From: an uncultured Erysipelotrichaceae bacterium
GTDB taxonomy: Bacteria > Bacillota_I > Bacilli_A > RFN20 > CAG-826
NCBI GenBank assembly: GCA_902787955.1
Contig: CADAIJ010000001.1
Location: 186,001-250,000, forward strand
DNA: 64,000 nt
Reading direction: 5' to 3'
Made by a program: the position numbers and the translations under genes. Positions 1 through 64,000 of the stretch are shown here, piece by piece (position 1 is the first letter of the stretch; each line of letters begins with the position of its first letter). The notes beneath the pieces were generated by a model, which was not told the DNA's origin, made no database searches, and saw only the letters and a program-made list of their open reading frames with translations.

Positions 1-46
1 GGGCTTCGTCTAAAGATTCATTTTCACGAACAACTGTTTTTGGCAT
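1..46 (-). CDS. rpsU: 30S ribosomal protein S21, N-terminal part (cut by window edge)
   Basis: The 15 visible codons read MPKTVVRENESLDEA, the characteristic start of ribosomal protein S21. S21 is a small basic protein of the 30S subunit needed for initiation. An AAGGAG ribosome binding site lies 8 nt upstream of the ATG at 44-46. The rest of the gene is outside the window. Position after rsmE and mtaB in transcription order matches the Bacillus yqeU-yqeV-rpsU order, which supports the call. Confidence 0.9.
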   Translation of the reverse strand, partial: MPKTVVRENESLDEA

Positions 47-80
47 TATTTTTCATCTCCTTCCGTGTCTAGATTTGAGA

Positions 81-722
81 TTACTCAGTGACAATTTTAA
101 CACCTGAGGATGCGCCGATACGACTTGCACCAGCCTCAATCATTTCAAGTGCTTCTTTCTTATTATGAACACCACCACTAGCTTTGACGCCAAGATCATT
201 ACCAACAGTTTCTCTCATGAGTTTAACAGCGTGAACTGTTGCACCACCAGTTGAGAATCCGGTTGATGTTTTAACATAATCAGCGCCTGCTCTTTTAGAG
301 GCTAAGGAGCATTCTTTGATTTCTTCATCAGTAAGCAAACAAGTTTCTAAAATTACTTTTAGTAATGTCTTACCACAAGCTTCTTTAATAGCGTGGATTT
401 CTTCTTCAACAAATAAGAAGTTATGTTCTTTTGCTTTAGCGATATTGATGACCATATCGATTTCATCTGCACCATTATTAATTGCATCTTTAGTTTCAAA
501 AACTTTAGTTGCAGTTGTATTAGCACCAAGAGGGAAACCGATGACGGTACAAACTTTAACATCGCTGCCTTTTAATTCTTTTTTAGCTAAAGCGACATTT
601 GCAGGATTAACGCAAACAGACATAAAGTCATATTGTTTAGCTTCAGCGCAAAGACGAATAATATCTTCGCTAGTTGCTTGAGGTTTTAAGATTGTGTGAT
701 CAATGTATTTACTTAGTTTCAT
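81..722 (-). CDS. deoC: Deoxyribose-phosphate aldolase
   Basis: The 213-residue protein has the normal length of bacterial DeoC, a class I aldolase that splits 2-deoxyribose-5-phosphate into glyceraldehyde-3-phosphate and acetaldehyde during deoxynucleoside salvage. The Schiff-base lysine sits in the [13 protein letters not shown] motif near residue 151, and the second conserved lysine is in VKASGGV near residue 180. The N-terminus (YIDHTILKP) is typical. No ribosome binding site precedes the ATG. Instead a TTTACA/TATAAT promoter ends 10 nt before it, so translation from a leaderless or near-leaderless mRNA is likely. It lies between rpmF and rpsU; no other deo genes are nearby. Confidence 0.95.
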
Positions 723-732
723 AGTGATTTGA

Positions 733-762
733 ATTATAAAATAAATTTATAATAGTTGTAAA
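733..762 (-). promoter_or_regulatory. deoC promoter (TTTACA-N18-TATAAT), very close to the start codon
   Basis: On the minus strand TTTACA (757-762) and TATAAT (733-738) are separated by 18 bp. The ATG begins 10 nt after the -10 box, so the predicted transcript starts only about 3-4 nt before the ATG. This spacing, not a missing annotation, explains the absence of a Shine-Dalgarno sequence. Confidence 0.6.
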
Positions 763-765
763 GAA

Positions 766-957
766 CTATTCACCTTTTGTGGTCTTAACTTCTTTAACTT
801 GTTTGCCATTATAATAACCACATTTTGGGCAAACGTTGTGGGATTTAATTGTCGCGCCACAGTTTGGGCATTTAACTAAACCAGAAACACTTAACTTGAA
901 GTGTGTTCTTCTCATTCTTTTACTAGTTTTACTTGTTCTTCTAAATGGGACTGCCAT
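766..957 (-). CDS. rpmF: 50S ribosomal protein L32
   Basis: This 63-residue basic protein begins [17 protein letters not shown], the L32 signature. Two Cys pairs (CPNC near residue 31 and CPKC near residue 44) form the zinc-binding version of L32. It is a structural component of the large ribosomal subunit. An AGAAGGTG ribosome binding site lies just upstream of the ATG. Keeping all four cysteines implies the Zn-dependent paralogue; no Cys-free copy is visible in the window. Confidence 0.96.
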
Positions 958-1076
958 ATGTATTCACCTTCTTTCAAACGGAGGATATTATAAATAAAAT
1001 TTAAAATAAGTCAAAAATTTTTTAGACAATGTTTAATATTTTATGAAAAAGTGCCGAATATATCGACACTATATTT

Positions 1077-2330
1077 TTAGATTTTTATTTTAACCACTTG
1101 GCCGATATAACTATCAGGCAAATCGACATTTACTTTTAAGTAATTGGAGGTATAACCACTTAGAAGACCAGTGAGTTTGTTACGTTCTTCAATGATTATT
1201 TCCATCTCTTTACCTATAAATCTATCACGGTAATTCTTTTCGAGCTCTTTAGATAACTTAAGTAACTTATTAACTCTTTCCGTTTTAACCTTAGGATCAA
1301 CTTGGTCTTTCATCGTATAGGCTTTTGTACCTTCACGCGCTGAAAATGGAAAAACATGAAGTTCTGCAAAATTAACTTTCTTAATGAATTCATATGTTTC
1401 GTTAAAGTGTTCTTCGCTTTCACCTGGGAAACCAACGATAACATCAGTGGTAATTGCTATATCTGGATTAGCCTCTCTAATACGACTAACTTTAGTTAAA
1501 AAGTCATCAACATTATATTTTCGTCCCATTCTTTTTAAGGTATCCTTGCATCCTGATTGTAGAGGCATATGAAGGTGAGATGCTAAATTCTTTCTTGTTC
1601 TAATAAGTTCGATTAATTTATCATCAATTTCACTTTCTTCAATAGAAGATATTCTTAAACGATATAGATTTGGAATATCTAAGATTTCTTCAACTAAATC
1701 AGAGAAAGTTAAACCTTTAATATCCACGCCATAATGGGCGGTATGAATACCAGTTAAAACAAACTCTTTATAGCCTAAAGACATAAGGTGTTTAATTTCG
1801 TTAATAATCTCATCTTTTGGTCTACTTCTTGCATTCCCTCTTATATAAGGAATGAGACAATATGTGCAGAAATTATTGCAGCCATCTTCGATTTTAATAT
1901 ACGCTCTTGTGGATTCAGGAACCGCAAAAGAAATGAATGATTCATATTCTAAATGTCTAGTGTCATCACTAATTAAGACGATTTGTGCGTGGTTTTTCTT
2001 AAATTCTTCCACTAAATCAAAGATTTTATTTCGATATTTAACCCCTAAAATTATGTCAGCGTTAAAGCCTTTAATTATTTCGCTCGCGTGTTGAGAATAG
2101 CAACCCATTGTGACAATAATCGCGTTAGGAAAATTTCTTCTTTCTCTACGAATAATTTGGCGGGATTTTTGATCAGCAGTTGACGTAACTGAACAAGTAT
2201 TTATCACTATTACTTCTGGATCTTTTTCGTTTAAGGTATAACCGTGTATTCGAAAAATCTCCTCGGTCGCGGAGTTTTCATAAGTATTAACTTTGCAGCC
2301 TAAAGCGATAAATTTAAATGTCTTATCCAC
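1077..2330 (-). CDS. mtaB: tRNA (t6A37) methylthiotransferase MtaB
   Basis: This 417-residue radical-SAM enzyme converts t6A37 to ms2t6A in tRNAs decoding ANN codons. The N-terminal UPF0004 domain begins with ALGCKVNTYE, the motif that separates MtaB from MiaB and RimO. The radical-SAM cluster motif CNNFCTYC lies near residue 151, and a C-terminal TRAM-like domain starts around residue 345. Translation starts at a GTG (2328-2330) that overlaps the stop of the upstream gene (TAGTG), so the two are translationally coupled. It belongs to the rsmE-mtaB-rpsU cluster conserved in Firmicutes. Confidence 0.93.
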   Translation of the reverse strand: MDKTFKFIALGCKVNTYENSATEEIFRIHGYTLNEKDPEVIVINTCSVTSTADQKSRQIIRRERRNFPNAIIVTMGCYSQHASEIIKGFNADIILGVKYRNKIFDLVEEFKKNHAQIVLISDDTRHLEYESFISFAVPESTRAYIKIEDGCNNFCTYCLIPYIRGNARSRPKDEIINEIKHLMSLGYKEFVLTGIHTAHYGVDIKGLTFSDLVEEILDIPNLYRLRISSIEESEIDDKLIELIRTRKNLASHLHMPLQSGCKDTLKRMGRKYNVDDFLTKVSRIREANPDIAITTDVIVGFPGESEEHFNETYEFIKKVNFAELHVFPFSAREGTKAYTMKDQVDPKVKTERVNKLLKLSKELEKNYRDRFIGKEMEIIIEERNKLTGLLSGYTSNYLKVNVDLPDSYIGQVVKIKI

Positions 2331-3115
2331 TAGATGAGTTTACTTTCTTTTTTATGATGGAATTTATATTCGTTGTGTTTGATCTTATAGATAAGTTTAG
2401 AAGAGATTAAGTTATTTTTAATAAGTTCTTGATAAACACCTTCTCGGTCATCATTAAGATAGGCTTTAACAACACCTTCTGTTCTTTGGACAATGTGGTT
2501 ATCAACAACTTTCTTTAAGTATTTATCAAATAAAGCTATTCTAGCGTCTAATCTTCCTTGATTATTTATAAAATAAAGAGTTCTAAAGTCGTAATGATAG
2601 ACCACTAAAACATCATCATCTTGATGAATAGTTACAAATTTCGTAAATAAGGAAGAATATAAAGAGAAATTGTATGTTTCAAAGATATCGATACAACTCG
2701 TGGAATAATCAGTAAATAACTTTGAATAAGGGGCTTTAAGAAGCTTACCAAAGTCACGGTAATAAAGAAGATTAATGGCCTTTGGGAAGATTGGAACGAA
2801 GATCTTAGTCTTATTTTCCAAGATATAAGGATGGTTAGTCATCTTTTCATAGATATAAGCTTGAGCTTCTTCGGTATTCATCTTTGATGAACCATAGGCA
2901 AAAGTAATCGCTTCTTCTAAGTCTTTTTTATTTAAGATGGAGCGGATAATGATGTTCGCTCTTATGATATCAAATTCATTGGTAGGATTCTGTAAGAACC
3001 TATATTGTTCAATATTAAAGAATAGATGTCGATTTTGGTTATAAAAAAGATATTCTTCACTATTACGGAAGCCTTTTTTTATTTGATATTTCGCTAAAGT
3101 ATCGTAGAACTTCAT
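2330..3115 (-). CDS. Hypothetical protein between rsmE and mtaB
   Basis: I do not recognise this 261-residue soluble protein. It has no signal peptide, membrane segment or obvious catalytic motif, and is rich in aromatic and charged residues (many Tyr, Phe, Lys). A short run, DDDVLVVYHYDFRTLYF, sits near residue 165, and the C-terminus is basic (KFHHKKESKLI). It starts directly after the rsmE stop and its own stop overlaps the mtaB start by one base. It is therefore part of the RNA-modification operon, which hints at, but does not prove, a role in RNA or ribosome biology. Confidence 0.7.
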   Translation of the reverse strand: MKFYDTLAKYQIKKGFRNSEEYLFYNQNRHLFFNIEQYRFLQNPTNEFDIIRANIIIRSILNKKDLEEAITFAYGSSKMNTEEAQAYIYEKMTNHPYILENKTKIFVPIFPKAINLLYYRDFGKLLKAPYSKLFTDYSTSCIDIFETYNFSLYSSLFTKFVTIHQDDDVLVVYHYDFRTLYFINNQGRLDARIALFDKYLKKVVDNHIVQRTEGVVKAYLNDDREGVYQELIKNNLISSKLIYKIKHNEYKFHHKKESKLI

Positions 3116-3829
3116 CTATTTCTCCAAATATGAACCAATAACACTTAAAGCATACATTGAAGCTGTTTCAGCGCGCAAGATTCTTTTTCCTAAGGAAATA
3201 TTATCATATCCGATTGAATTTAGGTAGGTAACTTCTTTTTCACTGAAGCCACCTTCTGGACCAATCACAATGATAATAGAATCGGTTGGTGAAACTTTAT
3301 TTAACTTTGTATAAAAAGACGAGGTATCCCCTGCTTCTTTTTCATACGCTAAAAGTTTAAGTGAAGCGTTAACTTTATTTAGTTCAGTTAGATTTAAACA
3401 TGTTAAAGAAGGAATCATACTTCTTTTCGATTGTTCACTCGCTTCTTTAAGGATCTTTAAATAACGGTCTTTTTTCGATTCAAATTGATCTTTTGATATA
3501 ACTTTAACCGTTCTTTCTGTATTTAAAATAATGATTTCATAAACACCAAGTTCAGTAGCTTTTTGAAGGACTAAATCAAAGTGATCTCCTTTTAAAGGAG
3601 CGAACGCTAAAATGAGTCTATTTTTAAGCTCATGGTCTTCTTTAATTTCTTCAATAATTTTCGTTTCAAATGGAGTAAAGGAAGTGATTTTAACAAGATA
3701 AACTTTATTATCGCTAACGAATTCAAATTCGTCCCCCACTTTCATTCTCATTACTTTCGAAATATGAAAAAAGTCTTCTTTGGAAAGACTAACGTTATTA
3801 TTAATTAAAGAACCAAAATATCTTTGCAT
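3116..3829 (-). CDS. rsmE: 16S rRNA (uracil1498-N3)-methyltransferase RsmE
   Basis: This 237-residue SPOUT-superfamily methyltransferase methylates U1498 of 16S rRNA using S-adenosylmethionine. The knotted C-terminal domain carries IGPEGGFSEKEV near residue 190 and LGKRILRAETA near residue 215, which bind the cofactor. A PUA-like N-terminal domain (ISKVMRMKVGDEF) precedes it. Its ATG overlaps the stop of the upstream zinc-ribbon gene (TAATG) and the next gene follows with no gap, so this is a tight operon. Confidence 0.94.
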   Translation of the reverse strand: MQRYFGSLINNNVSLSKEDFFHISKVMRMKVGDEFEFVSDNKVYLVKITSFTPFETKIIEEIKEDHELKNRLILAFAPLKGDHFDLVLQKATELGVYEIIILNTERTVKVISKDQFESKKDRYLKILKEASEQSKRSMIPSLTCLNLTELNKVNASLKLLAYEKEAGDTSSFYTKLNKVSPTDSIIIVIGPEGGFSEKEVTYLNSIGYDNISLGKRILRAETASMYALSVIGSYLEK

Positions 3830-4266
3830 TAGCGAAGGAACTCCCCGTCTCCATCTTTAATATCGCTGCTTTTAAAATATTTAATTCCTAAATATATATA
3901 GAATAATTCTAAAGCGACATAAGGAAGGATAAGGAAAAGGATAGATTGATAAACAAACACATAAAGAAGAACCATAACTAGGTATAAGACTAAGGTGACA
4001 CCTAAAGAAATGAAACCTAATTTATTCTTCTTTATATAGAAGAAGTTAGCACCAAAAATTCCTAAAAAGATAGCAAGAAGTCCAGCGGTTTGTTTCTTTT
4101 TAAAGTTAACTTCCATATCTGGATCTTGTTTAATTGGATCAAACGCTTTAGTGAAATCTTCAGTGTAATCTCCTACTCCTTCAAGTGGTTTTAAGCCACC
4201 ACAAAAAGGACAAATATCTTTATCTAATTTAGAGATTGTTTCGTGACAGTATTTACATTTCGCCAT
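3829..4266 (-). CDS. Zinc-ribbon membrane protein
   Basis: This 145-residue protein starts with a four-Cys zinc ribbon (CKYC near residue 4, CPFC near residue 19). A hydrophilic linker and three hydrophobic segments follow (about 63-80, 85-107 and 108-130), the first containing GIFGANFFYIKK. The layout recalls small zinc-ribbon/TM2-like membrane proteins of Firmicutes, for which no biochemical role is established. It is the first gene of the rsmE-mtaB operon. A hypothetical membrane-associated function is the most that can be said. Confidence 0.75.
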   Translation of the reverse strand: MAKCKYCHETISKLDKDICPFCGGLKPLEGVGDYTEDFTKAFDPIKQDPDMEVNFKKKQTAGLLAIFLGIFGANFFYIKKNKLGFISLGVTLVLYLVMVLLYVFVYQSILFLILPYVALELFYIYLGIKYFKSSDIKDGDGEFLR

Positions 4267-4367
4267 AGTGCAATTATATTAGCACAACTATTTTATTTTT
4301 AAATATCTTTTCTAAAGAAAATTTACACTGAGATGTAGATTAGCTATTTATATTGTTATTTTTCATT

Positions 4368-4396
4368 AAAAAAGGATCCCATACGTAATGAGATCC
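4368..4396 (-). terminator. Rho-independent terminator of the clostripain-like gene
   Basis: On the minus strand a 7-bp stem (4390-4396 pairing with 4374-4380, one G-U) with a 9-nt loop is followed by six Ts (A-run at 4368-4373). It lies 22 nt after the stop codon of the protease gene. Confidence 0.75.
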
Positions 4397-4418
4397 GTTA
4401 TTTTGTTATTGTTTTGAA

Positions 4419-6776
4419 TTAATACCAGCTACTGCCTGAACTGCCATAAGATTTAACCATTTTCCACCATGTTGGGAAGAGGTTAGTAGTTAAGATAGAA
4501 GAATTATCACTACCGGTAAGGGAGAAACATAAACCATTACCTTTGTTACTTGCCCCAACTTTGCTATAAATGACAAGATTATTAAAGGCGGCTAATAAGG
4601 CAGTATTATCGATAGAATATGAAGTCTTAACTAAGTTAATGAAGTCTTTGGCATCATAAACATCATATTCAGAATAGTTAGTGCAATTACTAGTAATCTT
4701 ATTCTTCAAACTATTAAATTTGGAACTAGATGTAATACCTAATTTAGAAGTCATAGTTTCCCAAGCGGAAATATATGCATCCATCTTAGTTAAGTCTAAA
4801 ACTGATAAAGTTGCGTCGTTGTAGTTTTTATAGGCTTCACCTTGTTCTTTAAAATCAGAAACGTAGCATTGATATTCACTAATATAGTCATCATCAGATA
4901 AATGTTCTTCTTCAATTAAGTAGTTATAGTAATTAAGATAACTTTCGGAATAACTATTATAGTTATCACCACATTTTTTAACGTAGGTGTCGACAATTTC
5001 TTTGCCTAGTGTTGGGGTGGAAATAGCAGGATTTGCATATAAATCATCAAGCCAATTATCATAATCCCAGCCTTCACCAGGTTCAGTTTCTTGTGAACAA
5101 ACCATGTAGTTAAAGAATTTAGCGTTATAAGAAGCAATATCTTGTTGCGCCATTAAGCAGCAGTCGTAGCCGATCCATTCAAGGTTTGTAGAACGTTTTG
5201 CATTCTTAAAGGCGTTAGTGAACGCAGTATCCATTTCATCATAAGTTAAGATATCGTAATTAAAGATTTCATCTTGGCAGCAACCACCTAAAGCACCTCC
5301 GTGGTCCCACATGATAACGGCAGTTTTTTCCGCTGGATATTCTTTTAAGCCCCATTCCATAAAGGATTGGAAGGTAGATGATTTACCCATGCTTGCATTA
5401 GTTAAGCTATCAACTTTTTGTAAGGAATTATTCTTAACTTGATAACGGCCGAGTTCGCTAGCGGATACTCCATATTTAGAGTTCCAAGCTTTAGAACCAC
5501 CAGTTTCAACAATAATATTGACATTACTTGGTTGGTTAGCAGTTTCAACGATTTCAGTTAAGTTAGCAGTCGCAAGGCTAGCACCTTCTAAATCAGTTCC
5601 TTTGCCTTGTTCATAACCACTTTCAAGGTTAGAACCGCATAAATAAATCATAATTGTGTAAGCATCAAGAGTTGCTTCAGTGACAGTAACGGAGAATGAT
5701 TTAACAATCTTTTTTTCGTTTTCACCAGTGACAGTAACATCAATAGATGTTGAACCTTCTTTTACCGCGGTCATTAAACCAGAATCATTAATAGTTAAGA
5801 CACTTGTATCGTTTGATTTAAATGTCACGTTCTTTTGGTTTGTATTTTCCGGAACATAGTTAACAGTGAGCTTAGAAGATTTACCTTCACTGATTTCATT
5901 TTCACCAGTAAGTGTAAAGTCAGTCGCATAAACTGGATCAATCTTTTCAAAGAAGGAGATAGATCCTTTTTGTGAATCATATAAAGAGAATCTTGGGGAA
6001 CGAGAATTCCAGCCTAAAATCCATTTATTAACGTTATTAGAAACAACACCAAAACCATCCTCATAGAAGGCAAAGGAAGAATATTCGTTAATCTCATCAA
6101 TCATGACAAGATAATTATTATTACTAGTTTGTCCTGCTAAATATTTTTTATTAAAAATATCATAGAAAGCGTAGGAATCTTCTTCACTACCTGCTTTGAC
6201 TTCAAATACACCAAAGCCTTCTTGATAGGTGATTGCATTATTAGTAATTGTGGCATCTGCTCCTGGACGATAGTTTGTAGAATGAGATTTAGCCATTATT
6301 TTGCCACTTCCAGATGAAGCATTTGCAATCATAAGATAAGAACCAATGGTAAGATCTTCTGTTAAAGTGTAAGTTCCTTCATAAGGATAATGTTCTTCTT
6401 CGCTAGTGGTTTCAGTAGTAGATTCACTGCTACTAGATTCACTTGAGGATTCAGAACTAGTTTCGCTAGTACTTTCTTCACTAGTTGTGGATTCTTCTGA
6501 TGTAGTAGATTCTTCGCTAGTTGTACTTTCTTCACTAGTCACTGATGTTCCTTCACTAGTTGTAGTTTCTTCAGAAGTAGTTGTTTCTTCAGAGGTTGTA
6601 GTTTCAGTTGAAGTTGTAGTCTCAGTTGAAGTTACACTAGTCGTGGAAGTAGTTTCACTTGTAGTAGATGTTGTGGATGTTTCAGTTGAATTTGATGGGT
6701 TAACTGGAGTACCTCCACAAGCCACTAAAAGGAGTGCGGATATAGATAGGATCGATAGTTTATTCATTTTATTCAT
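4419..6776 (-). CDS. Clostripain-family (C11) cysteine protease lipoprotein with Ig-like domain
   Basis: The 785-residue precursor has a lipoprotein signal with lipobox LVAC (Cys20). A roughly 100-residue Thr/Ser/Glu linker (about 24-128) follows, then a beta-rich region, a BIG2-type Ig-like domain (about 275-370) and a C-terminal C11 peptidase domain (from about 375). The catalytic His is in WDHGG near residue 492, and the catalytic Cys is in GYDCCLMA near residues 539-540. Known C11 enzymes cleave after Arg or Lys; the specificity here is not visible. An AAAGGAGGT site 7 nt before the ATG at 6774-6776 fixes the start. It is probably a cell-surface protease acting on host or dietary protein, transcribed alone. 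Confidence 0.88.
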   Translation of the reverse strand: MNKMNKLSILSISALLLVACGGTPVNPSNSTETSTTSTTSETTSTTSVTSTETTTSTETTTSEETTTSEETTTSEGTSVTSEESTTSEESTTSEESTTSEESTSETSSESSSESSSSESTTETTSEEEHYPYEGTYTLTEDLTIGSYLMIANASSGSGKIMAKSHSTNYRPGADATITNNAITYQEGFGVFEVKAGSEEDSYAFYDIFNKKYLAGQTSNNNYLVMIDEINEYSSFAFYEDGFGVVSNNVNKWILGWNSRSPRFSLYDSQKGSISFFEKIDPVYATDFTLTGENEISEGKSSKLTVNYVPENTNQKNVTFKSNDTSVLTINDSGLMTAVKEGSTSIDVTVTGENEKKIVKSFSVTVTEATLDAYTIMIYLCGSNLESGYEQGKGTDLEGASLATANLTEIVETANQPSNVNIIVETGGSKAWNSKYGVSASELGRYQVKNNSLQKVDSLTNASMGKSSTFQSFMEWGLKEYPAEKTAVIMWDHGGALGGCCQDEIFNYDILTYDEMDTAFTNAFKNAKRSTNLEWIGYDCCLMAQQDIASYNAKFFNYMVCSQETEPGEGWDYDNWLDDLYANPAISTPTLGKEIVDTYVKKCGDNYNSYSESYLNYYNYLIEEEHLSDDDYISEYQCYVSDFKEQGEAYKNYNDATLSVLDLTKMDAYISAWETMTSKLGITSSSKFNSLKNKITSNCTNYSEYDVYDAKDFINLVKTSYSIDNTALLAAFNNLVIYSKVGASNKGNGLCFSLTGSDNSSILTTNLFPTWWKMVKSYGSSGSSWY

Positions 6777-6892
6777 TCAAGTTACCTCCTTTAAGGCAAG
6801 AGAATAGTTTAGCACATTAATATTTTATGTGTAATAAATTTATTTATTTCGTACTTTTATGAATATGATTTTGGGTTTAAAATAATGAGGAA

Positions 6893-7396
6893 ATGAACGA
6901 AGAATTTAACGATAATCAGTATGATAATGAACGAATGAATCGCGGTAATAACGACGATACTTTCGAAGGTGATGCGCTTAAAGAAGCAAATAAAGTAACC
7001 GATTTAAAGAAGAATCAAAAGAAGATTAAAACTGCTTCAAAAGTTATTTCTTTAACTGCAGCGTTTTCTGGCGCTTTACTTGTCGCGTTAGGTCTTACTA
7101 ACATTTTTTCAAATAATCCAAACGCTTCATTTTCGTATAGTTTAAATAAGGGAGAAACCTCAATTACTCTAAATTACAGTGTTTCTTTAGAAAATATTAG
7201 TGACACCAAATCCTACTATTTAATAGTTGAAGCAAATGATAATGAACTGAGTAAGGATTATTTTGTTACTGCTAAAATAAGTTCATCTTTAGATGTAACT
7301 ACTTATAGCGATAATACTTCGTTTAGTTTTAAAGTATTCGATGATAAAAACAAAGTTTTTAAAGAAGAAACTTATATCTATAAAATTCCAGCCTAA
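6893..7396 (+). CDS. Single-pass membrane protein with extracytoplasmic beta domain, paired with MscS
   Basis: This 167-residue protein has an Asn/Asp/Glu-rich cytoplasmic N-terminus (1-45), one transmembrane helix (about 51-73) and a roughly 90-residue outer domain with an alternating beta-strand pattern. It has no cleavable signal or lipobox. GAGGAA precedes the ATG. The MscS gene starts 14 nt after its stop, so they form one transcript. The same architecture (acidic Asn-rich tail, one helix, outer beta domains, adjacent MscS) recurs at 57436-59679. I infer an accessory or sensor subunit of the channel, but no named family is recognised. Confidence 0.7.
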   Translation: MNEEFNDNQYDNERMNRGNNDDTFEGDALKEANKVTDLKKNQKKIKTASKVISLTAAFSGALLVALGLTNIFSNNPNASFSYSLNKGETSITLNYSVSLENISDTKSYYLIVEANDNELSKDYFVTAKISSSLDVTTYSDNTSFSFKVFDDKNKVFKEETYIYKIPA

Positions 7397-7410
7397 AGGA
7401 GAATAAAACT

Positions 7411-8469
7411 ATGGATTCAAAGAAACAAAATCATAAGATAACTAGAAATATCTTCCATTATCTAATTATCGCCCTCGCTATCGGCGCGGTAGTCGCTACT
7501 TACTATTTTAAAAATCCAATCAATGATTTCTTTGCTACTTTTGGGGACACTACTCAATACGGAAATCTAAACCAAACAGTTAGAGAAGTATTATGCTTTG
7601 TCCCAAATATTATCTATAGCATTCAAGTTGGGGCGTTAATGTTTGCCTTAGTCTTTTTAGTTAATACCTTAATTAAACAAGATATTGGACTTACCTTTAA
7701 AGGTAAAACCTTAGTTAAAGTCATCCTTTCCATCATCAAATGGATCATTATTATCTCAGGTATTATGTGGATCCTTGCAATATATGGAATCAATACATCC
7801 GCTTTATTAATATCCGCTGGAGTAATCACCTTAGTCGTAGGCTTAAGTGCTCAAAGCTTAATCAGCGATGTCTTAGCAGGATTATTTATCGTTATTGAAG
7901 GCGAATATTTAATCGGAGATATCGTAGTAATTGATGGTTATAGAGGTAAAGTTAAATCAATAGGCGTAAGAACCACTGCGATAGAAGATATCGGTGGAAA
8001 CGTTAAAATCATCAATAATAGTGAAATTAAAACGGTCATTAACTTAACCAATAATAAGTCTTTAGCGAAAGTCACAATGTATATCGCTTCTAGTGAAGAT
8101 TTAAGAAAAGTGGAAGATACTTTAGTAATCGCTATTCCATCAATTATGACTAAGCTCGAAAAATACGGAATTAGTGATTTAACTTATAAAGGTGTTAACG
8201 GTATCACTTCTGATGGTATGGCCTTAATCTTCACTGCTCACTGTTACGAAGAAGATATTTATGATGTGGAAAGACAACTCTACCGCGAATTCAAATATGT
8301 GATGGATGAAAATAATATCTCTGGTAATGAACCTTTAGTAATCCATGATCGAAGTGAAGAATTTAATGAGAGAATCAAAGAATATAAAGAAAAAGAAGTC
8401 GTGATTGAAGAACTTCCAAAGAAAGAAGAAACGGAAGAACTTGATGTCACTAGTGAAGAGAAAGAATAA
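7411..8469 (+). CDS. Mechanosensitive ion channel, MscS family
   Basis: The 352-residue protein has transmembrane segments near 13-33, 72-88 and 103-126, then the pore helix with the Ala/Gly-rich run ISAGVITLVVGLSAQSL (134-150). The SDVLAGLFIVIE hinge and the beta domain (IGDIVVIDGYRGKVKSIGVRTT) typical of MscS follow. Such channels open under membrane tension and release solutes during hypo-osmotic shock. The C-terminal tail is long and Glu/Lys-rich. AAAGGAG lies before the ATG. It is co-transcribed with the preceding single-pass protein and ends at a strong terminator. Confidence 0.92.
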   Translation: MDSKKQNHKITRNIFHYLIIALAIGAVVATYYFKNPINDFFATFGDTTQYGNLNQTVREVLCFVPNIIYSIQVGALMFALVFLVNTLIKQDIGLTFKGKTLVKVILSIIKWIIIISGIMWILAIYGINTSALLISAGVITLVVGLSAQSLISDVLAGLFIVIEGEYLIGDIVVIDGYRGKVKSIGVRTTAIEDIGGNVKIINNSEIKTVINLTNNKSLAKVTMYIASSEDLRKVEDTLVIAIPSIMTKLEKYGISDLTYKGVNGITSDGMALIFTAHCYEEDIYDVERQLYREFKYVMDENNISGNEPLVIHDRSEEFNERIKEYKEKEVVIEELPKKEETEELDVTSEEKE

Positions 8470-8474
8470 GAAAT

Positions 8475-8500
8475 AAGGAGTCCACTTCGGACTCCTTTCT
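8475..8500 (+). terminator. Terminator of the MscS operon
   Basis: A 9-bp perfect stem (8475-8483 with 8489-8497) with a 5-nt loop is followed by TTTCTTCT. The upstream A-rich flank may also let it stop minus-strand transcription of the convergent gene at 8519. Confidence 0.85.
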
Positions 8501-8518
8501 TCTAAAGAAGAACTTTTC

Positions 8519-8902
8519 TTATTCTTCATTGAGTTTAATTTCAATTTTATTTAATGTATCAAAGAAAATATAAGTACAATATAAAGGACCAAAGATTGTG
8601 ATTAAGCCTGGAATATTCCAGTAGAACATATTGTTAAAGGAAGTTAGTTTTCCTTCTATCTTAAGTTCTTTAGCTTTCTTATTAAGTTCGTCTGCTATGT
8701 TAGAGATCCAAATAACACATGGGATAAATAAAGTTACTATCCCTAATAGATACATTTTCCAATATGGAACGAATTTCTTATTAGTGATTTCCTCAATCTC
8801 TTTTTGGATACGTTTCATGAGAATGAGTAAAAAAATACCCATCGTGATGATATCAAGAAAGGCATAAAGCGCACCATTACGATAGGTATATTTATATTTC
8901 AT
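8519..8902 (-). CDS. DUF4234-like small membrane protein
   Basis: The 127-residue protein has four hydrophobic segments. Its N-terminal part (ALYAFLDIITMGIFLLILM) resembles DUF4234 proteins, which have an unknown role. A charged helix with EIEEITNKKF separates the first two segments. The ATG follows the upstream stop by 2 nt without its own ribosome binding site, so it is co-translated with the gene at 8905-9438. Confidence 0.65.
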   Translation of the reverse strand: MKYKYTYRNGALYAFLDIITMGIFLLILMKRIQKEIEEITNKKFVPYWKMYLLGIVTLFIPCVIWISNIADELNKKAKELKIEGKLTSFNNMFYWNIPGLITIFGPLYCTYIFFDTLNKIEIKLNEE

Positions 8903-8904
8903 TT

Positions 8905-9438
8905 TTAGATTTTATTCTTTGAATAATGATTGAATTTATTACGGAGAACACCGTTATCAATGTTACGAGCAAAGCCGAATGATTCTCTTCTAATTTTACC
9001 GTTTTCATCTCTATAACGAATGGTTAATTCACGAGCAGTCCATGCGGCAGAGCCTGACATTCCAATAACATTTCCGTTTTTGATAACGACTTGTTTATTA
9101 TTTCTTCTGACTGAGAAACCGATGAAGACATCTCTTTCACTATCATAAACTAACACTGGTTTTGGAAGCATCTTGTTATTTCTAAAAGCGTGGATGAAGT
9201 TATTAGTGATTCCATAGATTGCCGCGGCTAAAAAGGCAGCAGCAAAAATAAAGAAATAAAGAGATGGAGTTTCAAAATAATGAGAGAAGTCACCATTATT
9301 AAATGTTAATGGGATAAGCACTCCCACAAAGGCACATAAGATAATTGTTAATGGGATAAGTAGGATAGCCGCGGTGATAGCTTGTTTAGCTTCTCCTCTA
9401 ATACCGATTATGATTTGAGTTTGGTTTTGTTCTTCCAT
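8905..9438 (-). CDS. Two-helix membrane protein of unknown function
   Basis: This 177-residue protein has two transmembrane helices (about 20-45 and 60-80). The cytoplasmic C-terminal half has beta-strand character (VLVYDSERDVFIGFSVRR, ELTIRYRDENGKIRRESFGF) and could be a PH-like domain, though this is only an impression. GAGGG lies 9 nt before the ATG. It forms a two-gene unit with the DUF4234-like gene. Confidence 0.65.
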   Translation of the reverse strand: MEEQNQTQIIIGIRGEAKQAITAAILLIPLTIILCAFVGVLIPLTFNNGDFSHYFETPSLYFFIFAAAFLAAAIYGITNNFIHAFRNNKMLPKPVLVYDSERDVFIGFSVRRNNKQVVIKNGNVIGMSGSAAWTARELTIRYRDENGKIRRESFGFARNIDNGVLRNKFNHYSKNKI

Positions 9439-9503
9439 AATTAAACCCTCACTTTTATATATTTAACTAGAAACATAATAAGGTTAAAATCACTAAAAAT
9501 CAA

Positions 9504-9534
9504 TAATAAAAGGCTGTCCCAATTTTAGGACAGC
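9504..9534 (-). terminator. Terminator of the hydrogenase operon
   Basis: A perfect 7-bp stem (9528-9534 with 9513-9519) and 8-nt loop are followed on the minus strand by TTTTATT. It lies 25 nt beyond the hydA stop codon. Confidence 0.85.
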
Positions 9535-9558
9535 AAGTTTATTCTAATCTAAAGATTA

Positions 9559-11331
9559 TTAGTTAGGATATTTTTCTCTATGAGCGTCATAGTGAGTGTG
9601 GAGTAATTCTTCCGCTTTCTCACTTAATGGTTCACCGAGATAATCCTTATAAAGTTTGATGATGTCTGGGTTATTATGGCTTTGACGAATAGCTTGTCTT
9701 TCGTCTTCACTATATAAGACCGCAGCACGTTTTGCTTTATAAGTTTCTAAGATATCTAAGTCTTCATTTGGAAGGAACATTGGCTTAACGTATGGTTGAC
9801 CACCACCATTAATACAGCCACCTGGACAACCCATAATTTCAATGAAGGCATATGGAGATTTACCCGCTCTAATTTCATCTAATAAAACTTTAGCGTTCTT
9901 CATGCCAGAAGTAACTGCGACTTTAAGTTTTAAGCCATTAATATCAATCTCAGCTTCTTTAACACCTTCAAGACCACGAACAGCTTCAAATTTGATTAAT
10001 TCATGTTCTTTACCAGTTAAAACGAAGTGAGCAGTTCTTAATGCAGCTTCCATAACGCCACCGGTAACACCGAAGATGACACCAGCACCACTATATTGAC
10101 CGAGTAAGTCTTGATCAAATTCTTCGTTTTCTGGAAGTCTATCAAAGACGATACCAGCACGTTTAATCATCTTAGCGATTTCACGAGTGGTTAAGACGGC
10201 ATCAACATCACGAAGACCGTTAACTTCCATTTCTTTACGAGCTTTTTCATATTTCTTTGCAACGCAAGGCATGATAGAAACGACATAAATATCTTTTGGA
10301 TCAATACCATGTTTTTCTGCGAAATATGATTTAGTGATCGCTCCTTGCATAGTGTGAGGAGATTTACAGGTAGAGACATTAGGAATAAGATCTGGATAAT
10401 AATATTCCATATAGTTCATCCAACCTGGAGAGCAGGAAGTGATTTGTGGAAGAACGCCTTTGTTTTTAATTCTATGAATTAATTCGTTACCTTCTTCCAT
10501 GATTGTTAAGTCTGCACCAAAGTTAACATCGAAGACACGAGAGAAGCCTAAACGATGTAAGGCTGCAATCATCTTCTTGGTGCCATTTGTACCAATCTTA
10601 GCGCCGAATTCTTCAGCGATAGCAGCACGAACAGCTGGAGCGACTTGGCAAACGACAAATTTACCTTCAGCTAAAGCTTTATCGACATTAGCGATTTCAC
10701 TATGTTCCATAAGAGCGCCAGTTGGACAAACAAGAACGCATTGTCCACATTGCATACATGGGGATTTCGCGAATGAACGATTTTGGGCTGGGGAAACAAT
10801 AGTTCTAAAACCACGGTTTTCGAAGCCTAAGATTCCAATACCTTGGAGATTCTTACATGTTTCAATACATCTACCACATAAGATACATTTTGATGTATCT
10901 CTTACAAGACCTGGAGCGAGTTCGTCAACGGTCGCTGGGGTCATGGTACCGATGTATTTACCTTCTCTAGCGCCGACCATACGGGAAACTTCGAGGAGTT
11001 CGCAGTTACCGTTTTTCTCACATTGTAAACAATTCTTCTTATGGTTAGAGAGAATGAGTTCAACGGATGTACGTCTAGCTTGAGTGGCTTTTGGAGAAGA
11101 AATAGAGATTTCCATTCCTTCATTAACTGGGTAAGCACAAGAGGCCACTAAACCTCTAGCACCTTTAACTTCAACTAAGCAAACACGGCAGGATGCTAAG
11201 GAGCATTGACCGTCTTTAAAGAAACATAAGGAAGGAATGTTGTAACCGCATCTTCTTGCAGCTTCAAGAACAGTTATGCCGGATTCGACTTGGTATTCTT
11301 TACCTTCAATTTTAATATTGACAAGTGCCAT
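9559..11331 (-). CDS. hydA: NADH-dependent [FeFe] hydrogenase, catalytic subunit HydA
   Basis: The 590-residue protein is the H2-forming subunit of a trimeric, probably electron-bifurcating hydrogenase. The N-terminal [2Fe-2S] domain has Cys36, 48, 51 and 65. A His-ligated [4Fe-4S] site follows (His97, Cys101, Cys104, Cys110), then two [4Fe-4S] motifs (CILCGRC near 149, CMQCGQC near 192). The H-cluster motifs are all intact: TSCSPGW (298-304), MPCVAKK (354-360) and MGCPGGC (500-506). The C-terminus carries the small-subunit region. AAGGAGG precedes the ATG. It is the last gene of hydCBA; the maturases HydEFG are not in the window. It would reoxidise NADH and ferredoxin from fermentation. Confidence 0.96.
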   Translation of the reverse strand: MALVNIKIEGKEYQVESGITVLEAARRCGYNIPSLCFFKDGQCSLASCRVCLVEVKGARGLVASCAYPVNEGMEISISSPKATQARRTSVELILSNHKKNCLQCEKNGNCELLEVSRMVGAREGKYIGTMTPATVDELAPGLVRDTSKCILCGRCIETCKNLQGIGILGFENRGFRTIVSPAQNRSFAKSPCMQCGQCVLVCPTGALMEHSEIANVDKALAEGKFVVCQVAPAVRAAIAEEFGAKIGTNGTKKMIAALHRLGFSRVFDVNFGADLTIMEEGNELIHRIKNKGVLPQITSCSPGWMNYMEYYYPDLIPNVSTCKSPHTMQGAITKSYFAEKHGIDPKDIYVVSIMPCVAKKYEKARKEMEVNGLRDVDAVLTTREIAKMIKRAGIVFDRLPENEEFDQDLLGQYSGAGVIFGVTGGVMEAALRTAHFVLTGKEHELIKFEAVRGLEGVKEAEIDINGLKLKVAVTSGMKNAKVLLDEIRAGKSPYAFIEIMGCPGGCINGGGQPYVKPMFLPNEDLDILETYKAKRAAVLYSEDERQAIRQSHNNPDIIKLYKDYLGEPLSEKAEELLHTHYDAHREKYPN

Positions 11332-11345
11332 TACTAGTTTCCTCC

Positions 11346-13238
11346 TTATTCTTTAGTGATAGCGCCGAACTTACAGTTCGAGATACAAACGCCACACTTA
11401 ATACATTTACTTGGATCAATGTGATAAACCATCATCTTTGGATTCTTCATTGATGGGGTTTCAGTCTTAGAAATAGCGGATGCTGGACAGTTACGAGCGC
11501 ACATTGAGCAACCGATACATTTATCTTCTAAGATCTTATAAGTAATCATCTTCTTACAGACGTGAGCTGGACACTTATGGTCTCTTGTATGAGCGACATA
11601 TTCATCCATGAAGTTAGCCATAGTGGATAAAACTGGGTTAGCCGCAGTTTGACCTAAAGCACATAAGGAGTTAGTTTTTGTTGCATTGGCAAGTTCTTTT
11701 AAATCATCGATATCAGATGGCTCACCACGACCTTCGGTAATCTTAGTTAAGATTTCAAGCATACGCTTGGTACCGATACGGCATGGGGAACATTTACCAC
11801 ATGATTCGTCACAGATAAATTCCATATAGAATTTAGCAACGTCAACCATACAGTTATCTTCATCCATAACAATCGCACCACCGGAACCCATCATAGAGCC
11901 ACGGGCGACTAAGGAGTCAAAGTCGATTTCAACGTCTAAGTCTTTTTCGGTTAAACAACCACCGGAAGGACCACCAGTTTGAATGGCTTTGAATTTCTTA
12001 CCATTTGGAATTCCGCCACCGATATCAAAGATAAGTTCTCTTAAGGTTGTACCCATTGGAACTTCGACTAAGCCGACGTTATTGACTTTACCGCCAAGAG
12101 CGAAGACTTTAGTACCTTTAGATCTTTCAGTACCGATAGAGGCGAATTTAGCAGCGCCTTCACGTAAGATATATGGAACACTAGCGAGTGTTTCAACGTT
12201 ATTAATAATAGTTGGCTTACCCCATAAACCTTTGACCGCTGGGAAAGGTGGACGTGGACGAGGCATACCTCTACGTCCTTCAATGGAGTTAAGTAAGGCA
12301 GTTTCTTCACCACAAACGAAGGCTCCAGCACCTAAACGAATATGGCAACGGAAAGAGAAGCCACTTCCAAGAATGTTATCGCCAAGAAGACCAGCTTTTT
12401 CAAGTTCATCAATAGCGATTCTAAGTCTTTGAACAGCGATTGGGTATTCGGCACGGACATAGAAGTAACCATTCTTAGCTCCGATAGCGTAACCTGCAAT
12501 CATCATACCTTCGATAACTGCAACTGGGTTACCTTCGAGAATAGAACGGTCCATGAATGCACCTGGGTCACCTTCGTCACCGTTACAAACAACATATTTT
12601 TCATCGTTATGTTGGTCTAAAGCGAATTGCCATTTGCGGCCAGTTGGGAAGCCTGCGCCACCACGACCACGAATGCCAGCATTTAAGACTTCAGTAACGA
12701 CTTCTTGTTGGCTCATAGTTAAAGCTCTAGCTAAACCTTTGAAGGCACCAAATCCGAGAGCTTCATCAAGTTCTTCTGGGTTGATTAAGGAGCAACCGTG
12801 AAGAGCGATACGGATTTGTTTTTTGTAGAAGTTGATATCATCTTGTTTTTCAACTTTTTCATGAGTAACTGGATCTTCGTAAAGTAAATCAGTAATGCAG
12901 CGACCACCGATAACATCTTCTTCGATAATTCTAGCGGCATCTTTAACTTTGACAGCGCGGTAGAGTCTATCTTCTGGGAAGACTTTTACGAAAGGACCTT
13001 GAGAACAGAAACCAAAGCAACCAACACGGTTGACTGTGCATCTGTCTTCTAAGTTATTTTCCTTAATGAGCTTTTCAAGCTCAGCAAGGATATCAAGAGA
13101 TTGTGAGGAGATACAACCAGTACCACCACAAACGACTAAATGTTTTTTACCATCTTGGCCGTTAAGTTTCTTAGTTAAGCAGTCAGTGCATTTAAGAACT
13201 TTATTTTCAAGATCTTGTCTAGTTTTAATTTGTTCCAT
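11346..13238 (-). CDS. hydB: Hydrogenase subunit HydB (NuoF-like, NADH/FMN-binding)
   Basis: The 630-residue diaphorase subunit transfers electrons from NADH. It begins with a thioredoxin-like [2Fe-2S] domain (VCGGTGC near 35 and GCFGFC near 73). The NuoF core follows, with GRGGAGFPTGRKW near residue 190 for NADH/FMN and ESCGKCSPCR near 475 for a [4Fe-4S] cluster. Two C-terminal ferredoxin motifs (CIGCSMC, CIKCGVC) complete it. This order is that of bifurcating HydB. Its ATG overlaps the hydC stop region by one base and uses a ribosome binding site inside the hydC 3' end. Confidence 0.95.
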   Translation of the reverse strand: MEQIKTRQDLENKVLKCTDCLTKKLNGQDGKKHLVVCGGTGCISSQSLDILAELEKLIKENNLEDRCTVNRVGCFGFCSQGPFVKVFPEDRLYRAVKVKDAARIIEEDVIGGRCITDLLYEDPVTHEKVEKQDDINFYKKQIRIALHGCSLINPEELDEALGFGAFKGLARALTMSQQEVVTEVLNAGIRGRGGAGFPTGRKWQFALDQHNDEKYVVCNGDEGDPGAFMDRSILEGNPVAVIEGMMIAGYAIGAKNGYFYVRAEYPIAVQRLRIAIDELEKAGLLGDNILGSGFSFRCHIRLGAGAFVCGEETALLNSIEGRRGMPRPRPPFPAVKGLWGKPTIINNVETLASVPYILREGAAKFASIGTERSKGTKVFALGGKVNNVGLVEVPMGTTLRELIFDIGGGIPNGKKFKAIQTGGPSGGCLTEKDLDVEIDFDSLVARGSMMGSGGAIVMDEDNCMVDVAKFYMEFICDESCGKCSPCRIGTKRMLEILTKITEGRGEPSDIDDLKELANATKTNSLCALGQTAANPVLSTMANFMDEYVAHTRDHKCPAHVCKKMITYKILEDKCIGCSMCARNCPASAISKTETPSMKNPKMMVYHIDPSKCIKCGVCISNCKFGAITKE

Positions 13239-13726
13239 TATGCATTAGCCTCCTTATCTTGATATTCCTTAATAATTCCTGGGACTTGGCCAGCAGAAAC
13301 TTTTGGATAAACTTTACCATTGATACTTAAGGCTGGAGCGATACCGCAGGCACCGATACAGCGGAGAGCATCTAAAGTGAACAAGCCATCTTTAGTGGTT
13401 TCGCCTGGTTTAATACCAAGGATTTCAGAGAATTTGTCCATGACGAGTTGGCTACCCTTAACATAGCAAGCAGTGCCAAGGCAAACTCCGACAACATATT
13501 TTCCTTTTGGTGAGAGTGAGAAGAAAGAATAAAAAGTAACAACCCCATAAATTTCGGCGACTGGAATGCCGGTAAGGGATGAAACTAATTCTTGAACTTC
13601 GATAGGGATATAGCCATATTCAGATTGAATGGCTTCGAGAATCATCATAAGAGGTGTTTCTTCGTCTTTATAACGTTCAACAATTTCTCTAATTTGCTTC
13701 TCTGCAGCAAGTTGTAATTTTGCCAT
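13238..13726 (-). CDS. hydC: Hydrogenase subunit HydC (NuoE-like)
   Basis: This 162-residue thioredoxin-like [2Fe-2S] protein matches NuoE in length and motifs: CLGTACYVKGS and CIGACGIAP supply the four cluster cysteines, and PEIYGVVTFYSFF-type sequence lies near residue 65. I place the start at the ATG at 13724-13726, because AAGGAG lies 8 nt upstream. The in-frame ATG at 13756 would put that ribosome binding site inside the coding region. First gene of the hydCBA operon. The upstream DNA holds TATAAT-like boxes right after the aldose-epimerase terminator. Confidence 0.93.
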   Translation of the reverse strand: MAKLQLAAEKQIREIVERYKDEETPLMMILEAIQSEYGYIPIEVQELVSSLTGIPVAEIYGVVTFYSFFSLSPKGKYVVGVCLGTACYVKGSQLVMDKFSEILGIKPGETTKDGLFTLDALRCIGACGIAPALSINGKVYPKVSAGQVPGIIKEYQDKEANA

Positions 13727-13770
13727 TATTTGTCTCCTTCCGAGATTAATACGCAATTATTATATTATAA

Positions 13771-13805
13771 TAAAGAAAAAACTCGCAATAGAATTTTTAC
13801 GAGTT
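13771..13805 (-). terminator. Terminator after the aldose-epimerase operon
   Basis: On the minus strand a 6-bp stem (13800-13805 with 13780-13785) with a 14-nt loop is followed by TTTTTCTTT. It closes the GH36-GH13-galM transcript about 45 nt before hydC; the hydC promoter probably overlaps its 3' side. Confidence 0.65.
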
Positions 13806-13868
13806 GCTAGTTATTCTAACCTAACTAAATAGATAAATTTGACGATAAATACGCAGGAACTGACACTT

Positions 13869-13890
13869 TTGAGACAAAAAGTCCCAAATA
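13869..13890 (+). repeat. Dispersed repeat family, copy a
   Basis: The core TTGAGAC-N6-GTCCCAAATA matches the family consensus described in the findings; the 3' half is diverged. It lies in the gene-poor stretch between galM and hydC. Confidence 0.5.
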
Positions 13891-13908
13891 AGCAAGAATA
13901 TATCGGAG

Positions 13909-14928
13909 TTATTTTACTTCGTGAAAGAAATAGAAAATACCTTTATGGAATATTTCTCCAGGTTTTAAAACATTTTGTTTAAGCGGAGAATCACATGGCT
14001 CAATAGCGAGGCCGCGATGGACTTTCTTTTTCGTGTTTTTATAAACAATATCGTCTTCGTAGTTATCACTATAAATATGAACACCATCAAAGTTTGTATG
14101 GATAGTTAATGTTGTTGATTTATCAGTTAAAAGAACGACTGGAGAAGCTTGATTATCGTTATTTTTGAAACGGAAATAATGGTCAATTCCATGAGCTTTT
14201 GTGTTTAATAATCTTTCTGAAACTAAACCCTTCTTAATTGCATAGCAATTAGAATCGAAATCTAATTCAGGAATAAGCTTTTCCATACGTTTAGGAAGAA
14301 GAGTGTCTTTATCAGGGACAACATATCGATCTGAATTAATATATAAACCAACATCTTCAATAGATTCATTGCCTAAAGAGAAATAGGCATGATTGGTTGG
14401 CCTAAAGACTGTTTCGTATGTTGTTTTGGCTTCAAAAAGAATTTGGAAGTTAGCGGTTTTAAGCTTATGGAAAAGATAGGCTACTTTAACATCCATTTCA
14501 CCTGGGAAACCTGCTTCTAATTCAGGAGAAATATATTTAAAGACCACGGCAAAATAGTTTTCAGTTTCTCTAAATTCATAATCGAAATATCGATTAGAAA
14601 ATCCCATTGAGCCGGAGTGTAGCGTGTTTTTTCCTTCATTAGGATCTAAATTAAAGATTTGTCCCGCGACAAAAAGCTTTGCGTCTTTAATACGGTTTGC
14701 GTATCTGCCAATTGTTTTACCATGATATAGTTTTGGGTTTTTAAAATCACTCATATACTTAGGAGTAAGAGTCATTAATTTATCATTAAAATATACTTCG
14801 TATAAGGACGCTCCTAAGTCAGTTAAAACCACTTTAAAACCATCAGAACGTTTTACGGTAATAATATCAATTCCGTTATCTTTTTTAACTGAATGTCTAA
14901 AGGTTAAAGTTGGATCAATTATATTCAT
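13909..14928 (-). CDS. galM: Aldose 1-epimerase family protein
   Basis: The 339-residue protein interconverts the alpha and beta anomers of hexoses such as galactose, feeding the Leloir pathway. Family motifs include GRYANRIKDA near residue 74, a TLHSG motif near 102, the catalytic-His region RPTNHAYFSLG near 177, and the catalytic Glu in AIEPCDSP near 313. It overlaps the end of the GH13 gene by 14 nt, so it is the last gene of a three-gene operon releasing galactose and glucose. Whether it works on galactose or glucose cannot be read from sequence. Confidence 0.9.
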   Translation of the reverse strand: MNIIDPTLTFRHSVKKDNGIDIITVKRSDGFKVVLTDLGASLYEVYFNDKLMTLTPKYMSDFKNPKLYHGKTIGRYANRIKDAKLFVAGQIFNLDPNEGKNTLHSGSMGFSNRYFDYEFRETENYFAVVFKYISPELEAGFPGEMDVKVAYLFHKLKTANFQILFEAKTTYETVFRPTNHAYFSLGNESIEDVGLYINSDRYVVPDKDTLLPKRMEKLIPELDFDSNCYAIKKGLVSERLLNTKAHGIDHYFRFKNNDNQASPVVLLTDKSTTLTIHTNFDGVHIYSDNYEDDIVYKNTKKKVHRGLAIEPCDSPLKQNVLKPGEIFHKGIFYFFHEVK

Positions 14929-16588
14929 ATATTCTCGCTTCGTAAGGTTTTAAAGATGATTCATCATGTTCACTATAATTAGATAAAACAAGATTGCTAT
15001 CATTATATTTAGAAATTAATTTATGTTTAATCGTTTTCTTTGAAAAGTTAGTCATAACAACGACTTTTTTATTTTCGTAAGTCATCTCATAAATAAATAA
15101 ATATTTATGGTGAGGAAGGACATCATTAAATCTACCGTTTTTAATGATTTCATTTCCCACTCTAAAGGAGATGAGTTTTTGATAATAATGGAATAAGGAA
15201 TCTTCTCTAGCTAAAGAATCTTCTGCGTTAATCTTATCTTTATTAGGGTTAACCGCTAACCAAGGAGAAACATTAGAGAAACCAGCATACTTAGAATTAT
15301 CCCACTGCATTGGGGTTCTCGCGTTATCACGAGAATTCTCAAAGAGGTGATTTCCTATAATGAATTTGATGAATTTATTCTTTCTTGTTACGTTATAAAT
15401 GTTATGAAATTCAACATCTTCAATTTGATCTGGACTAGTGAAATGATAGTTAGTCATTCCAATTTCTTGTCCTTCATAAATGAATGGTGTTCCTTGCATT
15501 AAGAAATAGGCAGAGGCTAAGCATTTAGCACTTAATTCACGGTAAGTATCACTTTCATCTGTGCCAAATCGGCCAGTACTTCTTCTTTGGTCATGATTTT
15601 CAATAAATAAAGAATTCCAACCATTATTATGAAGAGCGGCTTGCCATCTACGATAAACTTTTTTAAGCCTTCTTAAGTCAAATTTTCGTTCAAGATATTT
15701 AACTCCTAAATAGTTATCCGTATCCGTATTATCAAAGTTAAAAATCATTGTTAATTCTTCACGGCTAGGGGCCACTAATAACTTCGCATCTTCTATTGAA
15801 GAAAGAACAGTTTCCCCTACTGTCATAACATCATATTTGGAAATTACTTCTTTATTTAATTCATGTAAGAATTCGTGGAGTCGAGGACCATTAATATAGG
15901 CATCTTTACCCACTAAAGCGATACCTGGGAAGCGATTCTTAAAGTCTTGCTTTTTACTTATTAAAGTAATGACATCACATCTAAAGCCATCCACGCCCAT
16001 ATCAAACCAGTAACGGAGAATGTTTTTAACTTCCTCTCTTACTTTTGGGTTTTCCCAGTTTAAATCTGGCTGTCCTTTAGCGAATAAATGAAGATAATAT
16101 AAGTCACTATTAGGAAGTCTTTCCCAAGCTTTTTCACCAAAGAATCCAGACCAGTTATTAGGAGGTTTCTTTCCGTTTTTCTTGCCTTTACGAACAATAT
16201 AATAATCTCTATATTTAGAGTGTTCAGGATCTTTTAATAAATCTTTAAAATAAGTGTGTTCACTAGAAGTGTGGTTCACCACTAAATCCATGATGAGTCT
16301 AATTCCTCTTTTATGCATCTCATTAAGCATAAGCTTAAAATCATCTAAGGTACCAAACTTATCATAGATATTATAGTAATCAGAAATATCGTAACCATTA
16401 TCCTCTTGAGGAGATGGGTAAACTGGAGATAGCCAAACACAGTTAACTCCTAGTTCTTTTAGATAATCTAGTTTAGATATAATGCCAGGGATATCACCAA
16501 AACCATCATCGTTACTATCTTTAAATGAACGAGGATAGATTTGATAGATTACCGCGTCTTTATACCAATTAGTCTTTTTTGTTTCCAT
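14915..16588 (-). CDS. GH13 alpha-glucosidase (oligo-1,6-glucosidase type)
   Basis: This cytoplasmic enzyme of about 557 residues has the GH13_31 layout: WYKDAVIYQIYPRSF at the start, GVDGFRCDVI with nucleophile Asp near residue 204, GETV with the acid/base Glu near 258, and IENHDQ with the stabilising Asp near 332. It should cleave terminal alpha-1,6 or alpha-1,4 glucosyl bonds of isomaltose, sucrose-type or dextrin oligosaccharides. The longer reading frame begins with TTG; I chose the ATG at 16586-16588. It overlaps both neighbours (GH36 upstream, galM downstream), indicating coupled translation. Its TGA stop is the only TGA stop I identified in this window. Confidence 0.9.
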   Translation of the reverse strand: METKKTNWYKDAVIYQIYPRSFKDSNDDGFGDIPGIISKLDYLKELGVNCVWLSPVYPSPQEDNGYDISDYYNIYDKFGTLDDFKLMLNEMHKRGIRLIMDLVVNHTSSEHTYFKDLLKDPEHSKYRDYYIVRKGKKNGKKPPNNWSGFFGEKAWERLPNSDLYYLHLFAKGQPDLNWENPKVREEVKNILRYWFDMGVDGFRCDVITLISKKQDFKNRFPGIALVGKDAYINGPRLHEFLHELNKEVISKYDVMTVGETVLSSIEDAKLLVAPSREELTMIFNFDNTDTDNYLGVKYLERKFDLRRLKKVYRRWQAALHNNGWNSLFIENHDQRRSTGRFGTDESDTYRELSAKCLASAYFLMQGTPFIYEGQEIGMTNYHFTSPDQIEDVEFHNIYNVTRKNKFIKFIIGNHLFENSRDNARTPMQWDNSKYAGFSNVSPWLAVNPNKDKINAEDSLAREDSLFHYYQKLISFRVGNEIIKNGRFNDVLPHHKYLFIYEMTYENKKVVVMTNFSKKTIKHKLISKYNDSNLVLSNYSEHDESSLKPYEARIYEYN

Positions 16589-18917
16589 CTTCAATTTCTT
16601 TAATTAGATACATTCTACTTCCGAAGTCTCCCATTAAGCGGACTCCATCATTTATACCAGTTCCCGCCCATTCATGTTGGAGAAGGATAGCGCGGTTATT
16701 AAGTAAATTACCTTTAACAATATATTTTTCTTTTTCGCCGTCCATTGTCTTTAAGTTAGAAAGTATTCTAACAAGCGCTCCATTAGGATTAAGATGAATT
16801 GGACTAATAGCGTTAACTAAGCTACCAAACTTCTTTAAATTATGGTCGACTGGGACAACTTCTACTTTATAAGTAGCGTTATCATTTAAATCCACTCCTT
16901 TAAGATTTAAATCAGGAGCGTTCATCTTTTGAAGTTTGTTGTAATAAATTATTACTTCATCTTTTTCACCTTTAGAGACGAAAGAATGAATATTATCTTT
17001 AAAATCTAACGAACCAAATTGATAGAACTTACCATATTGGAGAGTCATTCTATTTTCTTTATATATGTCTATATAGTGTTTAACTCTTTTTTCTTCGGTT
17101 TTTTCCATTTCGGAGAAAATAAGTTCAAAACCTAAAACACCAAAAGAGGCAACATTAAAGCGAGATTCAAGTGGAGTTCTTCTTAAGGTTTGAGAATGTG
17201 GAGAAGCTGAAATATGATTGGATAAACTTGAAGGTGGATAGGCTAAAGCGTAACCGGATTGAATCATCAGTCTTTCATAGCTATCAGTATCATCACTTGT
17301 CCATGTTTGTGGGAAGTAACGTAGCATTCCTAAATCAAAACGGTTACCACCACTGGAACAACCTTCAAATAAAACATCAGGAAATTCTTTAGTTAATTCT
17401 TTCATCACGCGGTATAAACCTAGCATATAGCGATGATAAAATTCGCCAGCAGAAACCCCACCAATGATATCGGAAATATGGCGGTTCATATCCCATTTAA
17501 CATATTCGATATTAGCGGATTTTAAAGTCTTAGATACATTTTCAATAATGTAATCTTGGACCAAAGGATTAGATAAATCTAAGATATATTGATTACGTCC
17601 TTTAGCAGGATCACGGTCATAATTTTTAATTGCCCATTCAGGATGAGCTTTATAGAGATTAGAATCTGGGTTAACGGATTCTGGTTCAAACCATAACCCA
17701 AATTTCATATTTAGTTTATTGATCTTTTTTGCAAGGCCATCTAGTCCACTAGGAAGTTTCTTCTTATTGACGTCATAATCGCCTAAGCCACTTTTATCAT
17801 CGTTACGAGTGGAGAACCATCCATCATCTAGAACAAATAGTTCAACGCCATATTTTGATGATGCTTTAGCCAGCTTTAGTAATTGACTTTGTTTAAATTT
17901 AGCACCAGTAGCTTCCCAGTTATTGATGGCTATAGGCCGGGGAAAGTTGTTCCATTTTGGCTCAATGACGTGGTTATTAACGAAACTATGCATATGTTGA
18001 GATGCATCATTAATACCTTTATTAGAGTAAGTCATTATAGCGAATGGAGTTTCAAATACTTCTTTATCTTTCAAAAGATAGTCAAAGCAGAATGGGTTGA
18101 TACCACTCATAAGACGGAGAATACCATAATTATCTAATTGAACTAATTCTAAGTGGTTACCACTATACATTAAGTTAACTTCGATAACTTCACCGTTTTC
18201 ATATGTTGTGGCTTTATCTTTAATTAAGAAGAATGGATTATGGCGGTTAGAGGAACTACCAGTTAAAGAAGATACTTGATAAATTCCTGGCTTAATTTCT
18301 TGGATAGCTTTATTAGCTTCATTAGCCCAGCCACCATGAAGGGTTAATATTTCATAATCGTGATTATTGATATCCATTAACATTGATAAAGCTTTTAAGA
18401 TATGAAGATCTTTACCAGTGTTATTCTTAACGATAATGTTACGAGCAATAACATCATCTTCAATAAAGACTAAGTAATGTAATTCTATAGTTAAATCAAT
18501 GTTTCTATCTTTAAGATAGATAATTAATTCTTCGTCAGCGTGATGAGGAGATGGGAGAGTCTTAAGTTCCTTGATATCTTTATTAATTTTATAAGAGTCA
18601 TAATTAAAGTCGAAAACGTAACCATATTCTTCGTTTTTAAAAAGGATTTGAGTCTCGCGGTAGTCACCTTTATGTGGGAAAGAGAATTCTAAATAAGCAT
18701 GGTCCATTGAGAACTCATGGTCTTTTTCATCTTTATAGGCTACAGAAGAACCTTTATTAATTGTGATATTTTGCTTAATAGCATCGATATTAAAATCAAT
18801 TAAATCGATGTGTCTTCCAAAATAATCATGAAGTAATAAACCTAATTCGTTAGTGTGAAAAATATAGCTATTATTCTTTGTTTCAAGCACAAAGACTTTG
18901 TCATTCGTTTTAATCAT
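16569..18917 (-). CDS. GH36 alpha-galactosidase
   Basis: The 782-residue protein has the full bacterial GH36 layout: an N-terminal beta-sandwich, a (beta/alpha)8 barrel from about 330 (WNNFPRPIAINNWEAT, ELFVLDDGWF) and a C-terminal beta domain. The nucleophile Asp is in KWDMNR near residue 474, and the acid/base Asp is in TSDDTD near residue 540. It removes alpha-1,6-galactose from melibiose, raffinose or stachyose. There is no signal peptide, so the substrate must be imported; no transporter is in this operon. TAGGAG precedes the ATG, with a TATAAT box at 18940-18945. Confidence 0.94.
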   Translation of the reverse strand: MIKTNDKVFVLETKNNSYIFHTNELGLLLHDYFGRHIDLIDFNIDAIKQNITINKGSSVAYKDEKDHEFSMDHAYLEFSFPHKGDYRETQILFKNEEYGYVFDFNYDSYKINKDIKELKTLPSPHHADEELIIYLKDRNIDLTIELHYLVFIEDDVIARNIIVKNNTGKDLHILKALSMLMDINNHDYEILTLHGGWANEANKAIQEIKPGIYQVSSLTGSSSNRHNPFFLIKDKATTYENGEVIEVNLMYSGNHLELVQLDNYGILRLMSGINPFCFDYLLKDKEVFETPFAIMTYSNKGINDASQHMHSFVNNHVIEPKWNNFPRPIAINNWEATGAKFKQSQLLKLAKASSKYGVELFVLDDGWFSTRNDDKSGLGDYDVNKKKLPSGLDGLAKKINKLNMKFGLWFEPESVNPDSNLYKAHPEWAIKNYDRDPAKGRNQYILDLSNPLVQDYIIENVSKTLKSANIEYVKWDMNRHISDIIGGVSAGEFYHRYMLGLYRVMKELTKEFPDVLFEGCSSGGNRFDLGMLRYFPQTWTSDDTDSYERLMIQSGYALAYPPSSLSNHISASPHSQTLRRTPLESRFNVASFGVLGFELIFSEMEKTEEKRVKHYIDIYKENRMTLQYGKFYQFGSLDFKDNIHSFVSKGEKDEVIIYYNKLQKMNAPDLNLKGVDLNDNATYKVEVVPVDHNLKKFGSLVNAISPIHLNPNGALVRILSNLKTMDGEKEKYIVKGNLLNNRAILLQHEWAGTGINDGVRLMGDFGSRMYLIKEIEDGNKKD

Positions 18918-18994
18918 AGTAAAAATCTCCTACTTAATGATTATAACAATTAAGGTTTTATAAATCTTTAATATTATTAAAATTTAATATTTTT

Positions 18995-19034
18995 CATATA
19001 GGAAGTCACCTCTTTGAGACATATTTTCCCAAAC
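18995..19034 (-). repeat. Dispersed repeat family, copy b
   Basis: Read on the minus strand this copy has TTTGGGAAAATATGTCTCAA followed by AGAGGTGACTTCCTATATG, close to the full consensus including the 3' tail. It lies about 80-120 bp upstream of the GH36 start, between that gene and the terminator of the lipoprotein gene. Confidence 0.6.
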
Positions 19035-19040
19035 AATAGG

Positions 19041-19072
19041 CAAAATAAAAGAGCCACAGATTAGTGTGACTC
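19041..19072 (-). terminator. Terminator of the 22799-19091 secreted-protein operon
   Basis: On the minus strand an 8-bp stem (19065-19072 with 19051-19058, one G-U) and 6-nt loop are followed by TTTTATTTTG. Confidence 0.8.
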
Positions 19073-19090
19073 TTGTAGTAGGATTTGTAA

Positions 19091-22000
19091 TTAGTCGACG
19101 ACTTTTGTGAATGTTAATTCGTTTGGTCTAGAAGACCATTGATCAGCCAACTTAGTGAGGAATTGAACTTTAATTGTTCCATCTTCATTAATTGTACCGC
19201 GTTCGTTTGTGTCGAAGTTAGCATTAAACATACAGTAAGAGGCGTAATCAGCAGCATCGCGGATACTATCGCGTCCAGCATAGGTGAATGTGATTTGTCC
19301 TTCACTTACTTCGTATGTGAATAAGCAGTTATAGTTATAAGCTTTTCCATCACCATCAACATAGCTTCTACGATATTCGCCTGTTCCATCATTCTTGAAA
19401 ACGAGGCTAAATGTATTGCTATATCCACTGAGCATCTTAGTTGTGGTAAATGTACCAACTATATCAAATTCTTCACCAGAACTTTCACTTACAACAATTA
19501 TATAAGATGTAGTAATTCCATCATACGCAACTGTTACAGTATATGTTCCAGCGGTAGACATATTATAGCCACTGAAGGTTGCACCAGTGATTTCTTTTAC
19601 GCTTCCATCACTATAAGTGCCTTTAACGGTTGGTTCAACGAATGTATCTCCAACAGTGTAGGAAGTCTTTGGATCCACTACTGCAATACTTTTTAAGGTA
19701 GCAGGAGTAGCGGATTTTTTAGAAATAGTAATTGTAACTTCACCAGCAGGCATTGTGAATTGATAAACACCAGTCATTGGGTTAGGACCAACATATTCAA
19801 TAGCGGTTCCATTAGAGTCTTTAATTTCTAAATTAAATTCAACACTTTGTTCGTTAACAACTTTGAATTGAACGTTTTGTCCAGCCTTAGCCTTCTTTTC
19901 AGTTGGATAAGTGACATTGACTGATAATCCATTTGTAAGGTCGTTAACAGTGTTAATTTCATATGTTTCTTCCACTGCTTTTGGAGTAACCACAACCCAG
20001 AATTCGGCATCGTATTCAGGCATTACAAATTCAAATTGTGGTATAGTAAGTGCGCTTTCATCACTAATTTGTTCTTCAATTGCGCCTTGTTCATCATAAG
20101 GCATGAACATAACGAATTCATAGCCTTCTTTGACTTTAAAGTTAATCTTTACTCTATCACCAGCATTTGCTTCGACTGGCATTTCGCCATTTTCAAAGTC
20201 AAAGACATCACCTTCGATTGGGTCATAATTGCTATCAATTGCGACATAAGAGATGGAGTATTTTTCTTCTACTTCACCACCACTAATGGTAATTGTATAA
20301 GCATCAAATTTTTCAACGCCATTTTCAGCATAATAAACGATAACTTGTTGCGTACCAGCTTTAGTCATATCTGGAGAAGTGACTCTAGTTGGGCTTACTT
20401 CTTTAGAAGTACCATCACTATAATAAGCGGTAACTTTACCATCAAATATAAAGGTGTCATTAACGTTATATGTAGTTGTGTAACCAGAAAGAGTGATCTT
20501 GGTTAAAGTCTTTTCTTCTACTGGAGGTTCTTTATTATATTCATCCACTGAATCATTAGTGATAGCGAGTTGAACTTGGACATATCCTTTATAGCTAGAT
20601 TTACCAGCTTGGACGATATCACCAAATCTAATTAATGAATTATAGTCATCATTAAGAGTGTAGAAGAAGAATGTGCCAAGAGAACCAGAAGGTTCGAAGC
20701 CATTTTCTTTTTGTAAATCAGTGTAATCCTTAATGAATTTAACTGCTTCATCATAGGTTGGAATATAAATATTAAAGTAGGCTGTTCTAGTTGGAACAAC
20801 TAAAGCATAGAAATCTGAACCATAAGCTTCATTAGCTTTCGCAGTTCCTTCAAGGAAATTAGATACTTTATAAGATCCAGTTAATGGGAATTTCTTAATT
20901 AAGCCTTTAGCTTTAGAAGATTGAATATAAGAGTTAGCTAAATCAACGGTAACGATTTCTTCAGCGGTTTTAGTTGTGTGAACAAACTTAACAGTGAAGA
21001 CACCTCTTGGGAAATAATATCCTGTTTTAATTCCGTATTTATCAACGGTTTCTGGAGAAGTAAATCTCATTTCAATCGCGTAGGTATGAACGAGTTTTGC
21101 TTCTTCATCAGTTACTTCGTAAACATATCTAGTATCGGATTTCTTAACAAAGTTTTCATCCTTATCTAAGATCGCTCCATAAGCGGAGGTTAAATCTCCG
21201 GAAGCATAGTCTTCAAGTTGAGAAACATATTCACCACTTGAAACGCCTCTAACCATTCTATAGGAATAAGATAATCCATCAATAAATGGAGGCACTACTG
21301 AGTTATAGTAAGTGTTAAAGAAGGAAACATCTGCTTCACTCCATCTAAGAGGGGCACTATAAGTTGTAGTAGGTTCTTTAACATAGTTTTCAAATGATTC
21401 ATTATGAGTAGAACCGATATTTTTAACTCTGATAGTAACGATATGTGGTTCTTGGATGAAGGTATCATCTAAGCTGCCTGCGTCTTCAGATTGATAGTTA
21501 TAAATATAAGTACCAGATAAGACGAGCTCATTTTCTTCACCTTTAATCTCTAAGACTTCAGGTTCGGTAGCGTAGACGACATAATCACCAAAAGCTAAGT
21601 TGCCAACGATTGCTTTAATCTCTCTATTTTTAGTGTTATAGATGTTATCACTAACACGAGTGAATTCATTTTGAAGAAGTCCGATATGTTCTAACGCTAA
21701 AGCGTAAAGATCAGACATGCCAAGAGATACGTTAGTAGCAATAAACGCTCCTGGGATAACAGCACTTCCTGCTTTAAGGGATTCAAATTCAACAATACCT
21801 TGGTCTTTTTGTCTAATAAAACCATAGTATTCAAGTGAATCACCATCAGTGTAAAGAACATCATTATTGATGTTAAACATTGAATACTTGGAGATATATT
21901 TAGATGTATCTTCAAGGGAGACACAGCTTATATCCGCGGTATAGTTATGGTTTTTAAGGATGTTTTCAACATGGGTTTCAACATAATCCTTTGTGACAGT

Positions 22001-22183
22001 ACCACTATCGGATGTACCTTCACTATCCTTAGAAGTATCACCACTACCTTCACTTGTAGAATCAGATGGGTTTTCACTTCCAGATGGATTAGATCCTGAA
22101 TCACCTCCAGGTGTAGAAGTACACGCGGAGAGGAGTAACGCAAGCGTTACAAACGCGGATGAAAATAGTTTGAATTTGGTCAT
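19091..22183 (-). CDS. Large lipoprotein with bacterial Ig-like (Big_3) domains
   Basis: The 1030-residue precursor has a lipoprotein signal with lipobox LSAC (Cys21) and a Ser/Gly/Asp/Glu linker to about residue 65. A long unrecognised region follows, then two Big_3-like domains, each opening with a TL(T/K)(K/S)I-type strand (from about 556 and 828) and containing a YSDGT/TYSDGS motif. Further beta domains lie between them. The last 100 residues contain FKNDGTGEYRR, resembling a lipocalin-like lipoprotein domain. It is probably displayed on the outer face of the membrane; no enzyme motif was found. It follows a secreted-protein gene by 16 nt with a strong AAGGAGG site, so the two are co-expressed. 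Confidence 0.8.
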   Translation of the reverse strand: MTKFKLFSSAFVTLALLLSACTSTPGGDSGSNPSGSENPSDSTSEGSGDTSKDSEGTSDSGTVTKDYVETHVENILKNHNYTADISCVSLEDTSKYISKYSMFNINNDVLYTDGDSLEYYGFIRQKDQGIVEFESLKAGSAVIPGAFIATNVSLGMSDLYALALEHIGLLQNEFTRVSDNIYNTKNREIKAIVGNLAFGDYVVYATEPEVLEIKGEENELVLSGTYIYNYQSEDAGSLDDTFIQEPHIVTIRVKNIGSTHNESFENYVKEPTTTYSAPLRWSEADVSFFNTYYNSVVPPFIDGLSYSYRMVRGVSSGEYVSQLEDYASGDLTSAYGAILDKDENFVKKSDTRYVYEVTDEEAKLVHTYAIEMRFTSPETVDKYGIKTGYYFPRGVFTVKFVHTTKTAEEIVTVDLANSYIQSSKAKGLIKKFPLTGSYKVSNFLEGTAKANEAYGSDFYALVVPTRTAYFNIYIPTYDEAVKFIKDYTDLQKENGFEPSGSLGTFFFYTLNDDYNSLIRFGDIVQAGKSSYKGYVQVQLAITNDSVDEYNKEPPVEEKTLTKITLSGYTTTYNVNDTFIFDGKVTAYYSDGTSKEVSPTRVTSPDMTKAGTQQVIVYYAENGVEKFDAYTITISGGEVEEKYSISYVAIDSNYDPIEGDVFDFENGEMPVEANAGDRVKINFKVKEGYEFVMFMPYDEQGAIEEQISDESALTIPQFEFVMPEYDAEFWVVVTPKAVEETYEINTVNDLTNGLSVNVTYPTEKKAKAGQNVQFKVVNEQSVEFNLEIKDSNGTAIEYVGPNPMTGVYQFTMPAGEVTITISKKSATPATLKSIAVVDPKTSYTVGDTFVEPTVKGTYSDGSVKEITGATFSGYNMSTAGTYTVTVAYDGITTSYIIVVSESSGEEFDIVGTFTTTKMLSGYSNTFSLVFKNDGTGEYRRSYVDGDGKAYNYNCLFTYEVSEGQITFTYAGRDSIRDAADYASYCMFNANFDTNERGTINEDGTIKVQFLTKLADQWSSRPNELTFTKVVD

Positions 22184-22199
22184 AAGTTGGCCTCCTTAT

Positions 22200-22799
22200 T
22201 TATTGATAGGAACACATAAATTCAATAACAATATCTGTTATGTAAACAGAATAACTACCAGAGTAGCCAAAGCGAACATAATTGGCGCCATTTAATTCTA
22301 TACTGCCGCCACTGCTAGTAATAGGTAAGTCACCATATTTTGAAAAAGTTGAACCATCATTTGAAGTGTAAACAGATAATGTTCTAGTATTGTAAGTGTT
22401 ACTAGTCATAGAAATCCTAGTTATACTTTGAAAACAAAAGTCAGAACTTCCAGAATTAGCACTTAAAAACCTTAAATCAGGCTCTACTGAACCTTTATCG
22501 AAAGTGCCACACATAACAGCAACATAGGCAGTACCTAAACTGACATTAGATGCATTATAGCAATATAGTTTGGTGCCATTTTGTGAGAGACCACTTGTAT
22601 AATAATAGTCATTTCTAGAGATGTTCTGAGTTGTACCTGGAATGGTTCTATTAAAAGTAATTGATCCAGGTTGTTCTCCAGTAGCAAATAAGTTATTCGC
22701 TACATTATGATTATTACCAGCGCCAATACCCATAGCCATTACGCCGACGGTTAACGGAAGGATAATTGCACTTGCAATCATTAAACTTTTCTTTGTCAT
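22200..22799 (-). CDS. Secreted protein with a C-terminal beta-sandwich-like region
   Basis: The 199-residue protein has a Sec signal peptide (hydrophobic 5-26, no lipobox Cys) and a mature part of short beta strands rich in Ser, Asn, Thr and Tyr. The segment SVYTSNDGSTFSKYGDLPI followed by YVRFGYSG recalls carbohydrate-binding or discoidin-like sandwiches, but I cannot assign a family. AAAGGAGG precedes the ATG. It is the first gene of an operon with the 1030-residue lipoprotein, so the soluble protein and the anchored one may act together at the cell surface. Confidence 0.65.
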   Translation of the reverse strand: MTKKSLMIASAIILPLTVGVMAMGIGAGNNHNVANNLFATGEQPGSITFNRTIPGTTQNISRNDYYYTSGLSQNGTKLYCYNASNVSLGTAYVAVMCGTFDKGSVEPDLRFLSANSGSSDFCFQSITRISMTSNTYNTRTLSVYTSNDGSTFSKYGDLPITSSGGSIELNGANYVRFGYSGSYSVYITDIVIEFMCSYQ

Positions 22800-22996
22800 A
22801 TAACTTCCTCCTTTTAATTAAATAATTAATTTGAAGTTGCAATAATATTTATATTTTTAATATAGCATGTCAATAAAATATTGAATTCATCTTTTTTCAA
22901 AAAATATAAAAATGACTATGAAATTAGTCACATTATATTTAAGAATATAAAATCTTATGATTGACTATATCAACTATGTAAATCTATGAAAGTGCT

Positions 22997-23770
22997 TTAG
23001 TCTTCAAGATAGATTTCTTTAAGTTTAGGGATATCCACTCCTAAAGTGTTAGTTAAAAAGTTAGTTATTGAACCATATTTTTCGTTAATCGCGTTAATCG
23101 CACTTTCAAGATATTCTAGTTTTGCAGAGAAGACATCCACTAAAGAGGAATGATAGCTTTCGTTATAGAAATGTTTATCTTTTACTTGGTCGATAAGTCT
23201 ATCTATTTTCATCGCCATAGCCTTATTTGTGTATAGATAATCTTCTTTCGCGGTTTCTAAGTCCACTCCTAAAGCTGTTTCGAATAGGAAAGCAGCAAGA
23301 CCAGCGCGGTCTTTACCTTGAGAACAATGGAAATAAGTTACTTTATCTTTCTTAGATATTATCTTAAAAAACTCTTTATAAGCGCCTATTCCGATTTCTT
23401 CACTAACAAGTTCAACATATTGTCTTTTTAAATGATTAAAACCAGAATCACCTGCGTTAACAAACCAGATGAGGTTTCCATCTTCTTTAAAGTTATTCTT
23501 TGTGTTTGGATTAGATTTAATCGCTGGGAAGTTATGATAAGAAATGCCTTCGATATGAACATCAGGACGTTCTTCATATTCAAGCTTGGTTCTAAAATCG
23601 ATAATATCGGTTAAGTGCCAGGATTTAATGATTTCAATATCTTCTTCATTAACGCGAGAAAGTACTCCCCCACGATATATCTTTCCATACTTAATATGAT
23701 GGCCGTCTTGAGTAACTAGACCGCCTAGATCACGGATATTTTTTTGCCTTGATAATTCGAAGTATCTCAT
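22997..23770 (-). CDS. Tyrosine-protein phosphatase (dual-specificity-like)
   Basis: The 257-residue protein carries the CX5R phosphatase signature HCSQGKDRAG near residue 148 and the N-terminal RQKNIRDLGGL and GKIYRGG motifs of the bacterial Y_phosphatase3 family. These enzymes dephosphorylate phosphotyrosine, phosphoserine or phosphoinositide substrates; the substrate here is unknown. No Shine-Dalgarno sequence is present. A perfect TATAAT (23782-23787) lies 11 nt upstream of the ATG, so the mRNA is probably near-leaderless. It is divergent from the GH2 gene, with about 85 bp shared between them. Confidence 0.88.
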   Translation of the reverse strand: MRYFELSRQKNIRDLGGLVTQDGHHIKYGKIYRGGVLSRVNEEDIEIIKSWHLTDIIDFRTKLEYEERPDVHIEGISYHNFPAIKSNPNTKNNFKEDGNLIWFVNAGDSGFNHLKRQYVELVSEEIGIGAYKEFFKIISKKDKVTYFHCSQGKDRAGLAAFLFETALGVDLETAKEDYLYTNKAMAMKIDRLIDQVKDKHFYNESYHSSLVDVFSAKLEYLESAINAINEKYGSITNFLTNTLGVDIPKLKEIYLED

Positions 23771-23808
23771 AAGTCTTTTCTATTATAGCATTAATAAATA
23801 TTTGATAC

Positions 23809-23837
23809 TTAATAATTATAAATTATTTTGTTATACT
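23809..23837 (+). promoter_or_regulatory. Candidate promoter of the GH2 gene
   Basis: TTAATA (23809-23814) and TATACT (23832-23837) are spaced by 17 bp and end 18 nt before the ATG. A TGGAG ribosome binding site lies between the promoter and the start codon. The -35 box is weak. Confidence 0.45.
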
Positions 23838-23855
23838 CATTGTTGGAGTTTACTT

Positions 23856-26186
23856 ATGAAAATTAATTTAAATTATGACTGGAACTATATAGATAATTAT
23901 AAGGAAGAATATCTCACTAATTCTTTTAAGGGAGAAATGATTAATATCCCTCACACAGTTAAAGTTCTCCCATATAACTATTTTAGTGAGAAATCTTATC
24001 AATTTATCTCAACTTATGAAAAGGTGTTTGAAGTAAACGAAGAACTTGTGGATACCGTTTCTATTCTTCGCTTCGAAGCATTTATGCTTAAAGCTAAGGT
24101 TTACTTCAATAATAAATACTTAGGTGAATTCGTAAGTGGATATATTCCAGTCGAAATAGATGTTAGTAAAGAAATTATTAAAGGTAAGAATAGATTAGTA
24201 GTCGTACTTGATAGTTCTGAAGATAAGGATGTTCCACCTTTTGGTTTCGCTGTGGATTATCTAACTTTTGGGGGAATCTACCGCGAAGTTAGCTTAAATA
24301 TTCATCCAAAAGTATATTTAAAAAATATATTTGTTCACGGAGATGATAAAGGTGTTATTAATATCACTCATGATTTAGTGGGTACCTCTAATAGCACTTC
24401 TATTACTTACTATTTATATAAAGATAATATCTTACTTGATAGCTTTAATACCTTATCTTATGAACTTAAAGACTTTAAGCTTTGGGATATAGATAATCCT
24501 AACCTTTACACTTTAAAAACTGTAATTAAATCAGGTTATGGAGAAGAAGAATATAATACCAGATTTGGCTTTAGAAAAGTTGAATGGAAGAAAGATGGTT
24601 TTTATCTTAATGATAAGAAAATCAAATTAGTGGGTTTAAATAGACACCAAGCCTATCCATATATTGGTTATGCAGCATCTAAATCTTTACAAGAATATGA
24701 TGCGGATAAACTTAAATTTGAAGCGGGTGTTAATGTGGTTAGAACATCCCACTACCCTAATAGTGAACATTTCTTAAATAGATGTGATGAAATAGGTTTA
24801 CTTTTAATTAATGAGATCCCAGGCTGGCAACATATTGGAAAAGGTGAAGTTTGGAGAAAGAACTTCATGAGAAATATTGAGTCAATGGTTATAGAAGAAA
24901 GAAACCATCCATGCTTAATTGCTCATGGAGTAAGAATTGATGAATCAAAAGATGATCATGAATTATATTTAGAAGCAAATAAACTCGCTCATAAGCTTGA
25001 TCCATATAGTTACACAACCGGGGTGAGAAATGTCACTAATAGTGAGTTACTTGAAGATATCTATTCTTATAATGACTTCTCTAACTGGAGCGTTGATTCA
25101 ATTGGCTTACTAGCCAAAAAACAAGTTAAGAGTGCTAAAAACCACCCATATCTAGTTAGTGAAAATATGGGACATATGGGCCCTACTAAAGCTACTTCTG
25201 ATATGAAAAATAAAAGAATCCACGCCTTAAGACATTTAGTGGTTCTTAATGATTCATTTAAATATAACGATATCACTGGTTCAATTGGTTGGTGCTTTGT
25301 AGATTATAACACTCATGTTGATTTTGGAAGTGGAGACCATATCTGCCCTCATGGTGTCTTTGATTTATATCGTAATCCAAAACCAGCTTATGCTTCATTT
25401 GCTTCTCAACAAGATAAATTCCCAGTTATGGAAATAATATCTAATTTAAAACCGGGCGATGTTAACGCGGCAATGTTTGATGATATTTATGTTTTAACTA
25501 ACTGCGATTATGTTGAACTTTATAAAAACGGCGAGTACGTTAATAAATTCTATCCAGACTTTAAAGGTAAATATAAGTATTTAAAACATCCACCAATCTA
25601 TATTGATGATTTAGTGGGTATTACCTTTAAAGAAGATAAGATTCCTGAAAAACATTGGGCAAAAGTTGGAAAGATGTTTAGCTATGCCGCAATCCATGGT
25701 TTTGATTCACTTAATCTAAAGATGAAGCTTTATCTTTTTAGAATGATGAAACAATACCATATCGATTATGACCAACTATTAGATTATTGGAATAAATATG
25801 TCGGTTCCTGGGGTGGTATCGCAAAAATATACACCTTTAAAGGATATAAAGATGGAAAACTAGTTAAAGAACAAACTCTTGGTCCATCCCATAAATTCGA
25901 TTTAAGAGTGGAAAACTATAAAGATACTTTAGTTAATGAAGATACTTACGATATGACGATGATTAACCTTCATTATATCGATGAATATGGCGCTTTAATG
26001 CAATATGCGAATAAAGTAGTTCATGTTGAAGTGAGTGGCCCTATTGAACTAATAGGAGACAAAGAACAAGCTTTATTAGGCGGGCAATTATCACTTATGA
26101 TTAAGTCTAAAAAAGAAGCTGGTTTGGCTAAAGTTAGAATCACTTTAGAAGATATTGTTAAAGAGATTAATTTAGAAGTTAAATAA
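23856..26186 (+). CDS. Glycoside hydrolase family 2 enzyme (beta-galactosidase/glucuronidase-like)
   Basis: The protein of about 776 residues has the GH2 order: sugar-binding jelly roll (NIPHTVKVLPYNYF, GGIYREVSL), immunoglobulin-like domain, then TIM barrel with RTSHYPN. The acid/base Glu lies in HGVRIDES, a variant of the usual NE motif seen in a GH2 subgroup. The likely nucleophile Glu is in LVSENMGHM. The C-terminal part is a further beta domain. No signal peptide, so it is cytoplasmic. I start it at the ATG 23856-23858, because TGGAG lies upstream of it and the added N-terminus of the longer frame lacks one. The exact sugar cannot be predicted. Confidence 0.85.
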   Translation: MKINLNYDWNYIDNYKEEYLTNSFKGEMINIPHTVKVLPYNYFSEKSYQFISTYEKVFEVNEELVDTVSILRFEAFMLKAKVYFNNKYLGEFVSGYIPVEIDVSKEIIKGKNRLVVVLDSSEDKDVPPFGFAVDYLTFGGIYREVSLNIHPKVYLKNIFVHGDDKGVINITHDLVGTSNSTSITYYLYKDNILLDSFNTLSYELKDFKLWDIDNPNLYTLKTVIKSGYGEEEYNTRFGFRKVEWKKDGFYLNDKKIKLVGLNRHQAYPYIGYAASKSLQEYDADKLKFEAGVNVVRTSHYPNSEHFLNRCDEIGLLLINEIPGWQHIGKGEVWRKNFMRNIESMVIEERNHPCLIAHGVRIDESKDDHELYLEANKLAHKLDPYSYTTGVRNVTNSELLEDIYSYNDFSNWSVDSIGLLAKKQVKSAKNHPYLVSENMGHMGPTKATSDMKNKRIHALRHLVVLNDSFKYNDITGSIGWCFVDYNTHVDFGSGDHICPHGVFDLYRNPKPAYASFASQQDKFPVMEIISNLKPGDVNAAMFDDIYVLTNCDYVELYKNGEYVNKFYPDFKGKYKYLKHPPIYIDDLVGITFKEDKIPEKHWAKVGKMFSYAAIHGFDSLNLKMKLYLFRMMKQYHIDYDQLLDYWNKYVGSWGGIAKIYTFKGYKDGKLVKEQTLGPSHKFDLRVENYKDTLVNEDTYDMTMINLHYIDEYGALMQYANKVVHVEVSGPIELIGDKEQALLGGQLSLMIKSKKEAGLAKVRITLEDIVKEINLEVK

Positions 26187-26197
26187 GTATTTTAAAA

Positions 26198-26237
26198 GCC
26201 TCATTTTTCCCAAAGAGGGGATTTCTGAGGCTTTTTT
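26198..26237 (+). terminator. Terminator built around dispersed repeat copy c
   Basis: The stem GCCTCA (26198-26203) pairs with TGAGGC (26226-26231) and is followed by TTTTTT. The 22-nt loop is the repeat core TTTTTCCCAAAGAGGGGATT. It sits between the convergent GH2 and GT-B genes and may serve both. The same loop is found in copy e with a different stem. Confidence 0.75.
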
Positions 26238-26255
26238 AGTGTTTTAAGCTAGATT

Positions 26256-27707
26256 TTAACGACCCTTAATGGCGAGTTTAATGACTTCATAACCACCATC
26301 ATAAATGCCATCTTTTTTAAGCTTAATGATTTGGTTATTTAAGTGAATTAAGACATCTTTATCATTAAGTAAGGTATCAAGCATTTGCTTCATTGATTTT
26401 TCATCTGGACATTCAAATGTTGAATCACCATATTCTTGAGCGTGAACTGCACCATAGACTTCGTGTCCACCAATATGTCTCATCATAAGTTTAACAACTG
26501 GGTAGAAGGCAAGTTCACTTGGTTTAGTGATTAAAAAATCACTACCTCTCATAAGTAAGTTAGTGCTATAGACTGCTTCAAAGATATCTTTATGAGCGAA
26601 GACATGGACCCCTGCTTCAACATCTTTAGTGTTAAGTGTTTCAGCAAATTTCTTAACTTCTTCATAAGTATCAAAATATGTTTTAGCAGTATCTTTTAAA
26701 CCTTTAACATGTTTATCTAAGAATTCGAGCATTTCTTTATGATCACCTAAATTAATAAGTAAAGTCGCTCTTCCTTCTTTAACATAGTTCATTAAATGGT
26801 TAAGGATATAAACGAATTGTTTACTACCTGCACCTGCACCACCGACGGAGATTAAGATACGAAGTGGTTTATTATTCTCTATACGTTCAATTCTTCTTTT
26901 AACGTCATATTCAATATTAGAAACGAGTTCGTGATCAACATAATGTCCAACTTCATATAAATCAGTGCTTCCCATTGGTTTAAGAGGTTTTTTGGCAAAA
27001 CCATTAAGCATCTTATAGCCAAGATAAGCAAATGGGGTTTGAACTGTATGAATTGCGCCTTCAGAAAGGTGTAAACCCATTGGCCAGTTATCTGGAATAG
27101 CGTTAACAACATGAGTTAAGCCAGCGTGGATAGCGCCTTGAGATGGCCAGACGTGGGTGGCGACAAATGGGATATCTTTTGGTAAATCATGATATAAAGG
27201 GGCTAAAAGTTCAGAATTCTTTTGATCTTTCGCGTTATAAGTAATCTTTCTAAAACCTTCACTATTAAGTGGTTCCCAAATGAAATGGTTAAATAAGTGT
27301 GATTTTTGCGAGATACGAGACGCTAAAGAATAAAGATCATTTTGTTCACGAATCATTTTAGAACCAGTCGCATCAAAACTTGCTAAGTCAAACCAATATG
27401 GTTCATAGCCTAAATGTTTGGCGCAGCTTGCTAAAGCAATAGAAATACGGTAATGACCAAAACCCATACGGATGTTACCGATAATAACCGCGTTATCTGG
27501 TAATTTTTCGGCTTTATCACTTAAAACAAGATTATTAGTGTTAATAAAATCTAATGTTTTAATTGGTTCGGCTTTTAAATGATATTCTTTAGAGGAATCA
27601 TCACCATATTTTTTCATAAATTTAGCTTTGGATTTATTCGCACTTTTGATGGTCTTTTTATCAATAGGGTTTCCAAAGATGACACTAGAACGATCTTTAA
27701 TTTCCAT
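26256..27707 (-). CDS. GT-B-fold glycosyltransferase-like protein (MurG/MGDG-synthase-like)
   Basis: The 483-residue soluble protein has a glycine-rich IGNIRMGFGHYR motif near residue 77, resembling the N-terminal loop of MurG and diacylglycerol glycosyltransferases. A second-domain segment, RILISVGGAGAGSKQ, lies near residue 283, and a TKPSELAFYP motif near residue 413 is in the place of the nucleotide-sugar-binding region. Together these suggest a GT-B fold. The N-terminal 70 residues are unusual. The family is not firmly recognised, and a non-catalytic role is possible. AAGGAG precedes the ATG; a terminator separates it from the GPH/lipoprotein operon upstream. Confidence 0.6.
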   Translation of the reverse strand: MEIKDRSSVIFGNPIDKKTIKSANKSKAKFMKKYGDDSSKEYHLKAEPIKTLDFINTNNLVLSDKAEKLPDNAVIIGNIRMGFGHYRISIALASCAKHLGYEPYWFDLASFDATGSKMIREQNDLYSLASRISQKSHLFNHFIWEPLNSEGFRKITYNAKDQKNSELLAPLYHDLPKDIPFVATHVWPSQGAIHAGLTHVVNAIPDNWPMGLHLSEGAIHTVQTPFAYLGYKMLNGFAKKPLKPMGSTDLYEVGHYVDHELVSNIEYDVKRRIERIENNKPLRILISVGGAGAGSKQFVYILNHLMNYVKEGRATLLINLGDHKEMLEFLDKHVKGLKDTAKTYFDTYEEVKKFAETLNTKDVEAGVHVFAHKDIFEAVYSTNLLMRGSDFLITKPSELAFYPVVKLMMRHIGGHEVYGAVHAQEYGDSTFECPDEKSMKQMLDTLLNDKDVLIHLNNQIIKLKKDGIYDGGYEVIKLAIKGR

Positions 27708-27729
27708 TTTTTAGTCTCCTTATATCATA

Positions 27730-27750
27730 AAGGAGCCCGTTAAGGGCTCC
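27730..27750 (-). terminator. Terminator of the GPH transporter-lipoprotein operon
   Basis: A perfect 7-bp GC-rich stem (27744-27750 with 27732-27738) with a 5-nt loop is followed by TTTATG on the minus strand. The T-tract is short, so read-through into the GT-B gene is possible. Confidence 0.65.
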
Positions 27751-27764
27751 ATAATAATTCCTAA

Positions 27765-28337
27765 TTACTTAGCTTGCCAAGTAAAGGTTTCAGTTGAAGT
27801 ATAAACAAATTGAAGTTCTTCATCTTCGCTTACACCTGCGACAGTGTAAACATAAGATGTGAATAAACCAACATCATTCCATTCATAATAGACATCTGTA
27901 GCTAAAGAAACTTTCTTTTCACTTAAAGTCTTTGAGTATGTGGCTTGGAAAGTAACTTTATCATCAGCGTATGTATAAGAAGGAACTGCATATTCAGTTT
28001 CGGATTTCTTAGATTCTTCTTTAACGTCGGCTTCGTAATCTTCTAGTTTATCTTTACCAACAAGAACTAAAGGATTGATAACAACATCAACTTCAGTTTC
28101 ACTATCGATAACTGGAACTGGAATAGAAATCGCTAAAGCTTTAACCTTAGCTTCTTCACCCTTAGCAACAGTGAATTTAGTAACAGTTTTATGTTTACCA
28201 GCGCCATATTTTTCGGCAGCTTTTTCTAAAGTATAAGTTTCAGCTTTGGCCATTACTTGGGCGCGAGTGTCGTTACCACAAGAAGCAAGAATAAGAGGGG
28301 CGCATAATGCTAAAGCGACTAATTTCATCTTTTTCAT
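27765..28337 (-). CDS. Small lipoprotein downstream of a sugar symporter
   Basis: The 190-residue precursor has a lipobox LASC (Cys20) after a typical signal. The mature part is Lys/Glu-rich in its first half and beta-rich in its second (VTFQATYSKTLSE, TDVYYEWNDVG). No known domain is recognised. Its ATG is 2 nt after the symporter stop, with the ribosome binding site inside the symporter 3' end, so it is made together with the transporter. A lipoprotein tied to a GPH symporter is unusual, since GPH carriers need no binding protein. Confidence 0.75.
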   Translation of the reverse strand: MKKMKLVALALCAPLILASCGNDTRAQVMAKAETYTLEKAAEKYGAGKHKTVTKFTVAKGEEAKVKALAISIPVPVIDSETEVDVVINPLVLVGKDKLEDYEADVKEESKKSETEYAVPSYTYADDKVTFQATYSKTLSEKKVSLATDVYYEWNDVGLFTSYVYTVAGVSEDEELQFVYTSTETFTWQAK

Positions 28338-28339
28338 AA

Positions 28340-30037
28340 TTATTGAGCCTCCACTTCTTTTTCTTCTGCACGAGCTTCTTCAACTTCTTTAGCTTCTTCA
28401 CTAAGATTAGCTTCGTGTTTTTCTTCGAGTTCTTTAACGATTTGAGCTTCAAGGTTTTCATCAATTTTGTATTTGAAATGTAATAAAGCCCAAGAGACAA
28501 CGATGGCAACGATGATGACACCGATAACGATTAAACCAAAGGCAAATAATTGTTCACCTTTAATCGCGTCTAAGCCACCTTTAATCTTTGTATCTCTTAA
28601 TAAAGTAATAGCAGTCTTTTCTGCTTTAACACTGGTAGCGTTAGTTAAAGCGTTAGAAATACCTTCCCAGTTAGAGATGGAGTTAATCGCTAAAACAGTA
28701 CCAGTAACAGCGAAGACTAAATATTGTAAACCGCGGTTTAAACCACTAGCGAGCTTAACATCAAGTGGTCTCCAAGCAAAGCAGATGGATTCTTTTCTTT
28801 CACCATATTTCCATTCGTTATAGTCAATAGCGTCTTGGAACATAACTAAAACAGCAAGGTAGAAGACACCAGTTGCCCCAAAGAAGAGGAAACAGAAGAC
28901 ATAAACAAGTGGCATAAGTCCACCGACGAACCACATACCTTCACCTGGGTTAGCAATTCCGTTAGCGCATAATGGCTTATCCATTCCTGGAAGTGGGAAA
29001 GCAATAAACATAAAGCCAAGGTAAGAAATAACAATGATTAAAGTCATAATTGTTAAGATCTTTTGCTTGGACATCTTTTTAGCCATCATTGGATAGAAGG
29101 CTTGGGCGACAATAGTCGCAAGAACATAAACAACTGAAATAACAGTAGCAATCATACCACCTTTAGTACCACCGTAACCAAAGACCATATAGAAATAGTT
29201 TTGACCAATACCGGTTAAGACGAATGAAGCAAAGTAGTATAAAAGCATACCAATTGCAGCGAAGAGAAGTTGTTTGTTTTTCGCTACAACTCTAAATAAG
29301 TCAAGAATAGAAGATTTTTCGGATATCTCTTCTTGAACTGCGTCACGAGCTTTTTCTTTACAGAGGAAGAAAACAATAGTTTGTGAACCTAAGAATAAAA
29401 CGGCAACAACAATACCGGTGACTGCATAAATAGTAGATGTTGTGGCACCAGCAAATGTACCTGGAAGAATGAACATCGCAATATTCATTACAAAGGTACC
29501 GATTGTGGCAGCAATAGCAGTCTTAGCAGTTAATGAAGCTCTTAATTTAGCATCATTAGTTAAGGCTGGAAGCATTGACCAGTAACCGATATCGTTCATG
29601 GTGAAGAATGTATCCCATAGGACATACATAACGATCATGAAGGCAACGTATCCCCAGCCCCAGCCAGCACCAACGAGGTGTGGAACAAGGAACATTAAGA
29701 GAACACATAAGGCGTTACCAACAGCACCTATTTCAATCCATGGACGGAATTTACCGGCTTTGAAATGACATTTCTCAAGAATAAAGCCCATAATTGGGTC
29801 ATTAATACCATCCCATAAAAGAGCGATCATCATAGCCGCGGTAATTACACCATATTGAGCGGTAAAATCTGATGCGTTCGAGCTAAGTACACCCGAAGTA
29901 ATCGCATATTGCATCAAGAAAGTACCAATTAAGGCGTAACAAGCATCACGGAAGATACCAGACCAAGGGAAGAGTATTTTAGTTAGTTTTGGAACGTTAT
30001 CACCACTGAAAGTGCGTTCCTTAGCAATACTAGACAT
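28340..30037 (-). CDS. GPH-family (MFS) sugar:cation symporter
   Basis: The 565-residue protein has about 12 hydrophobic segments and the glycoside-pentoside-hexuronide family motifs WDGINDPIMG and GKFRPWI near residues 75-97, plus DIGYWSMLPALT near 147. Such carriers import di- or oligosaccharides with Na+ or H+. The C-terminal tail is charged and Glu/Lys-rich; no EIIA-like domain is visible. The GH3 gene lies upstream and the small lipoprotein directly downstream, so a beta-glucoside is a plausible substrate, though melibiose-type sugars for the GH36 operon are also possible. A cre site overlaps its predicted transcription start. Confidence 0.88.
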   Translation of the reverse strand: MSSIAKERTFSGDNVPKLTKILFPWSGIFRDACYALIGTFLMQYAITSGVLSSNASDFTAQYGVITAAMMIALLWDGINDPIMGFILEKCHFKAGKFRPWIEIGAVGNALCVLLMFLVPHLVGAGWGWGYVAFMIVMYVLWDTFFTMNDIGYWSMLPALTNDAKLRASLTAKTAIAATIGTFVMNIAMFILPGTFAGATTSTIYAVTGIVVAVLFLGSQTIVFFLCKEKARDAVQEEISEKSSILDLFRVVAKNKQLLFAAIGMLLYYFASFVLTGIGQNYFYMVFGYGGTKGGMIATVISVVYVLATIVAQAFYPMMAKKMSKQKILTIMTLIIVISYLGFMFIAFPLPGMDKPLCANGIANPGEGMWFVGGLMPLVYVFCFLFFGATGVFYLAVLVMFQDAIDYNEWKYGERKESICFAWRPLDVKLASGLNRGLQYLVFAVTGTVLAINSISNWEGISNALTNATSVKAEKTAITLLRDTKIKGGLDAIKGEQLFAFGLIVIGVIIVAIVVSWALLHFKYKIDENLEAQIVKELEEKHEANLSEEAKEVEEARAEEKEVEAQ

Positions 30038-30052
30038 AGTCTACCTCCTAAT

Positions 30053-30066
30053 TGTAAGCGATTACA
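30053..30066 (-). promoter_or_regulatory. CcpA-type catabolite operator (cre)
   Basis: TGTAAGCGATTACA matches the published cre consensus TGWNANCGNTNWCA at every position. It lies 16 bp upstream of the symporter ATG and over the predicted transcription start, the classical place for repression when preferred sugars are available. A related LacI-family regulator could use the same site. Confidence 0.75.
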
Positions 30067-30069
30067 CTA

Positions 30070-30098
30070 ATAATAATTAAATCAATAGATAATAGCAA
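30070..30098 (-). promoter_or_regulatory. Promoter of the GPH symporter operon
   Basis: On the minus strand TTGCTA (30093-30098) and TATTAT (30070-30075) are spaced exactly 17 bp. The predicted start falls inside the cre site. Confidence 0.6.
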
Positions 30099-30161
30099 CA
30101 TGAAAAAATATAAAATATTTTATCAGTCAAAAAAGAGTCGATTTAATCAATGTTTTGCTTA

Positions 30162-32597
30162 TTATTCCTCTTTTTTAAGGAAATACTTAATTGCTTTAAC
30201 AAAATGATAATTTGAGATTTCGAGCATTCCGTGAGCGTTAGTTTCTTTAAGTTGGCCAGAAGAAGAATAAGTTAAAGAGCGATATGTATTAGCGATAACT
30301 CCCTTAGATAAGAAATTAACAGTGACTTTAAGTGTTTCTTTTTCATCTTCAGTTTTATTCTTTATATCTTTTAAATAGTTTTTCGTTAAAGTTTTAACCA
30401 TTGCGTTTTTAATGATTTTGGCAGGTAAAGAATTCATATCCTGGATTCTTGTTTCCATATCATATGGTCGTTTAACTTTTTTAACTTCTTCTAATGGATA
30501 ACCAAGTAACTTAGAGAAGACTTCATTAGAAACTTTATAGAGGTTAGTTGGATCAAAATAATATTCTTTAATGTATTCGTTATAACTTGGGTTAACTACT
30601 TCGCCCTTAACATTAATAGTGCCAGTAAATTTAATGTCTCTAGCGGATTCATTTAGATAGATTTGATATTCACCATCTTCGATAATAAAGCGATTTTCAT
30701 CAGTAAAGAACACTCTTAAATATTCTTTTTTAATTAAGATAGTTACTTCTTTTTCTTCGTTTGGTTTAAGTTCAATTTTGGTGAAGCCTTTTAGTTCATA
30801 TTTAGGTCTAAAGAACTTAGAATCCTTCTTTCCAATATAGATTTGAGGGACTGATTTTCCTATATATAGTCCAGTATTTTTGATTTTAAACTTAACGATT
30901 AGGTTATCTTCATCTTGGTCAATTAATAAGTCTTTATATTCAAATGTCGTGTAGCTTAAACCATAACCAAACGGGAATAAGAGATCTTTATTTGTGGTTT
31001 CATAATAACGATAGCCAACGTAAATAGATTCTTTATAGTTTTCCACCCTTGAGATGTGATATTCGTTCATAAATGGAACATCATTCATATCTTTAACCCA
31101 TGATTCAGATAAGTGACCTGATGGGCTAACTTCTCCAAAAAGGAGTTTAACTAAAGCGTCTCCCCCACCTTCACCTGGAAGAACCATATGAAGAATCGCG
31201 GAAAAGTCATCTTTACGAGGAATGATATAAGGTGCTCCTCCATAGGAGATGAAGATAAGTTCTTTATTTAATTCTTCTTTTAATTTAAGTAACGTCTCAA
31301 TAACGACATTTTGGTTTGATGGGATATTTAAGTTATCTCGATCAAAACCTTCTGATTCACTTAAAGAAGTTAGACCACCAAAGAATAAGATGGTGTCATA
31401 TTCATTAGCTTTAGCGATTAACCTTAGTGTTAAATCTAGTTGTTTCTTAAGTTCGATATCGTAATCATAATAGCCTTGGAAGAATTCGTAACTAATATTA
31501 TTCTTCTTAAAAGCTTCTTCATTATTAACGAGTTTATATGGATTAATTTGGGAAGATCCTGCGCCTTGGTAGCGGAGTTTTTTAAATAAATCCCCCACTA
31601 CTAAATATTTCTTGTCTTTTTTAAGAGGTAAGACCCCATTATTTTTAAGTAAGACAGCGGAATCCACTGCAGCGTTAACCACTAAATCATAATGATCTTC
31701 ATATATTCGAGGAGTAAAAGTATTTTCTTTTTGACATGTTTTAATTGCGTTAAGAATACGGATACAAGATAAATTAAGGATTTCTTCATCAAGTTCCTTA
31801 TTATTTATTGCGTCTATTATCCTTTTTATATTTAAAGGAGTCATGCCTGGCATTTCTAAATCAGTAGAAGCACACAGTGCTTTAACTCTATCTTTAACTC
31901 CACCCCAGTCTGTCATAGCGATACCTTCGAAATTCCATTCGTTACGAAGAATATCAGTCATAATGTGGCTGTTTTCGGAAGCGTGTTCTCCGTTAACCAT
32001 GTTATAGGAATTCATGATTCCGTTAGCGTCTCCTTCTTTAATCGCCATTTCAAAAGGAGTTAAATATATTTCTCTTAACGCTCTTTCATCGACGTTAGAT
32101 GTTCCATTAAAGCGATAGTTTTCAGTGCTATTACAGGCAAAATGTTTTAAAGTTAAGCCAACATCTAAGCTTCTTATTCCTCTGGAATAACTTGTAGCGA
32201 GAGAACCTGCTAAAAAAGGATCTTCACTTAAATATTCAAAGTTACGGCCGCATAATGGATTTCGTTTAATATTAATTCCTGGGCCAAGGATAAAATCAAC
32301 GTTATTGAGACGAGCTTCTTTCGCTAATGCTTCACCAACATTAAATAATAAATCTTTATCGAATGAACACGCTAAAGTGGATAAGGATGGAAAACAAGTT
32401 GATTTAATAGTTTCAACTAATCCATTTTTTCCTTCTTCTTTTCTAATTCCGTTAGGTCCATCAGACACTCTTAAAGAGGGGATATTCTTTTCTTCATATG
32501 GAAAAGTGGTCCAAGTTGTATAACCAACCACCATTTTAACTTTCACTTCCAAAGGAAGAGACTTAACTAATTTGAAAAGTTCACTGTAATTTTCCAT
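30162..32597 (-). CDS. GH3 beta-glucosidase
   Basis: The 811-residue protein shows the GH3 order: TIM barrel with IPSLRVSDGPNG near 41, GRNFEYLSEDPFLAG near 118 and KHFACNSTE near 152. The nucleophile Asp lies in AMTDWGG near 234, followed by the alpha/beta sandwich (GGLTSLSESEGFDRDN) and a fibronectin-like C-terminal domain. About 110 extra residues follow that domain. It lacks a signal peptide and probably acts on imported beta-glucosides. The ATG sits 6 nt from a TATTAT box and directly after the terminator of the flavodoxin gene, with no ribosome binding site. Confidence 0.92.
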   Translation of the reverse strand: MENYSELFKLVKSLPLEVKVKMVVGYTTWTTFPYEEKNIPSLRVSDGPNGIRKEEGKNGLVETIKSTCFPSLSTLACSFDKDLLFNVGEALAKEARLNNVDFILGPGINIKRNPLCGRNFEYLSEDPFLAGSLATSYSRGIRSLDVGLTLKHFACNSTENYRFNGTSNVDERALREIYLTPFEMAIKEGDANGIMNSYNMVNGEHASENSHIMTDILRNEWNFEGIAMTDWGGVKDRVKALCASTDLEMPGMTPLNIKRIIDAINNKELDEEILNLSCIRILNAIKTCQKENTFTPRIYEDHYDLVVNAAVDSAVLLKNNGVLPLKKDKKYLVVGDLFKKLRYQGAGSSQINPYKLVNNEEAFKKNNISYEFFQGYYDYDIELKKQLDLTLRLIAKANEYDTILFFGGLTSLSESEGFDRDNLNIPSNQNVVIETLLKLKEELNKELIFISYGGAPYIIPRKDDFSAILHMVLPGEGGGDALVKLLFGEVSPSGHLSESWVKDMNDVPFMNEYHISRVENYKESIYVGYRYYETTNKDLLFPFGYGLSYTTFEYKDLLIDQDEDNLIVKFKIKNTGLYIGKSVPQIYIGKKDSKFFRPKYELKGFTKIELKPNEEKEVTILIKKEYLRVFFTDENRFIIEDGEYQIYLNESARDIKFTGTINVKGEVVNPSYNEYIKEYYFDPTNLYKVSNEVFSKLLGYPLEEVKKVKRPYDMETRIQDMNSLPAKIIKNAMVKTLTKNYLKDIKNKTEDEKETLKVTVNFLSKGVIANTYRSLTYSSSGQLKETNAHGMLEISNYHFVKAIKYFLKKEE

Positions 32598-32603
32598 ATA
32601 GAT

Positions 32604-32629
32604 ATAATAAAAAAGGCCGAAGCCTTTTT
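32604..32629 (-). terminator. Terminator of the flavodoxin gene
   Basis: On the minus strand an 8-bp stem with a TTCG tetraloop (32622-32629 with 32610-32617) runs into TTTTTTATTAT. It ends only about 10 nt before the GH3 start codon. Confidence 0.85.
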
Positions 32630-32641
32630 CTAGATAATTGC

Positions 32642-33109
32642 TTATTTTTCAATCCATTCTTTAATGTCTTCATCAATTAAGGAGACATTTTCAGATTTGG
32701 AAGATAATCCGTTTTTAACTTCGCTCTTACTTAATAAGTTACGGAGTTGAAGTTCGCCAATACCGAATCCACCTTCTTCGTTTGTACAGAATGGTTTAAT
32801 GATTTTTCCTTCAAGATTAACACTATCAAGGAATGTGGCCACTACTTTTGGATAGGAGCGGTACCAGTTAGGGAAACCTAAGTAAATAACATCATATCCA
32901 TCCAAAGATGGGAGTGGTCCTTTAATTTCAGGACGAGCGTTATTTTCATATTCTTCTTTAGCTCTACTATTACATTCAAAATAATCTTCTGGATAAGGTT
33001 TAACTGCTTCAATGCGATACATATCAGCATCAGCATAGTGAGCTACTTTTTCTGCGAATAATTTAGTGTTCCCATCGTATGGGGTAAAATATACGACTAA
33101 TGATTTCAT
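32642..33109 (-). CDS. Flavodoxin
   Basis: This 155-residue flavodoxin-like protein starts SLVVYFTPYDGNT, the FMN phosphate-binding loop, and has IYLGFPNWYRSYPKV near residue 95, typical of the Flavodoxin_4 type. It carries single electrons on FMN and may also act in stress reduction. AAGGAG lies upstream of the ATG. It is 14 nt downstream of the 33124-34065 membrane-protein gene, so they share a transcript, although no functional link is obvious. Confidence 0.85.
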   Translation of the reverse strand: MKSLVVYFTPYDGNTKLFAEKVAHYADADMYRIEAVKPYPEDYFECNSRAKEEYENNARPEIKGPLPSLDGYDVIYLGFPNWYRSYPKVVATFLDSVNLEGKIIKPFCTNEEGGFGIGELQLRNLLSKSEVKNGLSSKSENVSLIDEDIKEWIEK

Positions 33110-33123
33110 TTATATAAGTCTCC

Positions 33124-34065
33124 TTAGAGTTCTAGATCGTTTCCAGTAAAGGCGGCAACTGCAACCTTATTTTGAATACGTAATTCTTTAATAATAGCTG
33201 TAAGAGCAGTTTGTTGCGCTAATAAGATTTCTGACATTTCTTGAATTCTTAATTCGTTAGTGATGATGTTAATAGCATCGGCAACATCGTGAGCGCGTTT
33301 TTGATAAATCAAAGTTACTGCACCACCGATACATTCTTTGATAGAAAGGAAGACTTCTCCATCTTCTGGGATACCAGCAATTTGTTGTAAGCAAGCATCT
33401 TCCACTAAAATCATTGCTTTTAAAGCGTTATCTAAAGTAGGAATTCTTGCTTCCATTTCTTCCATTAAAGCGTTGCTATTTTTTCTAAGCATCTTGGCTT
33501 CATGGAGACGATCTTTTAAATCGGCATACATCGCAGACATATTAATAATAAAGAAGATGCCAAATAACGCGCCAAGAATAAAGAAGATTGCACCAAGAAT
33601 AATTATTGCAATCCAAATAATATTACTAATAGATGGATCGAGAGGTATTTCAATCATTTTAAGAATATTTCCAACGATATAGAAGCCTATAAAAGCAAGG
33701 CCAATAACAAGGAAAATAATTACCATTGGAAGACGGTTGCTAACTTCAGGATAATCACTGGTGATTTCAGCACTTTTCTTGACAGCTTCATCATAGCGTT
33801 CTTTATAGCTTGATTCAGTAGCGTGGGAATTAACAAATTTATCATCAATCTTAGTGTTGGCTTCTCTTAAGATTTCGTTAGCCATAGAAAGATGAGAAAG
33901 TTCTTTGCTTTCTCCTAAAGTGAATTTTGAGCATCTTGGGAATTCGTTATGGTTAGTAACGATAGCATTACAAAGCTTATTAAATTCTTCAAACTTAGGA
34001 TTTAAAGCATCCATAGTTTCAGAAGTTATCTGATTAATTTCTTCAATACTTTTCTTACGTGACAT
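33124..34065 (-). CDS. Two-helix membrane protein with coiled-coil flanks
   Basis: The 313-residue protein has two long adjacent transmembrane helices (about 114-135 and 148-176). They are flanked by a charged helical N-terminal half and a C-terminal half with heptad-like patterns (MYADLKDRLHEAKMLR). The layout is of a hairpin membrane protein with both ends in the cytoplasm. I recognise no family. No ribosome binding site is seen; TAACAT lies 6 nt upstream of the ATG, so it may be leaderless. It heads a transcript with the flavodoxin. Confidence 0.65.
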   Translation of the reverse strand: MSRKKSIEEINQITSETMDALNPKFEEFNKLCNAIVTNHNEFPRCSKFTLGESKELSHLSMANEILREANTKIDDKFVNSHATESSYKERYDEAVKKSAEITSDYPEVSNRLPMVIIFLVIGLAFIGFYIVGNILKMIEIPLDPSISNIIWIAIIILGAIFFILGALFGIFFIINMSAMYADLKDRLHEAKMLRKNSNALMEEMEARIPTLDNALKAMILVEDACLQQIAGIPEDGEVFLSIKECIGGAVTLIYQKRAHDVADAINIITNELRIQEMSEILLAQQTALTAIIKELRIQNKVAVAAFTGNDLEL

Positions 34066-34106
34066 GGCTTTATGTTAGCACAGAAAAAGAAGTTTTTTAA
34101 ACTCTT

Positions 34107-34165
34107 TTAAGAAAATTGAGACAAAAATTCCCAAATATATGGTTTCTGCATGGTTTTTTTCTTAA
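34107..34165 (+). repeat. Dispersed repeat family, copy d (hairpin)
   Basis: TTGAGAC-N7-TTCCCAAA starts at 34116 and is enclosed by a 9-bp stem TTAAGAAAA / TTTTCTTAA (34107-34115 with 34157-34165). It lies in the divergent promoter region between the membrane protein and the hydrolase and may act as an insulator or terminator. Confidence 0.55.
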
Positions 34166-34195
34166 TTTATAAAATTTCGTTAAAATAGAAATAAG

Positions 34196-35239
34196 ATGAA
34201 TGATAATACGAAAGAGATATTTAAGAAAATCGGAAAAGCAGCCTTTAACGTTTCAAAGGAAGTTTCGCCATACATCATTACTTACGAAGTGATGAAGAAA
34301 GTTTTCTATAAATACACAGACACTGATCCATTCTTTCTTTTTGATATAGATGACTTCCCAAATCTAAGATATGAAAGACAAGTTTTTAGTAACGGATCAA
34401 ATGACTTGATTGGATATTTTTATCACTATGACAATTATCGCACTAACAAAGTTGTTATCTTTGTTCATGGATACGGAAATGGTCACAAAAGATACCTCGA
34501 TATAATTGATTATTTATGTAGAAAAGGCTTCATTGTATTTAGTTATGATATGACTTCTTTTGATGAATCAGTTGCACCTGGTATTCGTTCATTTATTCAA
34601 GGAGTAATTGATTTAGAAAACGCCATTCATTTTGTGAGAGAAAAATCAGATTATAGAGGACTTCCTATATCTTTATTTGGTCATTCCTGGGGCGCTTATA
34701 GTTCCTCTACTGTATTAAATGTTTATCCAGATATTGAGAGCGTAGTGGAAGTTTCAGGATTTAATAGTTCAGAAGAATTAATACGTATTCATAAAGAAGA
34801 ATATGCTGGAGAAGACGCTCCATCAGTGGACAAATATATTTCCGCTTACGAAGAGTATTATTTTGGAAGATATGCCAAATTTAATGCGATAAGTGGATTT
34901 AAAAATACAAGAGCAAAAATCCTTTGCATTCATTCAAAAGATGATAAGACTGTTCCAATAGATGCAGGACTTAACCTTTATGAAAAAGAATTTAAATCTA
35001 GTCCACGTTTTACATTTGTAAAGTTTGATAAAGCTGGACATGGCGAAGTCTTTTATACGAAAGAAGCAAGAGACTATTACACATTTATTCGAAATCAATA
35101 TAACGAGAAGTTTAAAAAAGATGCTACTTCAACCAAAGATGATCGAAAAGCATACTTAAATTCAATTATTGATAAATCAATTTTTCTTAATATGCTAGAT
35201 ACTAGCCTCATGGACTATATATCTGATTTTTTATTATAA
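34196..35239 (+). CDS. Alpha/beta hydrolase (serine aminopeptidase/acylhydrolase-like)
   Basis: The 347-residue enzyme has an oxyanion strand VVIFVHGYGNGHKRY near residue 87, nucleophile Ser in FGHSWGAYSS near 159, the acid in HSKDDKTVP near 250 and the catalytic His in KAGHGEV near 277. These form a full Ser-Asp-His triad. No signal peptide is present, so it is cytoplasmic; substrate unknown (esterase, lipase or peptidase). No ribosome binding site precedes the ATG, but TAAAAT (34181-34186) lies 9 nt upstream, which points to a leaderless mRNA. Confidence 0.85.
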   Translation: MNDNTKEIFKKIGKAAFNVSKEVSPYIITYEVMKKVFYKYTDTDPFFLFDIDDFPNLRYERQVFSNGSNDLIGYFYHYDNYRTNKVVIFVHGYGNGHKRYLDIIDYLCRKGFIVFSYDMTSFDESVAPGIRSFIQGVIDLENAIHFVREKSDYRGLPISLFGHSWGAYSSSTVLNVYPDIESVVEVSGFNSSEELIRIHKEEYAGEDAPSVDKYISAYEEYYFGRYAKFNAISGFKNTRAKILCIHSKDDKTVPIDAGLNLYEKEFKSSPRFTFVKFDKAGHGEVFYTKEARDYYTFIRNQYNEKFKKDATSTKDDRKAYLNSIIDKSIFLNMLDTSLMDYISDFLL

Positions 35240-35243
35240 ATAA

Positions 35244-35287
35244 TTGAGACTATTTTTCCCAAAGAGGGGATTTCCTATAGTTTTATT
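35244..35287 (+). terminator. Terminator built around dispersed repeat copy e
   Basis: TTGAGAC begins at 35244. ACTAT (35249-35253) pairs with ATAGT (35277-35281) around the repeat core TTTTCCCAAAGAGGGGATTT and is followed by TTTATT. It lies between two convergent genes and runs into the last bases of the GT2 gene. Confidence 0.65.
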
Positions 35288-36602
35288 GGTTTTCTTTAAT
35301 GTGTTTTGCGTTTCTTTGAACCTTCGTCCATTTTGGTTTAGAAAAGATACCAATTGTAATCGTTATTACATAAAGTATTGAGAAGAATGGGAAAAGAATA
35401 ATCCCACTTATTAAATCTCTTCTACGTTTTAAACCAAGCTTCTTATATTCAGTAATCGCCATTAAGGAACATTGAAGAATTCCTACAAAAACGAAGAGAA
35501 CAGATATCGCTCCGACAATTAGCCAAGTTGTAAAGGTTAACCAATCGCATTCTGGGCCAAAGAAGAATAAATGATAGTTTAGCCCTGGATCAAACCCCAT
35601 CCAGTGATAAATATAAGCGTAGATATAAAAACCTGGAAGCCATAAGCAAAGGATTGGGCAGATTGGAACAAAGATATAAGTTAAGAATGTTTCTAAGAAG
35701 GAGAAATTTAAGTTTCTAAAGGTATAGAAGAATAACTTAGGAGTGTATCTAATAAGAAGTCTTGTATTTCCCGCTCCTAAACGTTTATTTCTCGCTAATG
35801 TATCTTTAAATGTGGATGGTAAATCTTCATAGACAACTGCATCTTCCACAAAGTGGCATCTAACTTTTTCAAACATTCTTTTAATATTGAATTCAGTATC
35901 TTCACACATTGTGACAGTGTCGTAGCCGCCAATTCTTTTAATAATTTCAAATGCAGTTAAAGAACCTGGGCCATTAACGTGAGCATCGATATGAAGTCTT
36001 TCTCTTACACGAGAACCACCTCTGCTATCGAAGGTGTAATAAAGTCCACAAGCTTTCGTAAAAGCACTTTGACCCATATTTAAAGCAGATTCATATGGTC
36101 TAGCGATTTTAGCGCCACTATTATAAGCGTCATTCATTAAACGGAAGAAAGTATCATTAATATGATTATCTGCGTCTAAACGGATGATAAAGTCATATTC
36201 AATACCTTCTTTTAGAAGTAATTCAAAGCCATATTTTAAAGCGTAACCAACCATATGATGCTTTGGATCAGGATCAGTATGAACATAAACTTTAGCGCCG
36301 GCTTTTTCCGCTAATTCTTTTGTTTTATCAGTGCAGTTATCCGCAATTACATAAACATCAAATAATTCATGAGGATAATCTTGTTTAGTAAATAATTCGT
36401 TAACGGTATCAAAGATAACATCTTCTTCGTTATGAGCAGGAATAATAACCGCGATACGATTTAATTTATCTGTTTTAGGAAACTTCTTTTTTGGTAGCCA
36501 ATAAAGAAGCATATAAATCATCTGTAAGAAAAAAGGAACACCAATTACATAAAGGACAATTGTGTTTATGGTATCGAATACTTGGTATACTTGTTCCGCC
36601 AT
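35283..36602 (-). CDS. Family 2 glycosyltransferase, membrane-bound
   Basis: The 439-residue protein has an N-terminal helix, a GT-A domain and three to four C-terminal transmembrane helices. Visible motifs are VIIPAHNEEDVI near 49, the metal-binding DAD in RLDADNH near 141, and CEDTEF near 230. Instead of QxxRW it has RNKRLGAGN near 271. It probably transfers a sugar to a membrane or wall polymer (exopolysaccharide or glycolipid). The processive QxxRW signature of cellulose or hyaluronan synthases is absent. No clear ribosome binding site; a TAAAAT box lies 7 nt before the ATG. Confidence 0.83.
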   Translation of the reverse strand: MAEQVYQVFDTINTIVLYVIGVPFFLQMIYMLLYWLPKKKFPKTDKLNRIAVIIPAHNEEDVIFDTVNELFTKQDYPHELFDVYVIADNCTDKTKELAEKAGAKVYVHTDPDPKHHMVGYALKYGFELLLKEGIEYDFIIRLDADNHINDTFFRLMNDAYNSGAKIARPYESALNMGQSAFTKACGLYYTFDSRGGSRVRERLHIDAHVNGPGSLTAFEIIKRIGGYDTVTMCEDTEFNIKRMFEKVRCHFVEDAVVYEDLPSTFKDTLARNKRLGAGNTRLLIRYTPKLFFYTFRNLNFSFLETFLTYIFVPICPILCLWLPGFYIYAYIYHWMGFDPGLNYHLFFFGPECDWLTFTTWLIVGAISVLFVFVGILQCSLMAITEYKKLGLKRRRDLISGIILFPFFSILYVITITIGIFSKPKWTKVQRNAKHIKENQ

Positions 36603-36654
36603 TGTTTTTATTTTATTAAAAATTTAATTTAAAGTATATAATAACTTCTTTCTT

Positions 36655-36691
36655 TATAAAGAAAAGGCACTACCCTTAATGAGCAATGCCT
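36655..36691 (-). terminator. Terminator of the feo operon
   Basis: On the minus strand a 9-bp stem with G-U pairs (36683-36691 with 36665-36673) is followed by TTTCTTTAT. It lies 18 nt after the last feo gene. Confidence 0.7.
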
Positions 36692-36708
36692 ATATTTTTA
36701 ATTAAAAC

Positions 36709-36921
36709 TTAGTTAGCTTTTGAGGAATGATAAGCTTCAACAAGAGCGTTCTTTTTTGAATCTGCTAACTCTTGGCAAGTTTTGCAGTTACCTACGCAGT
36801 TAGTAGAACAACAGGAATCTCCAAGTGATTTTCCTTTTTTCTTTAAGTAAAAGCTTAGAAAGATAACTCCTCCCACAAAAAGGATTGCGCCAATAATAAT
36901 TAGATATTCAAACCATTCCAT
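36709..36921 (-). CDS. FeoB-associated Cys-rich membrane protein
   Basis: The 70-residue protein has one N-terminal transmembrane helix (about 6-26) and a Cys-rich cytoplasmic motif with CC, C, C and C in DSCCSTNCVGNCKTCQ (36-51). This is the small FeoB-associated protein family found after feoB in Firmicutes, thought to bind iron or an Fe-S cluster, with an unproven role. It follows feoB by 2 nt with no ribosome binding site of its own, so translation is coupled to feoB. Confidence 0.88.
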   Translation of the reverse strand: MEWFEYLIIIGAILFVGGVIFLSFYLKKKGKSLGDSCCSTNCVGNCKTCQELADSKKNALVEAYHSSKAN

Positions 36922-36923
36922 AA

Positions 36924-39215
36924 TTAAGCATTCATTGCGTTAGATTTTTTGTGCCTACTAGTAACAATAAATCCACAAGCAACTACTCCTCCAATTAAAG
37001 CAAGTGTTACGAGGATACCACCAACTAATGAAACGATATAAAGTTCACCGATCCAATAGAAGAGTAAGGCGGTTCCATAAGATAAACCGAACCAGGTTCC
37101 TAATGTAATCCAGAATTCTTTACCTTTTTGTTCACCGTGCGCTGCACCGATAGCAGCAAAGCAAGGAATAGTAAGAAGGTTAAAGACAGCAAAGGAATAG
37201 ACTCCTGCAGCGTTTAACTCAATTGAAGTTTCATCTAAACCGAGTTCCGCCATAGTAGCGACAACGTCTTCTTTAGCGATAAGACCAGTAATAGCAGAAA
37301 CGCTATATTTCCAGCCATCTTCACCATGTGTCCAACCACCTGGAAGAGCGCCAAGAGGATAGAAGAGATAATTAAAGACACGGCCAATACCAGCAAGCAT
37401 AGAGTCTTCAATATGAAGAATATATTCTGTTTCTCCAGCATCATTAACTTCTGGTAATAAGAGGAATTGGAAGGTGAAGGAGAATGATTTTAAGAACCAA
37501 ATCACGATGGTTGAAGCAGCGATAATTGTGGCAGCTTTAATGACATAGTGTTTTAGTTTTTCCCATAGGTGCGCTAAGACGTTCTTTGGTTGAGGAATGT
37601 GATAAGCTGGAAGTTCCATAATAAATGGAGAGACATAAGTGTCTTTAGAGAACACTTTAAGAAGTAATGCATAGATAATTGCTAAAGCAATACCACCTAT
37701 ATAAATCGTAAAGACGAAGACATCACCAAAGCCAAAGGCCCATGTACCTACACCGGCAAGTAAAGTCCAGATTGGAGCTTTAGCACCACAGCTAAAGCAA
37801 GTCATAAGTCTAATAGTGCGGCGTTTTTCTTTTTCATCTTCTAAGGTTCTAGTGGCCATAATCGCTGGGACACTACAACCAAAACCAGTTAGCATTGGAA
37901 TAAAGGCTTTGCCGGATAAGCCAAATTTACGGAAGGCTCTATCTAAGATAAAGGCGATACGAGCCATATAACCACTGTCTTCTAAGATTGCGATAAATAA
38001 GAAGAGCATTAAGATTTGAGGAATGAAGGATAAAACCATGTCTAAGCCAGTTAAGATACCATCACAAACTAAAGATGTATACCAAGCACCTTCTGGCATA
38101 AAGCTTCTAAATAGATCAATTAGTGATCCAGTTGCAAAACCCATCCATGATTGAAGGAAGACACCTAAAGAAGGAATTCCTTCTAAGACAACGTCTTCTG
38201 CTACTCCTCCAGCTTCTTCTAGCATTCCTTCATAACCCATACCAGTGAAGAAATTAATCACACCTGGATTAGTTATGTTTGTTTTAATGAAGAATAAGCC
38301 TTCAGCAAATGTGAAGTGGAAGATTAAGAACATGATAACGATGAAGATTGGAATCGCCCAAATACGATGGGTTAAGACTCTATCAATCTTATCGGATTTA
38401 GTTAAGACTACTTCGCCTTCTTCTTTCTTTTCTTTATTAGCTTTAACTAAGACACCAGAATAGTTTTTGGAGATATATTGGTATCTAGCGTCAGCGATTA
38501 AAGCTTCAAAGTCATCACCGAATGTTTCATCTTTAAAGGTCTTTTTAAATTCATCCACCATTTCCACTAAATCTGGATGAGATTCTTTTTCAAGTTCATC
38601 AAGTTCAACGAGCTTGACGGAGTGGAATAATGGATTTTCGACGTTTTTACCTTTAAAAGCGATGCGAACATCGTTGATTAAATGAGATAATGGTCCTTCT
38701 TCAATGATGGAGTGACCAACTCTCTTTTTAGAAGAAATCTCAAGAGATTTAACCATTAATTCATCGAGGTTTTCTTCTTTAAGAGCGGAGATTTCAACAA
38801 CTGGAACTCCGAGCTTCTTTTCTAATTCGTTTTTATCAATCTTATCGCCGTTTTTTCTAACGACATCACTCATATTTAAGGCCACGACAAGTGGTACATC
38901 AATTTCTAATAATTGGGTGGTTAAATATAAGTTTCTTTCTAAGTTTGTCGCGTCAACAATATTGATAACGCAGTCAGGTTTTTCATCAAGAATATAGTTA
39001 CGAGAAATGACTTCTTCGCTAGTATATGGTGATAATGAATAAATACCTGGAAGGTCGACGATTTCGATCTTCTCATTAAGTTTACGGTAACTACCTGTTC
39101 TTTTTTCAACGGTAACACCCGCCCAGTTACCAACACGAGCCGTTGAACCAGTTAAGGAATTAAATAAGGTGGTTTTGCCACTATTAGGATTACCTGCTAA
39201 AGCAAAACGTTTCAT
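36924..39215 (-). CDS. feoB: Ferrous iron transporter FeoB
   Basis: The 763-residue protein couples an N-terminal G domain to a membrane permease. G1 is GNPNSGKTTLFN (8-19), G3 is VDLPGIYSL near 53, G4 is ALNMSD near 112. A helical GDI-like spacer follows, then about ten transmembrane segments with the two Gate motifs (TGFGCSVPAIMATRT and CFSCGAKAPIW). It imports Fe2+ with GTP hydrolysis, supplying the iron-rich hydrogenase. GGAGG lies before the ATG, 1 nt from the end of feoA. Confidence 0.96.
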   Translation of the reverse strand: MKRFALAGNPNSGKTTLFNSLTGSTARVGNWAGVTVEKRTGSYRKLNEKIEIVDLPGIYSLSPYTSEEVISRNYILDEKPDCVINIVDATNLERNLYLTTQLLEIDVPLVVALNMSDVVRKNGDKIDKNELEKKLGVPVVEISALKEENLDELMVKSLEISSKKRVGHSIIEEGPLSHLINDVRIAFKGKNVENPLFHSVKLVELDELEKESHPDLVEMVDEFKKTFKDETFGDDFEALIADARYQYISKNYSGVLVKANKEKKEEGEVVLTKSDKIDRVLTHRIWAIPIFIVIMFLIFHFTFAEGLFFIKTNITNPGVINFFTGMGYEGMLEEAGGVAEDVVLEGIPSLGVFLQSWMGFATGSLIDLFRSFMPEGAWYTSLVCDGILTGLDMVLSFIPQILMLFLFIAILEDSGYMARIAFILDRAFRKFGLSGKAFIPMLTGFGCSVPAIMATRTLEDEKEKRRTIRLMTCFSCGAKAPIWTLLAGVGTWAFGFGDVFVFTIYIGGIALAIIYALLLKVFSKDTYVSPFIMELPAYHIPQPKNVLAHLWEKLKHYVIKAATIIAASTIVIWFLKSFSFTFQFLLLPEVNDAGETEYILHIEDSMLAGIGRVFNYLFYPLGALPGGWTHGEDGWKYSVSAITGLIAKEDVVATMAELGLDETSIELNAAGVYSFAVFNLLTIPCFAAIGAAHGEQKGKEFWITLGTWFGLSYGTALLFYWIGELYIVSLVGGILVTLALIGGVVACGFIVTSRHKKSNAMNA

Positions 39216-39216
39216 T

Positions 39217-39456
39217 TTATTTATCTTCCTCCACTTCTAAACTTATTAAAGCGGCTTCAGATTTACGGAGAGTTAATTCATATCCGCGAAGAGTTACTTC
39301 AATTGGATCACCTAATGGTGCAACTTTACGAAGATAAACTTCTGCACCTGGGGTGACGCCCATATCGAATAGTCTTCTACGAATCCTACCTTCTCCGGAG
39401 ATTGTTTTTATTAGGCCAGTCTCGCCTACTTTCATTTCATCTAGTTTTTTAAGCAT
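39217..39456 (-). CDS. feoA: FeoA domain protein (copy adjoining feoB)
   Basis: The 79-residue SH3-like FeoA protein contains IKTISGEGRIRRRLFDMGVTPG and the PLGDPIEVTLRGYELTLRK strand pair typical of the family. FeoA binds the FeoB G domain and helps transport. It follows another FeoA copy by 15 nt and precedes feoB directly. Two consecutive FeoA genes before one feoB is common in Firmicutes. Confidence 0.92.
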   Translation of the reverse strand: MLKKLDEMKVGETGLIKTISGEGRIRRRLFDMGVTPGAEVYLRKVAPLGDPIEVTLRGYELTLRKSEAALISLEVEEDK

Positions 39457-39471
39457 AATTTCCTACCTTTC

Positions 39472-39684
39472 TTACACGACTAGAATTTTCATTGCGATTG
39501 TTTTATCTAAGGCTAAACGAGAGTCTTTTACTTGGATAATTGCGTTTCCCCCGTTTTGACTTATCAAGACAACTTGAGAATTAATAGTGATGCCAAGAGA
39601 CTCCAAATGTTTCTTTGTTTTATCATCAGTTAAGATTTTAGTAACACGAAGCAAAGTGTTTACTGGGGCTAATACGATTGGCAT
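39472..39684 (-). CDS. feoA: FeoA domain protein (promoter-proximal copy)
   Basis: The 70-residue protein is a FeoA-like SH3 domain with HLESLGITINSQVVLIS and IIQVKDSRLALDKTIAMKI. It is more diverged than the second copy. I start it at the ATG 39682-39684, because AGGAGG lies 8 nt upstream; the frame can be extended only to a TTG inside that ribosome binding site. First gene of the feo operon, directly behind a DtxR-type operator. Confidence 0.88.
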   Translation of the reverse strand: MPIVLAPVNTLLRVTKILTDDKTKKHLESLGITINSQVVLISQNGGNAIIQVKDSRLALDKTIAMKILVV

Positions 39685-39706
39685 ACTTTTGTCCTCCTGC
39701 AATAAC

Positions 39707-39724
39707 GGTTAGCCGTAACTAACC
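39707..39724. promoter_or_regulatory. DtxR-family operator 1 of the feo operon
   Basis: GGTTAGCCGTAACTAACC is an 18-bp inverted repeat (GGTTAG/CTAACC arms) close to known DtxR/IdeR boxes. It lies just after the predicted -10 box, over the likely start of transcription and the feoA leader. Confidence 0.72.
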
Positions 39725-39730
39725 TCCTAT

Positions 39731-39759
39731 AATATATATTTATATAAAGAAATAGTCAA
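39731..39759 (-). promoter_or_regulatory. feo operon promoter
   Basis: On the minus strand TTGACT (39754-39759) and TATATT (39731-39736) are 17 bp apart. The promoter is bracketed by two nearly identical operators, at 39766-39783 and 39707-39724. Confidence 0.68.
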
Positions 39760-39765
39760 TAAAAA

Positions 39766-39783
39766 AGTTAGACATAACTAACT
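39766..39783. promoter_or_regulatory. DtxR-family operator 2 of the feo operon
   Basis: AGTTAGACATAACTAACT shares GTTAGNCNTAACTAAC with operator 1 and lies just upstream of the -35 box. Two sites about 59 bp apart could allow cooperative or looping repression by the adjacent DtxR-type protein. Confidence 0.7.
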
Positions 39784-39790
39784 GAGGGGC

Positions 39791-39819
39791 AAAATAAAAG
39801 AGCTTAGATGACTAAGCCC
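39791..39819 (-). terminator. Terminator of the DtxR-type regulator gene
   Basis: An 8-bp stem with one G-U (39812-39819 with 39800-39807) and 4-nt loop is followed on the minus strand by TTTTATTTTG. Confidence 0.8.
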
Positions 39820-39833
39820 TTCATTTTTTGTTC

Positions 39834-40202
39834 TTATTTGCATTTAGCTAAATGGTCTTTAATCGCCTCAAACGTTTCATCGGATAAGTCGTGTTCGACG
39901 CGGCAAGCATCGTTACGCGCTATCTCAGGTGAGACACCAAGATTTTCGAATAATTCGGTTAAAACTAAGTGTCTTTCGTATGTTTTAGTCGCGATTCTAA
40001 GACCTTCACTAGTTAAAGTAATGAAACCTTTAGAATCAACACTTATAAAGCCATTTTCACGGAGCTTTTTCATGGCAACTGAAACTGACGGCTTGGAGAA
40101 ATTCATATCTTCGACTATGTCGATAGAACGGACTTTTCCATTTTTATTAGTGAGAATTAAGATCCTCTCTAAATAATCTTCTGCGGATTCGTAAAGCTTC
40201 AT
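39834..40202 (-). CDS. DtxR/MntR-family metal-dependent transcriptional regulator
   Basis: The 122-residue protein has an N-terminal winged helix (SAEDYLERILIL, VRSIDIVEDMNFSKPSVSVAMKKL), then a dimerisation domain with metal-ligand candidates Glu and His in ERHLVLTELFE and CRVEHDLS. It lacks the SH3-like third domain, as MntR does. It likely represses the feo operon when Fe2+ or Mn2+ is bound; the two GTTAG...CTAAC operators begin only about 50 bp beyond its stop. It follows a small membrane-protein gene by 11 nt with no ribosome binding site. Confidence 0.92.
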   Translation of the reverse strand: MKLYESAEDYLERILILTNKNGKVRSIDIVEDMNFSKPSVSVAMKKLRENGFISVDSKGFITLTSEGLRIATKTYERHLVLTELFENLGVSPEIARNDACRVEHDLSDETFEAIKDHLAKCK

Positions 40203-40213
40203 AAGTTAACTAA

Positions 40214-40450
40214 TTAGTCATGGAACCAGAAAATGCGATTGAATAAAATGATCCAGATAAGATCGAGGACCCAACCGACTGTACCTGCTGCAATGATCCA
40301 AAGAATGCCAAGAACTAATTCTAAAACATTTTTATGGATAACAGCGTGACCAATACGGTAAACAGCCCAGGTAATGTCTAAGATCCAAATGCAAAGGATG
40401 ATTTTGATTAAACGAGAATGACCATCCATCCATTTAATATAACCTGCCAT
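40214..40450 (-). CDS. Small two-helix membrane protein
   Basis: The 78-residue protein has two hydrophobic helices (about 13-32 and 42-68), a Trp-rich second helix and a short HSRL loop. I recognise no family. GAGGAGG lies upstream of the ATG. It sits in one transcript with the DtxR-type regulator, so a link to metal homeostasis is possible but unproven. Confidence 0.65.
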   Translation of the reverse strand: MAGYIKWMDGHSRLIKIILCIWILDITWAVYRIGHAVIHKNVLELVLGILWIIAAGTVGWVLDLIWIILFNRIFWFHD

Positions 40451-40514
40451 ATTAATGTTCCTCCTCGGTTAAATATGATAAAAGAGTTAGACCAAATTTC
40501 AAGAACTTTAATGA

Positions 40515-40547
40515 TAAAAGAAAAGGAACCATCTCATTGACGGTCCC
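40515..40547 (-). terminator. Terminator of the small gene 40571-40795
   Basis: A 6-bp stem with one G-U (40542-40547 with 40525-40530) is followed on the minus strand by TTTTCTTTT. Confidence 0.6.
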
Positions 40548-40570
40548 CTGCTAACGATAATATTAGTTAC

Positions 40571-40795
40571 TTAGAGAGTAACACGATTAATAAGGAAGCG
40601 ATTGTTGAAATCACTGACATATTCAACTTCGTGTTTGTTAGAAACATTATAACTTTCATTTATATTAAAATTATAAATGTAGTTTTTCTCTAAATACTTG
40701 AACATATAATCAATAGCATCTTTACGAGAATTAAACTTCTTATCGAATTTAACACTCTTTCTATTAACAGTAGCTTCAAGTGTATAGTATTTCAT
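40571..40795 (-). CDS. Small soluble protein of unknown function
   Basis: The 74-residue protein is charged and beta/alpha/beta-like: YYTLEATVNRKSVKFDKKF, then a helix with DAIDYMFKYLEKN, then a strand. No Cys and no membrane segment are present. AGAGAGGTG lies before the ATG, and an unusually GC-rich leader precedes it (see 40796-41126). Its own terminator follows, so it is a single-gene unit. Function unknown. Confidence 0.6.
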   Translation of the reverse strand: MKYYTLEATVNRKSVKFDKKFNSRKDAIDYMFKYLEKNYIYNFNINESYNVSNKHEVEYVSDFNNRFLINRVTL

Positions 40796-41126
40796 AATTA
40801 CACCTCTCTTTCCTTGCTAATATCGGGTAGCAGACCGGTCTTTTCCTTAAGACGCCAACAATGATAGTCCCTTTTATTTTAATGTCAATAATTATGGTTC
40901 ATGAAAGCATTTACATTCGCTTACAATTGGTAAATTATTAAATGTATTTACATAGTAAATAAATAATTCGAATATTTATGTATTGCTATTTCGTTTTCAC
41001 TCATTTTCGTAAATTTTCAGCGATTTTAGTAAACATAGAAAATCCATTAATGTATGTGCGCATATAGATAAATAAATGAGTTTATTCTTTTCTAAGTTTT
41101 CGTTTTGTTATATTATTTTATTCACT
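40796..41126. other. 331-bp intergenic region with a structured leader candidate
   Basis: The part next to the 40795 gene (about 40805-40865) is richer in GC than its surroundings. On the minus strand it can form two hairpins, GTCTT...AAGAC and TGCTA...TAGCA, before the ribosome binding site. The rest (40870-41126) is very AT-rich with scattered TTTAC/GTAAA words and holds the promoter of the tRNA genes. No open reading frame of note. Confidence 0.4.
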
Positions 41127-41202
41127 GGACCAATAGCTTAATGGTTAAAGCAGTCGGCCCATAACCGATTGAGTCTGGGTTCAAATCCTAGTTGGTCCAC
41201 CA
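41127..41202 (+). tRNA. tRNA-Met(CAT) (could be tRNA-Ile2)
   Basis: The 76-nt sequence folds as a cloverleaf with a GGACCAA/TTGGTCC acceptor stem, D-stem GCTT/AAGC, anticodon stem GTCGG/CCGAT, T-stem CTGGG/CCTAG and an encoded CCA. The anticodon loop is CCCATAA, giving anticodon CAT. The base-paired 1-72 position excludes an initiator tRNA. It is either elongator Met or the lysidine-modified Ile2 type. Base 33 is C in place of the nearly universal T. Confidence 0.88.
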
Positions 41203-41210
41203 GAAAAATT

Positions 41211-41301
41211 GGAGAATTACCCAAGTGGCTGAAGGGGATGGTCTTGAAAACCGTTAGGGGGTGTAAGCCCCGCTAGAGTTCGAATCTCTAATTCTCCGCC
41301 A
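41211..41301 (+). tRNA. tRNA-Ser(TGA)
   Basis: The 91-nt class II tRNA has a GGAGAAT acceptor arm matched by ATTCTCC, anticodon loop CTTGAAA (anticodon TGA), a long variable arm (AGGGGGTGTAAGCCCC) and encoded CCA. It is 8 nt behind the CAT tRNA and shares its transcript. Confidence 0.95.
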
Positions 41302-41314
41302 TTAGATTAAAATT

Positions 41315-41347
41315 GAGATGAATACATAGTATTTGTCTCTTTTTTTA
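41315..41347 (+). terminator. Terminator of the tRNA pair
   Basis: An 11-bp stem with two G-U pairs (41315-41325 with 41329-41339) and a 3-nt loop is followed by eight Ts. Confidence 0.8.
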
Positions 41348-41392
41348 TCATTATATTTTCTATTTGCTACAATATTGTAAGAGGTAATACTT

Positions 41393-41959
41393 ATGGCGGA
41401 ATTAATTGAAAACTTTAACAATATTGAAAATGAATTTTTTGAACTAGATCACGAAAAGAAAATTGCTTTGATGCGACTTAATTTTGATAAACCATCTGAT
41501 ATATTTGACACGAATGCGATTACTAAGCTTCCTGTCTTAAGTGATGATTTTATTGAATGGGTAAAAGCGTCTTTTGAATACGCACCTAAGAAATATACGA
41601 TTGATTTAGATATTTCTTTTAAAGATATGGAAGGATATAGCGAGGAAGAATTAAAAAGTATTTTCTTGAAGAATATGGTTTTAGAGTCTAAAAAAGCTGT
41701 TAAAAAAATCTCTTTAAAGAATAAGATTGCTGTGAGTTTGATTATTATCGGTGTCACTTTATTAGTGGGAATGATACTTTTACTTAGTTTATGGAAAGAT
41801 GGAGGTACAGTAAAAGAAGTTGTTAGTTATGTTTTAGATATCGCCACCACCGTCACTATTTGGGAAGCGATGAATATCTTAATCGTGGAAAATAAAGAAA
41901 GAAGAACTTACTATAAAAACCTCATTAGAAGGTATGGCGATATTAAGTTTCATAATTAA
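41393..41959 (+). CDS. Hypothetical two-helix membrane protein
   Basis: The 188-residue protein has a soluble N-terminal region of about 110 residues with DIFDTNAITKLPVLSDDFIEW and a KKYTIDLDISFKD strand. Two transmembrane helices follow (about 115-133 and 143-165), then a basic tail. It looks like a hairpin membrane protein with a large cytoplasmic domain. AGAGGT precedes the ATG. Not recognised; transcribed alone between the tRNA genes and the HAD gene. Confidence 0.65.
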   Translation: MAELIENFNNIENEFFELDHEKKIALMRLNFDKPSDIFDTNAITKLPVLSDDFIEWVKASFEYAPKKYTIDLDISFKDMEGYSEEELKSIFLKNMVLESKKAVKKISLKNKIAVSLIIIGVTLLVGMILLLSLWKDGGTVKEVVSYVLDIATTVTIWEAMNILIVENKERRTYYKNLIRRYGDIKFHN

Positions 41960-42036
41960 TCATTAACCAATTGATATTTTTCTAGAACTAAATAGATCCT
42001 TATGAAATAATTTTTAATAAAGAACAGGAAATTCTA

Positions 42037-42711
42037 ATGGTTAAATTACTTGGAAGAGATATAAAGCTAGCCATCTTTGATTTGGATGGAACTTTAATCG
42101 ATAGCACCTCCATTTGGGCGGATATCGATACTATTTTCTTTTCCAGAAGAAACATTGTTATCCCTCCAACATACGGAGAAGAGATCGCTCATATCGGTTT
42201 AGAAAACGCAGCGAAATGGACCAAAGAGAAATATCTTCCAAATGAAAAAGAAGAAGATATCTTAAATGAATGGAAAGAACTCTCTTTTGAACAATATAAA
42301 AACACTATTCCTTTAAAGGAAAACGCGCTTGAATTATTAAGTTTATTAAAAAATAAGGGTGTTCATATTGCACTAGCCACTGCTAACTCAAAAGAAATAT
42401 ATGAAGTCTGTATGCATCGTTTAGACATATTCAAGTATTTTGATTATGTTATTGATGTTAATTCATTCAAAGAAGGCAAAAACTCCCCTGCTATTTATGA
42501 TTCAATCACCAAAAAATTCAATGTTAGAAATGATGAAACAATCATTTTTGAAGATATGATCGTTCCAATTAAAACTGCATATAAAGCTGGCTATAACGTT
42601 GTGGGTGTTTATGATATACATTCATCAAAGAATAAAGATGAAGAAATTAGAAAACACTCAATGTTATTTATTCGCAATTTTAAAGAAATTATTGATTTAA
42701 TAGATAGATAG
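42037..42711 (+). CDS. HAD-superfamily phosphatase (beta-phosphoglucomutase-like)
   Basis: The 224-residue protein carries HAD motif I FDLDGTLIDS near residue 14 with the nucleophile Asp, motif II in IALATANS near 108, a Lys in FKEGKNSP near 147 and motif IV IFEDMIVP near 171. A helical cap follows motif I. It should dephosphorylate a small sugar-phosphate or nucleotide; the substrate is not predictable. The last codons overlap dispersed repeat copy f. Confidence 0.88.
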   Translation: MVKLLGRDIKLAIFDLDGTLIDSTSIWADIDTIFFSRRNIVIPPTYGEEIAHIGLENAAKWTKEKYLPNEKEEDILNEWKELSFEQYKNTIPLKENALELLSLLKNKGVHIALATANSKEIYEVCMHRLDIFKYFDYVIDVNSFKEGKNSPAIYDSITKKFNVRNDETIIFEDMIVPIKTAYKAGYNVVGVYDIHSSKNKDEEIRKHSMLFIRNFKEIIDLIDR

Positions 42712-42738
42712 TCCCCTATTTGGGAAGATTTGTCTCAA
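42709..42738 (-). repeat. Dispersed repeat family, copy f
   Basis: On the minus strand it reads TTGAGAC-N6-TTCCCAAATAGGGGACTA. It begins inside the stop codon of the HAD gene. On the plus strand TTGGGA and TCTCAA pair and are followed by TTTTA, so it may end HAD transcription. Confidence 0.6.
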
Positions 42739-42779
42739 TTTTACTTAACTATTTTTAAGATGTTATTATAATATAACTC

Positions 42780-42827
42780 AGCGAAGTTCGGCCTCTAAAT
42801 CCTTCGCTTAATAAAATAAAACCAAGG
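42780..42827 (+). ncRNA. preQ1-I riboswitch (candidate)
   Basis: A 7-bp stem (AGCGAAG with CTTCGCT, 42780-42786 and 42802-42808) encloses a 15-nt loop starting TTCGG and ending CTAAATC. An A-rich tail (ATAAAATAAAACCAAGGAG) follows and contains the ribosome binding site. In class I preQ1 riboswitches the last loop base before the stem is the ligand-reading C, as here, and a short pseudoknot forms between loop and tail (GG with CC). The downstream gene is a queuosine-precursor transporter, the expected target. The loop differs from the usual CTAACACC, so this is a candidate. Confidence 0.65.
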
Positions 42828-42838
42828 AGAATTTTTTT

Positions 42839-43600
42839 ATGAAACTTTCAGATTGCCACTCGAAGGCAAAACAGTCTTTAAAAGAAACTGTTTTACTCTT
42901 AAGGAGTATTCCTTCACCTGTAGTGGCTCTTTTTGTTACTTCGGTAATAGCAATGAACGTCTTAGCTAATAAGACAATCTATCAAAGCGAATATCTCGCG
43001 ATTGATGGCGGTATTTTAGTGTCGTGGTTATCTTTCTTAACCATGGATATTGTCACTAAACACTTTGGACCAAAAGCATCCACTAAAATGTCGATATTTG
43101 CTATATGTGTAAACTTATTAACATGTTTAATCTTCTGGATTGTATCAATCATTCCTACTACTGAAGACTATAGTACTTTTAACACAATCATTGGTGGAAC
43201 ATGGTTTATTCTTTTAAGCTCTACTATTGCTTTCTTAGCTAGTGCAATAATCAATAATTTTATGAATTACCTTATAGGTAAAATGTTTAAAAAGAATCCT
43301 GATGGTAAACTTGCTTTTATCACTAGAAGTTATGTTTCAACATTTATCGGGCAATTCTTTGATAACTTAATCTTCGCTATTTTAACCTTTATGGTTTTTG
43401 CACCAATCTTCTGGGATGGATTCCATTGGACTTTCATTCAATGCGTTACTTGTTCTTTATTAGGAGCAGGTCTTGAATTAGTATTAGAAGTAGTGTTCTC
43501 CCCTATTGGTTATTATGTTACCAAGAAATGGAAACAAGGTGAGGTTGGAAAAGACTACTTCAATTATTTAGGAGCAAAAAAGAATGAAAGTCTTAATTAG
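42839..43600 (+). CDS. VUT-family queuosine precursor transporter (YhhQ-like)
   Basis: The 253-residue membrane protein has six to seven hydrophobic segments. It contains ISWLSFLTMDIVTKHFGPKA-type sequence (DIVTKHFG near 71), IINNFMNYLIG near 141, SYVSTFIGQFFDNLIF near 163 and the terminal SPIGYYVTKKW. These are marks of the YhhQ/VUT family that imports preQ0/preQ1 or other queuosine precursors. The riboswitch candidate upstream fits. The tail is longer than usual. AAGGAG lies 9 nt before the ATG. The next gene overlaps it by 17 nt. Confidence 0.88.
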   Translation: MKLSDCHSKAKQSLKETVLLLRSIPSPVVALFVTSVIAMNVLANKTIYQSEYLAIDGGILVSWLSFLTMDIVTKHFGPKASTKMSIFAICVNLLTCLIFWIVSIIPTTEDYSTFNTIIGGTWFILLSSTIAFLASAIINNFMNYLIGKMFKKNPDGKLAFITRSYVSTFIGQFFDNLIFAILTFMVFAPIFWDGFHWTFIQCVTCSLLGAGLELVLEVVFSPIGYYVTKKWKQGEVGKDYFNYLGAKKNESLN

Positions 43601-44261
43601 TGGTTCATCATCTGGAATTGGTTTAGAAGTCGCTAAAAGATTTCTAAAAGAAGGATACATGGTTATTGGCTTTGATTTAAAAGAAAGCAAAATCGATGAT
43701 CCATTCTATCTCCATTACCAAATTGATATTAAAAATAAAGAACATTTGCCTGATATTGATGGTGACATTGAATTTATATTCAATAATGCTGGTCTTCAAA
43801 ACTCTAAAGATGATATTGATAACAATTTAAAAGGCGCAATTAATGTCACTGAAAAATACGCCTTTAATAAAAACATAAAGAGTGTGTTATTTAATGCTTC
43901 TGCCTCTGCTAGAAGTGGAGACGAATTCCCATTATATGTCGCCTCAAAAGCGGGTTTAGTGGGATATATGAAAAATGTCGCAATTAGATTAGCCCCATAT
44001 GGTGCAACCTGTAATTCTATATCTTTAGGTGGAGTATTAACATCTTCTAACGATGAAGTAATTAAAGATAAAGAATCTTGGAATAGAATTATGGAAGTTA
44101 CCCCACTTAAAAAATGGGCTTCTTTAGAAGAAGTTACTGATTGGGTCTATTTCTTATTAGTAACTAATAAATCAATGTCCGGTCAAGACCTTTTAATTGA
44201 TAATGGCGAACAAGATTTAACAAGTACTTTTGTTTGGCCAAGTAAAGCACTTTCCGATTAA
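43584..44261 (+). CDS. Short-chain dehydrogenase/reductase
   Basis: The 225-residue protein has the nucleotide-binding ISGSSSGIGLEVA at its N-terminus, NNAG near 71 and the catalytic YVASK near 118 with an upstream Ser in NASASARSG. It ends with QDLLIDNGEQ, a normal SDR C-terminus. It reduces or oxidises a hydroxyl or carbonyl with NAD(P)(H). It overlaps the VUT transporter gene by 17 nt, so it is controlled by the same riboswitch candidate. No SDR is known to me in queuosine metabolism of this kind. Confidence 0.88.
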   Translation: MKVLISGSSSGIGLEVAKRFLKEGYMVIGFDLKESKIDDPFYLHYQIDIKNKEHLPDIDGDIEFIFNNAGLQNSKDDIDNNLKGAINVTEKYAFNKNIKSVLFNASASARSGDEFPLYVASKAGLVGYMKNVAIRLAPYGATCNSISLGGVLTSSNDEVIKDKESWNRIMEVTPLKKWASLEEVTDWVYFLLVTNKSMSGQDLLIDNGEQDLTSTFVWPSKALSD

Positions 44262-44320
44262 AATAGTTTCTATTTTTGGAAAGTTATTTATAATAATGTG
44301 GTGTTCAGGAGGAATACATT

Positions 44321-44719
44321 ATGAAAAAAGCTTCAAAAATCCTATTAATTATCAACGGAGTCCTCGCTATTCTTGCTGCGATTGGATTCTTAGTTACAGG
44401 TGTCATTTTCATGTATGGCGCTACACCCGAAGCTAGAGAAATGATCCTTAAGTTAATCGATGAAGGTGCAATTACCACTTCAACAACAATGACTAGAGAA
44501 GAATTAGCAACATTTGTTCAAGCAATGTCTAGTAGTCTCGGTATTGGATTTGTTATTTCTGCCGTACTTAACATTCCAAATGCTGTTTTATCCTTCATTG
44601 CTGCTGGAAAAGAAAAGAAACCACTTTACATTATTGTTATTGTCTTAAGTGTTCTTTCTTCCACACTTGTTGGTATCCTTGGTGGTATCTTCGGTCTTAT
44701 TTCTTCTAGCAAAGAATAA
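44321..44719 (+). CDS. Small membrane protein (DUF4064-like)
   Basis: The 132-residue protein has an N-terminal helix (about 7-31), a polar loop with TTSTTMTREELATFVQAM and two further helices (about 72-92 and 100-125) with ISAVLNIPNAVLSFIAAGKEKK between. This resembles small DUF4064-type proteins of Firmicutes, function unknown. A strong AGGAGG site precedes the ATG, and a terminator follows, so it is a single-gene unit. Confidence 0.68.
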   Translation: MKKASKILLIINGVLAILAAIGFLVTGVIFMYGATPEAREMILKLIDEGAITTSTTMTREELATFVQAMSSSLGIGFVISAVLNIPNAVLSFIAAGKEKKPLYIIVIVLSVLSSTLVGILGGIFGLISSSKE

Positions 44720-44735
44720 GATAAAGATAATTAAC

Positions 44736-44768
44736 AAAAAAATGTTCGGTTATCCGGACATTTTTTAT
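44736..44768. terminator. Bidirectional terminator between convergent genes
   Basis: A 9-bp stem with one G-U (44741-44749 with 44754-44762) is flanked by A-runs on the left and T-runs on the right, so it can stop transcripts from both sides. Confidence 0.85.
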
Positions 44769-44779
44769 AATATAAAAAC

Positions 44780-45337
44780 TTATTTAGACCACTCGTAAAG
44801 GAACATTTGGGTTCGAACGGACATAAACGCTCCATCTTGGATAAGTTTTTTTACTTCTTCTTTGGTGTACCAATTAGCCACAATTTCTTCATCAGCAAAT
44901 GTTGAATTATGAATTTCACCTTCACATATAGCAATAACAATTTGCATTAATTCATCACTAGTTCCTTGAGAAGCATATGAAGGAGATAAAACAGCTTCAA
45001 TTTCCACTACATCAACGCCTGTTTCTTCTTTAATCTCTCTTTTAGCGGCTTCTTCTGCGGTTTCACCTTCATCAATTAATCCTGCAGGGAAATTATAAAC
45101 CCAGTGATTTGTGGCCATTCTAAATTCTTTTTGCAAAAGGACTTTATTTCTATCTTTTGAATAACAAACCATGCCGACACCAGCAGGTTTATTCATTCCA
45201 AAAGTATCTTTTGTTAAGTTCTTATCTCTAGAGATAAATTCATAAGACTTAATCTTATTATCTTCATTTAAAAAATCTGCGACATAATAGGTGAGGAATT
45301 TTCCTTCATGGATTTTTCTTAATTCTATTAATTTCAT
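44780..45337 (-). CDS. NUDIX hydrolase
   Basis: The roughly 185-residue protein has a perfect Nudix box (GX5EX7REUXEEXGU) beginning GLIDEGETAEEAAKREI near residue 96. The N-terminal strand IELRKIHEGKFLTYYVADF fits ADP-ribose/ADP-sugar pyrophosphatases. It likely hydrolyses ADP-ribose or another nucleoside diphosphate-X. I place the start at the ATG 45335-45337, because AAGGT lies 9 nt upstream; the longer frame has 15 extra residues without support. Confidence 0.88.
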   Translation of the reverse strand: MKLIELRKIHEGKFLTYYVADFLNEDNKIKSYEFISRDKNLTKDTFGMNKPAGVGMVCYSKDRNKVLLQKEFRMATNHWVYNFPAGLIDEGETAEEAAKREIKEETGVDVVEIEAVLSPSYASQGTSDELMQIVIAICEGEIHNSTFADEEIVANWYTKEEVKKLIQDGAFMSVRTQMFLYEWSK

Positions 45338-45399
45338 AACTCTTACCTTAAATAAGATAGCACTAGAAAAGAATCTTTTCACTATAAGAACCTTGCTAA

Positions 45400-45446
45400 A
45401 TAAGAAAATTTTCCCAAAGAGCCGGTTTCTTATATGTTTTTTTCTT
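45400..45446 (+). repeat. Dispersed repeat family, copy g (hairpin)
   Basis: The stem ATAAGAAA / TTTCTTAT (45400-45407 with 45426-45433) encloses the core TTTTCCCAAAGAGCCGG and is followed by ATG and TTTTTTTC. It lies between the divergent NUDIX and msrC genes, upstream of the msrC promoter, so it would insulate msrC from upstream transcription rather than terminate a gene. Confidence 0.6.
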
Positions 45447-45496
45447 AAAGCTAATTACTTTATTTAAAACTAATTCTTAATTATAATTAACTCACT

Positions 45497-45937
45497 ATGT
45501 ATCAAATCTTATTAAAACAAATAGAAGCTATTATTGATGATAAGTTACCTCTTGTAACTAATTTAAGTAATGTCTCAGCCTTATTATATAAACTAGAAAA
45601 CATTAACTGGTGTGGTTTTTATTTAAGCGATGATAAGAATTTATATCTTGGTCCTTTCCAAGGTGAAGTTGCTTGCACCACAATTCCGTTTAATAAAGGT
45701 GTCTGTGGAGCGGCATTTACTAGAAAAGAAACAGTAATCGTCCCTAATGTTAACGAATTCGAAGGTCATATTGCTTGTTCAAGTGCCTCAAAAAGTGAGA
45801 TTGTTACTCCTATTATTCTTAACGATAAAGTAGTCGCTGTAATCGATATTGACGCCCCTATATTTGATCGCTTCCACAATGAAGAAAAAATATTCTTAGA
45901 GGAAGTCGCTAAGATACTAGCACCTCTATTCAGATAA
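45497..45937 (+). CDS. msrC: Free methionine-(R)-sulfoxide reductase (GAF domain)
   Basis: The 146-residue GAF-domain protein matches the fRMsr (YebR) family: NWCGFYLSDD near residue 38, LGPFQGEVACTTIP near 51, GVCGAAFTRKETV near 68 and GHIACSSASKSEIVTPI near 89. The cysteines of these motifs include the catalytic and resolving ones. It repairs free methionine-R-sulfoxide and thus helps against oxygen stress. There is no ribosome binding site; a perfect TATAAT (45482-45487) lies 9 nt before the ATG, so the mRNA is probably leaderless. Confidence 0.93.
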   Translation: MYQILLKQIEAIIDDKLPLVTNLSNVSALLYKLENINWCGFYLSDDKNLYLGPFQGEVACTTIPFNKGVCGAAFTRKETVIVPNVNEFEGHIACSSASKSEIVTPIILNDKVVAVIDIDAPIFDRFHNEEKIFLEEVAKILAPLFR

Positions 45938-45940
45938 AAG

Positions 45941-45968
45941 AAAAACATCGCTAAGCGATGTTTTTTTT
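45941..45968. terminator. Bidirectional terminator after msrC
   Basis: AAAAACATCGC and GCGATGTTTTTTTT form a strong stem (45941-45951 with 45954-45964) with a T-run on both strands. Confidence 0.9.
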
Positions 45969-45981
45969 ATACGCATTAAAA

Positions 45982-46542
45982 TTATTTAAGTGCAGCACCA
46001 TCTTTAAAGGCATTACCAACACGGCCAGAAACTTTGTAATAGCCCAATGAATAAGAATCAAAGGCAATTGCTTCTAAAGCATCGATATCTACCTTACCAT
46101 CTTTCATAATTGATTCATCGACGGAAGTATTAACGACTCTAGCGACTAAACCAGCTCCATTTTCACCTCTTTGGAATTCAACGAATTCACATTCAAGGGT
46201 TAATGGGAATTCTTCAATAAGAGGAGCGTTAACATGATTTGATTTAAGAGCATGTAATCCACTCTTTTCGAATTTCTTAGGTTCCTTGTGGGCGCTGACT
46301 ATTCCAAAATAATCAGCTTCTTTAACGTGTTTAGCGGTAGCAAAGCTAACAGTTAAGCCTTTTGTTCTTTTAATGTTTTCAACAGTCTTATGTGATTCAG
46401 TTAAATTTAAGATCACGCGATCTTGTTCAAGTTGCATGCCCCAGGCAGCATTCATCACATCCACTGTGCCATCTTCGTTATAAGTCGCAATTAATAAAAC
46501 TGGCATTGGGAAGATGGAATAATTTTTTAAATCTTTTCTCAT
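45982..46542 (-). CDS. Flavin reductase family protein (flavoredoxin-like)
   Basis: The 186-residue protein has the FMN-binding split-barrel pattern: PMPVLLIATYNEDGTVDVMNAAW at the N-terminus, VILNLTESHKTVENIKRTK near 42, and SYSLGYYKVSGRVGNAFKDG at the end. Members bind FMN and transfer electrons or reduce flavin for partner enzymes. TAGGAG precedes the ATG; the FNT channel gene lies 9 nt upstream in the same transcript. Confidence 0.87.
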   Translation of the reverse strand: MRKDLKNYSIFPMPVLLIATYNEDGTVDVMNAAWGMQLEQDRVILNLTESHKTVENIKRTKGLTVSFATAKHVKEADYFGIVSAHKEPKKFEKSGLHALKSNHVNAPLIEEFPLTLECEFVEFQRGENGAGLVARVVNTSVDESIMKDGKVDIDALEAIAFDSYSLGYYKVSGRVGNAFKDGAALK

Positions 46543-46551
46543 AAAGGTCTC

Positions 46552-47238
46552 CTATTCCTTTTTGTATTTTTGTTCAATTATTCTAAAGAATAACACTCCT
46601 AGAACTGGTCCGAAAGAGTTAAACAAAATACATAAAGCTAAATTAATAAATGTTTCGCCGACAAAAGTATTACCAAAGCCAAAATAGAACATATTAGCAA
46701 TACAGTGTTGGAAACCACAATAAACGAAGATAAAGACGAATGTTAATAAGCCAATAATTCCAATTGGTTTTAGACGGTTTAAAGTAAATAACTTAACCGC
46801 TAAATAAACGCAGAGTCCGCATAAGAATGACTTAATCATAAGTGATAAATAGTTATCAAAACTAGATAAGGTGATTCTTGATGTTACTGCAGCGTTTACA
46901 GTATTCATTACATCTGTATCTTTAAAAATAAAATAACATAAATAGCCAAGAGCAATCGCACCTATTGCGTTACCAATAAGCATAACTGGTAAGGAAAGAT
47001 AGAAAGTTAAATCTTTCTTTTCTTCATAGATTAATCCAATCTTACCAGTGTATAAGGAGAAGCCAAATGTGCAGACAAGAAATAGCCCTACTCCAAAAAA
47101 TAAAGAACCGAGGGCTTTGCCGCCTTCTCCAGGTACATAATGAGACAAAATAATATATAGGAACCCGCCTAAACCGATTGAAAGTCCGGCTAAAATACCT
47201 TTTAAAAAATTAAGTCCTAGGTTTTTAAAATCAATCAT
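46552..47238 (-). CDS. Formate/nitrite transporter family (FNT) channel
   Basis: The 228-residue protein has six transmembrane helices and FNT signatures: SLYTGKIG near residue 62, LMIKSFLCGLCVYLAV near 131 and GFQHCIANMFYFG near 171, whose His is the central gating residue. It passes formate, nitrite or hydrosulfide with proton coupling. In a fermenter with no nitrate respiration in view, formate export is the likely role. No ribosome binding site is visible; translation may be coupled to the lipoprotein gene ending 3 nt upstream. Confidence 0.87.
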   Translation of the reverse strand: MIDFKNLGLNFLKGILAGLSIGLGGFLYIILSHYVPGEGGKALGSLFFGVGLFLVCTFGFSLYTGKIGLIYEEKKDLTFYLSLPVMLIGNAIGAIALGYLCYFIFKDTDVMNTVNAAVTSRITLSSFDNYLSLMIKSFLCGLCVYLAVKLFTLNRLKPIGIIGLLTFVFIFVYCGFQHCIANMFYFGFGNTFVGETFINLALCILFNSFGPVLGVLFFRIIEQKYKKE

Positions 47239-47241
47239 AAA

Positions 47242-48789
47242 TTACATGTATTCGAAGGCTTCAACATTGTATGCCTCAAGCATGATTTCAAGGCAACCTT
47301 CCTTCTCATAATTATAATTATAAATTTCAACATTGACTATCACTTGATCATCATTAATGAATTTAGATCCACAAGTATAGACGGCGTTACCCATAGTTGG
47401 AAGTCTATCAATAACGATTTCAGTGGAGCCACTATATTCTTTACCATTAAGCTTAGCTTCAGCAGCTTTTGAATTAATAAAGTCAGCATCTTCACTAAAT
47501 AACTCTCTGAAAAGAACACTAACAAATGTTTCAGAATCTTCAAATGTTTCAGTGTAGAATTTGATGTTTGTCATTGCGAGGATTAATTCAGTTGTAGATG
47601 GAGTAATGCCGCTTTCCTTAAGCATATCAAGTAAAGCATTATTATATTGTTCAGTGTAATCGGTGATGGTTATATTTTTGATATAATTATCAGGATCAGA
47701 TGCACTACTAACTGTGAATTTATTTAATATACTATTAACATCAGAAAAATCAGCATCTTGATATGATGGGCCATAAGAATAAACAACTTGAAGATATCCG
47801 TTTGGACAAGATACTTTTTCTTCTTCAGTTTCTAAATCGTTAGCATCGATGTAGCCTAATTCAACCTTTAAGTTAACGTTAGCTTCTTTGTTATTAAATT
47901 CATATGAAGAAGAAACATCCCCTTCTTTAACAAGTTTATAGCCATGGTTAAGTAATTCTTTTCCCATTAAAACAACATGTTCTTTAGAAGAAGTTAAATC
48001 ATAGGCCATTAAGATGCCACTTTGGTTGTAGTAACCAAAACTTAAGGATAAGCCTAATGAATAACCACTATAGAAATAAGGTTCTGCGGTAATTTCATAT
48101 GAATTAAAGACTGCTTTTTGATAATTAGTCCAATCGGTTTGTTTATTTAGTGTTTGATTATTTTTAACAAAGCCAGTAACTAAATCGTATTTTGTGGAAC
48201 CGATATTTTTAAAGGTGACATTAATATCATTAGTTTCGGATTTACTATCTTCATAACGAAGCATATAGTTAGCGCTAGATTCTTCTGGCTTAATAGTTAA
48301 AACAACATTACGGATGTTATAGTTAGTTAATTTAGCGCCAAAACCATATTCCAAAAGATCTAATGTGACACTTGAATCACGAAGGTTTAAATTATAAACA
48401 TTTTCGGTCTTTCTAGATTCACTCCAGGCATCTTTATTAATAGAAAGTAAATCAGCTGGAGAAGTAAAAAACTTATAAAGGTCCAGCTCTTTTACAGGAG
48501 AAGACATTCCTTGGACTTCAACTTTTCCGTTTAAAATAACGTATTCAAAGACACCTTGGGAATTCTTAAATAAGCCTCCTAAAAGGTTTGGGTTAGTATT
48601 AAAACTAGTAACAACCGCTTCTTGACCAAGGCAGTAGAACTTACCTTCACTATTCTCCGCTAAATAGTTATGTTCCGCTAAAGAAGTGTAAAACTTATCT
48701 AAAGTAGTTTGAGGAACTTCCGGAGTGGAATTACAGCCCATTAAGGTTAAGGTAAGAGCAGGAAGTAAGATTAAACTTTTTATATTCAT
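47242..48789 (-). CDS. Lipoprotein of unknown function
   Basis: The protein of about 515 residues starts at the ATG 48787-48789 (GGAG upstream), which gives a clean signal peptide with lipobox LMGC (Cys19); the longer frame would hide it. The mature part is beta-rich, without a known domain or low-complexity linker. It directly follows another lipoprotein (stop and start 1 nt apart), so the pair is co-made. Similarity in style to the 1030-residue lipoprotein (YNIRNV-, VTFKNIGSTKYD-type strands) suggests a shared, lineage-specific surface-protein family. Confidence 0.75.
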   Translation of the reverse strand: MNIKSLILLPALTLTLMGCNSTPEVPQTTLDKFYTSLAEHNYLAENSEGKFYCLGQEAVVTSFNTNPNLLGGLFKNSQGVFEYVILNGKVEVQGMSSPVKELDLYKFFTSPADLLSINKDAWSESRKTENVYNLNLRDSSVTLDLLEYGFGAKLTNYNIRNVVLTIKPEESSANYMLRYEDSKSETNDINVTFKNIGSTKYDLVTGFVKNNQTLNKQTDWTNYQKAVFNSYEITAEPYFYSGYSLGLSLSFGYYNQSGILMAYDLTSSKEHVVLMGKELLNHGYKLVKEGDVSSSYEFNNKEANVNLKVELGYIDANDLETEEEKVSCPNGYLQVVYSYGPSYQDADFSDVNSILNKFTVSSASDPDNYIKNITITDYTEQYNNALLDMLKESGITPSTTELILAMTNIKFYTETFEDSETFVSVLFRELFSEDADFINSKAAEAKLNGKEYSGSTEIVIDRLPTMGNAVYTCGSKFINDDQVIVNVEIYNYNYEKEGCLEIMLEAYNVEAFEYM

Positions 48790-48790
48790 A

Positions 48791-50404
48791 TTAGTCTCCA
48801 AAAGATAAAACAATATCACAGTCTGGCATAGCAAATCTCATACCAGCAAAAACGCGTCTAGCTTCATATCTAGTTTGCTCGATATCTAAGACATTTCCTT
48901 CTTTATCTTTAATAATTAATGTCTTGGATTCATCACTAAATAAAGCAGTTACTGTTTCACCAGTTACAAAGTAAGAACCACCACTAACAGTGAGCTCAAT
49001 ATCTTCAGCAACTTCAACTAGATGAGCTTCGCTAGTAATAACAGTAACACTTAAACTATCACCAGTATCTGGGATATTAATAAGAGCAACATATAAACGG
49101 GCTGGATCACTTTCATTGTCATCGAAACCTTTATATGAGAATGTTGCTTCACTTGTTCCATAAGTAGCTTTGGTAGGTTTAATGTTATTTTTAACTGCAA
49201 CAAAGAGATAGACAGTTGTGCCATTATATCCTTTAGTAATTTCACTACTATAGAAGTCATTATCTTTGAAGAATTTAACATAGCTAATATCTGGATTAGC
49301 GTTAACTGTTAAAGCAACATTCGGATCAATTTCTTCAATCTTAATTGTGACATCTTTGGTAGGCATTTCAAAATTATAATAAGTGCCATCGAAGTCGAGA
49401 GTTACATCGCTTGAACTAACTTGAGTAGTAGCAGGATTCTTTAAGCTTAAATAAAGGCTTACTTTAGTGGAATCATAAGCTTCATAAACGATACTTGAAT
49501 AGTCGATATTCACTAATTTATCAGTCAAACCTTCATAGTTGATCTTATAGATTTCGTGGTGAGAGTGAATGATGCTAACAGAGATATTTCCTTCGATTGG
49601 TTTATCGCTTCTACCAAGATTAAGTTGATAGACATTACCTGGAAGATTAGCTGGGTGATTAAGATAATATAAGCCTGATCTAGTTGTTGGAAGAATGAGT
49701 GGTTCATTATCACCAACTTTATAAGTTGCACTATCGATTAATTCATTTTCTGGGAGAATAACATAACCACTAAAGTTATTAAATTTATCGCCACTTATTG
49801 AACCAACAAGAGTAATATCTTTATTTGCTAATTCAACTGAATAACCGTCATCTTTTCGAGTGGATACTTGGAAATAGACAAAAGCATTAAAATCTGTTTC
49901 TGGAATAGTAACATCAACTTCTAAGGAAGTAACTTCGCCTTCTGGTGCTACAGTTGGTTGGAAGATAGCATCATTAATAACTACAAAGACATTTTTATAA
50001 TTATCAGCAGTAAATCCTTTTTGTTGCATAGTTAATTGAGTTCCAGCGTTAACAGTAACTTTGTTAGCGCCTCTATCAAACTTTGCATCTTTTGTAAGAT
50101 CTAATGTGGCAAATGAAGAATTGAGATTAAAAACATTAAGGACAGTTGATTTATCTGACTCTTCTTCACTTGTGGTAGATTCTTCACTAGTAGTTTCTGA
50201 AGTTGTTTCTTCCTCAGATGTTGTTTCTTCTGATGTGGTTTCTTCGGAAGTAGTCTCTTCTGATGTTGTTTCAGATGTGGTTTGAGAAGTGGTTTCAGAA
50301 GTTCCTGATGAATCACTTGGTTTAGAACTTGGTTCAGCATTTCCACCGCAGCTAGTTAATGTAAGTAAAGCGGCAGGTAATAATAGAAAAATTTTCTTAT
50401 TCAT
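48791..50404 (-). CDS. Lipoprotein with Thr/Ser/Glu-rich linker and beta-repeat domains
   Basis: The 537-residue precursor has lipobox LTSC (Cys19), then a roughly 65-residue linker of repeated TTSEE units (about 25-90), then several beta-rich segments. The motif YNFEMPTKDVTIKIEE, a typical closing strand of InlK/Flg_new-like beta repeats, recurs in related form near the C-terminus (MRFAMPDCDIVLSFGD). The linker resembles that of the C11 protease. AGGGA lies upstream of the ATG. It is the first gene of a four-gene transcript (lipoprotein, lipoprotein, FNT, flavin reductase). Confidence 0.77.
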   Translation of the reverse strand: MNKKIFLLLPAALLTLTSCGGNAEPSSKPSDSSGTSETTSQTTSETTSEETTSEETTSEETTSEEETTSETTSEESTTSEEESDKSTVLNVFNLNSSFATLDLTKDAKFDRGANKVTVNAGTQLTMQQKGFTADNYKNVFVVINDAIFQPTVAPEGEVTSLEVDVTIPETDFNAFVYFQVSTRKDDGYSVELANKDITLVGSISGDKFNNFSGYVILPENELIDSATYKVGDNEPLILPTTRSGLYYLNHPANLPGNVYQLNLGRSDKPIEGNISVSIIHSHHEIYKINYEGLTDKLVNIDYSSIVYEAYDSTKVSLYLSLKNPATTQVSSSDVTLDFDGTYYNFEMPTKDVTIKIEEIDPNVALTVNANPDISYVKFFKDNDFYSSEITKGYNGTTVYLFVAVKNNIKPTKATYGTSEATFSYKGFDDNESDPARLYVALINIPDTGDSLSVTVITSEAHLVEVAEDIELTVSGGSYFVTGETVTALFSDESKTLIIKDKEGNVLDIEQTRYEARRVFAGMRFAMPDCDIVLSFGD

Positions 50405-50587
50405 AATTTTCCCTCGGTAATAGTGTTTTATTTATATCTAAAATATAAAAAGAATACAAACTCTTTTTAAAAAGAAGCTCAAAAAATAACTTAAATTAAT
50501 AATGAAAACGCTTAACTAATAAGACAACAAATTACATATGTGTTAATATTGAAAAAGAGATTTGAACATATTAGAAGGAGTTTAACC

Positions 50588-51205
50588 ATGAGCAAACTCA
50601 TTTTAATCGGAGGTGGAAGTGCCTCAGGTAAGACATATGTTTTACATAAAGTTTTAGAGAAACTGCCAAAAGATAGAGTGTCTTTCGTGTCGCTTGATGA
50701 CTATTATAAAGACTTCAGTGTTCTCCCATTTGAAGAAAGAGCTAAAGTTAATTTTGACCATCCAAAAGCGTTTGATTGGAAGTTACTTAATCAACAACTT
50801 AGAGATTTAAAAGATGGCAAAACAATCGAAAAGCCTATCTATGACTTTAAGATTCATGGAAGAAGTAAAGAAACCGAGATGGTTGAACCAAAAGATATAA
50901 TCATTATCGAAGGTATTATGGCGTTAGTTAATAAAGATCTCCGTGAACTTGGAGATTTAAAAGTCTTTATTAATGCTTCTAGAGAAAGAAGATTAGTCCG
51001 CCGTATCGATAGAGATATGAAAGAAAGAGCAAGAACTTATGAAAGCATTATCGAACAATATTTTGCTACTGTTCAACCAATGTATGAAGAAATAATTGCT
51101 CCTTCAATGTATTACGCGGATATCGTGGTAAATAACGAAGATAATTATTCGAATAAATCGATAGATGTTCTAGCATCTGTCCTTCTCGACTTATTACGTA
51201 AATAA
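50588..51205 (+). CDS. udk: Uridine kinase
   Basis: The roughly 205-residue P-loop kinase has IGGGSASGKTYV at the N-terminus, LDDYYKDF near 42, NFDHPKAFDW near 64, and DIIIIEGIMAL with the acidic end of the nucleoside site near 107. These mark the uridine/cytidine kinase family, which phosphorylates uridine in pyrimidine salvage. The start at 50588 follows an AAGGAG 7 nt upstream; the longer frame adds 16 unsupported residues. It sits alone, with its own repeat-containing terminator. Confidence 0.9.
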   Translation: MSKLILIGGGSASGKTYVLHKVLEKLPKDRVSFVSLDDYYKDFSVLPFEERAKVNFDHPKAFDWKLLNQQLRDLKDGKTIEKPIYDFKIHGRSKETEMVEPKDIIIIEGIMALVNKDLRELGDLKVFINASRERRLVRRIDRDMKERARTYESIIEQYFATVQPMYEEIIAPSMYYADIVVNNEDNYSNKSIDVLASVLLDLLRK

Positions 51206-51210
51206 AGTGC

Positions 51211-51261
51211 AAGTCTCCTCACCAATGGGAAAATTTTCCAAAAGAGGGGACTTTTTATATG
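51211..51261 (+). terminator. Terminator built around dispersed repeat copy h
   Basis: A 10-bp stem with one G-U, AAGTCTCCTC / GAGGGGACTT (51211-51220 with 51244-51253), encloses the repeat core TGGGAAAATTTTCCAAAA and is followed by TTTATATG. It ends the udk transcript. Confidence 0.75.
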
Positions 51262-51357
51262 AAATTTTGAATATTTCACTTTTTACTCAATCACTTATTT
51301 TTAAATTAAAATAAAAAATGTTTTTATTGGAAGCGCTTTTTTGCTTAAATTTAATAT

Positions 51358-53943
51358 ATGGATAAGAAAATTAGCGCCTACGAACTATCTGAAGTTTTCT
51401 TTGATACTTTTTTAAGTGGGAAAGCAAAATGCAGTATTCGTGATTATCTTGATAATTCATATTATGATGAATCAGGCATCTTTGATTTAAATGACGATAC
51501 TATTAAATTAATCGATCACGTTGAGAATAAATATTATGCCCCACTCATTGAACATAGCTACTCAAGACAAATTAAATTCTTTTTAGATAACTGTGTTCAT
51601 CCAGATGATTATAAAATTGCTAAAGATTTATTAGATCCTAAAACGGTAATGGTGAATCTAAAAAATAGCAAAACTCCTAATTTTAGGTTTGCTCATTTTA
51701 GAATTAAACTCCAATCTGGTGAATATCGTTATGTTGAAGAAGTCTTAATTACCGGACAAGAATATGGTGTTGCAAAAAACACAGTCCTTTTCTATATCTA
51801 TGATATAAACAATTCAAAGAGTCGTGAAGTCGGTCAAACTAATGATGAATCTTTCTTATTCGATAGAAACCGTGATAATGTTACAAATTTATACAATAGA
51901 GATATTTTTTATAAAAAAGTCGATTCTTTTTTAAAAAGCAAAAAGAATCTTAAAGATTATGTTTTTGTCGCAATCGACATTGAAAACTTCAAACTCTTTG
52001 ATGAATGGTATGGAAGAGAGAACGGAGACCAATTACTAGCTAGAATTGGTACAATTCTCCGTGATAAAGCAAACAATAATAAAGATGGCGTTGCTGGATA
52101 TTTCGGTAGCGATTTATTTGCGATATTAATGAAATATAACAAGCAAGCTGTCGAAAGAATATATAACAAAATTAGGCAAACTATTATTTCCTATGGTTTC
52201 TCTGTTGGCTTTATGCCTTGTATGGGTATTGCCTACGTGACAGATGGAATTAATATTCGAGATTCTTTTAAGAAAGCTATCATCGCTAAAGATAACACAA
52301 AATCTGATCCAAAAGAATTTATTCTTTTCTATGACCATAACGCTAGTATAGTTCGTGAACAAGAATATCATTTATTCTTAGATTGTATGAACGCTTTAAA
52401 TAATGGCGAAATTACTTTCTATCTCCAACCACAAGTTAGAGCAAGTACAGGTAAGATTGTTGGTGCTGAAGCTTTAGCTAGATGGATAAAAAAAGACGGA
52501 ACTATTGTTTCGCCAGGAATATTTATTCCACTTCTTGAAAAATACGGCTTTATTGCAGACCTTGATCAATTTATTTGGAGAAAGGTTGTGGAATATATCC
52601 GTTCATTAGAGGAAGCACAAATTACTCCAGTACCAATTTCTATTAATGTTTCCTATAAAGACATCATTACAATCGATATTGTTGATTATTTCGCTAAATT
52701 ACTAAGCGAATACAATATTGATCCTAAATATTTAAAAGTTGAGATTACTGAATCATCCTACGCGGATAAGTCAATCGATGTTGCAGGACTTATTAATAAT
52801 CTAGAAAAACTAGGACTAATGGTTCTTATGGATGATTTTGGAAGTGGTTATTCTTCCCTCAATATGCTTTCAAGCTTAACAGTTGATGCGATTAAACTAG
52901 ATTCAATGTTCTTATCGTTCAACGATAACACACTTGGTAAAGGCGTCCATATTCTTGAATCTGTCGTCAGTATGGCAAAAAACTTATCTCTTCCAATTAT
53001 TATGGAAGGTGTTGAAGATGAAAAACAACTTAGGTTCTTAATGGATTTAGGTGTTAGATATATTCAAGGTTTCTATTTCTATAAACCAATGCCAATCCCA
53101 GAAATGACCAAATTACTTCTTAATGAAGAAAATATTGATCGCAATGGCTTTGTTGCTCATGCAAATGAACAATTTAGATTAAGAGAATTCTTAGATGCAA
53201 CCGTTTATAGTGATGCGATGTTAAATAATATCCTTGGACCTGTCGCTTTCTATAGTGCTAAAGGAAAGCGCGTTGATATTGTTCGTTTTAACGAACAGTT
53301 CTATAAAGCGGTTAATGTTCCAGATTTTAGTGAGAGACTTGAACATATTGAACAATTCGCACCTGGAAATGATAAGAATAAATTATATGCTGCAATTAAA
53401 AAGGCTAAAGAAGACCGTCTTAATGGTGCCTCAGATATTATTAGATTCTATCGCACTGATGGTTCAATGTCTTACTTCTTAATTAGATTCTATTTTATTG
53501 GTTCCACCGACGATGGTTCAGATAGATACTATGGTTCTGCGACTGATATTACCGATTTAGCCAGTTTACAATCAAAGATGGTTCTATTAGAGAAATATTC
53601 TAGTGACACCATCATACTTCTTAAAACAATTAAAGAAGATGGCAAATGGGATTTTGATATTGCTTGCCATGGTTTAGCTGAATATATCGGGTTAGATGTT
53701 AATGAACTTAAGGAAGAATTTAATAACTACAAGATTTTTGAACGTATTGTTGACAAAGACGTCCAAGAAATGAAAGAAATCATTCTTTACCAAATTAAGA
53801 ACCAAAAGAATGTTGTTACCACCAGATTCTCGATTAAACGAGATGATGGTAAAGTTGTAAAAGTCTTTATGAGAGCAGACCCTGTTCAAGATGAATCTAC
53901 AAGCGTCGAATATATCTTGAACTTTAGACAATATTACGATTAA
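51358..53943 (+). CDS. Degenerate-GGDEF/EAL c-di-GMP phosphodiesterase with PAS-like ends
   Basis: The 861-residue soluble protein has a PAS-like N-terminus (1-160), a GGDEF domain whose signature is degenerate (FGSDLF near residue 245), an EAL domain, and PAS-like C-terminal regions (600-860). The EAL catalytic motifs are intact: AEALARW near 369, ITESS near 461, DDFGSGYSS (492-500), KLD and EGVED. It should hydrolyse c-di-GMP, with the GGDEF part likely regulatory. No clear ribosome binding site precedes the ATG. TGGAAGCGCTTTTTTG upstream resembles a cre half-site. No other c-di-GMP gene is in the window. Confidence 0.88.
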   Translation: MDKKISAYELSEVFFDTFLSGKAKCSIRDYLDNSYYDESGIFDLNDDTIKLIDHVENKYYAPLIEHSYSRQIKFFLDNCVHPDDYKIAKDLLDPKTVMVNLKNSKTPNFRFAHFRIKLQSGEYRYVEEVLITGQEYGVAKNTVLFYIYDINNSKSREVGQTNDESFLFDRNRDNVTNLYNRDIFYKKVDSFLKSKKNLKDYVFVAIDIENFKLFDEWYGRENGDQLLARIGTILRDKANNNKDGVAGYFGSDLFAILMKYNKQAVERIYNKIRQTIISYGFSVGFMPCMGIAYVTDGINIRDSFKKAIIAKDNTKSDPKEFILFYDHNASIVREQEYHLFLDCMNALNNGEITFYLQPQVRASTGKIVGAEALARWIKKDGTIVSPGIFIPLLEKYGFIADLDQFIWRKVVEYIRSLEEAQITPVPISINVSYKDIITIDIVDYFAKLLSEYNIDPKYLKVEITESSYADKSIDVAGLINNLEKLGLMVLMDDFGSGYSSLNMLSSLTVDAIKLDSMFLSFNDNTLGKGVHILESVVSMAKNLSLPIIMEGVEDEKQLRFLMDLGVRYIQGFYFYKPMPIPEMTKLLLNEENIDRNGFVAHANEQFRLREFLDATVYSDAMLNNILGPVAFYSAKGKRVDIVRFNEQFYKAVNVPDFSERLEHIEQFAPGNDKNKLYAAIKKAKEDRLNGASDIIRFYRTDGSMSYFLIRFYFIGSTDDGSDRYYGSATDITDLASLQSKMVLLEKYSSDTIILLKTIKEDGKWDFDIACHGLAEYIGLDVNELKEEFNNYKIFERIVDKDVQEMKEIILYQIKNQKNVVTTRFSIKRDDGKVVKVFMRADPVQDESTSVEYILNFRQYYD

Positions 53944-53944
53944 A

Positions 53945-53989
53945 CATATAAGAACTCGACTATTTGGGACAATTTGTCCCATTTTTTAT
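53945..53989 (-). repeat. Dispersed repeat family, copy i, also a plus-strand terminator
   Basis: On the minus strand it reads GGGACAAATTGTCCCAAATA followed by GTCGAGTTCTTATATG, close to the family consensus. On the plus strand GGGACAATTTGTCCC is a perfect hairpin followed by ATTTTTTATT, so it ends the EAL gene transcript. Confidence 0.7.
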
Positions 53990-54069
53990 TAAAATTTTTA
54001 CCAATGTTTACTGATTTTTCTAAAAGTATTTTTATTAAGATTTTATAATGGATGCTAGAGGTATATTTT

Positions 54070-55476
54070 ATGGCGCACACAAAAGAAGATATCCACAATA
54101 TTGTTTTAAAACAACGTGAGTTTTTCTTAACTAATCAAACTCTTGATCTTAAGTTTAGAAAAGCTCAATTAATTAAACTTAGAAATGCGATAAGTAATAA
54201 TACAGAGAAATTAGAAGAAGCCCTTCATGAAGATTTAGGTAGATGTGATGTTGAAGCATTCTTCTGTGATATTGGAGACACCATCATGGAAATAAACGAA
54301 TGTATTCACGGCTTAAAGAAATGGGCTAAAGCCGAAACTCATTTTTCCGGCTTAGCAAGTTTCCCAAGTATATTCACTAAAGTTTATAAAATGCCTTATG
54401 GTGTTTCTTTAATTATTTCGCCGTTTAATTTCCCAGTTCTTTTATCTATTGGGGTCCTTGCTGCCGCTATCGCAGGTGGCAATACCGCTTTAATAAAAGC
54501 GAGTTCTAAATCTAAAGCTTGCACCGCAGCTTTAAAAGAAATAATTGCTGAAACATTTGATGAGAACTATATCACAGTTATTGATGGTGGGCACGATGTT
54601 GCAGACTTCTGTTTAGAAGAAAGAGTGGATAAGATTTTCTATACTGGATCCCCTAACGTTGGAAAACATGTTATGGAAATGGCAAGTAAGAACTTAATTC
54701 CGGTTACCCTTGAACTAGGTGGAGAAACTGGAAACTGGTGCATTATCCGTAAAGATGCTGATTTAAAAGATGCTGCCCGTAAGATCGCATTCTTTAAAAT
54801 ATGTAACTCTGGTCAAATTTGTATCAATATTAACCAAGTCGCAGTAAGTGAAGAAGTTGCTGATGAATTTGTAAAAGAATTAAAAGAAGCAATTATTAAA
54901 CAAATTGGTGAAAAAGCCTATCTTAACGAAGAATATCCAAAGTTAATTGCTAAAAAGGCATATGAAAATATTGCAAATGAAGCCGAAGAATATCGTGATC
55001 GAATCGTTTTTGGTGGAGAAGGAGATATAAATTCTCTTAAATATTCTCCTACCATTATTTATCCAGTTGATATTAATGAAAAAATAGTTAATCACGAAAT
55101 CTTTGGACCATTACTCCCAATTATTAAATATAAAGATAATGAAGTTGATGAATTACTAAGCGTAATTGCTTCTAGAGAACATGGCTTGGCCTTCTATATT
55201 TTCACTAAAAACGTTAAGTGGGCGAAAAAAGTTATGCAAACTCAACAATATGGCGGAGGCTGCATTAATGAAGTCTGTCTCCACTTAATGGTTAAAGGTG
55301 TCCCATTTAATGGCACAGGTCATTCCGGTATGGGAGCATATCACGGCGTTTGGGGCTTTAGAGAATTTACTCATCCATCCACTGTTTTAATTGGTAAAAC
55401 TAAAATGAATCTTTCTTTAAGAGAACACCCATACACAGAGAAGAAAAAGAAAATGTTTGGAAAATTCTTAAAATAA
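54070..55476 (+). CDS. Aldehyde dehydrogenase family protein
   Basis: The protein of about 468 residues starts at the ATG 54070-54072, with AGAGGT 9 nt upstream; the longer frame has a start without support. It resembles class 3-type ALDHs: ISPFNFPVLLSIGVLAAAIA near 118, FYTGSPNVGKHV near 190, TLELGGETGNW with the general-base Glu near 215 and the catalytic Cys in NSGQICIN near 249. It oxidises aldehydes with NAD(P)+, here perhaps products of fermentation or lipid turnover. It is transcribed alone. Confidence 0.9.
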   Translation: MAHTKEDIHNIVLKQREFFLTNQTLDLKFRKAQLIKLRNAISNNTEKLEEALHEDLGRCDVEAFFCDIGDTIMEINECIHGLKKWAKAETHFSGLASFPSIFTKVYKMPYGVSLIISPFNFPVLLSIGVLAAAIAGGNTALIKASSKSKACTAALKEIIAETFDENYITVIDGGHDVADFCLEERVDKIFYTGSPNVGKHVMEMASKNLIPVTLELGGETGNWCIIRKDADLKDAARKIAFFKICNSGQICININQVAVSEEVADEFVKELKEAIIKQIGEKAYLNEEYPKLIAKKAYENIANEAEEYRDRIVFGGEGDINSLKYSPTIIYPVDINEKIVNHEIFGPLLPIIKYKDNEVDELLSVIASREHGLAFYIFTKNVKWAKKVMQTQQYGGGCINEVCLHLMVKGVPFNGTGHSGMGAYHGVWGFREFTHPSTVLIGKTKMNLSLREHPYTEKKKKMFGKFLK

Positions 55477-55493
55477 AAAGCGACAATGTCGCT
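55471..55493 (-). terminator. Terminator of the kinase gene 55500-56315
   Basis: The inverted repeat AGCGAC-AAT-GTCGCT (55479-55493) is followed on the minus strand by TTTTATTTT. Its plus-strand flank is TCTTC, so it serves the convergent ALDH gene less well. Confidence 0.7.
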
Positions 55494-55499
55494 CTTCAA

Positions 55500-56315
55500 T
55501 TATTTCATTAATTTTTTAAGCTCAGGCTCGAACTTAACTCCATACCAGTGAGATGGATCATCCATCGTTGCTTTAATAGAGTTATAGACAAAGTCTGCAG
55601 CTTTTTTAATAGCTTTATAGATATCGTTATCTTTAAGATAAGAACCAACGAATACGGAGGAAAAAATATCGCCAGTTCCATGATATCCTTCGGTTATCTT
55701 TTCGTGTTTATAATAGGCATAAACATCATCGATAAAGGAATAAACGCCGGTTGTGTTTGGAGTAAAACTTACATTAGTAAGAATTATCTTTTTAATTCCT
55801 TTAAGAGATAGTTTAGTGAGTAAATCGATAACAAATTGTTCATCGTAATCATCTTTATAAGGAATATCCGCTAAAAAACAGGCTTCAGTAATATTAGGAA
55901 GAATAATATCAGCTTCAAAAGCTAATTCTTTCATCTTATCAACATAAGCCTGATTAAATAATGGATAGAGTTTTCCTTTATCACCAAAGGCAGGATCAAC
56001 GATAACAAGTGAATTAGGATTAAGGAAATCCACTTTAATAGTTTTAATAATATCTATGATATTAGTTGAACCAATATATCCAGTATAAAGACAATCAAAT
56101 TTTAAGTTTTCTTTCTTCCAATGCTCTAATACTTTAACAAAATCAGGTTCTAAATCTTTAACATAGAAATCCTTAAAGTTATAAGTGTGTGTCGATAAAA
56201 TCGCTGTTGGAAAAGCAACTGTTTCATGTGAAAGCGCACTTAAAATTGGAAGAGCAACTGTTAAAGAACATTGCCCATAAATTGAATAATCTTGAATCGT
56301 AAGTATTTTGCTCAT
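55500..56315 (-). CDS. Pyridoxamine/pyridoxal kinase-like protein (ribokinase superfamily)
   Basis: The protein of about 271 residues has QDYSIYGQCSLTVALPILSA at the N-terminus, FPTAILSTHTYNF near 36 and the catalytic GTGD motif in YHGTGDIFSSV near 216. This is the PdxY/PdxK pattern of phosphorylating the B6 vitamers with ATP. The start at 56315 gives the normal N-terminus. No ribosome binding site is seen; a TTGAGT/TAATAA promoter ends 10 nt before the ATG. It salvages vitamin B6 for PLP enzymes. Confidence 0.85.
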   Translation of the reverse strand: MSKILTIQDYSIYGQCSLTVALPILSALSHETVAFPTAILSTHTYNFKDFYVKDLEPDFVKVLEHWKKENLKFDCLYTGYIGSTNIIDIIKTIKVDFLNPNSLVIVDPAFGDKGKLYPLFNQAYVDKMKELAFEADIILPNITEACFLADIPYKDDYDEQFVIDLLTKLSLKGIKKIILTNVSFTPNTTGVYSFIDDVYAYYKHEKITEGYHGTGDIFSSVFVGSYLKDNDIYKAIKKAADFVYNSIKATMDDPSHWYGVKFEPELKKLMK

Positions 56316-56381
56316 AACTAATATATTATTACGAAATTTCCTATATATACTCAACTATTTTTATAAATCAGGATAAAGTTT

Positions 56382-57419
56382 TTATTGAATTTCGTTATTG
56401 TCAGTAGGAATATCCTTAGCTTGTTCTTGTTGTTCTTTAACAAACTCAGAAGCAATAGCTTTTTCCTTCTTAGTGACAGTCTTAAATTCTTTTGGTTGGT
56501 TAATAGTAACTTGATTGAATGGAATACCAACATCATTTTCATCAAAGATGAGTTTAAGTTCACGAAGCATATCTCTTTCAGTTTGGAAACGATTAGCTTC
56601 TTTACATTGAGCGATGAATTTTAAAGAAACACCAGAGGCACCAAGTTCGGAAACACCTAAATAATATGGCCCTTCAATAATGGATGGAATGTTCTTTTTC
56701 ATTCTTTCTAAGTTAGCTTTAATGACGTTTTCCACTCTTTCAAGAGATTCACCATATTCAATGTCCACTACTGCGACGGCGGTTGATGTTTGAGCGGTCA
56801 TATTAACTAAGCTTCTTAAATCGGAGTTATTGATGACTTTGATATTTCCACCCCAGTCAACGATTTGAGTAGTTCTAATACCAATTTCTTTAACTGTGCC
56901 ACGGAAGCCATCAACAACAATGATGTCCCCTATTTCAAAGATTTCTTCGAAGACAATGAATAAGCCAGCGATAACATCACTAATAAGTGATTGAGCACCA
57001 AGGCCTATAACTAAGGAGACAACTCCAGCGGATACTAAGATAGTAACAGTATCAACATGGAAGGCATCTAACACTAAGAAGATAAAGACAATTGCGCCAA
57101 CATATTTAATTAAGCTAGCAAGTAAGTTTAAGATAGCGCCACCCTTCTTTAAGAACTTAGAGATAAAGCGTAAGACACGATTTCCAATAAAGCAGACAAC
57201 TAAAATAAATAAGAAATAACTTACTATTCTAATCGCGATATTAGGATTACCTACTCCGGAAAAGATGTTTAAGGATAAATAGAATTCACTATTTGCTCCA
57301 AAGATTTGTCCACCTGCAAATAAGAAGACAAAATAAACAATACTAATTGCTAACATGAAAATTTTGAAGATGATATCAATCCAATCTGGGACTGTTTTTG
57401 GTTTTTCAATCTTAATCAT
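56382..57419 (-). CDS. Mechanosensitive ion channel, MscS family (second copy)
   Basis: The 345-residue protein has helices near 15-37, 63-83 and 95-120. The pore helix is LVSAGVVSLVIGLGAQSL (128-145), followed by SDVIAGLFIVFEE and the beta domain IGDIIVVDGFRGTVKEIGIRTT. The C-terminal tail is charged (QEQAKDIPTDNNE). It is clearly paralogous to 7411-8469. AAAGGAGG lies before the ATG. It follows the 747-residue single-pass protein by 16 nt in one transcript. Confidence 0.92.
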   Translation of the reverse strand: MIKIEKPKTVPDWIDIIFKIFMLAISIVYFVFLFAGGQIFGANSEFYLSLNIFSGVGNPNIAIRIVSYFLFILVVCFIGNRVLRFISKFLKKGGAILNLLASLIKYVGAIVFIFLVLDAFHVDTVTILVSAGVVSLVIGLGAQSLISDVIAGLFIVFEEIFEIGDIIVVDGFRGTVKEIGIRTTQIVDWGGNIKVINNSDLRSLVNMTAQTSTAVAVVDIEYGESLERVENVIKANLERMKKNIPSIIEGPYYLGVSELGASGVSLKFIAQCKEANRFQTERDMLRELKLIFDENDVGIPFNQVTINQPKEFKTVTKKEKAIASEFVKEQQEQAKDIPTDNNEIQ

Positions 57420-57435
57420 TGTTTTTCCTCCTTTA

Positions 57436-59679
57436 TTAAATAGTAATGTTTGTTTTATATAATAAGACCCCGTTAAGATCTTCTATAGCTAAGGTATAAG
57501 TTCCACTATAACCGACTTGATTAATATCGGTTGTGTCAGTGGTATCTCCTGATTGATAGGCGATTAAATAAATACTGAAGTATTTATCAGTTTGATAAGA
57601 ACTATTTGGATCGATTGTTCCAGTTCCTTCTCCTCTAATCGCATTATCGTCTCTATTTAAGTGACCTCTAACATTCCCATCAGCGATAAGAATTTCAGGA
57701 ACATAGCCGCTTTCATAGGTGACTCTAATTTCACCCATGGTTAAATCGCTTGTGGTAAATACTGGACGAATATAGCCAAGTTCTGCTGTAAGAACAAATG
57801 ATTCATGAACGGTTTCGTCTCCTGTTGTAGCGTCAAATGAAACGATTTGGAAGGTATAATCTTCATCTTTAAAGAATGGAGCGTTTACATTTACGATTTG
57901 TTCTTCGATTTCAGTTGATGAGACTGAAGAACCAAAGCTATCGATAATACGAACATAATTGCCTTGATAAGACATGTAAGCTTCTTCGGTTAATGAAATC
58001 GAAATATTACTTTCATCATCAAAAGTAACCATACCGAATGGTTTTGCGGTTGTTTCGAATTCTACTTCTACTAAAGTATCACTTGTGTCAGCATTAGTTA
58101 CTTTAATGTTGAATACTGTTTCAGAAGGAAGAGATGTAAATTCGAGGTAATATACCAAGTAGGCATCTTCAATAAAAGTAATGTTATATGGTGAATCATT
58201 AAGATAGATGGCTAAGCTAAGATCCTCGGGAATCTCTTTAGTGGTTGAGAAATAAATCTTCGCGGAATCATAAGAAATAACATGTTTCTCTTCATATTCA
58301 AAGATTTCAAATTCAACATCTAAAGTCGTAAATGTTGTTTCTAATAATGCATTACCAGATTCCGATCCATTTCTAATCTCTAAAGAATATGTTGTGTTAG
58401 GAGTTAAACTAGAGAACTCTAACATATACTTATTTGGAGTGTCTTCTACTAAAGTAGAATCTTCATAAACTCTAGTGTTTAAAAGAATGACACATTCGTT
58501 ATCCTCAATTGCTCTATTAGTTTCAAAACGTAAAGTAGCTTCAATACTTCCGATATCGTGTTGATCTACTAATTCAGTAATAACTAAGTCTTCTAATGGA
58601 GTTTCAAAAGAATAGGTCAATAAGTTACGGCCAGTAGAGATTTCGTTAATTTTTAAGGTATAAGGAGCACTACTTTCTAAGTTATAAGCATCAAAATAAT
58701 AAAGGTTTGTTTCTTCTTCAAGTAAAGAGAAGTCATCAGTAGCTTTATCATTTAAAAGAACTTCAATATCGTTACTATCAATGGCTTTGTTTGAATTAAG
58801 TAAGAATGAAACTTGATTGGATGAGATTTCGATTGAGGATTCATCCATAGTAAGTGTTAATTCTTCTTCAGGAGGTTCTTCTTCAAGAGGAGGAAGTTCA
58901 AGATAGGCTAAACCTTGATCAGCGTGCTTAACGGAAATAATTAATGGTTTAGTGTAATCAATATCAGTTAATTCATATTGTTTTTCATGTTCAAATTGGT
59001 CTGAAATTAAGTAGGTTTTAGCGCCACTATAAACGTTAACAGTGACAAATTGATAGTCTGATTCATAGACGACAAAGAAGGATAAAACTTCAGGAGTGTA
59101 CTCGTTAATTTCAATGAATGTCGCTGAATCGAGGCCAGTTGTTATATATTTTTTGTTAAATTTGCTTGTTCCGTTTAAGCTAACATCAAGTGTGTATTCA
59201 ACGTTTTCTTCAAGTTCATAAAAGGAAACAAAGGTACCATCTTTAACATCATAAGTAAGTTCATAATCTTTACTTGTTAGGGTTGCTAAAACTTCATCTG
59301 TTTCAGTTAGATTATTGGTTTTAACTTCAAACACTAATGAGGTATTTGTGGATTGGAATAAAGAAACATCTATTGATGGAGATGTTGCTACCACCACACC
59401 ACCTAAAACTGTGCCACCTGATGTTGCTGCAGTTATCAATATAACTGGAAGAACATTTGGTTTGGGAGCGACCTTTGGTTTTGGATTATTGATATTATTA
59501 CTATCCGAGTGGTTAGATATTTCTTCACTTGCTGGGTTTTCTTCTTTGGAATAAGAAATCGAATCTGAATGAAAAAAGGAGGAATAATCTTCCTTTTCAT
59601 TTATCGTATCTGAGAACGAGAAAAACTCATTATCAGAAGAATAATTATTGTTTTGATAATCAAAATCTTTCTCTTTCAT
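57436..59679 (-). CDS. Single-pass membrane protein with tandem beta domains, paired with MscS
   Basis: The 747-residue protein has a 76-residue Ser/Asn/Asp/Glu-rich cytoplasmic N-terminus, one helix (about 77-99) and a large outer part. The outer part contains at least three roughly 90-residue fibronectin-like repeats (about 275-375, 375-460, 460-555), each with a YYxExxSL/YxLEI-type strand pair. A further beta region and a Cys-free C-terminus follow. No signal cleavage and no enzyme motif. A TAGAAT box lies 8 nt before the ATG and no ribosome binding site is seen. MscS follows 16 nt later. The layout is an enlarged version of 6893-7396. Confidence 0.72.
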   Translation of the reverse strand: MKEKDFDYQNNNYSSDNEFFSFSDTINEKEDYSSFFHSDSISYSKEENPASEEISNHSDSNNINNPKPKVAPKPNVLPVILITAATSGGTVLGGVVVATSPSIDVSLFQSTNTSLVFEVKTNNLTETDEVLATLTSKDYELTYDVKDGTFVSFYELEENVEYTLDVSLNGTSKFNKKYITTGLDSATFIEINEYTPEVLSFFVVYESDYQFVTVNVYSGAKTYLISDQFEHEKQYELTDIDYTKPLIISVKHADQGLAYLELPPLEEEPPEEELTLTMDESSIEISSNQVSFLLNSNKAIDSNDIEVLLNDKATDDFSLLEEETNLYYFDAYNLESSAPYTLKINEISTGRNLLTYSFETPLEDLVITELVDQHDIGSIEATLRFETNRAIEDNECVILLNTRVYEDSTLVEDTPNKYMLEFSSLTPNTTYSLEIRNGSESGNALLETTFTTLDVEFEIFEYEEKHVISYDSAKIYFSTTKEIPEDLSLAIYLNDSPYNITFIEDAYLVYYLEFTSLPSETVFNIKVTNADTSDTLVEVEFETTAKPFGMVTFDDESNISISLTEEAYMSYQGNYVRIIDSFGSSVSSTEIEEQIVNVNAPFFKDEDYTFQIVSFDATTGDETVHESFVLTAELGYIRPVFTTSDLTMGEIRVTYESGYVPEILIADGNVRGHLNRDDNAIRGEGTGTIDPNSSYQTDKYFSIYLIAYQSGDTTDTTDINQVGYSGTYTLAIEDLNGVLLYKTNITI

Positions 59680-59745
59680 ACCATTTAATTCTATTCTTCT
59701 AAATAAAATTTATAAATATAAATGATAAAAAGTGGGAAGGAGTTT

Positions 59746-59772
59746 ATGAGTAAACAAAGTTATAACTCATAA
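59746..59772 (+). other. Eight-codon open reading frame with a strong ribosome binding site
   Basis: A GGAAGGAG box lies 4 nt before an ATG followed by seven codons (MSKQSYNS) and TAA. The same DNA is an 8-bp inverted repeat (TTATGAGT / ACTCATAA, 59744-59751 with 59764-59771) followed by TCTTATTT. It is either a leader peptide, a decayed gene start, or a weak hairpin terminator ahead of the lipoprotein at 59824. Confidence 0.35.
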
Positions 59773-59823
59773 TCTTATTTGATTGATTTATCTAAAATAG
59801 AATTGCTAAAATGTCTCCATATT

Positions 59824-60885
59824 ATGATTAAAAAAACGTATCTATTATCATTAATCCCTCTACTTACTAGTTGTTTTAATACGCCTAGCACCACTAAAAC
59901 AAATTATTTTAAACAATATGAAGATATCGTTTCTAAAAATCCAAATGGAGAATATAGCTTTATCACTTTATATGATGAAAGCGATAATCGTTTCTCTTTA
60001 ACCTTTGGTTATGGAGATCACTTTCATTATGAAATTAAGATTACTGAATATGATTTAACTTATAACTATATTTATCCAAACGAAGGTAAGTTTAGTGAAG
60101 ATTACGAAAGTATCACTTTTGAATTAGACGTGAAAAGTGAAAGTGAGTTATTCCCTGATGGTAATTACACTTTAAAACATGAATATAAAGATAACGACGA
60201 TGACTTTGTTTTAGATGTTAACGGAGAGGAAATAAAGTTAACAAAAGAGGCAAAGACTCCTGCTAAATATATAAATCCTAACTTAGTGGGAGATTTTATA
60301 TATGAAGATTATTTCTCTTTAAGCGTCACTGTTTCTAGTTTAAAAACCCATCGAGAAGTATCAGTAAGTTTAAAAGAAAATGATTTAACCTTTGTTGGAG
60401 AAAATTTTGTTATTAATGACAATAATTTACCTTTTAAGATTAAAGGCGATAAAGATGGGAGCTATATTAAGTTAGGTGACGCTTTACTTTATTATAGTTT
60501 AAATGTAGTAAATCTGAAGATAGGTGACACTACTTATAAACTCACTAGAAAGCAAAAAGAGGCGACTTCCTATTTCTTAAATAAAGATTTAGAGGCTACC
60601 TTTTCAAATGAATATATCTCTATTACAGTTAGTTCCTTACTTGGGGATAAACGCCGCTATTTGAAGCTAGATGAACTTAAAGAAGGCGGTAAGAAAGATA
60701 TGTATGTTCTTTTTAGTGTTGTTGATGAAGGAGAAAGTTTAATTAACGAACAAGGTTTAACAGGAAATTTAGTGTTTACTCCTAATTCCGTGGTTAAAAT
60801 AACTCATACACTTAAAGAAAATAAAGACAAAATAGATTTATATAAAAATAACGAATTACTTTACGAAAATTTACTTATTAGCTAA
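59824..60885 (+). CDS. Lipoprotein of unknown function
   Basis: Starting at the ATG 59824-59826 gives a protein of about 353 residues with a lipoprotein signal and lipobox LTSC (Cys15); the longer frame would bury it. The mature protein is beta-rich with three partly similar units. Sequences such as YFSLSVTVSSLKTHREVSVSL and EYISITVSSLLGDKRRYLKL are clearly related, so it contains an internal repeat of about 90 residues. No known domain. No ribosome binding site: TAAAAT (59807-59812) ends 11 nt upstream. The 3' end overlaps the convergent HipA-like gene by 15 bp. Confidence 0.72.
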   Translation: MIKKTYLLSLIPLLTSCFNTPSTTKTNYFKQYEDIVSKNPNGEYSFITLYDESDNRFSLTFGYGDHFHYEIKITEYDLTYNYIYPNEGKFSEDYESITFELDVKSESELFPDGNYTLKHEYKDNDDDFVLDVNGEEIKLTKEAKTPAKYINPNLVGDFIYEDYFSLSVTVSSLKTHREVSVSLKENDLTFVGENFVINDNNLPFKIKGDKDGSYIKLGDALLYYSLNVVNLKIGDTTYKLTRKQKEATSYFLNKDLEATFSNEYISITVSSLLGDKRRYLKLDELKEGGKKDMYVLFSVVDEGESLINEQGLTGNLVFTPNSVVKITHTLKENKDKIDLYKNNELLYENLLIS

Positions 60886-62082
60886 TTCTTTATGTTTTAA
60901 TGCGGCTTCGTCTAAAGAAGCTTTTTGATGTTCAAAAACATTAATAATCGCATCTATTAGTATTTGATCATAGAAACTACTTAAAGATAAATATTCTCTA
61001 ATTTCTTTTTCAAAGCCATCTAAAGAGTTAGGGTTATACCACGATAAATCCCATTCTGGATCTGGAGTGCCATAGATAAAATAAACCATAAGCAAGGTGG
61101 CTTTATTTGGATTAGATAATAAATTACGTCCGGTTCTACTTCCCCCAAAAGTACCCGCTAAATCGTATATTGGGGCAGGTCTTAAAGTACCTGTATTCAT
61201 ATTGCGGATAACAGAAATATTTTCGAAATGGATATCGCTAAGGAAACAGAGTGTTCTAAAGCAAGCTAATTTAACAAAGAAATCTTTAATACCAGGAATT
61301 GGGAATGCGGCTACTTTTTCAAAGAATTCTTTAGAAAACTTTTCGTTAGCGGTTTTAGAAAGATAATCAGTATAAAGTTGGTAAGGAAGAACATTTGATA
61401 ATGAAATAAGCTCTTCATCAATTCCAAGCATTACTGGGGAGGCAGAAGCATATTTACCGTTAATTTTCTCTAATCGATATTTAACGTACTCCCCTTCTTT
61501 AAATAATCTACTTGCTAAACGAGAAGCAAGAACTTCTCCAATACATTCTTCTGGGTGTTCATAATCGATTCCGATTTTATATAAAGTTGGAACGTCTTCG
61601 CATAACCAGCCTTTTACCGCCCAACCGGTAATAGTTAGATCAGGAACATTTAAACTACAGTGTTTTAACGCTTCATAATCCTGGTTTAAAACCGCTCTAG
61701 CAAAGCTATCATTCCATTTATTAGTGAAGAAATTTATATCCTCGTAACGGAGATTCTCCCCTTCTTTTTTATACCAGTAGTGATTGGATAAGGATAAGCC
61801 ATGACCTTTAAAGGATAGTTCTAAACTATCGTGTGTATTCGTGGCTTTTAAGATTTTTTCATAATCCGCTCTTGAAGCGGAAATGCTTCTACCATTGAAA
61901 AACTTCATTAAAGCATATTGTGGATCTTTTTTATTATTTAAGATTCCATAAGGAGCTTTGTCATAATGGGCTAGTTTTTCAATGATTTTAATATGCCTAT
62001 TCTTAAAATTAATCGAGAAAGTAAATACTTCATCGTTTTTATACATTAGTGTATAAATTGAGGCTTCTTTTATCGTTTTCAT
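60871..62082 (-). CDS. HipA-like kinase domain protein
   Basis: The 403-residue soluble protein has a C-terminal region like HipA-type Ser/Thr kinases: FLSDIHFENISVIRN near 305 with the catalytic-loop Asp and Asn, and PIYDLAGTFGGSR near 330 as the metal-binding segment. The middle part has TITGWAVKGWLCEDVPTLYKIG in place of the nucleotide-binding loop. The N-terminus (SISASRADYEKIL) fits orphan HipA-like proteins of Firmicutes. No HipB-like antitoxin gene is adjacent, so a toxin role is not assumed. It is controlled by a promoter with the same repeats as the Nif11-like gene. Confidence 0.6.
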   Translation of the reverse strand: MKTIKEASIYTLMYKNDEVFTFSINFKNRHIKIIEKLAHYDKAPYGILNNKKDPQYALMKFFNGRSISASRADYEKILKATNTHDSLELSFKGHGLSLSNHYWYKKEGENLRYEDINFFTNKWNDSFARAVLNQDYEALKHCSLNVPDLTITGWAVKGWLCEDVPTLYKIGIDYEHPEECIGEVLASRLASRLFKEGEYVKYRLEKINGKYASASPVMLGIDEELISLSNVLPYQLYTDYLSKTANEKFSKEFFEKVAAFPIPGIKDFFVKLACFRTLCFLSDIHFENISVIRNMNTGTLRPAPIYDLAGTFGGSRTGRNLLSNPNKATLLMVYFIYGTPDPEWDLSWYNPNSLDGFEKEIREYLSLSSFYDQILIDAIINVFEHQKASLDEAALKHKELANK

Positions 62083-62111
62083 TTAATATAATCGCAATTC
62101 TTTTTCTTAAT

Positions 62112-62151
62112 GAAAATATCTTAACACAATACTAGTCACAGAAGTGCCACA
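62112..62151 (-). promoter_or_regulatory. Tandem-repeat promoter, copy 1 (HipA-like gene)
   Basis: On the minus strand TGTGGCACTTC is followed 11 bp later by TGTGAC. A TGTTAAGAT extended -10 box (hexamer at 62118-62123) lies at the same distance as in copy 2. The two 40-bp segments align without a gap, with about 26 identical bases. Confidence 0.55.
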
Positions 62152-62166
62152 GAAATATAAAAATAC

Positions 62167-63186
62167 TTATCTTCCACCGATGAATTTATAAACTGGATTA
62201 GCAAATCTTTTTAATAAGTGAGTAACTAATAGAGTAACACTCGTGGAAATTATATAGATGAGAAAGAATAGTAAAGCGCAGTTATAGTTAGAATTAGCGC
62301 TTATTCCAAGCTGGAGTAATTCTTTAAAACCGTTAACGATAAATAGATGAGAAAAGAAGATAAAGCCTGATGTTTTAAAGATTTCATAGATCTTTTCTTT
62401 ATTAAATAAAGAAGTTAAGATATCTAAAGAAAACCACACTAATAGAGGGGCGAAGAAACGATAAACATAATAAATATAATCTTCATAGTCAGAATGAAGT
62501 AAGGTAAAAGTTAGAGCTAAAGAAAGGAAGATTATAATTGCAATAATAGAAAAAAGTCGAGGTTTATATTTATTCATAACTGGGATCTTAAAGTAAGCTA
62601 GATAAGATCCGATAAAGAATAATGGGATCCAAATTAAGATTCCTCCATAATCTGGTCTAAAAAACATATAAACAAAGAATAAAGTAATTGGAATAAAAAT
62701 AGACCACTGCTTCAAGTATTTAAAAATAAAATATAGAAGCGGAGAACAAATAAAGAAGACAAGTAAAGGTCTAATAAACCAAAGATGTGGGTATTCTCTT
62801 GCAAGTAAGATATCTAAAACAACTGATTCAAAAGTAACTTCAATTGTTCCACCTTTCATTAAAGGAAAGATAAATGTCATAAATATAAAAGCGGCTATTG
62901 ACCAAATAAAATAAGGAATAACTAAAGAAAATACCTTTGAAAGAAGCATCCTAGGATATTCTTTTAATTCGAATTTAGTGAATAATAAGTAACCTGAAAT
63001 AACAAAGAAAGTAGGTACTGCAGCGTCTCCGATTACTAGAAGTAATCTTTGGCTAATATAGGAAAAATCATATCCTTCTAACTCTGGATTTAGTAATTCC
63101 AGATATGAAGAATGAAGGGCGATAACAAAAAGAGCAAGTATAAAGGTAACGTAATATATCTTTTTAGATAGGTCTTTACTCATCAT
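62167..63186 (-). CDS. Acyltransferase family 3 membrane protein
   Basis: The 339-residue protein has about ten transmembrane helices with the Acyl_transf_3 pattern: FVIALHSSY near residue 18 with the conserved His, PTFFVISGYLLFTKF near 57 and HLWFIRPLLVFF near 134. Such enzymes O-acetylate or O-acylate cell-surface glycans. The start is the first of two ATGs (63184-63186); neither has a ribosome binding site, but TATTAT lies 8 nt upstream. It is transcribed alone between the Nif11-like and HipA-like genes. Confidence 0.85.
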   Translation of the reverse strand: MMSKDLSKKIYYVTFILALFVIALHSSYLELLNPELEGYDFSYISQRLLLVIGDAAVPTFFVISGYLLFTKFELKEYPRMLLSKVFSLVIPYFIWSIAAFIFMTFIFPLMKGGTIEVTFESVVLDILLAREYPHLWFIRPLLVFFICSPLLYFIFKYLKQWSIFIPITLFFVYMFFRPDYGGILIWIPLFFIGSYLAYFKIPVMNKYKPRLFSIIAIIIFLSLALTFTLLHSDYEDYIYYVYRFFAPLLVWFSLDILTSLFNKEKIYEIFKTSGFIFFSHLFIVNGFKELLQLGISANSNYNCALLFFLIYIISTSVTLLVTHLLKRFANPVYKFIGGR

Positions 63187-63263
63187 TAATTTAAATAATA
63201 CTTTATCTAATTAATAAAAGTAAGACACGTCTCTATAAAAGAGTAAATATAATAAGATAAGTA

Positions 63264-63288
63264 GATAAAAAACCCAAGATTTCTTGGG
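63264..63288 (-). terminator. Terminator of the Nif11-like gene
   Basis: CCCAAG and CTTGGG (63273-63278 with 63283-63288) form a stem with a 4-nt loop. On the minus strand it is followed by TTTTTTAT; the plus-strand flank CTTTTA makes it partly bidirectional. Confidence 0.8.
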
Positions 63289-63311
63289 CTTTTATAAGTT
63301 AAAAAATGAAA

Positions 63312-63599
63312 CTAAACTCTTTGAGAAAATTTGTGACCGCAGTTTGGACAAGTGAATTTGCCCAATACAGTTTCACGTGATCCTTTATAAATTTCGTCAT
63401 TGAATTTTGTATTGCACTTAGGGCAGGTTACAGAAACGCCTGTGCTACTACAGAAGCCACCACTAACAGCGGCTAATTGTTCATCAGTAAGAGAGACGCC
63501 TTCTTCTTTTGCTAAGATAATAAGTTCATCGGTTGATTTACATTTACGAGCTTTTTCAATTTGTTCTTGGCTTAATCCTTTAAGTAATTCTTCGTTCAT
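63312..63599 (-). CDS. Nif11-type double-glycine leader peptide fused to a zinc ribbon
   Basis: The 95-residue protein has a helical leader, LSQEQIEKARKCKSTDELI then AKEEGVSLTDEQLAAVSGG. It ends in a Gly-Gly near residue 48, the cleavage-site form of Nif11-type RiPP precursors. The C-terminal 47 residues start FCSSTGVSV and contain two CPxC pairs (CPKCNTKF, CPNCGHKF), which would form a zinc ribbon. A strong AAAGGAG precedes the ATG. No maturation enzyme, peptidase or ABC exporter is visible in the window. It may be a RiPP precursor or a protein reusing such a leader for another purpose. Confidence 0.72.
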   Translation of the reverse strand: MNEELLKGLSQEQIEKARKCKSTDELIILAKEEGVSLTDEQLAAVSGGFCSSTGVSVTCPKCNTKFNDEIYKGSRETVLGKFTCPNCGHKFSQRV

Positions 63600-63617
63600 A
63601 GTTTTTCTCCTTTTGAT

Positions 63618-63657
63618 GAATTTACTTTAACATATAGAGTGCCACAAAAGTGCCACA
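63618..63657 (-). promoter_or_regulatory. Tandem-repeat promoter, copy 2 (Nif11-like gene)
   Basis: TGTGGCAC occurs twice with an 11-bp period, followed by an extended -10 box TGTTAAAGT (hexamer at 63624-63629). No -35 box is evident, so activation by a protein bound to the direct repeats is likely. Predicted transcription starts about 18 nt before the ATG. Confidence 0.6.
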
Positions 63658-63666
63658 CGTTTTTAT

Positions 63667-64000
63667 TTATTTAAATGTTGATAGATATTTATTAACTTCT
63701 TCAATCATTTTTTCTTTTGATACATTGTGTCCAGCTTGAAGGATTGTAAGATATGTTGGTCCACTAAAGGTTTTATTCTTTTCTATAGAAAAGCGTAAAC
63801 TTTCCTCTTTTTGTTTCATAATTTTTCGAATTTTATTTTCGTACTCATTATAAACTACTAGATATCTTTTGATTTCTTCTTTATCAATTAATGACTCATT
63901 AAGTAAAGAAGCACTATAAACATCCACTAAATGCTTAAATGGTCTTTCAATTTCTATAATAAGAGCGTGGATCTTTGTCGCAAGAAGATATTCAAAAGGA
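63667..64000 (-). CDS. C-terminal part of an AbiEii-like nucleotidyltransferase (tentative), cut by window edge
   Basis: The frame is open from the stop at 63667 to the window edge (about 110 residues). It reads PFEYLLATKIHALI, then RPFKHLVDVYSASLL, then a charged helical tail. The Ala-x-Lys...Arg-x-x-x-x-Asp-x-Tyr pattern resembles the C-terminal part of AbiEii/AbiGii-type nucleotidyltransferases. The GTG at 63925-63927 could be an internal start but is more likely just a Val codon. The catalytic half lies outside the window, so the family call is weak. Confidence 0.4.
   Translation of the reverse strand, partial: PFEYLLATKIHALIIEIERPFKHLVDVYSASLLNESLIDKEEIKRYLVVYNEYENKIRKIMKQKEESLRFSIEKNKTFSGPTYLTILQAGHNVSKEKMIEEVNKYLSTFK

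What the first reader, a model, noticed from the sequence alone, without database searches (positions are those of the whole stretch)
63312..63599. Nif11-type leader peptide fused to a four-Cys zinc ribbon
The leader ends in the AVSGG cleavage-type motif of RiPP precursors, but the predicted product contains two CPxC knuckles that would fold as a zinc ribbon, an unusual core. No LanM, YcaO or radical-SAM maturase lies within the window. This is either the precursor of an unusual metal-binding peptide, or a zinc protein that has taken over a leader for export or recognition. The neighbouring acyltransferase and HipA-like gene may be unrelated.
Basis: partly seen in the sequence, partly recalled or inferred. 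Interest (0 to 1): 0.72.

Follow-up and report, generated by a model that had tools for sequence, protein, structure and literature searches.

The report
Exported zinc-ribbon peptides with shared leader
A small gut or rumen bacterium encodes about twenty different zinc-finger-like mini-proteins that all carry the same removable "ship me out" tag, share one DNA switch, and probably leave the cell through one dedicated peptide exporter; such a folded metal-binding cargo has apparently not been described for this type of peptide system.

Summary
The ORF at 63312-63599(-) is real: a 95-aa Nif11-type leader ending AVSGG, followed by a four-Cys zinc-ribbon core. It is one of 19 intact paralogues in its genome: 18 have ribbon cores; one, ribbonless, sits beside a maturase. 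Related genomes carry 1-34 copies. No maturase lies in the window, but contig 2 carries ribbonless leader - radical-SAM/SPASM - HlyD-like - C39-peptidase NHLM exporter - second ABC. Among 59 genomes, radical SAM and exporter occur in the same five, all with peptides. A direct-repeat promoter box (TGTGRCA-N4-TGTGRCA plus an extended -10) precedes most precursors, the radical-SAM operon, the exporter operon and the window's HipA-like kinase gene, so that "unrelated" neighbour belongs to the regulon. All 250 cores examined keep a Cys at residues 1-5 after GG, even those without a ribbon; 231 also have the ribbon. Core families recur across genera, several better conserved than their leaders. Best reading: a multi-precursor NHLM/N11P export system whose cargo is small zinc-ribbon proteins, probably modified at the leader-proximal Cys (inferred). 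Zinc binding, modification and biological role are untested. New variant of a known kind.

The parts
63312..63599 (-). Nif11-leader / zinc-ribbon precursor peptide (95 aa; leader residues 1-48, core 49-95)
63456..63599 (-). leader (48 aa) ending AVSGG; predicted C39 cleavage after G48
   Evidence: leader statistics in 250 members; exporter in the genome
63312..63455 (-). core: leader-proximal Cys (C50) plus zinc ribbon (C59-x2-C62 ... C84-x2-C87), two predicted beta hairpins
63640..63657 (-). regulon box TGTGGCACTTTTGTGGCA (7-bp direct repeat, 11-bp period) at the -35 position
63624..63632 (-). extended -10 element (TGTTAAAGT) in register with the box
63607..63614 (-). ribosome-binding site AAAAGGAG
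63268..63293 (-). intrinsic terminator hairpin after the peptide gene (z = -4.5), suggesting a one-gene transcript
60871..62082 (-). HipA-like kinase (403 aa), single copy in the genome, homologous to the HipA-like gene of the maturation operon in other genomes
62134..62151 (-). regulon box TGTGGCACTTCTGTGACT (1 mismatch) in front of the HipA-like gene
62118..62126 (-). extended -10 (TGTTAAGAT) of the HipA-like gene, in register with the box
63667..63999 (-). C-terminal part of an AbiEii-like nucleotidyltransferase (continues beyond the window to C1:250437); conserved upstream neighbour of such peptides in other genomes
62167..63186 (-). acyltransferase-3 family membrane protein; no regulon box of its own, homologues near peptides in only one other genome: probably unrelated

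Best explanation
The ORF is one precursor of a genome-wide, co-regulated NHLM/Nif11-leader peptide system whose cargo is small zinc-ribbon proteins. A regulator, probably the response regulator encoded just upstream of the maturation operon, acts at a TGTGRCA direct-repeat box and turns on most of ~18 scattered precursors together with a ribbonless companion precursor, a radical-SAM/SPASM enzyme, an exporter and a HipA-like kinase. The shared leader brings each precursor to the maturation machinery; the invariant Cys next to the cleavage site, in a Ser/Thr-rich stretch, is the most likely modification site. The C39 ABC transporter then cuts after GG and exports a 35-55 residue product that folds as a four-Cys zinc ribbon outside the cell. 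Shown by sequence: paralogy, leader motif, shared box, co-occurrence with exporter and radical SAM, invariant Cys, constraint on cores. Inferred: which regulator binds, C39 cleavage of these particular leaders, zinc binding, the Cys modification. My best guess for the role is extracellular effector, adaptor or metal-binding peptides acting on conserved partners rather than arms-race bacteriocins (about 0.3 for any specific role).
For: 19 intact paralogues in the genome. Exporter TIGR03796 at 855 bits plus TIGR03797-like ABC, HlyD-like protein and radical SAM/SPASM on contig 2, with a family leader directly in front. Among 59 genomes (own included) the full-length C39 exporter and the radical SAM occur in the same 5, all with peptides (5 of 8 peptide genomes, 0 of 51 others, Fisher p = 1e-5; the 3 lacking them are 45-73% complete). 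In 33 peptide genomes 30 have the exporter and 28 the radical SAM. In some contigs ribbon peptides and exporter are contiguous (L071, L072, L074, L126). Box within 2 mismatches in 104 of 157 Bacilli precursor upstreams at a fixed 57-61 nt, 0 with the reversed pattern; 24 sites at <=1 mismatch in the own genome, control 0, including sites before the radical-SAM operon, the exporter operon and the HipA-like gene. Cys at residues 1-5 after GG in 250 of 250 cores; S/T 26% between it and the ribbon against 11% after. Predicted two beta-hairpins in the core and profile matches to RPB9/TFIIS-type zinc ribbons. Core pN/pS 0.115 against leader 0.232; core families up to 90-92% identical across genomes with leaders at 76-77%.
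Against: No biochemical data: zinc binding, cleavage and secretion are predictions. The radical SAM lies next to a ribbonless precursor, so ribbon precursors might not be its substrates; G067, G081 and G083 have exporter and peptides without a detected radical SAM (completeness unknown). No RRE/PqqD domain was detected by Pfam in the radical SAM N-terminus, and the regulator's DNA-binding part matches no Pfam family. The AlphaFold model is only moderate (mean pLDDT 64, core blocks 63-85). pN/pS partners were chosen by core similarity, which favours cores. The window protein alone misses the Nif11 cut-offs. Lachnospiraceae members lack this box.
Confidence: 0.72

Rival explanations
1. Cytosolic zinc-ribbon proteins that borrowed a leader as a docking tag for the maturase or another partner, not exported; only the ribbonless peptide beside the radical SAM is the exported RiPP.
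For: Only the ribbonless precursor is regularly next to the radical SAM; zinc ribbons are usually intracellular nucleic-acid or protein adaptors (PDB matches RPB9/TFIIS); cores are strongly constrained.
Against: Ribbon precursors keep the full double-glycine signature (-1, -2, -4, -7, -12) and clusters of ribbon precursors lie contiguous with the exporter, e.g. L072 and L126, where no radical SAM is adjacent. The exporter tracks the peptides across genomes.
Confidence: 0.15
2. Classical bacteriocins/microcins: the ribbon is a stable scaffold and the family is an antibacterial arsenal.
For: NHLM systems are annotated as bacteriocin exporters; many paralogues per genome; rumen/gut habitat of relatives.
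Against: No immunity gene beside each precursor: the window gene has its own promoter and terminator. Core families recur across genera with low pN/pS (0.115) instead of diversifying.
Confidence: 0.2
3. Toxin-antitoxin arrangement: the AbiEii-like nucleotidyltransferase directly upstream is a toxin and the peptide its zinc-ribbon antitoxin; leader resemblance is secondary.
For: The pair is adjacent, same strand, 34-113 bp apart in 13 other fetched loci (12 genomes) besides the window; AbiEii match above cut-off (26.6 against 22.5 bits).
Against: Most family members have no such neighbour; in the window the peptide has its own regulon promoter between the two genes and a full export leader. No box found in front of the nucleotidyltransferase.
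Confidence: 0.07
4. The cysteines are not for zinc at all but are all substrates of the radical SAM (ranthipeptide/sactipeptide-like multi-thioether peptide).
For: Radical SAM/SPASM enzyme in 28 of 33 peptide genomes; invariant leader-proximal Cys.
Against: CPxCG...CxxCG...W layout, predicted hairpins and Pfam zinc-ribbon matches in many members are the zinc-ribbon signature; the ribbonless peptides beside the enzyme keep only the leader-proximal Cys.
Confidence: 0.1

Closest known systems
NHLM/N11P systems (Haft, Basu and Mitchell 2010, PMC2887384): Nif11-derived or NHLP leader precursors with TIGR03794/03796/03797 exporter
   Same: GG-cleavage leader of the Nif11 kind, large paralogous precursor sets, correlated occurrence with the same peptidase-ABC/HlyD/second-ABC exporter trio
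   Different: The core is a folded zinc ribbon with one extra Cys instead of a TOMM or lanthionine substrate; no cyclodehydratase or LanM found beside the exporter; radical SAM and HipA-like kinase instead; shared direct-repeat promoter
Prochlorosins (Nif11-family leaders, one promiscuous ProcM, many precursors; PMC10783134)
   Same: One maturation set serving many leader-sharing precursors
   Different: Prochlorosin cores are modified by a ProcM lanthionine synthetase; here cores are constrained zinc-ribbon families and no such enzyme was seen beside the exporter
Zinc-ribbon small proteins (YnfU family NF038384, ECs_2282 family NF047912, TFIIS/RPB9 ribbons)
   Same: CPxC ... CPxC ribbon with about 20-25 residues between knuckles
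   Different: Those families carry no GG leader (my knowledge); matches are below curated cut-offs for the window protein
HipA kinases (HipBA, CtkA)
   Same: Predicted fold of the window protein matches HipA (Foldseek E 2.7e-8) and DxHxxN and YD kinase motifs are conserved
   Different: No HipB gene recognised beside it; encoded with radical SAM and peptide exporter in relatives and preceded by the peptide regulon box; Pfam HipA_C below cut-off

Membership tests
Nif11-leader RiPP precursors (PF07862 / TIGR03798) | Leader matches the Nif11 profile | tested here: met
   58 of 70 members match TIGR03798 and 49 of 70 PF07862 at E <= 0.01; three own-genome paralogues exceed the PF07862 cut-off. The window protein alone does not reach E 0.01.
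Nif11-leader RiPP precursors (PF07862 / TIGR03798) | Double-glycine cleavage motif | tested here: met
   -2 G 250/250, -1 G 249/250, -4 V/I 250/250, -7 L 240/250, -12 L 250/250
Nif11-leader RiPP precursors (PF07862 / TIGR03798) | Core is post-translationally modified | not testable with these tools
   A radical SAM/SPASM enzyme co-occurs; no chemistry can be shown from sequence
NHLM export system | TIGR03796 peptidase-ABC, TIGR03797 ABC, TIGR03794 HlyD-like protein in the genome | tested here: met
   TIGR03796 855.3 bits (cut-off 853.3); TIGR03797 654 bits (best family, but below its 709 cut-off); HlyD-like piece weak and short, 128 aa, far below cut-off
NHLM export system | Exporter co-occurs with the precursors | tested here: met
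   5 of 8 peptide genomes, 0 of 51 others; 30 of 33 peptide genomes
Zinc ribbon | Two Cys-x2-Cys knuckles on two beta hairpins | tested here: met
   231 of 250 cores have the pattern; model strands 54-58, 65-69, 79-83, 90-94 at moderate confidence
Zinc ribbon | Binds zinc | not testable with these tools
   needs purified mature peptide
TOMM (thiazole/oxazole) precursors | YcaO/cyclodehydratase encoded with the precursors or exporter | tested here: inconclusive
   none among the genes examined in the exporter region C2:110-130 kb; whole genome not scanned for YcaO
Lanthipeptide (LanM class) precursors | LanM or LanKC encoded in the locus | tested here: inconclusive
   none among the genes examined in the exporter region; whole genome not scanned
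HipA kinase (HipBA toxin-antitoxin) | HipA kinase fold and motifs | tested here: met
   Foldseek best matches are HipA chains, E 2.7e-8; DxHxxN and PxYD motifs conserved; Pfam HipA_C below its cut-off
HipA kinase (HipBA toxin-antitoxin) | Adjacent HipB antitoxin | tested here: inconclusive
   No HipB-like gene recognised around 60871-62082; small ORFs not individually tested

The most novel reading that the evidence does not exclude
A class of exported metallo-peptides: leader-guided radical-SAM (possibly with HipA-like kinase) chemistry at one invariant leader-proximal Cys/Ser-Thr stretch, fused to interchangeable, strongly conserved zinc-ribbon effector domains, giving one bacterium about twenty co-expressed extracellular zinc-ribbon effectors.
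Probability: 0.35. Interest if true: 0.85.

Novelty: new variant of a known kind. Interest (0 to 1): 0.7.

Why it matters
Products of these leader-peptide systems are usually thought of as short, chemically modified peptides. Here the same leader and exporter appear to carry small folded metal-binding domains, kept intact across genera, in numbers of up to 34 per genome, under one promoter code. If right, gut and rumen bacteria secrete a family of zinc-ribbon effectors that annotation overlooks because zinc-ribbon hits suggest ordinary intracellular proteins. It also gives a HipA-like kinase a concrete genomic context inside a peptide pathway, and makes testable predictions (cleavage, zinc content, Cys modification, box-dependent expression).

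Tried and rejected
Literature: no held paper mentions both Nif11 and zinc ribbon or Nif11 and Erysipelotrichaceae; other searches gave nothing on point. Mobile-element origin: no match in plasmids or phages. Leaderless homologues of the core: 16 of 263 ORF hits lacked a leader by my pattern; they were locus-end fragments, leaders with small deviations, NrdR-type or other proteins, and two ribbons with a different shorter GG leader (L178, L193). PF07862/TIGR03798 on the window protein alone: not listed at E <= 1. HMM search of the HipA-like family against PDB sequences found nothing; only the fold comparison did. RRE/PqqD in the radical SAM N-terminus: not found by Pfam. Identity of the regulator's DNA-binding domain: not found by Pfam; PDB sequence matches are mostly to receiver domains. 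VIA-align rows for the core model are all Z < 5, led by Cren7, with zinc ribbons (NrdR, LysW, ZitP, RPA12) below; taken only as compatible with a small beta fold. The alignment A5 of cores contains one wrongly cut row (L055, leader part) and was not used.

Full report
OBSERVATION. The ORF at 63312-63599(-) codes for 95 aa with a good ribosome-binding site. Residues 1-48 form a leader ending AVSGG; residues 49-95 hold CPKC and CPNC knuckles and one further Cys (C50) just after the GG. Pfam and NCBIfam on this protein alone give only sub-threshold zinc-ribbon matches, so the Nif11 assignment must rest on relatives.

A LARGE FAMILY IN ONE GENOME. The window is C1:186001-250000 of a 1.5 Mb draft genome (94% complete, 14 contigs). 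A protein search finds 19 members: a cluster on C5:1.3-9.5 kb and singles on C1, C2, C8, C9 and C13. In this genome 18 members have the ribbon and one, at C2:121584-121778, has the same leader but the short core ACTTEDEDHKKRKIDS. A species-level scan found 334 relatives, in MAGs labelled Bacilli, 'Erysipelotrichaceae', 'Bacillales', Lachnospiraceae and Pseudobutyrivibrio, many from ruminants. Across 70 diverse ribbon members, TIGR03798 (Nif11-like leader RiPP precursor) matches 58 and PF07862 matches 49 at E <= 0.01.

MATURATION AND EXPORT GENES LIE ELSEWHERE. On C2 the ribbonless leader is followed by a radical SAM/SPASM protein (464 aa), a short HlyD-like protein, a C39-peptidase ABC transporter (TIGR03796, 855.3 bits, cut-off 853.3) and a second ABC (TIGR03797 best, 654 bits, below its cut-off). 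Upstream lie a response regulator (receiver domain plus an unassigned C-terminus), a STAS protein and a MATE protein with a C-terminal kinase-like ATPase domain. Among 59 genomes (own included), peptides occur in 8, the full-length C39 exporter in 5 and the radical SAM in the same 5. The association is 5 of 8 against 0 of 51 (Fisher p 1.1e-5); the three peptide genomes without exporter are 58, 73 and 45% complete. (Two order-level genomes with marginal matches at E 8e-4 inside 446-aa frames were not counted as peptide genomes.) Starting from 33 peptide-bearing genomes, 30 carry the exporter, 28 the radical SAM, and each has 1-34 peptide matches. Several contigs carry ribbon peptides and exporter side by side; L072 has more than a dozen ribbon peptides and the exporter within about 17 kb.

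THE HIPA-LIKE NEIGHBOUR BELONGS. The window gene 60871-62082 is 50-56% identical to a gene found just before the ribbonless leader and/or the radical SAM in many relatives. It is single-copy in the own genome; among the 59 genomes strong homologues (>440 bits) occur only in G000, G010, G014 and G027, all system carriers. Its predicted fold matches HipA (Foldseek E 2.7e-8), with conserved DxHxxN and YD motifs.

A SHARED PROMOTER. A box TGTGRCAYWTYTGTGRCA occurs 23 times exactly and once with one mismatch in the own genome; the reversed control gives none. Sites precede most precursors, the ribbonless leader/radical SAM (a triple repeat at C2:121499-121527), the exporter operon (C2:123196) and, with one mismatch, the window HipA-like gene at 62134-62151. 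A few precede putative secreted proteins: a Big_2-domain protein, an InlB-repeat-like protein (weak match) and a class-3 lipase. Among 157 precursor upstream regions from Bacilli loci, 104 have the box within two mismatches, 57-61 nt before the start codon; the reversed pattern gives none that close. The aligned set shows an extended -10 (TGaTAAcAT) at a fixed distance, and the HipA-like gene shows the same layout. Heptamers repeated every 11 bp at the -35 position suit a PhoB/SARP-like activator (my knowledge); the adjacent response regulator is the obvious candidate, unproven. Lachnospiraceae-labelled loci do not have this box.

ANATOMY OF THE CORE. In 250 distinct precursors, all have a Cys at residues 1-5 after GG; 231 also have CxxC...CxxC with 17-34 residues from knuckle to knuckle. 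The short ribbonless cores keep only this Cys (16 of 16). The stretch between it and the ribbon is Ser/Thr-rich (26% against 11% in the rest). AlphaFold with 70 sequences gives three leader helices and four strands as two hairpins in the core, at moderate confidence; profile search against PDB sequences hits RPB9/TFIIS ribbons. Cores group into 85 families at 70% identity; several recur across many genomes with core identity 84-92% and leader identity 76-84%. Pooled pN/pS is 0.115 for cores and 0.232 for leaders; partners were picked by core similarity, so this leans towards cores.

THE UPSTREAM NUCLEOTIDYLTRANSFERASE. The gene cut by the window edge is AbiEii-like (26.6 bits, cut-off 22.5). 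In 13 other loci from 12 genomes a homologue sits 34-113 bp upstream of a ribbon precursor on the same strand, mainly with orthologues of the window peptide. The window peptide nevertheless has its own promoter in that gap and its own terminator. What the pairing means is unexplained.

MECHANISM. Most likely: the regulator switches on the set; the leader docks precursors to the radical SAM (and perhaps the kinase); the leader-proximal Cys/Ser-Thr stretch is modified; the C39 ABC cuts after GG and exports; the product folds as a zinc ribbon. Co-regulation and co-occurrence are shown from sequence; docking, modification, cleavage, export and zinc binding are inferred. Strong constraint, recurrence across genera and absence of a recognisable dedicated immunity gene in the window precursor's transcript argue against a simple bacteriocin arsenal, but do not exclude it.

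NOVELTY. The parts list (Nif11 leader, NHLM exporter, many paralogues) is that of Haft et al. 2010 (PMC2887384). A folded zinc ribbon as cargo, the invariant extra Cys, the HipA-like kinase and the common promoter were not found in the held literature. Verdict: new variant of a known kind.

Noticed in passing
window 63667-63999 and C1:249667-250437 (L026): AbiEii-like nucleotidyltransferase conserved directly upstream of ribbon precursors in many genomes; meaning unknown.
   Followed up: partly
C2:111307-118530 (L028, L029): NRPS with a phosphopantetheinyl transferase just upstream of the peptide maturation/export cluster; an NRPS-like piece also lies near the exporter in L126.
   Followed up: no
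C2:118527-120585 and C2:128175-129999 (L029): MATE transporter with a HATPase domain plus STAS proteins, and in L071 a SpoIIE/HATPase protein, flank the exporter: a partner-switching module beside a peptide exporter.
   Followed up: partly
C2:3285-4631, C2:4694-6175, C2:100554-102548: Putative secreted proteins (Big_2 domain, InlB-like repeat, class-3 lipase) preceded by the peptide regulon box.
   Followed up: partly
C2:100489-100548 and C5:5459-5644: Leader remnants (MKKELLIGLIKKNLEKGVR behind an intact box; a broken leader copy), signs of precursor gene turnover.
   Followed up: no
L178:2984-3229, L193:2993-3370: Ribbon peptides with a different, shorter GG leader and no leader-proximal Cys, next to the radical SAM.
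   Followed up: no
C13:13182-19053 (L032): Hybrid histidine kinase, REC-GGDEF-EAL protein, Hpt-like and a binding-protein-like gene next to a ribbon precursor; histidine-kinase relatives lie near precursors in 9 genomes.
   Followed up: partly
C5:306-1094, C2:104219-105034, L073:5205-5996, L119:4466-5257: TMEM164/YwaF-like membrane proteins recur near ribbon precursors.
   Followed up: no
Lachnospiraceae loci, e.g. L070, L075: Precursors there share a different upstream motif (around CAAATCTAATTAAAATGTGGTATATTA).
   Followed up: no
window 57436-59679: 747-aa putative surface protein with an acidic, Ser-rich N-terminus and repeated beta-domain-like segments.
   Followed up: no
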